This document shows positions 1 to 32,132 of a stretch of 32,132 nt of DNA, in pieces. The stretch is taken from assembly GCA_913056345.1 (NCBI GenBank), contig CAJXMH010000033.1, positions 1-32,132 on the forward strand, read 5' to 3'. Within the stretch, counting starts at the first letter, position 1. Each line of letters begins with the position of its first letter. A program made the translations under genes and the position numbers. The stretch comes from an uncultured Flavobacteriales bacterium. Its GTDB lineage: Bacteria > Bacteroidota > Bacteroidia > Flavobacteriales_E > Vicingaceae. The notes below the pieces were generated by a model that ran no database searches, was not told where the DNA came from, and saw only the letters and a program-made list of their open reading frames with translations.

Positions 1-923
<923 letters not shown>

Positions 924-1109
924 AATTAAAAGTTTAATGTTTTGCTAGGCTCAGTTACTCAAAGTTTTTAAAATTAACTTAAGGTATTTACCTTTCTTCT
1001 TTTCTTCAATCTTTTCAAAGAACTTTCAGCTTGCGCTGAACTCTTATATTTTCGAGCATTTCTGCTTTCAAATCTGTTTAAAAAACGATCCCCGTTTATT
1101 TTGGGGCTG

Positions 1110-1139
1110 CAAATGTACAACTAAATTTTATTCTGCAAA
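1110..1139 (-). promoter_or_regulatory. rRNA promoter P3 (proximal)
   Basis: TACATTTG (1110-1117, minus strand) is a perfect TAnnTTTG box, with TTTG (1136-1139) 18 bp upstream. A CCCC/GGGG stem with a 9-nt loop (1090-1106) follows the predicted start site. This is the promoter closest to the 16S gene, about 190 bp before its mature 5' end. Confidence 0.75.
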
Positions 1140-1209
1140 CTTTTTTTAAAAAAGTTTTTAAAGTTGTTTTTGCAGTCGTTTCAAATAACTTCCCGTTTTT
1201 ACGGGGCGG

Positions 1210-1238
1210 CAAATGTAAAACATTTTTTTGAATACAAA
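1210..1238 (-). promoter_or_regulatory. rRNA promoter P2 (middle)
   Basis: TACATTTG (1210-1217, minus strand) is a perfect TAnnTTTG -7 box. TTTG (1235-1238) lies 17 bp upstream. It is followed by GCCGCCCC and then a 5-bp hairpin CCCGT/ACGGG with a 4-nt loop (1192-1205). The unit resembles P1 and P3 in both sequence and spacing. Confidence 0.75.
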
Positions 1239-1301
1239 CTGTATTTTAAAAATTTATTTTTTGTTGCCTTTCAATTAACTTTCCATTAAAAAATGGGAGG
1301 G

Positions 1302-1332
1302 CAAATTTAGAGAAGATAATGCTTACCGCAAG
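1302..1332 (-). promoter_or_regulatory. rRNA promoter P1 (distal)
   Basis: On the minus strand a TAAATTTG box (1302-1309) matches the Bacteroidota -7 consensus TAnnTTTG. A TTG (within 1329-1332) lies 19 bp upstream, in the position of the -33 element. A 5-bp hairpin (CCATT/AATGG, 1283-1296) follows right after the expected start site. The order TTG, spacer, box, C-rich start and hairpin is repeated in P2 and P3. Confidence 0.7.
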
Positions 1333-1386
1333 ACAAATTTTGAAAAAAAATTTGCGCTTTTTTTACAATCTTTGATTGTCAACCGT

Positions 1387-1725
1387 TTAAGGAGTATTTA
1401 AACTTACAGGAAGCACTTTGCCATTATAAAAAAGGTGCCCTTCAATTAAGAAGCGACCAATATATTGAGCCATTTCTGCAGCACTTAAGGGAGCCTCGTA
1501 ATCTGGAAAGGCCTTAGCAAGCATATCGGTTTGCACCGCACCTAAGGCCAAGGCATTCACCTTTACCCCTTCTTCTTTCAATTCTTCTGCCATGCATTCC
1601 GTAAGAATACTAACCGCTCCTTTAGAAGCACTGTAAGCTGCCAAACCGGGAAACTTGCTGCTACCCTGCACTCCTCCCATACTGCTGATGTTGACAATAT
1701 GACTGCCTGCTTTGCAAACAAACAT
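1387..1725 (-). pseudogene. truncated short-chain dehydrogenase copy (C-terminal half)
   Basis: The 112-residue frame matches the C-terminal half of the intact SDR at 3771-4502 at roughly 70% amino-acid identity. Similarity begins at the residues KAGSH (about 1713) and runs to the end. It keeps the catalytic serine region (NISSMGG) and the YSASK active-site motif. The first ~135 residues are gone, including the Rossmann GxxxGxG and NNAG motifs that bind NAD(P), and an in-frame TGA sits two codons before the first ATG. It therefore cannot be a working dehydrogenase and is best read as the remnant of a duplication. The break lies next to the membrane-protein gene at 1877, which separates the two SDR copies. 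It is the gene-like sequence immediately upstream of the rRNA promoters. Confidence 0.85.
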
Positions 1726-1876
1726 AGCTCAATTACTTTTCACCAATTCAATAGCATGACTCATTATAAATCAATATTTCTATTTATCATTGTCGGTTTT
1801 TAATATTCCCAACTTAAACCAGCTTAATTATTGAAATAATTTTTCAAGAATAGGTTAAAATAGATTATCATTACCA

Positions 1877-3664
1877 ATGATACATTCACATCCTTTTAAA
1901 GCAATCCAGAGTTTTTTCTTAGGGCTTCTGGCACCTCTTTTTTATAATTATAGGTTTGGATTTGAAGATCAAGCAATTCAGTTGACTTTTGCAAAGAAAC
2001 TTACGAACCCTTTACTTTATCCAAATGACCCTTTATTCGATACCCTAGGTGACTATCCTAGTTTTTTTCCACAAATTGTAAGCCTGATCATTCAGAGTGA
2101 AATTCCGATCGCACCGTTCTTTTTCGTCGCCTATATGGTCAGTTACGGTCTTCTCTTTTTATTCACCCATCAGCTGTCGTGCTTATTATTCAAAAATCAA
2201 GGCAGTAATCTAATTTGCATCTTTTTACTTTTAATTCCATCGATAAGCTTGGGAGGCAGCTCAGCTCAATTGTCTCAGTTTTATCCTTCCCTTTTAGCCT
2301 TACCCTGGATCATCTTATGCTTTAATTACTTTTTAAAAGGTAAATATGTAGTGTCGTTTATTTTCTTGGGACTATTAGCCAATGTACATAGTTTACTTGC
2401 AGGCTATGCTTTCACCGGTATGACTTCATATTTCATATATGGGATCATTGTCACTAAAAGATATACCCTTAAAAGTTTATGGTTACCACTTTTGTTTGTG
2501 CTTTTTGCTTTACCTACCATATATTGGACACTAAATACAGACAATCAATACTCAGAATTATGGTATAGATTAATGAGGTTACGATCATCGCATCATAGTT
2601 TCCCATTTTCTTGGTCAATAAATAAACTTGTGCTTTACGGTTTATTTTTTTCTGCGTTTCTGCTGACACTATCCATTACTCTAGATAAAATAAAAGACAA
2701 GGAAAGAAGAGAAAAAATCGTTGTATTTGTGCTGAATATCTTTTTACTATTCATCTTTGGCACAGTCTTTACAGAAATAATATCGATACCACTTTTCATT
2801 AAATTGCAACTGTTTAGAAGTAGTATTTATATCAACATTCTAGCTTCAGTTTTTTTTGGTGCTCTAGTGAATTATAACATTCGTAAAGAATATCCACTTA
2901 GTTTTTTAATATTGTTAATCACTGCATTATTTTTACCTTACAATAGTGTCAGCTATCTTACTCTATTTATAATGTGTGCTTTCCTATTTTTCCATTCAAA
3001 CTTTACAACCATCTTTAAAAAGGTTCAATTAGAAAAAGGGGTTCTTACCTCAATCTCTTTAATGCTTATAACCGCATTTTTATTGTTTACTTCAGCTAGA
3101 ACTTCTTGGTCTTTTTATGCTGATTTATGGAATGAATGGCAGTATCTCTTGATCTGTTTAATCGCTTTTCTTCTCCCTATTGCTATTTTACGAATGTCAA
3201 GAACTCCGTGGGTAGCTTATGCTTTTTTTCTCACTATGGGCATTACAATTCCAACCTACTACTATCATTCTATCTATCTTAATGAACAGGATCAAAACGA
3301 TTGGATAAATGTTCAAAAGTGGGTCAAAAAACACACCAAACCAGATCAACTATTCCTAACTCCTCCCCAAAAGACAGGTTTTCGTGTTTTTTCTGAAAGA
3401 AGCACAATAGGTGAATGGAAAGATGGAACTCAGTTATACTTTAGCGCTGAGTTTTCTGAAACGTGGGAAAAAAGAATGATAGCATTAGAGGTTGAAGCAT
3501 TTGACGGCAAAGGTTATGCTTATCTATTATCAAATAAGCTGGATCAGATCGCTGAAAAGTATAAGGTCAACTATGTAGTCATTCCTACAGACCTAGAAAT
3601 AGCGGTCGGTCAGACCGTGTACTCTAATGACACATATGTAGTGAACTATATTCCTAGTTTGTAG
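1877..3664 (+). CDS. polytopic membrane protein, GT-C/DUF6798-like
   Basis: A 595-residue integral membrane protein. About 11-12 hydrophobic segments fill residues ~15-480, with a soluble C-terminal tail of about 110 residues. The tail contains WINVQKWVKKHTKPDQLFLTPP, then an RVFSERS stretch and a WKDGTQ segment. Together with the many-helix body this resembles DUF6798-type proteins and, more loosely, GT-C membrane glycosyltransferases, which move sugars from lipid-linked donors. That family link is from memory. An N-terminal acidic motif (FGFEDQAIQ) follows the first hydrophobic stretch, where GT-C enzymes often have a catalytic Asp/Glu; this is suggestive only. The gene is visibly more AT-rich (many Phe, Ile, Leu and Tyr TT/TA codons) than its neighbours and lies alone between two SDR paralogues, so it may have been acquired. 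No TAnnTTTG box or Shine-Dalgarno was found near the ATG. Confidence 0.75.
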   Translation: MIHSHPFKAIQSFFLGLLAPLFYNYRFGFEDQAIQLTFAKKLTNPLLYPNDPLFDTLGDYPSFFPQIVSLIIQSEIPIAPFFFVAYMVSYGLLFLFTHQLSCLLFKNQGSNLICIFLLLIPSISLGGSSAQLSQFYPSLLALPWIILCFNYFLKGKYVVSFIFLGLLANVHSLLAGYAFTGMTSYFIYGIIVTKRYTLKSLWLPLLFVLFALPTIYWTLNTDNQYSELWYRLMRLRSSHHSFPFSWSINKLVLYGLFFSAFLLTLSITLDKIKDKERREKIVVFVLNIFLLFIFGTVFTEIISIPLFIKLQLFRSSIYINILASVFFGALVNYNIRKEYPLSFLILLITALFLPYNSVSYLTLFIMCAFLFFHSNFTTIFKKVQLEKGVLTSISLMLITAFLLFTSARTSWSFYADLWNEWQYLLICLIAFLLPIAILRMSRTPWVAYAFFLTMGITIPTYYYHSIYLNEQDQNDWINVQKWVKKHTKPDQLFLTPPQKTGFRVFSERSTIGEWKDGTQLYFSAEFSETWEKRMIALEVEAFDGKGYAYLLSNKLDQIAEKYKVNYVVIPTDLEIAVGQTVYSNDTYVVNYIPSL

Positions 3665-3770
3665 CATTGCAAGATAATTCGTGTAGAACCTTAGGAGTAT
3701 TAGAAGGTATAAAAAGGTGTGGGAGGAAATCTAGTATCTTAAAAACAGGTTTTATAAAAATTTTAACTAC

Positions 3771-4502
3771 CTAGGGGTTACCTAAGGCGACGGGGATTAC
3801 CTTACCATTTATCAATCGGCCTGAACTTAAAGCAAAGTTGGAAATGTATTTGGCCATTTCTGCTGAAGAGGCACCACCATTTACATCTGGGAAAGCAGCT
3901 TTAAGCATATCAGTCTGCACTGCTCCCAATGCCAAAGCGTTTACGTGCACTCCCTTATCCTTATATTCTTCGGCAAGACATTCACTTAAGATAGACAGAG
4001 CTCCTTTGGCAGCGCTGTATGCCGCCAGACCAGGATATTTACTACTCCCTTGAAACCCTCCCATACTGCTTATGTTGACAACATGACTACCATCTTTAAG
4101 ATATGGGTCACAAGCATGAATTAAATTTACTGCTGTAATCACATTAGCTTTATATTGATCGACAAACTGAGCAGAAGCAGTTTTATTAAAGGGCAGATTG
4201 ATGAGACCTCCCGCATTGTTAATGAGGATATCCACATGCCCAAAATCTGCTATTGCTTTCTTTAGTTTTGAGTATCTAGGAGATGTATCATTCAAGGGTT
4301 TGTCAATGCTACCTATTCTCCCCGTTTCGGGTAATATAACCGATAGATCAACTGCTAAGTAAGCATATGAACTATCATTTTCAAACTCTTTCAATAAATT
4401 TTCTCTTCTCGCCAGAGCTAATACCTGGTGTCCTTTAGACAATAAGAATTTACAGATCTCTTTACCAATTCCACTGCTCGCTCCGCTTACAACAATCTTC
4501 AT
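3771..4502 (-). CDS. short-chain dehydrogenase/reductase (SDR)
   Basis: A 243-residue classical SDR that would oxidise or reduce an unidentified alcohol/ketone substrate with NAD(P)(H) in the cytosol. The cofactor motif GASSGIG is at residues 7-13, NNAG at 95-98, the catalytic serine at 145/146 in NISSMGG, and Tyr162-x3-Lys166 in YSAAK. The length is normal, although the segment at about residues 52-85 is longer than in most classical members. The ATG at 4502 leaves no long N-terminal extension, so the start is secure. It is convergent with the membrane-protein gene and divergent from the Smr gene (83 bp apart). A truncated paralogue is at 1387-1725. The substrate cannot be predicted. Confidence 0.92.
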   Translation of the reverse strand: MKIVVSGASSGIGKEICKFLLSKGHQVLALARRENLLKEFENDSSYAYLAVDLSVILPETGRIGSIDKPLNDTSPRYSKLKKAIADFGHVDILINNAGGLINLPFNKTASAQFVDQYKANVITAVNLIHACDPYLKDGSHVVNISSMGGFQGSSKYPGLAAYSAAKGALSILSECLAEEYKDKGVHVNALALGAVQTDMLKAAFPDVNGGASSAEMAKYISNFALSSGRLINGKVIPVALGNP

Positions 4503-4570
4503 CTTTATTTTTTGGGGACAAGTTATTCATAAGTATGCCTTTGATGCAACCCTTTAAAAGCTTTACTTGT

Positions 4571-4578
4571 TAATTTTG
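4571..4578 (+). promoter_or_regulatory. -7 box for the Smr gene
   Basis: TAATTTTG is a perfect TAnnTTTG match ending 7 nt before the ATG at 4586. This predicts transcription starting at or very near the start codon. No convincing -33 TTTG lies at 17-20 bp upstream. Confidence 0.5.
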
Positions 4579-4585
4579 CATCTCT

Positions 4586-4840
4586 ATGGGGAAATTGAAA
4601 CTTGATTTACACGATATCTTTAATAAAGGTGAAAAAATTGAGACTGCCTTAAACCAAATTATCGAAGATGCGGTTAATCAAAAGATCAAAACCATTGAAA
4701 TAATCCCTGGTAAAGGAAGCGGTCAACTGAAAAAAAGAGTGATTCGTTTTCTGCAACAGAAACACATCAAACAACATTATCATAGGATCGAGAAGGACAG
4801 TAAGAATTTTGGCCGACTTTTCGTTCACTTTAAACACTAA
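4586..4840 (+). CDS. stand-alone Smr-domain protein
   Basis: An 84-residue protein that is almost entirely an Smr (small MutS-related) domain. It has the LDLH motif at residues 6-9, and the PGKGSG loop followed by QLKKRV in the middle, the equivalent of the H/PGxGxG-Lxxxv signature. Smr domains bind or nick nucleic acids, either at the C-terminus of MutS2 or as separate proteins. Which activity applies here is not visible. A probable two-gene unit with the small membrane protein 12 bp downstream. Confidence 0.85.
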   Translation: MGKLKLDLHDIFNKGEKIETALNQIIEDAVNQKIKTIEIIPGKGSGQLKKRVIRFLQQKHIKQHYHRIEKDSKNFGRLFVHFKH

Positions 4841-4852
4841 ATCAGCCCACTT

Positions 4853-5038
4853 ATGTTTACCTCCGGACGCATTGCCTTTGTTATTTTTTTTCTGATTCTT
4901 TTTGTAAGCTATTTGATTTGGGCATACAGAAAGGATATTAAAAAGCTGCCTTGGTATTATAAAGGCTCTTTCAAGATTTTATTATCCTTAATCAGCATCT
5001 ACGCGGCCTACTTTATACTTACACGCTACGTTATCTAA
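4853..5038 (+). CDS. small conserved two-helix membrane protein
   Basis: A 61-residue protein with two hydrophobic segments (about residues 6-24 and 42-59) joined by a basic stretch (YRKDIKKLPWYYKG) predicted to lie in the cytoplasm. I recall similar short proteins in Bacteroidota annotated only as hypothetical. It starts 12 bp after the Smr gene, and its last 8 bp overlap tail to tail with the 3' end of the Nudix gene. The function is unknown. Confidence 0.7.
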   Translation: MFTSGRIAFVIFFLILFVSYLIWAYRKDIKKLPWYYKGSFKILLSLISIYAAYFILTRYVI

Positions 5039-5660
5039 AGCCTTTAAGCACTTCAACGAGTTCGTGGGTTATCATACCAGTAGCTCCCCAAATCAAGTGC
5101 TCTTGATAACTGTATCCTTTTACCTCCCTTTGCAACTTTGAGTTGACGGGCCACTTTCGCTTAACCAATTTTTCTGCTTGAAAGAAATAGTCAAGCTGCA
5201 ATTCAATCACCATGCTTACCTCCTTGGGCTCAGGCCGAAATAATTGTCCTCGCTCAATAACACCTACATATGGCTTGATCAAAAAATTACTTGGCGGAAC
5301 ATACAGGTCGCTAAGCTTACCAAGTAATTGAACATCTTTAGACGAAACTCCAATTTCTTCTTCTGCCTCTCTCAGCGCAGTGTCTGCCAAAGAGCTGTCT
5401 GAAGGCTCCATTTTTCCACCGGGAAAGGAAATTTGTCCACTGTGCACACCTGGATAGGTGCTCCTTTTTATGTAAACAATGTGCCACTGACCGTTTTTAG
5501 GGTATAACAAAACCAATACTGCACTAAGCTTGGGCTTTAATTGAGAAAACTCAAGATCTTCAATAGCCTTGCGCTCAGGCATAAGCTGTTGATGAGCTCC
5601 CATACCCGGAAGGCTGTGCTGAAGTGCTGTTTTTAGGTTTGAAATCAGGCCGTGATTCAT
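5031..5660 (-). CDS. CoA-type Nudix hydrolase
   Basis: A 209-residue Nudix protein of the coenzyme A pyrophosphatase group, which cleaves CoA or its derivatives to 3',5'-ADP and acyl-phosphopantetheine. The diagnostic HSGQISFPGGK motif precedes the Nudix box (GG.....E.......REAEEEIGV), whose Glu residues coordinate the catalytic Mg2+. The substrate is inferred from the motif, as in CoAse/NUDT7 relatives. The ATG at 5660 overlaps the stop of the upstream WG-repeat gene as ATGA, which suggests translational coupling. The 3' end overlaps the convergent small membrane protein by 8 bp. Confidence 0.88.
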   Translation of the reverse strand: MNHGLISNLKTALQHSLPGMGAHQQLMPERKAIEDLEFSQLKPKLSAVLVLLYPKNGQWHIVYIKRSTYPGVHSGQISFPGGKMEPSDSSLADTALREAEEEIGVSSKDVQLLGKLSDLYVPPSNFLIKPYVGVIERGQLFRPEPKEVSMVIELQLDYFFQAEKLVKRKWPVNSKLQREVKGYSYQEHLIWGATGMITHELVEVLKGFR

Positions 5661-7771
5661 GGGGTAGCTTTGATCAATTTTTGTTTCTTATAATGATAGT
5701 ACACCACCTCTGACTTATTTTCTAATTGTAATAGGTTTTGATTAAACCATTTAAGACGGTTCCAATCGGGCTCGATCAAATTCAATTGTTTCAAATCAAG
5801 TAGGCCTTTTTTGCCTGCTTGCTCTACCTCATATAAGTACTCCCCTATTGGTTTTACCGCATCAAACTGATTGGGCAATGCCACTTTGGCTTCCTGATCG
5901 ATCAGGTTCCATGCACCCTCCTTCTTCACAAGGCCAAGATGCTGTCTAAAGCTAATGGCATAGTCATACTCATAAGGAATCATTAAACTTAGGTTTTCAT
6001 TTGAATAACCCCATTGACCCCGCTTTTTTACTGCAATCAAGTCTTTTTGCCTGTAATCGCCTACATCTTGAAAAATAGCAGGAAAGGTTTTCTTTCCCAA
6101 TGAATCGAGTATTCCGTATTTCCCTTTTTGGTAAAATTTAGCATAGCCTGCATCAAATCGCCCCCAAGTAAGCGCCTCCAACTTAAAATCGAAATTCAAG
6201 GGAATAGCCAAATCACCTTTTACATTTACATAACCATACTTGCCATCTTTTACTACCAGGCATAAACTATCGGCGCACTCCCCAATCTGATCGTATTCAA
6301 AAGGAAGAATGACAGAACCATTTTGATCGATCAAACCGAACAAACTATCTTCTTTGGCTCGAGCTAATCCATATTGATTGAAATTCTCCAACCAGGCATA
6401 TTTCATAGGCACTACTGTTTGACCCAATTGATTGATGATACCCCTTTTTCCATTTTGCTCAATCAGCGCATAGTTGTTTTCAAAATCATCAGCATAATCT
6501 AAGGTGAGGGGAATAACTATTTCACCTTGAGGATTGACAAAACCGTAAGCGGTATCGTTAGCCACTATGGCAAGCTTAGAGTTGAAAGAACCGATCAGAT
6601 CATATTGAAAAGGTAGAACCACTTGGTTGTTTTTATTGATCAAGCCATAAGCGTCATCTTTCATGGCAACGCATAAACCTTCTGCAAAGGCTTCTGCATC
6701 CTCATATTGAAAGGGAATCACTACTTTTCCTTGCTTGTTGATGAACCCTACCTTTGACTGCTTCACCACCAAGGCCAATCCTGACTGAAAGGCTTCTACC
6801 ATTTCATACTGTGGTATTATCTGTACCTTGCCTGTAGTGTCCATAAAACCCCATTTGCCATTGGTTCCCTTGTAAGGAAGAAATAGCTTTAAACTTAATT
6901 TAAGATCCGTTTTCAGCTCATCAATAAAAGGGTATTCAGGGTAGTCAATTTTAAATTGAACAATCTTTTCAGCTTTGTAATCTGTCATGTACAAGCGATA
7001 CAACTTCTGCCAAGCTTCTGCTACATTTGGATTATTGGGGTTAGCTTGAATAAAACGATCGAACTCCTTTATGCTTTTATTGGGGGTTGCTAAACCATAA
7101 ACCGCATCTTGGGCCTTACGCTTATATGGACTTTCAGGATATTTTTTGATAAAATTTTGATAGGAGCCAATGGTTTTTTGAGCTGTTTGCTCTTCGAATA
7201 GTCGCTGCTCGTAAAGGTTCTTGGCTTCTAATGAAAAGGCGGAATTTGGATAGCGGTTGAAGTACCTTTGGTAAGCATTTGAGCTATTGTCTTCTTTGGC
7301 AAACTGAAAAGCTAAACGATCCCTTGCCTGCACAGCCCACTTTCGCTGCTTGGCATCTTGATGTCTATCAAGGTAGCTTTGCCACTTCCCTACTGATGGT
7401 GAAAGCGAAATTTGAGTAAATACTTTTTGATCGATGCTGTCTTTCCAATTTTCGATCTTGAGCGAATCCACTCCGAGTTCTCGTATGTCTTCTCTGTCTT
7501 TTTGATCTAGTTTATTGAAGTTGGTATCGGCCATAAGAATGTAATGGTAGGCCGAATCTAGCTCATAAAAAGGATTGTCATCCCGGCCGTATATCAAACT
7601 TAGCCCAAAGGGTGCTGCAACGATCTCTTTGTCTTTTACCTTCTCAAACAATTCTTTTGCCTCGAAATAATTGTACACTTTCAAGGCCTCATAAGCCCGC
7701 TCAATCTTCCCTGCAAATACTGCCATGGAGCACATCGTACCCGCTAACACCAAACTCAACTGTTTCTTCAT
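5657..7771 (-). CDS. exported WG-repeat protein
   Basis: A protein of about 704 residues. The start is placed at the ATG at 7771, which gives a clean signal peptide (MKKQLSLVLAGTMCSMAVFA). A TAATTTTG promoter box lies just before it, inside the longer open frame that extends to 7813. Residues ~20-300 are helical and resemble tetratricopeptide-like repeats (NAYQRYFNRYPNS and FIKKYPESPYKRKAQ look like TPR units). Residues ~305-640 carry about ten WG/KWG repeats of the form GxxGfiNxxGxvviPfxYdxaxxF. Such repeats form beta-propeller-like or solenoid folds, mostly of unknown role. It is probably periplasmic or surface-exposed. The repeat units have diverged well from each other. It is the first gene of a coupled pair with the Nudix gene. 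Confidence 0.85.
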   Translation of the reverse strand: MKKQLSLVLAGTMCSMAVFAGKIERAYEALKVYNYFEAKELFEKVKDKEIVAAPFGLSLIYGRDDNPFYELDSAYHYILMADTNFNKLDQKDREDIRELGVDSLKIENWKDSIDQKVFTQISLSPSVGKWQSYLDRHQDAKQRKWAVQARDRLAFQFAKEDNSSNAYQRYFNRYPNSAFSLEAKNLYEQRLFEEQTAQKTIGSYQNFIKKYPESPYKRKAQDAVYGLATPNKSIKEFDRFIQANPNNPNVAEAWQKLYRLYMTDYKAEKIVQFKIDYPEYPFIDELKTDLKLSLKLFLPYKGTNGKWGFMDTTGKVQIIPQYEMVEAFQSGLALVVKQSKVGFINKQGKVVIPFQYEDAEAFAEGLCVAMKDDAYGLINKNNQVVLPFQYDLIGSFNSKLAIVANDTAYGFVNPQGEIVIPLTLDYADDFENNYALIEQNGKRGIINQLGQTVVPMKYAWLENFNQYGLARAKEDSLFGLIDQNGSVILPFEYDQIGECADSLCLVVKDGKYGYVNVKGDLAIPLNFDFKLEALTWGRFDAGYAKFYQKGKYGILDSLGKKTFPAIFQDVGDYRQKDLIAVKKRGQWGYSNENLSLMIPYEYDYAISFRQHLGLVKKEGAWNLIDQEAKVALPNQFDAVKPIGEYLYEVEQAGKKGLLDLKQLNLIEPDWNRLKWFNQNLLQLENKSEVVYYHYKKQKLIKATP

Positions 7772-7776
7772 ATCCA

Positions 7777-7784
7777 CAAAATTA
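7777..7784 (-). promoter_or_regulatory. -7 box for the WG-repeat gene
   Basis: TAATTTTG on the minus strand, a perfect TAnnTTTG match ending 5 nt before the ATG at 7771. It lies inside the longer open frame, so it supports the internal ATG as the real start and predicts a leaderless transcript. Confidence 0.55.
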
Positions 7785-7901
7785 AAGCGATATCTTATCA
7801 ACTTCTTTGCCATTGCTTCAACTTATTAAGTTTAGGCTGTGAATGATCCTTTCATTTTAGGCAGCCTGCTATAAACTACAACTTCATTTAGTTAAATTCC
7901 G

Positions 7902-7909
7902 TATTATTG
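7902..7909 (+). promoter_or_regulatory. weak -7 box for the lytic transglycosylase gene
   Basis: TATTATTG has one mismatch to TAnnTTTG and ends 5 nt before the ATG at 7915, the same spacing seen at other starts in this window. Taken alone it would be weak evidence. Confidence 0.35.
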
Positions 7910-7914
7910 AAGTA

Positions 7915-9333
7915 ATGCGTCAACTCTTTTCCATTTTTACCTTATTGAGTTTGGTTTATTTTATGCCTCTAGCCTGCGGCGATGCAGGCAAAAGCCCAAC
8001 TAAAGAGGAGCAAAAAGACCAACTGCCTGCTCGAGATTTAGACAGTATATTAAGTGATGGCGTTTTACATGCTTTAATTGACAATAGCACTACCTCCTAT
8101 TTTGTCTACCGTGGTGAACCAATGGGCTTCGAATACGAGTTGCTCTCTCGCTTTAGTGACGATTTGGGGATTGATTTGGCCATCCGCCCAATTAAAAACA
8201 TGAATGCAATTATTGATTCTTTAATTGATCAAAAAGGTGACATTATAGCCGCAAACCTTACCGTAACCAAAGACCGCAATGAGCAAGTATTATTCAGTAG
8301 TCCACTAATCTATTCCCCGCAAGTTTTGATTCAGCGGGCAGATGAGAGTTTGATCCATACTCCATCAGAAATGCTTGGTAAGGAAATACACCTTAGGAAA
8401 AATTCTTCCTTTTATGAACGCATCCAAAATCTATCGGAAGAAGTAGGAGGAGAAATCTTAATAAACGAAGTAGACGGAGATGTTTCTGTAGAGGAGTTAA
8501 TCCAACAAGTTTCAACCGAAGAGATCGACTACACGGTGGCGGATGAGCATGTAGCTAAGATCAACCGAGCCTTTTACAAAAACCTTTACATTAAAACTCC
8601 GGTAAGTTTAGAACAGCAAATTGCTTGGGCGGTAAGAAAAAACTCTCCCAAACTGATTGACACCTTGAATCATTGGTTAGATGCATTTAAGAAAACTGTC
8701 GACTTTAGGGTAATCTACCTTAAATACTACGGCAATACTCAATTATATCGGGCACGGGTGCAAAGCAAGCTTTTTACGCCTAAAAGTGGACAAATCAGTC
8801 AATATGATGAATTGATCAAGGCAGAAAGCAAAAAAATTGGCTGGGATTGGCGTTTGATCAGTTCTTTAATCTATCAAGAATCTCAGTTTGATCATGATGC
8901 TAAGAGTTGGGCAGGAGCCTACGGCCTAATGCAATTAATGCCGGAGACAGCTGCCGCTTATGGGGTAGACTCTACCTCCTCTCCCGAATCGAACATAAAG
9001 GCAGGAATCCGCTATTTAAAATGGCTGGAAGAAGAGTTTACAGAAAAAGTAGCTGATAGCAGTCAACGAAAAAAGTTTGTTTTGGCAGCCTATAATGTTG
9101 GACTAGGCCATGTATACGATGCCATTCGCTTAGCTAGCGAGTATAATCTTAAGGCTGATGTGTGGGAAGAAAATGTGGCAGAGATGTTGAAAAACAAAAG
9201 CAAACCAAAATATTACCGAAACCCCGTAGCCTATTATGGCTATTGCCGAGGAAGCGAACCCTATTATTATGTTAGCCAGATCATGGCTCGCTTTGAGCAT
9301 TATAAAAACATGACAAAGAAGGCTGCAACATAA
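7915..9333 (+). CDS. MltF-like membrane-bound lytic transglycosylase (lipoprotein)
   Basis: A 472-residue protein with the two-domain architecture of MltF. The lipoprotein signal ends in the lipobox MPLAC (Cys21). A periplasmic solute-binding (SBP_bac_3-like) domain spans about residues 45-270, and a C-terminal SLT lysozyme-like domain about 295-455. The catalytic glutamate is Glu322 in the YQESQF motif, followed by the GAYGLMQLMPETA and AYNVG motifs typical of family 1 transglycosylases. It would cleave peptidoglycan glycan strands to 1,6-anhydroMurNAc ends from a membrane-anchored position, with the N-terminal domain probably regulatory. It is followed 35 bp downstream by the M16 peptidase gene in the same direction. 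Confidence 0.92.
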   Translation: MRQLFSIFTLLSLVYFMPLACGDAGKSPTKEEQKDQLPARDLDSILSDGVLHALIDNSTTSYFVYRGEPMGFEYELLSRFSDDLGIDLAIRPIKNMNAIIDSLIDQKGDIIAANLTVTKDRNEQVLFSSPLIYSPQVLIQRADESLIHTPSEMLGKEIHLRKNSSFYERIQNLSEEVGGEILINEVDGDVSVEELIQQVSTEEIDYTVADEHVAKINRAFYKNLYIKTPVSLEQQIAWAVRKNSPKLIDTLNHWLDAFKKTVDFRVIYLKYYGNTQLYRARVQSKLFTPKSGQISQYDELIKAESKKIGWDWRLISSLIYQESQFDHDAKSWAGAYGLMQLMPETAAAYGVDSTSSPESNIKAGIRYLKWLEEEFTEKVADSSQRKKFVLAAYNVGLGHVYDAIRLASEYNLKADVWEENVAEMLKNKSKPKYYRNPVAYYGYCRGSEPYYYVSQIMARFEHYKNMTKKAAT

Positions 9334-9354
9334 TCACAGCAATAGTGCTTTGCC

Positions 9355-9362
9355 TACTTTTG
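9355..9362 (+). promoter_or_regulatory. -7 box for the M16 peptidase gene
   Basis: TACTTTTG is a perfect TAnnTTTG match ending 6 nt before the ATG at 9369. It gives the peptidase gene its own, probably leaderless, transcript even though it lies only 35 bp behind the previous gene. Confidence 0.5.
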
Positions 9363-9368
9363 TAGGCT

Positions 9369-10607
9369 ATGCAAAAGCACCAAGAGTTTGAGCTTTTTGA
9401 ATTATCTAATGGACTTAGGGTGGTGCACAAAACTACCGATAGACCTGTAGCGCATTGTGGATTATTTATTCATGCTGGAACTAAAGATGAGCTCGAAAAG
9501 GAACATGGCTTGGCCCATTTCATTGAACATGCCCTTTTTAAAGGAACAAAAAACCGAAGAGCATACCACATTTTAAACCGTTTAGATAGTGTAGGTGGTG
9601 AAATTGATGCCTTTACCACCAAAGAGATTACCTGCCTTAATGCTTCTTTTTTAACAGAATATTACAAACGAGCCATTGAACTATTGGCTGACATTGTGTT
9701 AAACGCCAACTTCCCTGAAAAGGAAATAGCAAAGGAAAAGGAAGTGGTTTTAGATGAAATCATGGTCTACCAAGATAGCCCATCCGACCAGATTTATGAT
9801 GACTTTGAGAGCTTGGTTTATGAGGGTCACCCGCTAGGGAAACAGATCCTGGGCACTAAAGAAAGCGTGCTTGCCTTAAGCAGAGAAGATATCTTCAACT
9901 ATCAAAACAGACTTTACAAAGCCGAAAACATGGTTTTTAGTAGTGTTGGCAACATTACAGCTAGCCAATTAAAAAAACTTTTGGAACGCTATCTTTCTGC
10001 TCTACCTAAAGGCGAAGTACATAAAACCCTTCGCCCTTTTAAAAGGCTCAGCCCTCAAACGAGTTTAGTGGACAAGCATACCAACCAAACCCATATTATG
10101 CTTGGGTGCCCTACTTTTGGACTACATCATCCAAAACGCTATGCGATGAGCTTGCTCAACAACATTATAGGCGGGCCCGCCATGAACAGCTTACTCAACT
10201 TAAAAGTAAGAGAAAGATTGGGCTACACCTACCACTTAGAATCAAACTATGCTAGCTATGCCGCTAGTGGCCTTTTTTCCATTTACCTTGCCTGCGATCC
10301 GAAATATGTAAAGCGTTGTTTGAAGGCCATCTTCAGAGAATTAAAGCTCTTACAAAAAAAACCACTTAGCCCAAGCAAATTACACCTCAGCAAACAACAG
10401 TTGAAAGGTCAGTTGGCCCTTGCAAGAGAGAGTAATAACAACTTAATGATGAGCTACGGAAAAAGCTTGTTGGTAAGCAATGAAGTAAAAAGCATTAATA
10501 AAATTCATGAGCTGATTGATGCCATTTCAGCGGAAGAACTTCAAGCTATTGCTAAAGCGGAATTACAAGAAGATAAGTTCTACCAATTGCACTACCAAGG
10601 CAGTTAA
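9369..10607 (+). CDS. M16 family zinc metallopeptidase
   Basis: A 412-residue processing-peptidase-like protein. The inverted zinc motif HFIEH (HxxEH) is at residues 50-54. The third ligand is expected about 77 residues later, in the glutamate-rich stretch NFPEKEIAKEKEVV. The C-terminal M16 half (about residues 180-400) has the substrate-binding RERLGYTYH motif. No signal peptide is seen, so it is probably cytosolic or attached to another compartment by unknown means. At this length it is the single-unit (two-domain) form and probably acts as a dimer. Its stop codon shares a TTAA with the stop of the convergent Nudix gene. Confidence 0.92.
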   Translation: MQKHQEFELFELSNGLRVVHKTTDRPVAHCGLFIHAGTKDELEKEHGLAHFIEHALFKGTKNRRAYHILNRLDSVGGEIDAFTTKEITCLNASFLTEYYKRAIELLADIVLNANFPEKEIAKEKEVVLDEIMVYQDSPSDQIYDDFESLVYEGHPLGKQILGTKESVLALSREDIFNYQNRLYKAENMVFSSVGNITASQLKKLLERYLSALPKGEVHKTLRPFKRLSPQTSLVDKHTNQTHIMLGCPTFGLHHPKRYAMSLLNNIIGGPAMNSLLNLKVRERLGYTYHLESNYASYAASGLFSIYLACDPKYVKRCLKAIFRELKLLQKKPLSPSKLHLSKQQLKGQLALARESNNNLMMSYGKSLLVSNEVKSINKIHELIDAISAEELQAIAKAELQEDKFYQLHYQGS

Positions 10608-11056
10608 GCCAACTCTTCCTTGAGCATCGCTAATACTTTACGATCAATGGGAAAAGTCAGTTCCTCAACTTTAAGCTTGCTGATTGATTTCCACTCAAAC
10701 ACATGCGTGTCTCCTTCTTCCACATCTTCCGCAATCTGTCCGTTACTGATTTGCGCGGCAAGGTCAGGCTGAAGCTTGTAATAAAGCGAAATAAGTTGGT
10801 CGTCTTCGCGAAAAGCTGAACGCTGAAAGATTTCTGTGGTGTAAAAATGCTGCTTCACCTCGATCGACAAGGCTAATTCCTCTTGCCATTCGCGTTTCAA
10901 ACAGTCGATTATTCCCTCACCCCACTGCAAGCCTCCTCCAGGAAATTTGGTGAAAGCAAAACCTTTTCGAACCTCAGAGGAAAGTAAAATTTCATCATCC
11001 TGATTGATTAACAGTCCATAAACTCTGACATTAAATCGTTTGCTGGCATCTTTCAT
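10604..11056 (-). CDS. Nudix hydrolase (GDP-mannose/MutT-like)
   Basis: A protein of about 150 residues with a full Nudix box: GGGLQWGE, then a REWQEEL segment carrying the metal-binding glutamates. The substrate is not evident. The NVRVYGLLINQDDEILLSSE opening resembles general NUDIX domain proteins rather than the CoA type at 5031. The ATG at 11056 is preferred over the TTG at 11062. It is divergent from the TonB receptor gene and overlaps the M16 gene tail to tail by 4 bp. Confidence 0.85.
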   Translation of the reverse strand: MKDASKRFNVRVYGLLINQDDEILLSSEVRKGFAFTKFPGGGLQWGEGIIDCLKREWQEELALSIEVKQHFYTTEIFQRSAFREDDQLISLYYKLQPDLAAQISNGQIAEDVEEGDTHVFEWKSISKLKVEELTFPIDRKVLAMLKEELA

Positions 11057-11115
11057 TGGCAATATCTTAGTGCTTTTGCGTTAATACAGACCTCATCTTT
11101 GGAAGACAATTTTAC

Positions 11116-11123
11116 TACTTTTG
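11116..11123 (+). promoter_or_regulatory. -7 box for the TonB-dependent receptor gene
   Basis: TACTTTTG is a perfect TAnnTTTG match ending 5 nt before a GTG at 11129. The GTG begins a textbook signal peptide, so this box decides the start codon and argues against the upstream in-frame TTG at 11099. Confidence 0.5.
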
Positions 11124-11128
11124 AAGCC

Positions 11129-13660
11129 GTGCAAAAAAAACAGCTGTTAACCCTTCTTGTTTGTTCCCTTATCTCGCTTGTCAGTTTGGCACAAGAAGCA
11201 GCTACTCTTAAGGGTAAAGTTGTGGATCGCCGGGGCAATCCCGTTGAAGCAGCCAGTATTGCCGTTAAAGGAGAAGCAGGTGGCAGCATTAGCGACGAAA
11301 AAGGTCGCTTTAGTCTTGCTGTGCCATCAGAGCGTGAGTTTTCTTTGGTGATCAGTCACATTAGTTATAAGCTTTTTGAGCAAAAACTACAGTTAAAAGC
11401 GGGTGAGATAAGGGAAGTTGAATTAAAACTCGAAGCTTCTTCTGTTGACATTAACGAAGTAGAAATTGAAGAAGAGAAAAATCGTGGCAACACGATGGAA
11501 ACGGTTGATCCCAAAAACATCAAATACATTCCGAGTCCGAATGGCAGTTTTGAAGCGGTGATTAAAACCTTGCCCGGTGTTAGCTCAAACAATGAACTCA
11601 GCTCACAATACAATGTTAGAGGTGGAAACTTCGACGAAAACCTGGTTTATGTTAATGACATTCAGGTATACCGCCCTTTCCTGATCCGCAGCGGTAATCA
11701 AGAAGGCCTAAGCTTTATCAATCCTGATTTGATCCAAAACATCAACTTTTCAGCAGGGGGATTTGAATCAAGGTATGGAGACAAAATGTCTTCCGTGCTA
11801 GCTGTAGAATACAAAGAGCCCGAAGAGTTTGGTGGTTCAGTGAGTGCCAGTTTGCTTGGAGGCTCAGCGCATGTTGAAGGCACTTCAGCCGATAAGCGGT
11901 TTACTTATATCGGCGGATTGCGCTACCGCAGTAACCAATATGTTTTAAGCAGCCTGGATACAGATGGTGATTACCAGCCGGTTTTTGCCGATGCCCAAAC
12001 CTATTTAACTTATGACTTGAACGAAAAATGGGAAGTAAGTTTTCTAGGGAATTACGCAAGAAACCAATACAATTTTATTCCAGAAACCCGAGAAACCAAC
12101 TTTGGTACCATTCAACAAGCTTTGCGTTTAACCATCTTTTTCGAAGGTCAAGAAGTAACCGACTTTGAGACTTACTTCGGTGCCATTACCAATACTTACA
12201 AACCAAAACCCAATCTAGAGTTGAAGTTGATCACTTCTGCCTTTCGCTCATTTGAAACGGAAACCTTCGACATTCTAGGGCAGTATTTCATTGATGAACT
12301 TGAACGAGATTTGGGTAGCGATAACTTTGGTGATGTAGCTTTTAATCGAGGAGTTGGTTCGTATTTAAATCACGCAAGAAACTACTTAGATGCTACCGTG
12401 GCCACTGCGCAACATAGAGGAAAACTACTTAAAGAAAATGGCAATTGGGAATGGGGCATGACCTACCAGCACGAAGAAATTGTAGATGAATTAAATGAAT
12501 GGGACCTGATCGATTCCGCTGGTTATTCCATCCCTCAGCCTCCCCAAACACCTGGTCAAAATCCGCGGCGTCCTATTGAGTTGAACTTATTCAATGTTTT
12601 TCGGGCGACTAATACCTTATCATCAAACCGGCTGATGGGTTATGGGCAAAGAACGCTAAGATGGAAAGGAGCGGATTCTAGTCTTTTCAGCTTCACAGGT
12701 GGACTGCGTTTTAACTATTGGGACCTGAACCAAGAGCTGCTTTTCAGCCCAAGGGCTAATCTTTCATTTGAACCAAATTGGAAAAGAGATTTCTTATTCC
12801 GTTTGAGTACGGGCTTTTATCATCAACCTGCTTTTTATCGGGAGTTACGAAACTTTAATGGAGAACTCAATCGAAACATAGAGGCTCAAGAATCGATTCA
12901 CTTTGTATTAGGAGCAGATTACAATTTTAAAGCTTGGGGGCGCCCTTTTAAGTTTGTCGGAGAGGCCTATTATAAACAAATGAACAACATTATTCCCTAC
13001 GAAATAGACAATGTAAGAATTCGCTACTATGCTGAAAATTCAGCAACAGCTTATGCTGTGGGAGCTGATTTTAAAGTGAACGGAGAGTTTGTAAAAGGCG
13101 TTGACTCATGGGTAAACCTCGGTTTTCTTCAAGTAAGGGAAGACATTCAAAACGACGGCTACTTTGACTACTTTAATAGTGATGGGGAGAAAATTGTTCC
13201 AGGTTTTACCCTGAATAACACCCCGACTGATAGCGTGCGCCAAGAACCCGGTTATATTCCACGGCCAACAGATCAGCTGATCAATTTTAGCTTGTTTTTT
13301 CAAGACTACCTCCCACGCTATCCTTCTTACCAAATGCACATGACCTTTCACTACGGCAGCGGGATGCCCTTTGGTCCACCTTCAAATGAACGGTATAAAG
13401 ATACCCTGCGTATTCCGCCGTACTTAAGAGTTGACCTTGGTTTTTCCAAGCAATTGATTGGAGAGGACAGTCAGCTTGGACCGAGAAATCCGCTGCGGCA
13501 TTTTAAATCAATGTGGTTAGGTGTAGAAGTGTTTAACTTGCTACAGCGCAACAATACCCTATCTTACTTATGGGTAACAGATGTGACAAACCGCCAATAC
13601 GCAGTGCCAAACTTTTTAACCTCTCGGCAGATCAATGTCAGGTTACAAATTGAGTTTTAA
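11129..13660 (+). CDS. TonB-dependent outer-membrane receptor
   Basis: A protein of about 843 residues. The GTG start at 11129 gives a signal peptide (VQKKQLLTLLVCSLISLVSLA, start valine read as Met). Next comes a carboxypeptidase-regulatory-like domain (about residues 25-110: LKGKVVDRRGNPVEAASIAV), then a plug domain (about 120-230: YNVRGGNFDENLVYVNDI and INPDLIQNINFSAGGFESRYG). A long 22-strand-type barrel ends in phenylalanine (RLQIEF), the usual BAM recognition residue. Such receptors import siderophores, vitamins or oligomers using TonB-ExbBD energy. No SusD partner is adjacent, so a polysaccharide-utilisation role is not indicated and the ligand is unknown. Its stop codon lies in a 12-bp palindrome shared with the convergent peptidase gene. 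Confidence 0.92.
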   Translation: MQKKQLLTLLVCSLISLVSLAQEAATLKGKVVDRRGNPVEAASIAVKGEAGGSISDEKGRFSLAVPSEREFSLVISHISYKLFEQKLQLKAGEIREVELKLEASSVDINEVEIEEEKNRGNTMETVDPKNIKYIPSPNGSFEAVIKTLPGVSSNNELSSQYNVRGGNFDENLVYVNDIQVYRPFLIRSGNQEGLSFINPDLIQNINFSAGGFESRYGDKMSSVLAVEYKEPEEFGGSVSASLLGGSAHVEGTSADKRFTYIGGLRYRSNQYVLSSLDTDGDYQPVFADAQTYLTYDLNEKWEVSFLGNYARNQYNFIPETRETNFGTIQQALRLTIFFEGQEVTDFETYFGAITNTYKPKPNLELKLITSAFRSFETETFDILGQYFIDELERDLGSDNFGDVAFNRGVGSYLNHARNYLDATVATAQHRGKLLKENGNWEWGMTYQHEEIVDELNEWDLIDSAGYSIPQPPQTPGQNPRRPIELNLFNVFRATNTLSSNRLMGYGQRTLRWKGADSSLFSFTGGLRFNYWDLNQELLFSPRANLSFEPNWKRDFLFRLSTGFYHQPAFYRELRNFNGELNRNIEAQESIHFVLGADYNFKAWGRPFKFVGEAYYKQMNNIIPYEIDNVRIRYYAENSATAYAVGADFKVNGEFVKGVDSWVNLGFLQVREDIQNDGYFDYFNSDGEKIVPGFTLNNTPTDSVRQEPGYIPRPTDQLINFSLFFQDYLPRYPSYQMHMTFHYGSGMPFGPPSNERYKDTLRIPPYLRVDLGFSKQLIGEDSQLGPRNPLRHFKSMWLGVEVFNLLQRNNTLSYLWVTDVTNRQYAVPNFLTSRQINVRLQIEF

Positions 13661-13667
13661 GCTTAAA
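13656..13667. other. 12-bp palindrome spanning two convergent stop codons
   Basis: TTTAAGCTTAAA is a perfect palindrome that contains the TAA of the TonB receptor (plus strand) and the TAA of the peptidase (minus strand), which are only 2 bp apart. It is too short and has no loop for a classical terminator; the two genes simply end face to face. Confidence 0.6.
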
Positions 13668-15330
13668 GCCCTAAAACCTCAACCCCTTGCTCAAAAACAA
13701 CATCAACCGGAATACCTCTTTCTGATAAACGGTCGAGATCTGCCTGTAAGCTTTCTTTGATCAGAGCCTTGTCTTTTACCAGCGCATCAACCCCTGCATA
13801 GTCTCCATCACCTTGCAGTTTTAAGATAATGGCTGAAAGTTCATTCATAGCTTCAGTCATTTTATCATAATCGATGGTGTACACACCTGCCTCACTTCTT
13901 TGCAACACCCCTTTTTCAAGGAAGAAATTAAAGCGGATCATATTGGCTTTTCCATGAGCTGAAGAAGCTCCAAATCGAACAGAGCGAAATATACTTGCCA
14001 TAAAAGTGGTGTAATAGTCTTTGATATTGCCTGTGAGCTCTCCCTTTTCAAAAAGTTGCGTGATCATATACAAGCCGAGTATATCTGCTTTCCCTTCCTC
14101 AAGAGCTGAGGCATGTTCTTTTAAGGCTTCCCTTACCGTTCCATTTCCATCAATTTTGTTCTTGATTCCCAAACCATGGGCCACTTCATGAAACATGGTA
14201 TTTGCAAAAAAGGCATCGAAGGTAATGTGCTGCTGCTGTGATTCATTGATCAGTTCTTTTGAGATCGGCATCAAGATCCGATCAAACTTAGCGCGCATGG
14301 CATTTTTCAATTGCGAACGTCGGGTTCCTTTTTGCAATTGCACCTCTTCATCATTAGGTAAATTAACAGCTATGGTTTTGCTGCCTGCATTGCAATCGCC
14401 TGCATAATAAACCACATCAAAAGCGGCTAACTGAGAATCTGTTCCCGGTTCTTCTTTTTTGTAGGCCTCTTCCACAGGTAAATTACGCTGAAGCTCGGGA
14501 AGCATTGACGCATATTTCTCAAGGCGTTTACTCCACTCCATATCCTTTACCAAAACATAAGCTTCATGAGCAGCTTTGTAGCCAAAAAGTTGATCCTCAT
14601 AAGTTTCTATTGGTCCGCAGATAATATCAAGCTTATTGTCTTTCATATCCATCCAAGCAAGATCACTGGCGCGGTAATCATCTGTTAGCAATGCTTCAGC
14701 TCGCAGGTTTAAATACTTTTTAAAAGCCGCATTAGTTGTAATTGCTGAAGCCTCTTCCAACAGTTTGGCAGCTTTGCTTACTTCCGCTTTAAAGGCAACT
14801 TTATAAGGAATGGTCATTAACTTTCCACTGCTATCTCTTCTCAATAAAGTATACAAGGACATTTTATCCGCTAGATCCGCAGCTTCAAACTCCTCTTTGG
14901 TAAGATCAGAAGGATAGAAATTTGCTCCCAATGGTTTTTCTCCCACTCCATCAACAAAAGATTGGTTGGCTGCTAGTCTATCCCATGGTCCATAGTTGAT
15001 CTCAATAAAGCGCTTCAGTTTTTCGTCATCTGTGGCGGCCATCAAGGAATCTTTCTTGCCATAAGCTTCATACCAGAAAAGTTCATCCATGATCTTGGCC
15101 ACTTCAATCAATTTAGGAATCAATTGCTTTTGCTCAGCATCAAGCTGACTGATATCTGTTGTGAGCTTAACGGTTACATATTTCATCAACTTCTTATCAA
15201 TTTCAGAAGTTTCCTTTTCAGACTCTTCAATGATACTCTGTGGAGCTTTGGTTTTATTTTCTTTGGTTTGATTGCCACATGCGGCAAATAAAAAAACTAT
15301 TCCTAATATGCTTAAGTATTTCATTTTCAT
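13663..15330 (-). CDS. M49-like zinc peptidase, lipoprotein
   Basis: About 555 residues from the ATG at 15330 (a second ATG at 15324 is equally possible). The longer frame to 15450 would bury the signal peptide. The export signal MKMKYLSILGIVFLFAAC ends in a lipobox cysteine (Cys18), so it is a lipid-anchored envelope protein. The zinc motif HEVAHGLG is encoded near 14168-14190, followed about 45 residues later by EEGKADILG, which supplies the third zinc ligand. This pair resembles the dipeptidyl-peptidase III (M49) family, but with a 5-residue HExxH instead of the classical HExxxH of M49, as I recall for the M49-like group that includes domains fused to Nudix in plants. The peptidase substrate is unknown. 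It is divergent from the NlpE/META lipoprotein gene (108 bp apart). Confidence 0.82.
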   Translation of the reverse strand: MKMKYLSILGIVFLFAACGNQTKENKTKAPQSIIEESEKETSEIDKKLMKYVTVKLTTDISQLDAEQKQLIPKLIEVAKIMDELFWYEAYGKKDSLMAATDDEKLKRFIEINYGPWDRLAANQSFVDGVGEKPLGANFYPSDLTKEEFEAADLADKMSLYTLLRRDSSGKLMTIPYKVAFKAEVSKAAKLLEEASAITTNAAFKKYLNLRAEALLTDDYRASDLAWMDMKDNKLDIICGPIETYEDQLFGYKAAHEAYVLVKDMEWSKRLEKYASMLPELQRNLPVEEAYKKEEPGTDSQLAAFDVVYYAGDCNAGSKTIAVNLPNDEEVQLQKGTRRSQLKNAMRAKFDRILMPISKELINESQQQHITFDAFFANTMFHEVAHGLGIKNKIDGNGTVREALKEHASALEEGKADILGLYMITQLFEKGELTGNIKDYYTTFMASIFRSVRFGASSAHGKANMIRFNFFLEKGVLQRSEAGVYTIDYDKMTEAMNELSAIILKLQGDGDYAGVDALVKDKALIKESLQADLDRLSERGIPVDVVFEQGVEVLGL

Positions 15331-15438
15331 GGATTTTATTTGACGACCAAGATACCAAATTCCATTTTTCCAGAAATGCATGAAAGATGGCATTGAGTTT
15401 GTAATTTTCAAGTCTTTAATCCAAGCAACAACCCACAT

Positions 15439-16227
15439 ATGTTTAAACAACTTTTATTGGCCTTAAGCCTTAGCTTAATTTTTAGCCATTGTAAAAACAG
15501 CAAAGAAACCACTCAAGCTAAAACCCCTGAAGTTAAAGAGAGTCAGAAAGTAGAGGAAGAAACTGAGGTCGAAACTGCAAATTTGGTCGGAAAAACTTAC
15601 CGTGGTTTGCTACCCTGTAAAGATTGCATGGGAATAGAAACAGAACTCACTTTTAAAGCAGATGGTCAATATGAAGTTAAAAGTTTTTACCTAGGCAAGT
15701 CAGAAGAAGTAAGGGTTACAGCGGGCAATTATCAGCTTGATGGGAATCAGATCATTTGTCGAATCAGCAATCAAATTGTAAGTCGTTACCTGCTTGAAGA
15801 AGATCAGCTTGTGCCTGAAGGATCGCAAGCAAGCAGTAAAGGTGGAGCAGCAGAACTTTACATTTTACGCAATAAACTCAGCCAAATAATAGACCGATAT
15901 TGGCAACTTACAGAAGTACTCGGTCAAAAAGTTGAGCCCACAGAAAACGAAAGAAAGCCTTACCTATTGATTAGACATGACCAGAGCTTTTCAGCAAGCG
16001 GAGGCTGTAATAGCATGTTTGGCCGGTTTGAGTTCGTAAACAAGCACTTTATACAATTTAGTGAAATTGGAAGTTCTGAAATGGCGTGTGCATTTAATCA
16101 CTATGATCAAGCTTTAATTGAAGCACTAGAAAGATCAAGGCAATTTACGATCAATAAAAATGGAGAGCTTGTGCTAATAGTAGGTAAAGCTGCTCCCTTG
16201 GCACGTTTTAAAAAGGTGGGTCTTTAG
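15439..16227 (+). CDS. NlpE-like/META-domain lipoprotein
   Basis: A 262-residue protein. The lipoprotein signal ends in IFSHC (Cys18), followed by a charged linker. Residues ~50-140 resemble the NlpE N-terminal domain (YRGLLPCKDCMGIETELTF) with its CxxC pair at Cys60 and Cys63. Residues ~150-258 are a META domain (WQLTEV at the start, then SASGGCNSMFGRFEF). NlpE senses surface contact and copper stress in E. coli, and META domains occur in heat-shock or motility-related proteins (HslJ). The role here is inferred only as envelope stress or folding. The same NlpE-META combination is common in Bacteroidota, to my recollection. No promoter of good quality is seen. Confidence 0.85.
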   Translation: MFKQLLLALSLSLIFSHCKNSKETTQAKTPEVKESQKVEEETEVETANLVGKTYRGLLPCKDCMGIETELTFKADGQYEVKSFYLGKSEEVRVTAGNYQLDGNQIICRISNQIVSRYLLEEDQLVPEGSQASSKGGAAELYILRNKLSQIIDRYWQLTEVLGQKVEPTENERKPYLLIRHDQSFSASGGCNSMFGRFEFVNKHFIQFSEIGSSEMACAFNHYDQALIEALERSRQFTINKNGELVLIVGKAAPLARFKKVGL

Positions 16228-16288
16228 TTGAATACTCTCAACTTTCATGAATTTTGGTTAAATTGAACAAAATTTTATACCCAAAACA

Positions 16289-16492
16289 ATGAAAAAGAAC
16301 ATGGGACCTGTAGATAAACTAGTTAGGATGGCCTTAGCTGCTATTGTAGCAGTACTTTACTTCACAGAAGTAATTAGTGGAACGCTAGGATTAGTTTTAC
16401 TCGTTTTTGCAGGAATATTTGTGCTTACCAGTCTAATTAGCTTTTGTCCGATTTACTTGCCCTTTGGGCTTAATACTTGTAAGAATAAATAA
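16289..16492 (+). CDS. DUF2892 (YgaP-like) small membrane protein
   Basis: A 67-residue protein with two adjacent transmembrane helices (about residues 12-30 and 32-52). The GPVDKLVRMALA opening and the SFCPIYLPFGLNTC ending are typical of DUF2892, the membrane part of YgaP-type rhodanese proteins. No rhodanese domain is attached here. The function is unknown. It lies 61 bp after the NlpE/META gene in the same direction and ends 4 bp before the convergent rluD-type gene. Confidence 0.85.
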   Translation: MKKNMGPVDKLVRMALAAIVAVLYFTEVISGTLGLVLLVFAGIFVLTSLISFCPIYLPFGLNTCKNK

Positions 16493-16496
16493 TACT

Positions 16497-17537
16497 TTAC
16501 GCTTCCCGCTGAGCGGTATAACGCTCCCACTTTTCGATTACCGCTTGCATATCATCAGGTAATTCAGAGTCGAAAGACATCCATTCTTTACTTACAGGAT
16601 GGGTAAAAGAAAGTGTTTTTGCATGAAGGGCTTGTCTCGGACAAATTTCAAAGCAATTCTCAACAAAACGCTTGTACTTTGTAAAGGTGGTTCCTTTTAA
16701 AACCCGATTGCCGCCATACTCCGGATCATTAAAGAGTGGGTGGCCAATCCACTTGGAGTGCACCCTAATTTGATGCGTTCTACCTGTGTCTAATTTGTAT
16801 TCCATTAAGGTAACATATCCAAACTTTCTCAGCACTTTGTAATTGGTGATAGCAGGCTTGCCAATATCACCATCGGGAAATACATCCATCACCTTTCGGT
16901 TTTTGACAGAACGCCAAATATTTCCTTCAATTTTCCCCGTTTCGTCTTCGGGCTCACCCCAAATCAAAGCCTGGTAACGTCGATCTGAAGTACGGTCATG
17001 AAACTGATTTGCTAAATGACTCAAGGCAAGTTCAGTTTTCGCAATCACCATTAAACCAGTTGTATTTTTATCTAATCGATGCACCAAGCCTGGTCGGCCT
17101 TCATTGCCTTCCATTTCGGGTAGGTTCTGAAAATGGTAAACTAAGCCATTTACCAGGGTTCCTGAAAAATTGCCATAACCCGGATGCACCACCATATTGG
17201 CAGGCTTATTCAAAACCAGTAAACTATCATCTTCATAAACAATGTCAAGCGAAATGTCTTCTGCCTTCAGCTCAGTTTCTCTTGGAGGGTAAGGCATCAC
17301 GATTGAAACCTCATCCATTGGCTTGACTTTGTAATTGGGTTTTACCTCTTCTCCGTTCACCAAAACATTGCCAGAATGCGCTGCTTGCTGAATCTTATTG
17401 CGTGAAGAATTGGGTAAGCGATCACTCAGAAACTTGTCAATACGGAGCGCTGCCTGACCCTTATCTGCGATGATCTTATGGTGCTCAAAAAGCTCCTCTT
17501 CTTCCTCGTGCTGTTCCTGTTCTATGTCATCTCTCAT
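16497..17537 (-). CDS. rluD: RluD-type 23S rRNA pseudouridine synthase
   Basis: A 346-residue RluA/RluD family enzyme that isomerises uridine to pseudouridine in RNA. An S4 RNA-binding domain spans about residues 30-85. The catalytic domain follows, with the catalytic aspartate Asp156 in HRLDKNTTG and the RTHQIRVH motif near residue 260. RluD would modify the helix 69 loop of 23S rRNA; the exact target is inferred from family and from the S4 domain. An acidic N-terminal extension (residues 1-20, mostly Glu/Asp) precedes S4. Its start overlaps the stop of the T9SS gene as ATGA, so it is the third gene of the PASTA-T9SS-rluD unit. Confidence 0.9.
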   Translation of the reverse strand: MRDDIEQEQHEEEEELFEHHKIIADKGQAALRIDKFLSDRLPNSSRNKIQQAAHSGNVLVNGEEVKPNYKVKPMDEVSIVMPYPPRETELKAEDISLDIVYEDDSLLVLNKPANMVVHPGYGNFSGTLVNGLVYHFQNLPEMEGNEGRPGLVHRLDKNTTGLMVIAKTELALSHLANQFHDRTSDRRYQALIWGEPEDETGKIEGNIWRSVKNRKVMDVFPDGDIGKPAITNYKVLRKFGYVTLMEYKLDTGRTHQIRVHSKWIGHPLFNDPEYGGNRVLKGTTFTKYKRFVENCFEICPRQALHAKTLSFTHPVSKEWMSFDSELPDDMQAVIEKWERYTAQREA

Positions 17538-19771
17538 TCTCTAAGCACTACTTTTTTGGTCTGTTGAATTCCGTTTTCTAATTCGATTCTGAGGAAATAA
17601 AGCCCACTAGGAAAACCTCCTAGTTCGAGCTGCAACTGATTTCCGCTTAGGACCAATTGCCCTCTTGCATCATAAAGTTGATAGTGTTGCAGCCTTGCTG
17701 ATCCTTCAATGGAAATGTTGAGCTGGTTACGAACAGGATTCGGAAATACGGTAATGGCAGTTTTTCTTTTAGGTTGTTTCACTAGTCCAACCCCCCATTC
17801 CTTTTTCCTGAATACAGGCCGAATCATCGAACTACCGTCAAAAATTCCTGATGATGGATTGCTCCAACTTTGTCCGTCTAAACTCCAAAATGTTTTATCG
17901 CGGTTGTTATTATTCAAATCATACCCCACATTCAGGGAAAGTGGACCGATCGATTTAAAGCCAATGTAAAAATTTTGGGGTACAGGGATCAAGGTGTCTA
18001 GCCAAAAAGTGAGGAATCCATTTGGTTCTGTATAAATCGGATTGTACAGTTCTGTTTTTTGATAAATTACCTGTGTGGGGTTCAGTCCACTCCAAATTGT
18101 AATCTCAAACGATTGAGAAGTGATGGGATTGTTGTCAAAAATAAAACGTTGTGGTAAGAAATATATCTGCATTCCGCCTACTGTATCAGCAATAGGCATG
18201 TTAAACTCCACGGCCAAGTATGAGAAAAGACCACCTCCTGAGGCACGCGGATTGACGCCGTAACCAGCCTCCGCCGTTCCATCGTCATATGCGTAATAGT
18301 TATCTAAAATAGCCTTGGAAGTTAAGGTGTCGTTTGCTCGAATGAGATCTGGAGCATCGCTTGGACCAGGCCTAAAATCGATATCAGCAATTACTTCAAG
18401 CACTCCTGAACTGTCTATGTAAGAGGGCGGAAAATCAAAGTTCAAGGGATAGTCAAAAGCAATCGAAAAGCCAGGAGGGATGATCGAGAAACGGTCATTG
18501 GTAGGAAAACGGTAAAACTCTGTATTGTTGACGGTATCTGGAATTACTACTTTGTTAAATACGTTCAATCCCCCATCATGCAAACTTCTAATTTGTAAAC
18601 CCTTCAAACTATCTACCATAAAGTTGCCAGAATTTGGCTTAAAATGCCACCATGGCATAGCAAAATAGTCCTTCAGTAAAGGTGGGGGTGAATTGACAAA
18701 AGCAATGTCCTTCGCACTTTGATCGTTGCGTGTTCTTTGGTCATTCAAATAAATATAATCAATGTGCCATTGGTCAAAAGCTCCTGCTGAAGAGGCATAA
18801 GCTCTGAAGCGAAATTGGAATGCATTGGTAAGAAAAGCAGGGTCCACTTTTACAAAAACTTGGCTAAAAGTATCGGCAAGGAAACCACCTACGCCCCAAA
18901 CTTTAGCCCACCTTTGGTTAGTACTGTTGTAAAATTCTAAGACTAATGAATCGTTGCGCTCGGGTGGATCTAAGCTTAAACCCTTTGGCTGGTAGAAGAA
19001 ACTAAAGTAAGTTGTATCCGTTGTGCTCGAAAGATCAATTGGTACAGAAGTAAGGTAGTCGGCTTTTACAGTAATGGCCAGTTCAATGTTGTAAGGTAGG
19101 CCAAATTCATTTAAGCCATCAAATGTTGCAACACCCCTAGTGGGTGGGTCTATGGCAAAGGTCTCATTAATGAGTACATCCCGATCAGTATACCAATTAT
19201 CTGCCGCAGCATCCACAAAGTAATACTGTGCTGAATCTTGAAAAAGGGTTGGCACAACAGCTATGGTGTCTAAAGGCTTGTTTATGGTGTCGTATACATT
19301 ATAAGGTAGGTAAACGTTTCTCAGGATAGTGGTGGTGGGAAAACTCTGCAAATTATGAACTTCCAAGATTCCATTGAACTGCTCGGTTCTTGAAATTATG
19401 GAGCTATCTGCACCTATTTGATAGTAAAATGTAGTATCCGTAACAAAACCTGTGGTGTCGGTTACCAATTGACCATTCAAGTAAAGGCGGTAAACTGTGG
19501 TATCTGTTAAGCGAGGATCGTTTAAGTTGTTAACCCGGTCTGAAAGATGATTGGAGGTAAAGTCATCAATAAACGGAAGGTCTAGCGTATCATAACGGTA
19601 AATAAAACTGTCTTCCCGCACAGTTAACTTATCCCACTTGAGTTGTTTTACTTTTTTATCTTTTTGAGGAATTAAAGCAGGATTATAGCTAGGTACCACC
19701 ATTTTATCCTGTGCAAAGAGGTTCAAACTAAAAAGTTTGAAGAGCAAGATCACGCTAATCCACTGTTTCAT
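17534..19771 (-). CDS. T9SS-secreted protein with type A sorting domain
   Basis: A 745-residue exported protein. The N-terminal signal peptide is MKQWISVILLFKLFSLNLFAQ. A long beta-rich body of about 640 residues has no domain I recognise. A C-terminal Por-secretion sorting domain of about 75 residues follows (VFPNPVRNQLNISIEG, then YDARGQLVLSGNQ and the final SGLYFLRIELENG). T9SS cargo is exported across the outer membrane and often anchored to the surface. The stop of the PASTA gene (TAA) directly abuts its ATG (TAAATG), and its stop overlaps the rluD start, so it belongs to one translational unit. A possible partner for the PASTA protein or for cell-wall sensing, by context only. Confidence 0.85.
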   Translation of the reverse strand: MKQWISVILLFKLFSLNLFAQDKMVVPSYNPALIPQKDKKVKQLKWDKLTVREDSFIYRYDTLDLPFIDDFTSNHLSDRVNNLNDPRLTDTTVYRLYLNGQLVTDTTGFVTDTTFYYQIGADSSIISRTEQFNGILEVHNLQSFPTTTILRNVYLPYNVYDTINKPLDTIAVVPTLFQDSAQYYFVDAAADNWYTDRDVLINETFAIDPPTRGVATFDGLNEFGLPYNIELAITVKADYLTSVPIDLSSTTDTTYFSFFYQPKGLSLDPPERNDSLVLEFYNSTNQRWAKVWGVGGFLADTFSQVFVKVDPAFLTNAFQFRFRAYASSAGAFDQWHIDYIYLNDQRTRNDQSAKDIAFVNSPPPLLKDYFAMPWWHFKPNSGNFMVDSLKGLQIRSLHDGGLNVFNKVVIPDTVNNTEFYRFPTNDRFSIIPPGFSIAFDYPLNFDFPPSYIDSSGVLEVIADIDFRPGPSDAPDLIRANDTLTSKAILDNYYAYDDGTAEAGYGVNPRASGGGLFSYLAVEFNMPIADTVGGMQIYFLPQRFIFDNNPITSQSFEITIWSGLNPTQVIYQKTELYNPIYTEPNGFLTFWLDTLIPVPQNFYIGFKSIGPLSLNVGYDLNNNNRDKTFWSLDGQSWSNPSSGIFDGSSMIRPVFRKKEWGVGLVKQPKRKTAITVFPNPVRNQLNISIEGSARLQHYQLYDARGQLVLSGNQLQLELGGFPSGLYFLRIELENGIQQTKKVVLRE

Positions 19772-20587
19772 TTAGATAGAATCTTGAAGAGTAACGGTAT
19801 GAACAATGCGATTCGTATCTGCGGTTAGGAAAAGATCTACCGAACTACCCATGGGTAAGATGGGCTCTTCTGAATAAAAAGGTTGGTATTTGTAAACTTT
19901 TGCTACAGCTGTATCCTCAGCAGAACTAACGGTTTCATCATAAATCAAACTACCCACATTTAGGTATTGCGTTTTTAATAACTCTTCAGCCATTTCTACC
20001 TCAAAACCTATTAAATAAGGAACGGGAGTCAATTCATTACTGAGCCCCTGCCCTACCTTAAGGTTAATTTGAGCGCCTTTTTCAATTCTGTAACCTTCTT
20101 CTAAAGGTTGTTCATTTAACAAAACCTCCAAAACACAATTGGTGCATGGATCAGGTTCGTAAGTCAAAGTGCCTACTTCTAAGCCATAGGTTTCGATCAA
20201 AGAGGTAGCTTGACGCAGTGATAGATCTACCAAGTTTGGTAGTTCAATTTTAGGCGGTTCAAAAGCACTGAGCGTAAGGTAAATTTTTCGACCCTGCTTT
20301 ACCTCATAATCCGCTCTTGGATCTTGCTCCAATACAATTCCACCTTGCACTCCTTTTTCAAAAATAGAGTCACTGATCTCCATCGTAAAGCTTCCACTAT
20401 CAAGCTTCTTTTCGACTTCGTTTATGTTTAAGCCTTCTAAGGCAGGAACCTGAATGGTTTCATTATGCAAGGTGTAGTCATCTAAATAAAGCATAGTACC
20501 GTACAAGGCGCCTGCAAAAAGCATCAGCGCAACAACAATGTTGATGATCAAAATACGACTAAACAAAAAGCGAAAAAAGTTACCCAT
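19772..20587 (-). CDS. membrane-anchored PASTA-domain protein
   Basis: A 271-residue protein with a short cytoplasmic N-terminus and one transmembrane helix (about residues 11-33), then three PASTA-type domains outside the cell membrane (about 42-110, 113-183 and 186-258; each opens with a VPALEGL/LPNLVDL/VPYLIGF type core). PASTA domains bind peptidoglycan stem peptides or beta-lactams in PBPs and Ser/Thr kinases. Here no kinase or transpeptidase is attached. It is the first gene of the minus-strand unit and is divergent from ddl, which makes the D-Ala-D-Ala that such domains can meet. I recall this neighbourhood as recurring in Bacteroidota. Confidence 0.9.
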   Translation of the reverse strand: MGNFFRFLFSRILIINIVVALMLFAGALYGTMLYLDDYTLHNETIQVPALEGLNINEVEKKLDSGSFTMEISDSIFEKGVQGGIVLEQDPRADYEVKQGRKIYLTLSAFEPPKIELPNLVDLSLRQATSLIETYGLEVGTLTYEPDPCTNCVLEVLLNEQPLEEGYRIEKGAQINLKVGQGLSNELTPVPYLIGFEVEMAEELLKTQYLNVGSLIYDETVSSAEDTAVAKVYKYQPFYSEEPILPMGSSVDLFLTADTNRIVHTVTLQDSI

Positions 20588-20609
20588 GCACTCTAACTAC
20601 TACAGCCTG

Positions 20610-20617
20610 CAAAGATA
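20610..20617 (-). promoter_or_regulatory. -7 box for the PASTA-T9SS-rluD unit
   Basis: TATCTTTG on the minus strand is a perfect TAnnTTTG match, with its end 22 nt upstream of the ATG at 20587. This predicts a short 5' leader. No clear -33 TTTG. It shares the 120-bp divergent gap with ddl. Confidence 0.5.
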
Positions 20618-20707
20618 GGAATATTAGACCTGCCTTGTTAATTATTAATTGAAGTGAAGTATTGATGATGCTTACAGATTGACTTACTTTGACTTTAAAA
20701 TAAATTG

Positions 20708-21679
20708 ATGAAAAAAGTAGTGGCCATAGCTGCCGGTGGAGATTCTGCTGAAATTGAAATTTCCTTTTTAAGTGCACAAACCGTTTACGATCATCTAGAC
20801 CGTAGCCGTTTTGAAGTTATCATGGTACGCATGATCAAAGGACAGTGGGAAGCTATACTTGCTAAGGAAAGCTTTCCAATTGACAAAAACGACTTTAGTT
20901 TTAGCTATGAAGGTAAAAACGTGAAGTTTGACTATGTGTTCATTGCCATTCATGGTACTCCGGGAGAGGATGGTAAACTACAAGCCTACTTTGATCTTTT
21001 GCAAATTCCTTATTCATCACCTGACCACATTGGCTCAACCTTGACCTTTAATAAGTGGTATTGCAACACCTTACTCAGCCAACTAAACTATGCAGTTGCC
21101 ACCTCTCATTATTTGAGAAAGGGAGAAAAAGTAGATGAAGAGGCAGTATTGAAAAAAGTTGGCCTGCCCTGTTTTGTAAAACCCTGCTCCGGTGGAAGTA
21201 GCTATGGTGTAACTAAGGTAAAAAATTCTGAAGCCTTGTTTCCTGCCATCAGTCAGGCATTTGAATTTGACCATGAAATTATGGTAGAATCACATTTGGA
21301 AGGTAAGGAAATGACCTGTGGGGTTTATCGCAAAGAGGGCAAGGTTGTTCCATTGCCCATAACTCAAATTATTCCTGACGGCGAATTCTTTGACTATGCA
21401 GCAAAATATCAAGGTGCCTCGAGGGAGATTACGCCTGCTCGCATTGATGAAAAATCGTACCAAAAAGTACAAACCATAGCTTCAGAAATTTATGAAAAGC
21501 TAAACCTTAGGGGGATTATACGGGTTGACTTTATGTTGGTAGGCAATCAAGCTTACGTGATTGAGCTTAATGCTGTTCCCGGCTTGTCAAAAGAAAGCCT
21601 AATACCACAGCAAGTTGCAGCGGCAAAAATTAATTTAAAAGACTTTTTTAATCAAATCATAGACTCAACCAGGCATTAG
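20708..21679 (+). CDS. ddl: D-alanine--D-alanine ligase
   Basis: A 323-residue ATP-grasp enzyme that joins two D-alanines for the peptidoglycan stem. The ATG at 20708 is chosen over the TTG three bases earlier. The N-terminal GGDSAEIEISFLSA resembles the Ddl GGxSxEhevSlxSA motif with the D-Ala-binding glutamate. The ATP-grasp loop is FVKPCSGGSSYGVTKV. The metal and phosphate region RVDFMLVG...VIELNAVPGLSKESL has Ala where most Ddl enzymes have Thr (VNT.PG). The sequence is otherwise normal and the enzyme is presumably active. It is divergent from the PASTA unit. The O-methyltransferase gene begins 3 bp after its stop. Confidence 0.94.
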   Translation: MKKVVAIAAGGDSAEIEISFLSAQTVYDHLDRSRFEVIMVRMIKGQWEAILAKESFPIDKNDFSFSYEGKNVKFDYVFIAIHGTPGEDGKLQAYFDLLQIPYSSPDHIGSTLTFNKWYCNTLLSQLNYAVATSHYLRKGEKVDEEAVLKKVGLPCFVKPCSGGSSYGVTKVKNSEALFPAISQAFEFDHEIMVESHLEGKEMTCGVYRKEGKVVPLPITQIIPDGEFFDYAAKYQGASREITPARIDEKSYQKVQTIASEIYEKLNLRGIIRVDFMLVGNQAYVIELNAVPGLSKESLIPQQVAAAKINLKDFFNQIIDSTRH

Positions 21680-21681
21680 AA

Positions 21682-22323
21682 ATGGATTTTTTAGCAGAAG
21701 ATATCAATCGGTATACAGAAGAACATACCCAAGCAGAGAACAAAACTTTAGCCGAACTGAATCGAGAAACTTGGCTTAAGGTACTTCAACCAAGAATGCT
21801 AAGCGGTCATTTACAAGGCAGAGTGTTGAGCATGCTTAGCAAGATGATTCAGCCTAAGCGAATTTTAGAAATTGGCACCTACACTGGCTATGCTGCTTTA
21901 TGTTTGGCGGAAGGATTGACTGAAGATGGGCAGTTGCACACCATTGATAAAAATGAAGAGTTGGAGGATCGCATTGAACGCTTTGTAAAAAAAGCTGGCT
22001 TTGAGGACAAGATCCACCTCCACTTTGGGAATGCCGTGAAAATCTTACCCACTCTTCAGGAAGATTGGGACCTTGTATTTATTGATGCCGATAAAACGAA
22101 TTACAGCACTTATTACGATCTACTGATCGATAAAATGAAGTCAGGCTCCTATTTGATTGCCGACAATGTGCTGTGGAGTGGAAAGGTGACTGAGGACTAT
22201 GAAGAATTAGATGAAGAAACTAAGGCGATCGTGGACTTTAACACAAAAATTCAATCTGATGAGCGAGTGGAGAATGTTTTGTTTCCCATTCGCGATGGAT
22301 TAATGGTGATTCGAAAAAAGTAA
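21682..22323 (+). CDS. class I SAM-dependent O-methyltransferase (family 3)
   Basis: A 213-residue catechol-O-methyltransferase-like protein. The SAM-binding motif ILEIGTYTGYAALCLA (about residues 60-75) is followed by the acidic ribose-binding HTIDKNEE. The divalent metal ligands are expected in FIDADKTNYSTYY and ADNVLWSGKV, both conserved in this family, which methylates catechol-type hydroxyls. The natural substrate is not known. It starts 3 bp after ddl, so the two are co-transcribed; a direct link to cell-wall synthesis is not shown. Confidence 0.9.
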   Translation: MDFLAEDINRYTEEHTQAENKTLAELNRETWLKVLQPRMLSGHLQGRVLSMLSKMIQPKRILEIGTYTGYAALCLAEGLTEDGQLHTIDKNEELEDRIERFVKKAGFEDKIHLHFGNAVKILPTLQEDWDLVFIDADKTNYSTYYDLLIDKMKSGSYLIADNVLWSGKVTEDYEELDEETKAIVDFNTKIQSDERVENVLFPIRDGLMVIRKK

Positions 22324-22332
22324 TATATTTAT

Positions 22333-22340
22333 TACCTTTG
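22333..22340 (+). promoter_or_regulatory. -7 box for the hicA/hicB locus
   Basis: TACCTTTG is a perfect TAnnTTTG match ending 4 nt before the GTG of the hicA remnant at 22345. The promoter appears intact and would still drive hicB. Confidence 0.5.
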
Positions 22341-22344
22341 AACT

Positions 22345-22542
22345 GTGAAGTACAATGCCCTTTTTAAATTACTCAAGAAAAATGGCTGGTATGAAGTCCG
22401 TCAGAAAGGGAGTCATGTGATTTTTGAACACCCTGATAGAGAAGGTTGAATTACTGTTCCTTATCACGCAAGTAAAGAGGTAGAAAAAGGCTTATTGAAA
22501 AGTATTCTATAACAAACAGGCATCAAAACAGATAAAAGATGA
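22345..22542 (+). pseudogene. hicA: hicA mRNA-interferase toxin, disrupted by two stop codons
   Basis: Reading from the GTG at 22345 gives VKYNALFKLLKKNGWYEVRQ, KGSHVIFEHPDREG, a TGA stop (22447-22449), ITVPYHASKEVEKGLLKSIL, a TAA stop (22510-22512) and QTGIKTDKR before a final TGA overlapping hicB as ATGA. This is a standard HicA double-stranded-RNA-binding-like fold of about 60 residues that degrades mRNA, with its catalytic His (His24 in KGSH). Both stops replace one codon each with the frame otherwise open, so they are point mutations, not a frameshift. The 34-residue product would keep the catalytic His but lose the C-terminal strands and helix. This is either a decayed toxin or two assembly errors. 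Confidence 0.85.
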
Positions 22543-22922
22543 AAAAATTAGTGATTCGAGTTCTGAAAGAAGATCAAGGTTATAGTGCACAGGCTCAAAT
22601 TAAAGAAGATATGGTTTTTACTGATGGAGAAGATATTGCTGAATTACAAACCAACCTATTAGAGGCCATTAATTTAAATTCAGAAGAAAGCGGAAAAACC
22701 TATTCCATCAATGATTTAAAATTTGAATACGATTTAGAAAGCTTTTTTAATTTCTACAAGGTAATTAATGCAAAAGCACTTTCTGAACGCATTGGCATGA
22801 ACCAAAGTCTTCTTGCGCAGTATATCAAAGGCATTAAAAACCCTTCGTCTAAACAACTGAAACGCATCATTAAAGGGGTTCAAGATATTGGCAAAGAATT
22901 AACAGAAGTGGAGTTAAGCTAA
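22539..22922 (+). CDS. hicB: HicB-family antitoxin with HTH domain
   Basis: A 127-residue antitoxin. The N-terminal degraded RNase H-like HicB fold (about residues 1-65: VIRVLKEDQGYSAQAQIKEDM and the conserved ELQTNLLEAI) neutralises HicA. The C-terminal XRE-like helix-turn-helix (about 75-120: ALSERIGMNQSLLAQYIKGIKNP) would bind the locus promoter for autoregulation. The ATG overlaps the original hicA stop as ATGA, the usual coupling of this pair. It is intact while the toxin gene is not, so it may act only as a transcription regulator now. Confidence 0.87.
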   Translation: MKKLVIRVLKEDQGYSAQAQIKEDMVFTDGEDIAELQTNLLEAINLNSEESGKTYSINDLKFEYDLESFFNFYKVINAKALSERIGMNQSLLAQYIKGIKNPSSKQLKRIIKGVQDIGKELTEVELS

Positions 22923-22996
22923 ATCAAAATAGTATTCTTCAACTAAATTAATTTATCTTTCAACCACCTTTTCCTTTCCCAAGCAGAGACTTTTAA

Positions 22997-24016
22997 ATGC
23001 AAAACCAACACTTCAAACGTAAAAAAGCAGAAAAGCCTTCAGCTGAAAAGCTGATCGAAGGGATTTTATCCGGTGATTTTATTTCACTAAGTCGGGCCAT
23101 TACCCTTTGTGAAAGTAAAAGAACTGAAGACCGAGAAGCTGCCAACCGCATTGTACAAGCCTGTTTACCTCATAGTGGCAAGAGCATTCGCATTGGCATT
23201 ACTGGCGTACCGGGAGTGGGCAAAAGCACTTTTATTGAAAGTTTTGGTTTACACCTGATTGAAAAAGAACAAAAAAAACTTGCCGTACTAGCCGTTGACC
23301 CCAGCAGCGAGCGTAGCAAAGGCAGTATTTTGGGCGATAAAACGCGGATGGAAAAATTAAGCGTGCATCCGAAAGCTTTTATTCGCCCTAGTCCAACCTC
23401 GGGAAGTTTAGGCGGAGTGGCCCATCAAAGTAGAGAGAGTATTCTATTATGCGAAGCAGCAGGTTTTGAAGTAATTATTGTGGAAACAGTAGGCGTGGGT
23501 CAGTCGGAAACAGAAGTACGTCAAATGACCGATTTCTTTTTGCTGTTGATGCTAGCCGGAGCCGGCGATGAATTGCAAGGCATTAAGCGTGGCATCATGG
23601 AAATGGCAGATGGCTTGTTGATTAACAAAGCAGAAGGTGAAAATAAAGGGGCCGCCAAACGAGCCCAAAGAGAGTACCGTAATGCCCTTCACCTCTTTCC
23701 GCCCAGCCAAAGTGAATGGACAGCCAAGGTAGAACTTTGCTCGGCCTTGCATCACCAAAATATGGATGGGGCTTGGCAGATGGTGCAAGATTTTGTAAGC
23801 CAAACCCAGGGTAATGGTTTTTTCGCAAAGCAACGACAACGGCAACTACGCTCTTGGTTTATCAAAACGATAGACGAATTACTTCACCGTTCGCTTTTTT
23901 CTTCAGAAAATTTGAAAGCAAAACTTCGAGAATTAGAAAATCAAGTGGAACAAAAACAGATCTCGCCCTATGAAGCCGCCAAGGTGATTTTTGAGGCGTT
24001 TAAGCGGGAGCTTTAA
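22997..24016 (+). CDS. meaB: MeaB, G-protein chaperone of methylmalonyl-CoA mutase
   Basis: A 339-residue MeaB/ArgK family GTPase. It loads and protects the adenosylcobalamin cofactor of methylmalonyl-CoA mutase, so the organism should have a B12-dependent propionyl/succinyl-CoA pathway. The mutase is not in the window. The Walker A motif is GVPGVGKST (residues 70-78). The switch region DPSSERSKGSILGDKTRM and the VETVGVGQSE segment follow. The G4 base-recognition motif reads NKAE instead of the usual NKxD, a conservative change. The dimerisation arm is C-terminal. The gene stands alone between hicB and the convergent ppx. Confidence 0.93.
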   Translation: MQNQHFKRKKAEKPSAEKLIEGILSGDFISLSRAITLCESKRTEDREAANRIVQACLPHSGKSIRIGITGVPGVGKSTFIESFGLHLIEKEQKKLAVLAVDPSSERSKGSILGDKTRMEKLSVHPKAFIRPSPTSGSLGGVAHQSRESILLCEAAGFEVIIVETVGVGQSETEVRQMTDFFLLLMLAGAGDELQGIKRGIMEMADGLLINKAEGENKGAAKRAQREYRNALHLFPPSQSEWTAKVELCSALHHQNMDGAWQMVQDFVSQTQGNGFFAKQRQRQLRSWFIKTIDELLHRSLFSSENLKAKLRELENQVEQKQISPYEAAKVIFEAFKREL

Positions 24017-24021
24017 AGCTG

Positions 24022-24074
24022 AAAGATAAAGGATTAAGGAATCGTATTGTAGTAAACTTTCATCCTTTAGCTTT
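24022..24074. terminator. inverted repeat between meaB and ppx, possible bidirectional terminator
   Basis: The arms AAAGATAAAGGAT (24022-24034) and ATCCTTTAGCTTT (24062-24074) pair at 12 of 13 positions with a 27-nt loop. They lie between the stops of two convergent genes; the second arm overlaps the last 2 bases of ppx. A T-rich stretch (CTTTTAT) follows on the plus strand. The long loop makes it a weaker candidate than a classical hairpin. Confidence 0.4.
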
Positions 24075-24993
24075 AGTCTTTTATCTGGGCGCTCAGCGCC
24101 TTCTCTTCCAAATGCTCATTATACAATTGATGCACGATTCCATCTACCAAACCCACTTTAGGTACAATGAAATGGCTCACTCCTGCTTGTCGAGCTGAAA
24201 AGGCAAAAAGATCCAAGGCCGGGATAATCACATCTGCGCGGTCTGGACGTAAACCCAGATCAGCAATCATTTCATCAAAAGTTAGCTTATTTAAATCCAT
24301 CCGCCATTTGCGAACCTTAACCACCGATAATGGCTGCATCGGCTTAAGCATCGAAAGCTTAAAAACAGTATTGATATTTCCTCCTGATCCGATTATGTAC
24401 TTTGGACTGTATTTCCCTTTTACGTTATTGATCCACTCACCCATCTCATCCCAACTAGCTTGTTCAACGAGTTCTTCTTTTAAGCGAATAGTACCAATAT
24501 TGAATGAGCGGGAGTCTACTTTTTTACCATTCTCAAAAAGGGTATACTCTGTGCTTCCTCCACCTACATCCATGTACAAGTAAGAAAAATTCACATCTAA
24601 CTTTTCCGCAATGTGGTTTTCGTAGATCAAAGCAGCTTCTTCTTCACCATCAATCAGTTCAATCTCAATCCCACTTTTGGCTTTTACTTTTTTAATTACC
24701 TCAGCGCCATTTTGAGCATCTCGCATAGCCGAGGTAGCACATACTCTAAAGTTTTTGACCTGATAAGCGGTTTTCAGATGTGTAAAGGCTTGCATGGCTT
24801 CAATTAAAGCGTTTACCCTTGCTTCGCTTATGGGCTTTCCATGAAAAGAATCTTCCCCTAATCTGATGGGTAATCTTACAAGTGAAGCTTTCTTAAAAAC
24901 AGGTCCTTTTTGAGTTTCGAACACATAGCTAAAAAATAAACGAACGGCATTGGAGCCAATATCAACGGCAGCAAATCGGAGAGAATCTTCCAT
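24073..24993 (-). CDS. ppx: exopolyphosphatase, Ppx/GppA family
   Basis: About 306 residues. The start is placed at the ATG at 24993 (MEDSLRFAAVDIGSNAVRL) over an upstream ATG at 25011. The sequence opens with the ASKHA nucleotide-fold phosphate-1 motif DIGSNAVRLFF; DVGGGSTEYTLF (phosphate-2) is near residue 140 and IIGSGGNINTVFKL follows near 205. Ppx hydrolyses inorganic polyphosphate from chain ends, and GppA-like members act on pppGpp; this short form (about 300 residues, lacking the long C-terminal helical half) cannot be assigned between the two. Placement directly after ppk1 supports polyphosphate turnover. Confidence 0.9.
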   Translation of the reverse strand: MEDSLRFAAVDIGSNAVRLFFSYVFETQKGPVFKKASLVRLPIRLGEDSFHGKPISEARVNALIEAMQAFTHLKTAYQVKNFRVCATSAMRDAQNGAEVIKKVKAKSGIEIELIDGEEEAALIYENHIAEKLDVNFSYLYMDVGGGSTEYTLFENGKKVDSRSFNIGTIRLKEELVEQASWDEMGEWINNVKGKYSPKYIIGSGGNINTVFKLSMLKPMQPLSVVKVRKWRMDLNKLTFDEMIADLGLRPDRADVIIPALDLFAFSARQAGVSHFIVPKVGLVDGIVHQLYNEHLEEKALSAQIKD

Positions 24994-24998
24994 AAAAT

Positions 24999-25006
24999 TA
25001 AAAGTA
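24999..25006 (-). promoter_or_regulatory. near-consensus -7 box for ppx
   Basis: TACTTTTA on the minus strand has one mismatch to TAnnTTTG and ends 5 nt before the ATG at 24993, the same spacing as other starts here. It supports that ATG and suggests ppx can be transcribed apart from ppk1. Confidence 0.35.
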
Positions 25007-25041
25007 AGCAATGTAGCTATAAAAAGAACATTTAGCTTGCA

Positions 25042-27114
25042 TCAAGCCTCTTCTAATGCCTTAAAGTAATCGTAAAGCTCATACTGAGAGCGAAAAGTAG
25101 CTTTTTTACCTTTTGGCTTATACTGATTGCTAAGTGCTTCATCCCAATAACGCGACTTCACATTGTCTTTCAACTGATAGTTTAGCACGGTCTTTAGGAT
25201 CGAGCGCACCTTTTCATCATAAATAGGCACCATTACCTCTACTCTTCCATCTAAGTTTCTTTTCATCCAATCAGCAGAACCGATAAATATTTTCTCTTCT
25301 CCACCATTGGCAAATAGTATAATACGAGCATGTTCCAACAAACGGTCCACTATACTGATCGCTTCAATGTTTTCGCTTAAGCCTTCGACACCGTTTAAAA
25401 TATTGTTGATGCTCCTGGCAATTAGTTTCACTTCCACTCCCGCCTGACTTGCTTCATAAACTTTTTCAGCTAAGCCTTTATCTTGCATAGAGTTTACTTT
25501 GATGATCATGTAGGCCTCTTTGCCTGCTTTTGCATTTGCAATTTCAGTCTCAATCAATGCATTTAAAGCCTCTCTAGTGTTGAATGGAGAAACAAGCAAC
25601 TCTTTAAAGGTGTAACGTTTGTAATTATCCTTAAAGAATTTAAACACCTTATTAACCTCTGAAGTGATTTGTTTGTGACAGGTTAGCAGCGCATGGTCAC
25701 AATAAAGCTTAGCCGTTCCTTCATGAAAATTTCCGGTCCCAATGTGGGCATAACGCACTGCCTTACCATTCTCATGTCGCTTGATCAACAATAACTTAGT
25801 GTGCACCTTTAATCCAGGTGCCCCAAAAATCACCTGCACCCCTTCATCTTGCAATTTATCGGCATAGTTCATGTTCGATTCTTCATCAAACCGAGCCTTT
25901 AATTCTACCACCACCGTTACCTTCTTCCCGTTTCTTGCTGCATTGATCAGGCTGTGAACTACCTTGGAACTTTTACTCACCAAACGGTAGACCGTTATTT
26001 TAATGTTACTCACTGCAGGGTCAATAGCAGCTTCTCTCAAAAGGTCAATGATATGATGGTATGATTGATAAGGGTAGCTCAATAAAATATCTTGCTTTCG
26101 AATAGCTTCAAAAACACTTTCGGTAGATTCTAAGATCGGATGTTCAAGTGCTGGAAGTGGTCTATAACGCAGGTGAGCGGCTCCAATTTTAGGAAAGTCG
26201 ATGTAGTCTTTAAAATTATGGTACCGGCCTCCCGCTACTAAAATATCGTCAGGCTCCATGCCCACTTTACGGCTAATAAACTTCAAAAGATCTTTGGGCA
26301 TTTCCTCATCATAGACCAAACGCACTGGATCTCCTTTCTTTCGGTTTTTAAGGCTAACGGCTAACTTTTCCATCAGCCCTGTAGTTACATCATCTTCTAT
26401 GTCTAACTCAGCATCACGGGTAATTTTGATGGTGTAGGCCTCAATGTGGTCAAAGTGGAAAATATGGAAAATATCATGCAGCTTAGCGCGAATCACATCA
26501 TCTAGCAAAATAATATTACGTCTTCCTTTTTCATCGGCCATAACGTAGAATCGAGAAACTACAGCAGAGGGAACTTCGAGTAAGGCATAGCGCACATTTA
26601 CCGCTTTTTTGGCATTACCGCTGTAGAACTTAATAGCCAAGTAAATGGCCTTACCGTTAAGCTCAGGCAGATCGCGATCTTCACTTAAAATCACAGGCAC
26701 TAAAGTTGGCCTCACTACCTGGTCAAAGTGTTTACTAACAGATGCTAGCTGGCTCTCATTCAACTCCTTTTCATTGAGGAAGAAAATGTTTTCCTCCTCC
26801 AGTTCAACCTTGAGCTTATTATAAGTTTCTTCAAAGCGATCTTGCAACTCTTGATTTTTGGCATAGATGGCTTTAAGGGTTTTTTTCGGGTTGAAACCTA
26901 ATAGAGGAGTGGCTCTTTTACCATAACGGGACATTTTCTGCACCGTTGGTACGCGAACCCTAAAAAACTCATCCAGATTACTAGAAAAAATACCTAAAAA
27001 TTTTAAGCGTTCAATTAAAGGCACATGAGGATCTTCTGCCTCCTGCAGCACTCTTTCATTAAATGAAAGCCAACTGATCTCTCTGTCGTGAAAACGTAAA
27101 GCCTTTTTAGTCAT
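25042..27114 (-). CDS. ppk1: polyphosphate kinase 1
   Basis: A 690-residue PPK1 that reversibly polymerises the ATP gamma-phosphate into polyphosphate. All four family domains are recognisable: N-terminal (residues ~5-110, FHDREISWLSFNERVL), head (~115-310), and the two phospholipase-D-like C domains (~315-690). The autophosphorylated histidines align with E. coli His435 and His454 as His438 (VHTKLLLI) and His457 (YAHIGTGNFHEGTA), with ATP-contact Arg and Lys around. Its stop is about 48 bp from the ppx ATG. It is separated from valS by 76 bp, so the three may share a transcript. Confidence 0.95.
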   Translation of the reverse strand: MTKKALRFHDREISWLSFNERVLQEAEDPHVPLIERLKFLGIFSSNLDEFFRVRVPTVQKMSRYGKRATPLLGFNPKKTLKAIYAKNQELQDRFEETYNKLKVELEEENIFFLNEKELNESQLASVSKHFDQVVRPTLVPVILSEDRDLPELNGKAIYLAIKFYSGNAKKAVNVRYALLEVPSAVVSRFYVMADEKGRRNIILLDDVIRAKLHDIFHIFHFDHIEAYTIKITRDAELDIEDDVTTGLMEKLAVSLKNRKKGDPVRLVYDEEMPKDLLKFISRKVGMEPDDILVAGGRYHNFKDYIDFPKIGAAHLRYRPLPALEHPILESTESVFEAIRKQDILLSYPYQSYHHIIDLLREAAIDPAVSNIKITVYRLVSKSSKVVHSLINAARNGKKVTVVVELKARFDEESNMNYADKLQDEGVQVIFGAPGLKVHTKLLLIKRHENGKAVRYAHIGTGNFHEGTAKLYCDHALLTCHKQITSEVNKVFKFFKDNYKRYTFKELLVSPFNTREALNALIETEIANAKAGKEAYMIIKVNSMQDKGLAEKVYEASQAGVEVKLIARSINNILNGVEGLSENIEAISIVDRLLEHARIILFANGGEEKIFIGSADWMKRNLDGRVEVMVPIYDEKVRSILKTVLNYQLKDNVKSRYWDEALSNQYKPKGKKATFRSQYELYDYFKALEEA

Positions 27115-27190
27115 GCCTGCTTAGGTTAGCGTGTAAAAGAACGCTTTTCGTATTAATTTAATATTAATAGCGCTAGGATAGTAAAGCCGT

Positions 27191-29809
27191 TTAGAGCGCC
27201 TGTAGCTGCTTTTCAAGCAATTTCATTTTTTCCTCGGCGTCCATTTTCTTCTTTTGCTCCAACTCAACTACTTGTTTAGGTGCATTTTGCACGAAGCGCT
27301 CATTGGCTAACTTTTTCTCTACACTCTTTAAAAAACCGCTTAGGTAGCTGATCTCTTCTTCAATCTTCTTTTTTTCTTCCTCTAAATCAATTTGTCCGCC
27401 AATGGGTACAAAATACTCTTTTCCTGAAACTCTTAAAGCGATGCTGTTTGGAATTTCCTCATTGGATAAAGCAAGAGCTGCTGTGTTGGTTAGTTTAGAG
27501 ATTACAGCATTGTAAGGATTTTCCAATTCTGACTGTTGGTTTGTGTAGAGTTCCAACTGCTCTTTGAAAGGTATATTCTTTGACTTTCTGAGGTTTCTCA
27601 ATTCAATAATCAACTCTTTACTGTTTGAGAAGTCAGCTACCTTATGATCTAAATCTGCAATTGGCCAGCTGCCTACGGCTAAACAATCAGTAGCTTTCCG
27701 TTCACCAAGCAAGTGGTAGATCTCTTCAGTAATAAAAGGCATAAAAGGGTGCAGAACACTGAGGATTTTTTCAAAATGCGCCTTTGCTTGGAGGTAGGTT
27801 TTTTCTGCAATTGGCTTTCCGTATTCGGGCTTAATCATTTCCAAGTACCACGAACAAAACTCATCCCAAGTCAATTTGTAAACCGTCATTAAGCAATCAG
27901 AGATCCTAAACTTGTCGAAATTATGATTCAATTCTGTCAAGTTTTTGTTGAAAGTTGCCGCAAACCATTTGTCAGCCATTTCAGCCGCTTCAGTTGACTC
28001 TGCAGCAGCATCAATTTCCCATGACTTCAACAGGCGCATGGCATTCCAAATCTTATTGGAAAAGTTTCGTCCTTGCTGACAAAGATCTTCATTGAACAAA
28101 AGGTCATTTCCCGCTGGAGCACTTAACAACATACCAACTCGAACACCATCTGCACTGTGCTTTTCCATTAATTCAATGGGATCAGGTGAATTACCCAATT
28201 GTTTACTCATTTTTCTGCGCTGTTCATCACGCACCATACCTGTATAATACACATCGCTAAAGGGCTTTTCTCCTCGGTACTCATAGCCTGCCATGATCAT
28301 ACGAGCTACCCAAAAAAACATGATATCTGGAGCCGTGACCAAGGTAGCAGTAGGGTAATAATAGTTGATTTCTTCATTATCGGGGTCTTTAAAACCATCG
28401 AAGACCGAGATTGGCCACAACCACGAAGAAAACCAAGTGTCTAGGACATCCTCGTCTTGTCGTAAGTCAGTAAGGGCTAATTCTTTTCCACTTTTCTCAA
28501 TAGCTAATGGTAGGGCTTCTTCAGCAGTTTTGGCAATTACGAAATCCTTTGGTCCGTTACCGAAATAAAAAGCTGGAATTTGATGACCCCACCAAAGTTG
28601 ACGAGAAATACACCAATCTTTGATGTTTTCCATCCAATGCTTGTAAGTATTCTTGGTATTAGCCGGATGAAATTTAATGGTATCATCCATCACTTTCTCT
28701 AGGGCCGGTTTTGCCATTTCTTCCATATTACAAAACCATTGTAAAGAAAGCTTAGGTTCGATCACAGCGTCTGTTCGCTCTGAGCGACCAACTTTATTGG
28801 TGATCTCTTCAACTTTCACCAACAAGTCTTTTTCTTTTAACTCTTCAGCAATGGCATTGCGCACTTCAAAGCGATCTTGTCCTACGTAAAGCTGGGCACT
28901 TTCATTAAGGGTTCCATCATCGTTTAAAATATCAATGCTTTCCAAATTGTGCTTTACCCCTAACTCATAGTCATTGATATCGTGAGCAGGTGTTACTTTC
29001 AAACAGCCGGTTCCAAACTCTAAATCAACATATTCATCTTCTATAATTGGAATACTTCGATTGATCAAAGGCACGAGAGCTCGCTTACCTTTTATGTGAG
29101 TGTAGCGCTCATCATTTGGATTGATGCAAATAGCAGTATCACCTAGAATTGTTTCAGGTCGGGTAGTAGCAATGGTAAGTGTTTCTTCACTTCCTTCGAT
29201 TTGATAGTTGATGTAGTAAAGTTTAGACTGAACCTCTTTATGAACCACTTCCTCATCAGAAAGGGCCGTTTGCGCTGATGGATCCCAATTGATCATGCGT
29301 ACTCCACGGTAGATCATGCCTTTGTTGTAGAGGTCGATGAAAACGTCGATCACGGCATCTGACAAACTATCTTCTAGCGTAAAGCGGGTGCGATCCCAGT
29401 CGCAAGAGGCCCCTAGGCGCTTGAGCTGCTTTAGAATGGTGCCACCGTATTCTTCAGTCCATTCCCAAGCGTGTTTCATGAACTCTTCTCGGCTTAGGTC
29501 TTCTTTTTTGATTCCTTGAGCCGCTAACTTCTTAACTACTTTTGCTTCGGTGGCAATAGAAGCGTGGTCAGTTCCAGGCACCCAGCAAGCGTTTTTGCCT
29601 TCTAATCGCGCTTTGCGAATCAAAACATCTTGAATGGTGTTGTTGAGCATATGCCCCATGTGGAGCACCCCTGTTACATTGGGTGGCGGAATTAAAACTG
29701 TGTAAGGTTCTCTTTCATCGGGCTGTGACTTAAAAAAACCTTCTTCCTGCCAATGCTGGTACCATTTTGCTTCGCTCTTTGCAGAATCGTAATTCTTGGG
29801 AATTTCCAT
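27191..29809 (-). CDS. valS: valine--tRNA ligase
   Basis: An 872-residue class I aminoacyl-tRNA synthetase that charges tRNA-Val. The signature HIGH motif appears as HMGH in [16 protein letters not shown] (near residue 50), and KMSKS as KMSKQLGNS near residue 530. The CP1 editing domain includes the [20 protein letters not shown] stretch. A C-terminal coiled coil (about 810-870, many Glu/Lys heptads) binds tRNA, as in other ValRS. No anomaly beyond the KMSKQ variant. It begins downstream of the tandem T9SS region and is the first gene of the valS-ppk1-ppx series. Confidence 0.96.
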
Positions 29810-29827
29810 GCTTCAATTTTAAGGGTG

Positions 29828-29835
29828 CAAAGGTA
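29828..29835 (-). promoter_or_regulatory. -7 box for valS
   Basis: TACCTTTG on the minus strand is a perfect TAnnTTTG match ending 18 nt before the valS ATG at 29809. No good -33 TTTG at the expected distance; a second TTTG lies too close upstream. Confidence 0.5.
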
Positions 29836-29874
29836 ATTGATGCAAAGCAGAAATCTAAAGTCTTTTTGAATCTC

Positions 29875-29962
29875 CACTGCTGCTCTCGATACAAATTGAA
29901 ATTAGCTCATTTTAAAAATTACAACACCGCTGCCGTTGCTTTTCAATTCACTCGATCAGCTA
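29875..29962 (-). repeat. 88-bp inverted-repeat element, copy 1
   Basis: It matches copy 2 (31832-31919) without gaps at 80 of 88 positions. Within it, AATTGAAA (29894-29901) pairs with TTTCAATT (29941-29948), and GCT and CGA further out also pair, giving an imperfect hairpin with internal bulges and a loop of about 39 nt. It lies downstream of a T9SS cargo gene in both copies. The nature is unknown: an unusual terminator, a recombination sequence, or a remnant of mobile DNA. Confidence 0.7.
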
Positions 29963-29965
29963 GTA

Positions 29966-30070
29966 AAAAGTTCTATTATTCTTTTCTCCTCTTTTTCTCT
30001 TATTCTTTTCCTCTCTTCCCCTCTTATACTCTTTTTCTCTTCCTCTTTTCCACTCTTCTGCTCTACTACT
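29966..30070 (-). repeat. purine-rich 3' tract after T9SS gene, copy 1
   Basis: On the minus strand the ~100 nt after the stop are nearly all A and G, built of short variants such as AAAGAG, AGGAAGAG and TATAAGAG. This is the RNA 3' region of the T9SS gene. The related tract at about 31933-32033 has an extra TATAAGAG unit, so the tract varies by short repeat number. Confidence 0.65.
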
Positions 30071-31657
30071 TTACCGCTTCATCACTTTCTCTTCCTTCAC
30101 CAAGCCTCCTTGCTCATCTTCCACGCGAAGCAGGTACAAGGCCGGCTCTAACTCTGCAATATTTATTTCAATAATGTGGCTTTGTTCGGTTTGCTCCATG
30201 ATCAGCCTGCCTTTGAGGTCGTATAATTTTAGCTGCAAGTTTTGTATAAAGCCATATTGCTTGATCTTGAGTAGTTCTGTGGTAGGATTGGGATACACTA
30301 CAATTTCTTCTTGTTTTTTCTGTGGTGCTTCTATGCCTACTGCTCCAATTCTGGGCCAATGGTAAACGCTATCAATGTAGCCTACTTTAGTAAAGTAGTC
30401 AAAGCTTTGGGCAGTAGGGTTAAGGTTTTCGCTGCATTGCGCTACAAACCACATACCTCCGCTTGAGGTAGGGTGTATATCCTGAATGTAACAATAATCG
30501 TTTAAAGGCAGGTAATATTCCCAATGCTTTTGGCCTTGATTGTTAAGCGCAAAAAGCGCTAAATCAGTATTCCATCTTTCTGGAGCCGTGTTATTAAATC
30601 TCTTACTTGCTGCTAAGTAAAACAAATCATTTTCTACCTTCTTGAATGGCTGTTCACCCAAAGAAGATTTCTCAGCAGTATCAATTCTGCCATATGCATA
30701 GGCCGTTCCCATTTCCTGTAGACTGCTCATCGATCTCACTGCTACTGCCATATCAGAATAATAGGCAGGATTTGGATTGGGAGTAGCCGAAAAGGATTGC
30801 ACAAAATTAATGACTGGTCCAACGGCAAGAAAGTTTCCATTAGCACTTGGCTCAATTACCACTTGGCGATCGTACGGGTTCGGAGGATTGATGACATGGG
30901 TTTGGTAATTACTGCTTATAGTTTGAGCGGTATTGGGTATAAGGCTTAAATTAGTATCTATTTTAGCTAAGGCAGCACCAAAAGGCGGGTTTGAATCGCT
31001 TAACAATACGTTTGAGCTTACTATAAAATTGGCATTTAAAGAGTCATAAATAGCATCTTCAATAAAACCGAAAAAATCAAAACAAAAAAATGAATTGATT
31101 GACCATGAATTATTTTGCAAATTGTGTTTTAAAACAAAGGCTTTAGAAAACGGAAAGGTGCGAACCCTAAATCCGCCAAATAAATACACAGATGAATTGA
31201 TGGCAATGGTTTTAAAAACAACTAGTTCTCGAAAATTAGAATCCAATAAAGGCAGTGTTCTTATGGAATCATAATCATTTCTTGCACCTATTTTATACCA
31301 GATGGTACTTCGTCCATTAAGTGCAGAATCTGCTAAACCACCTGCTTTGTACCAATTACCATTGCCCAACTCTTCAAAGTGCATGATATAAGTAAGGTGA
31401 TCCTGAATTTGCAGAGAATCATTAATTTGATTCACCGCATTATTGATTATACTAAATTTTGCTTGCCTAAGGTCTTCACTACCGGTATAAGTATTACCAC
31501 TCATTTGATTATTGTACAGCAAATTCAAGCTTTCACTTGAGTCTAAGTAACTACCGACTACAATGTGGCTGGCAAATTCTTGATTTCTCACCAACGACTG
31601 AGAAAAGAATTCAGGTGATATACTAAATAGGACAACGTATAAATAAAGTTTTTTCAT
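30071..31657 (-). CDS. T9SS-secreted protein with type A sorting domain
   Basis: About 528 residues from the ATG at 31657, chosen because MKKLYLYVVLFSISPEFFSQS makes a normal signal peptide. ATGs at 31666 and 31699 are alternatives. The body (about 430 residues) holds beta-strand-rich repeats, perhaps a propeller-like structure (phrases such as FYLAASKRFNNTAP and TSSGGMWFVAQC), but no family I can name. The C-terminal ~75 residues are a Por-secretion sorting domain (VVYPNPTTELLKIKQYG, YDLKGRLIMEQT, PALYLLRVEDEQGG). It would be exported by the type IX system. A tandem paralogue lies upstream on the same strand (32034 onward), with a shared 3' region. Confidence 0.85.
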   Translation of the reverse strand: MKKLYLYVVLFSISPEFFSQSLVRNQEFASHIVVGSYLDSSESLNLLYNNQMSGNTYTGSEDLRQAKFSIINNAVNQINDSLQIQDHLTYIMHFEELGNGNWYKAGGLADSALNGRSTIWYKIGARNDYDSIRTLPLLDSNFRELVVFKTIAINSSVYLFGGFRVRTFPFSKAFVLKHNLQNNSWSINSFFCFDFFGFIEDAIYDSLNANFIVSSNVLLSDSNPPFGAALAKIDTNLSLIPNTAQTISSNYQTHVINPPNPYDRQVVIEPSANGNFLAVGPVINFVQSFSATPNPNPAYYSDMAVAVRSMSSLQEMGTAYAYGRIDTAEKSSLGEQPFKKVENDLFYLAASKRFNNTAPERWNTDLALFALNNQGQKHWEYYLPLNDYCYIQDIHPTSSGGMWFVAQCSENLNPTAQSFDYFTKVGYIDSVYHWPRIGAVGIEAPQKKQEEIVVYPNPTTELLKIKQYGFIQNLQLKLYDLKGRLIMEQTEQSHIIEINIAELEPALYLLRVEDEQGGLVKEEKVMKR

Positions 31658-31725
31658 TTTATACATATTAATCAAAGAAAAAGCAGGTAGGTAAAACAAT
31701 AGGTATTTCGTCGGCTTTCATGTCT

Positions 31726-31756
31726 CTAAGATAATAGACTTCAACGACATATCAAA
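31726..31756 (-). promoter_or_regulatory. promoter of the T9SS gene at 30071
   Basis: Minus strand: TTTG (31753-31756), then 19 bp, then TATCTTAG (31726-31733), one mismatch from TAnnTTTG. The spacing fits the Bacteroidota -33/-7 pattern and predicts a 5' leader of about 60 nt before the ATG at 31657. Confidence 0.45.
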
Positions 31757-31831
31757 TTGTTTCGACAAAAAACAATCTACAATACGAACAATACTTAAAA
31801 GCAATTCATTGGTAAAAATTTACTTTTCTTT

Positions 31832-31919
31832 CACTGCTGCTCTCCATACAAATTGAAATTAGCTCATTAGGAAAACCATAACACCGCTGCCGTTACTTTT
31901 CAATTCACTCGATCAGCTA
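31832..31919 (-). repeat. 88-bp inverted-repeat element, copy 2
   Basis: Second copy of the element at 29875-29962, 1957 bp away and in the same orientation. The eight differences cluster in the loop side (31869-31879) and leave the AATTGAAA/TTTCAATT stem intact (31851-31858 with 31898-31905). Confidence 0.7.
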
Positions 31920-31932
31920 AGAGAAACTTTCC

Positions 31933-32033
31933 GCACTTTTACACTCATCTTCTCTTATACTTTTATTCTCTTCCCTTCTTATACTCTTATACTCTTTTTC
32001 TCTTCCTCTTTTCCACTCTTCTACTCTACTACT
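31933..32033 (-). repeat. purine-rich 3' tract, copy 2
   Basis: The same kind of tract after the stop of the partial T9SS gene at the window end. A stretch of more than 30 nt next to the stop is identical to copy 1 but for one base. Then the copies differ by short insertions, mainly TATAAGAG repeats. Confidence 0.65.
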
Positions 32034-32132
32034 TTACCGCTTCATCACTTTCTCTTCCTTCACCAACCCTCCCTTTTCATCTTCAACCCTTAACAAATAC
32101 AAAGCAGGTTTCAGCTCACCAAGGTTTAGTTC
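32034..32132 (-). CDS. T9SS sorting-domain protein, 3' end only (partial)
   Basis: The last 32 codons and the stop of a gene that continues past the window edge. The frame reads ELNLGELKPALYLLRVEDEK, then GGLVKEEKVMKR and a stop. This is the end of a Por-secretion domain, with about 25 of the last 30 residues identical to those of the gene at 30071. It shows a tandem paralogue arrangement. The rest of the protein cannot be described. Confidence 0.85.
   Translation of the reverse strand, partial: ELNLGELKPALYLLRVEDEKGGLVKEEKVMKR

Follow-up and report, generated by a model that had tools for sequence, protein, structure and literature searches.

A tandem array of T9SS cargo genes in an uncultured Flavobacteriales bacterium, with spacers and gene ends probably homogenised by recombination

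The window, meaning the whole stretch of 32,132 bases analysed here, is contig C33 of the 2.9-Mb genome of an uncultured Flavobacteriales bacterium. It begins within a 16S rRNA gene (positions 1–923) that is truncated there by the end of the contig, and the far end holds one part of an array of T9SS genes. All array features given below with coordinates lie on the minus strand. The fixed right-hand anchor of the array is valS (valine--tRNA ligase; 27191–29809; NCBIfam NF004349, 1108.9 bits). Between valS and gene 1 (30071–31657) lie an 88-bp element, E1 (29875–29962), and a purine-rich tract, T1 (29963–30070), which directly follows the gene 1 stop codon. The longest open reading frame of gene 1 runs from a TTG at 31699, and its likely start is the ATG at 31657. 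Upstream of gene 1 are a spacer with a promoter-like site, U' (31685–31825), a second 88-bp element, E2 (31832–31919), and a second purine-rich tract, T2 (31920–32033), directly after the stop codon of gene 2. Only the 99 bases of the 3' end of gene 2 (32034–32132) are present, as this gene is truncated by the end of C33. The purine-dense stretches map to 29970–30026 and 30027–30072 for T1 and to 31990–32035 for T2.

Contig C11 of the same genome starts with a gene 1 relative that lacks its C-terminus, followed by gene 3 (C11, to 1350), a complete gene 1 relative, a lipoprotein-like gene (C11:3980-2985), and a divergent DUF1573 gene. The lipoprotein-like gene is labelled from its N-terminus and has no Pfam or NCBIfam match. 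The partial gene at C11:3-1247 is very probably the remainder of gene 2. The genome of G004 (UBA5081), a relative of the same family and another genus, has the order valS, a single T9SS gene, and a lipoprotein-like gene, with a DUF1573 gene and what are presumably an aminotransferase gene and a UppP-like gene on the opposite strand. Because this gene order corresponds to C33 followed by C11, we place the two contigs next to each other, with gene 2 crossing the gap; the basis of this inferred join is synteny with G004, not sequence. As far as their sequence is available, all three genes have an intact reading frame, with gene 2 split into two parts.

Genes 1 and 3 encode T9SS type A cargo proteins. 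Specifically, gene 1 matches TIGR04183 with 40.8 bits (E-value 1.6e-10) and gene 3 with 35.1 bits (curated cut-off 23), and the corresponding scores for PF18962 (Pfam) are 45.3 bits (1.1e-11) and 40.2 bits (curated cut-off 27). The gene 1 structure predicted from a two-sequence alignment has a mean pLDDT of 50, with the sorting domain as the most confident part. Among the 50 Foldseek matches listed for this model, TM-scores by query length are 0.12–0.35, and many of the matches are what we take to be beta-propeller proteins (CylK, PorZ, BamB, clathrin, WDR91), which is at most a hint of such a fold.

The array thus joined sits between valS and the divergent DUF1573 gene, and its unit is an operon of a lipoprotein-like gene and a T9SS gene. 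Along the minus strand it begins with a tract, T0 (C11:4391-4480; 70/90 identical to T1), a truncated E remnant of 28–32 bp, E0 (C11:4363-4394; 26/28 to E1 and 27/28 to E2), the upstream block of the lipoprotein operon, U0 (C11:4189-4329), an (AGGT)9 tract (C11:4161-4197), the lipoprotein-like gene, a hairpin, and gene 3. It continues with a 41-nt remnant of a lipoprotein 3' end (36/41), a second hairpin, gene 2, T2, E2, U', gene 1, T1, E1, and valS. The T-E pair is thus present at three of the four unit boundaries, at one of them truncated, and E lies between the end of one gene and the upstream region of the next.

A survey of valS matched 36 genomes and returned 30 loci, of which 28 remain with the own genome and G004 set apart. 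In 16 of these 28 loci, DUF1573 is located upstream of valS at a distance of at most 1.5 kb; it was not found within this distance in the other 12, two of which (L106 and L125) are cut by a contig end. At the same site there are three adjacent copies on C33/C11, given the join, versus one in G004. The 16 valS-DUF1573 loci and the single copy in G004 make acquisition of the operon between valS and DUF1573 probable, with multiplication in the lineage of the present genome. Members of the protein family were detected in two of 60 relatives and, in a search of 295 genomes of the class with four candidates scored per genome, again in two, both times the own genome and G004. A scan of named genomes gave no match with gene 1 alone as the query; with the alignment as the query it gave UBA5081 and, at 21% identity, a sorting-domain region from Saprospiraceae. 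In the own genome, no further full relatives were found.

Genes 1 and 2 end in the same way. Their last 33 coding bases including the stop codon (30071–30103 in gene 1) are identical (33/33), T1 and T2 match at 87/108 positions, and E1 and E2 match at 80/88 positions in an ungapped alignment. Chance is excluded for the E1-E2 match, because its local alignment score is 72, whereas 1000 single-base shuffles of E2 gave at most 18. In the 66 bases that precede the last 33, only 44 are shared, while the C-terminal 32 residues of the two proteins are 84% identical. U' is a second copy of U0, with which it matches at 133/141 positions, so that the spacers are 81–94% alike. The first-pass annotation had described this common end of 33 coding bases, purine tract, and 88-bp element, the divergence of the DNA just upstream with the protein kept, and a non-coding 3' part more alike than the coding part; its coordinates and numbers are correct and these observations hold. 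The spacers are this alike even though gene 1 is saturated at synonymous codons relative to its paralogs.

This saturation is seen in the counts of synonymous codons. The same codon is used at 114/247 sites between gene 1 and gene 3 and at 77/181 between gene 1 and gene 2, and thus gene 1 is no closer to its paralogs than to its ortholog in another genus (95/202 for G004). Nei–Gojobori dS (NG86) is not computable for gene 1 versus gene 2 or gene 3, and is 1.05 for gene 2 versus gene 3. At the protein level, gene 1 is identical to gene 3 at 256/538 residues (48%) and to the G004 cargo protein at 40%. One could imagine that the genes arose by a simple tandem duplication in recent time, that the cargo body then diversified very fast under selection, and that no exchange came later; the divergence is indeed concentrated in the body, and the spacers look young. 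This account is contradicted by the synonymous saturation of gene 1 versus the other copies, which protein selection does not cause, and by the mosaic nature of gene 2, with its gene 1-like and gene 3-like ends; we regard it as very improbable.

Gene 2 is a recombinant. Of its last 99 bases, 96 are identical to gene 3, with all differences in the terminal part (66/66, then 30/33), where gene 2 is identical to gene 1 (33/33). The gene 2 tail therefore switches partner within the last codons, and downstream of the switch follow a gene 1-like tract and E. Gene 2 and gene 3 share the same codon at 187/282 synonymous sites, including a run of 49 identical synonymous codons that was reached in 0 of 5000 permutations and that spans the C33-C11 assembly gap. 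The longest runs for the pairs of gene 1 are marginal, being reached in 207 of 5000 permutations with gene 2 and in 243 of 5000 with gene 3.

A mosaic at the end of a contig could also be an assembly artefact, in which a gene 1 tail was fused to a gene 3 sorting domain at repeat contig ends. Both contigs break within gene 2, C33 after 99 bases of it and in a stretch identical to gene 3. However, E2, T2, U', and gene 1 are on one contig with E1, T1, and valS, and the copies differ at 8/88 (E) and 21/108 (T) aligned sites, so that they are not a single copy assembled twice. Moreover, synteny with G004 predicts exactly the C33-C11 join. A chimera is thus extremely improbable.

The sorting domains also point to exchange. 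Among informative residues, those at which gene 1 equals gene 3 and G004 differs amount to 74/167 in the body (74 versus 93) and to 31/39 in the sorting domain (31 versus 8). For borders between body and sorting domain at residues 431, 457, and 468, the Fisher p values of this difference are 0.002, 7e-5, and 0.004. With the G004 ortholog as the reference, the affinity of gene 1 to gene 3 is far greater in the sorting domain than in the body. Taken together, the saturated gene 1 codons, the gene 2 mosaic, and the site patterns suggest that ends and spacers were exchanged later than the genes diverged, and that the spacers, 91–94% identical in E and U, are much younger than the genes.

The explanation that we favour, and consider probable, is tandem duplication at one site, followed by exchange of ends that homogenised the spacers and the sorting-domain ends while the cargo bodies diverged. 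The ancestral unit would have been T-E-U-lipoprotein-T9SS gene. This unit may have been multiplied by unequal homologous recombination for which T-E and the ends of the genes supplied the homology, and later deletions would have taken parts of units. One deletion probably occurred at a 6-bp microhomology, CGGTAA, which is shared by the lipoprotein remnant and the gene 3 stop region, and would have fused the gene 3 stop to a lipoprotein 3' end. Ongoing crossing over or gene conversion could then keep the spacers and sorting-domain ends alike while the body diverges. E need have no function under this scheme, as it may be spacer DNA that was carried along and homogenised. None of the relatives shown belongs to the same genus, and the order of the duplications is not rootable because G004 is the single outgroup sequence.

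Selection is the other way in which a non-coding 3' part could stay alike. E and U would then be functional regulatory DNA or RNA kept by purifying selection, U as a promoter and E as a terminator, a processing hairpin, or a regulator site. Promoter-like sites, judged against what we take to be the Bacteroidetes consensus, are present in U0 (TTG-N19-TACCTTAG), in U' (TTG-N19-TATCTTAG), and upstream of the G004 operon (TTG-N19-TACATTAG). However, their numbers are near chance in U' (1 versus 0.79 in shuffles) and in G004 (2 versus 0.84) and are higher only in U0 (4 versus 0.78). E1 can form a long imperfect hairpin (z = −1.67 on the transcribed strand and −2.28 on the other), but E2 folds no better than shuffles (z = +0.92 and −0.84). 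In addition, no Rfam family other than 16S has a match in the window at the gathering score, and E was rejected as an RNA element on the folding of E2 and this result.

Short matches to U (25–59 bp, 82–96% identity) also occur in 7 of the 394 other genomes of a class-wide search for E and U (395 genomes including the own one, two candidates scored per genome), versus roughly 0.4 genomes predicted by the E-values. The seven matches (L144–L150) hit the same part of U (window 31767–31828) in unrelated contexts, and at least three of them (L144, L146, and L147) are inside an open frame of another gene. They are probably AT-rich chance matches; because of the excess over the prediction, a short motif common to U and the distant genomes is kept as a possibility.

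Under strong constraint one would expect more to survive in G004, the cargo protein of which is only slightly farther from that of gene 1 than the gene 3 product is. Neither T nor E was found in a search of the G004 locus, E was not found in G004 or the other 58 relatives at E ≤ 0.001, and the DNA upstream of the G004 operon has a weak 49-bp leader match (E = 0.012). Constraint alone is accordingly a less likely cause of the 3' likeness, and we consider purifying selection on E and U rather unlikely as the explanation. The first-pass annotation had proposed that gene conversion or selection keeps the 3' cassette, or that it is a recombination unit; the gene 2 switch and the site patterns support recombination in the 3' part of the array.

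The same annotation had gone further and proposed a common tail behind which T9SS cargo genes are copied or exchanged, with the 88-bp element expected after other T9SS genes. A dedicated recombination cassette of this kind would fit the presence of T-E at most unit boundaries and the fact that gene 2 is recombinant exactly at the tail. However, TIGR04183 has 99 matches at E ≤ 0.01 in the own genome, 96 of them above the cut-off and two in the array, and E was found in the array only. DNA searches of the own genome found only the two copies and the 28–32-bp remnant, and no match to E was found in the 394 other genomes of the class with two candidates scored per genome. The T9SS gene of the window at 17534–19771, which overlaps its neighbour by 4 bases, has neither tract nor E. 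A purine tract was found within about 1.5 kb of none of the 30 T9SS loci inspected, the best-scoring 30 of the 99. By the refuting condition that the annotation itself had set, the wider claim fails, with no copies found beyond the array in the genome and relatives searched, and a dedicated cassette is largely refuted and very unlikely. With E found only there and no tract near the 30 loci, T-E is a feature of the array, not of T9SS genes. E was also rejected as a dispersed repeat or mobile element (MITE- or REP-like), as the two copies and the remnant all belong to one locus.

The motif of the purine tract recurs elsewhere in the genome. This motif, AGAGTRGAARAG, is in excess there, with 23 hits versus none for the reversed control; the hits fall at about 12 places, and a single array on contig C1 accounts for 11. 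Motif hits outside the T9SS array are separated by more than 9 kb from the nearest listed sorting domain of their contig, and on this distance and the 30 inspected loci the tract was rejected as a T9SS feature. A weaker 29-bp tract match (C29:30495-30523; E = 0.003) lies 1.4–1.8 kb from two sorting domains. In 40 relatives the motif has 108 hits in total versus 124 in the control; it is above the control in 17 of the 40, with a maximum in G004 (10 versus 3). Two of six further motif loci inspected (L083, L084, and L097–L100) have a tract of at least 40 nt. Dispersed purine-rich tracts of GAAGAGTAGAAGAG-like units are located, for example, at C1:188364-188479, C1:75655-75753, and C39:6590-6754 of the own genome (G000) and at 29970–30072 of the window. 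At the end of C1 (L010, 8180–8550), a tandem intergenic unit with TTTGCGG-like words and purine tracts lies beside a presumably HipA-like gene, and the contig ends inside it.

Two further features of the operon are observed in both genera. Its leader has a perfect tetranucleotide repeat, (AGGT)9.2 in the own genome (L009, on C11, 4161–4197) and (GATA)6.2 in G004 (L082, 11302–11326), with different units in a similar place downstream of the promoter-like site. The own (AGGT) tract lies within a small open reading frame of 50 amino acids without a Pfam match, and just two AGGT units are left in the U' copy at gene 1. By its sequence, the leader repeat is a candidate phase-variation tract. Both own copies (L009 2931–2986, z = −5.4; L009 1248–1315, z = −3.4) and G004 (L082 9971–10064, z = −5.6) have a strong hairpin between the T9SS gene and the lipoprotein-like gene or what remains of it. 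A double change from A-U to G-C distinguishes the two own hairpins, and in G004 the stem has another sequence; the hairpin is probably a conserved attenuator or processing signal.

The leader repeat can be read jointly with the array as a diversification locus, in which variable cargo bodies of a secreted or surface T9SS protein would be reshuffled between a promoter block and a sorting-domain tail that are both conserved. Gene ends, spacers, and promoter blocks would serve as the recombination homology, and the hypermutable tetranucleotide tract, (AGGT)9 here and (GATA)6 in G004, would switch expression. We consider this joint reading unlikely.

Antigenic-variation systems such as pilE/pilS of Neisseria and vls of Borrelia combine silent donor copies with one expression site, and pilE/pilS has a conserved 3' Sma/Cla repeat. 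Similarly, the array has a conserved 3' coding end and a conserved non-coding element behind variable surface-protein genes. Unlike pilE/pilS, it has no silent copies found and no demonstrated variation, and E was found at no other locus. Unexpressed vls cassettes of Borrelia are homogenised by gene conversion, according to the available text of PMC3828179. As in vls and other concertedly evolving bacterial repeats, in so far as that text describes them, the array has adjacent copies, near-identical beside diverged blocks, a mosaic copy, and remnants of deleted units. Other than that, it differs from vls as described there, in that it consists of only three genes, no silent cassettes were found, and spacers and sorting-domain ends are homogenised while the bodies are old.

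Porphyromonas gingivalis exchanges domains and alleles among surface proteins, T9SS cargo included, according to the available text of PMC5266723. T9SS sorting-domain proteins are diversified by recombination in both cases, but the events described there are domain rearrangements and alleles exchanged between strains, whereas the array comprises tandem paralogs and spacers of one genome. This is the nearest case among the matches listed in the open-licence literature on T9SS or tandem surface-protein genes in connection with gene conversion or concerted evolution, whose available text contains no comparable 3' cassette. Likewise, the matches listed there for tetranucleotide repeats in Flavobacteriia and for polypurine tracts contain, in their available text, nothing specific.

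Given the C33-C11 join, the copies are adjacent and derive from one ancestral locus, and they carry recombinant or homogenised blocks beyond what constraint would account for, which are two of the features expected of concerted evolution. The array works like other concertedly evolving tandem arrays; the process is well known and the case is local. It cautions that recombination between neighbours can yield, as a by-product, a non-coding 3' cassette that is very conserved. The sorting-domain matches of the own genome lie partly in neighbouring groups, on C29, C42, C23, and C2, where further tandem arrays are possible. Should the present array differ from strain to strain, it would offer a tractable example of recombinational diversification in Flavobacteriales. 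The array illustrates how T9SS cargo families can expand, with sorting signals that stay uniform while the cargo part changes.
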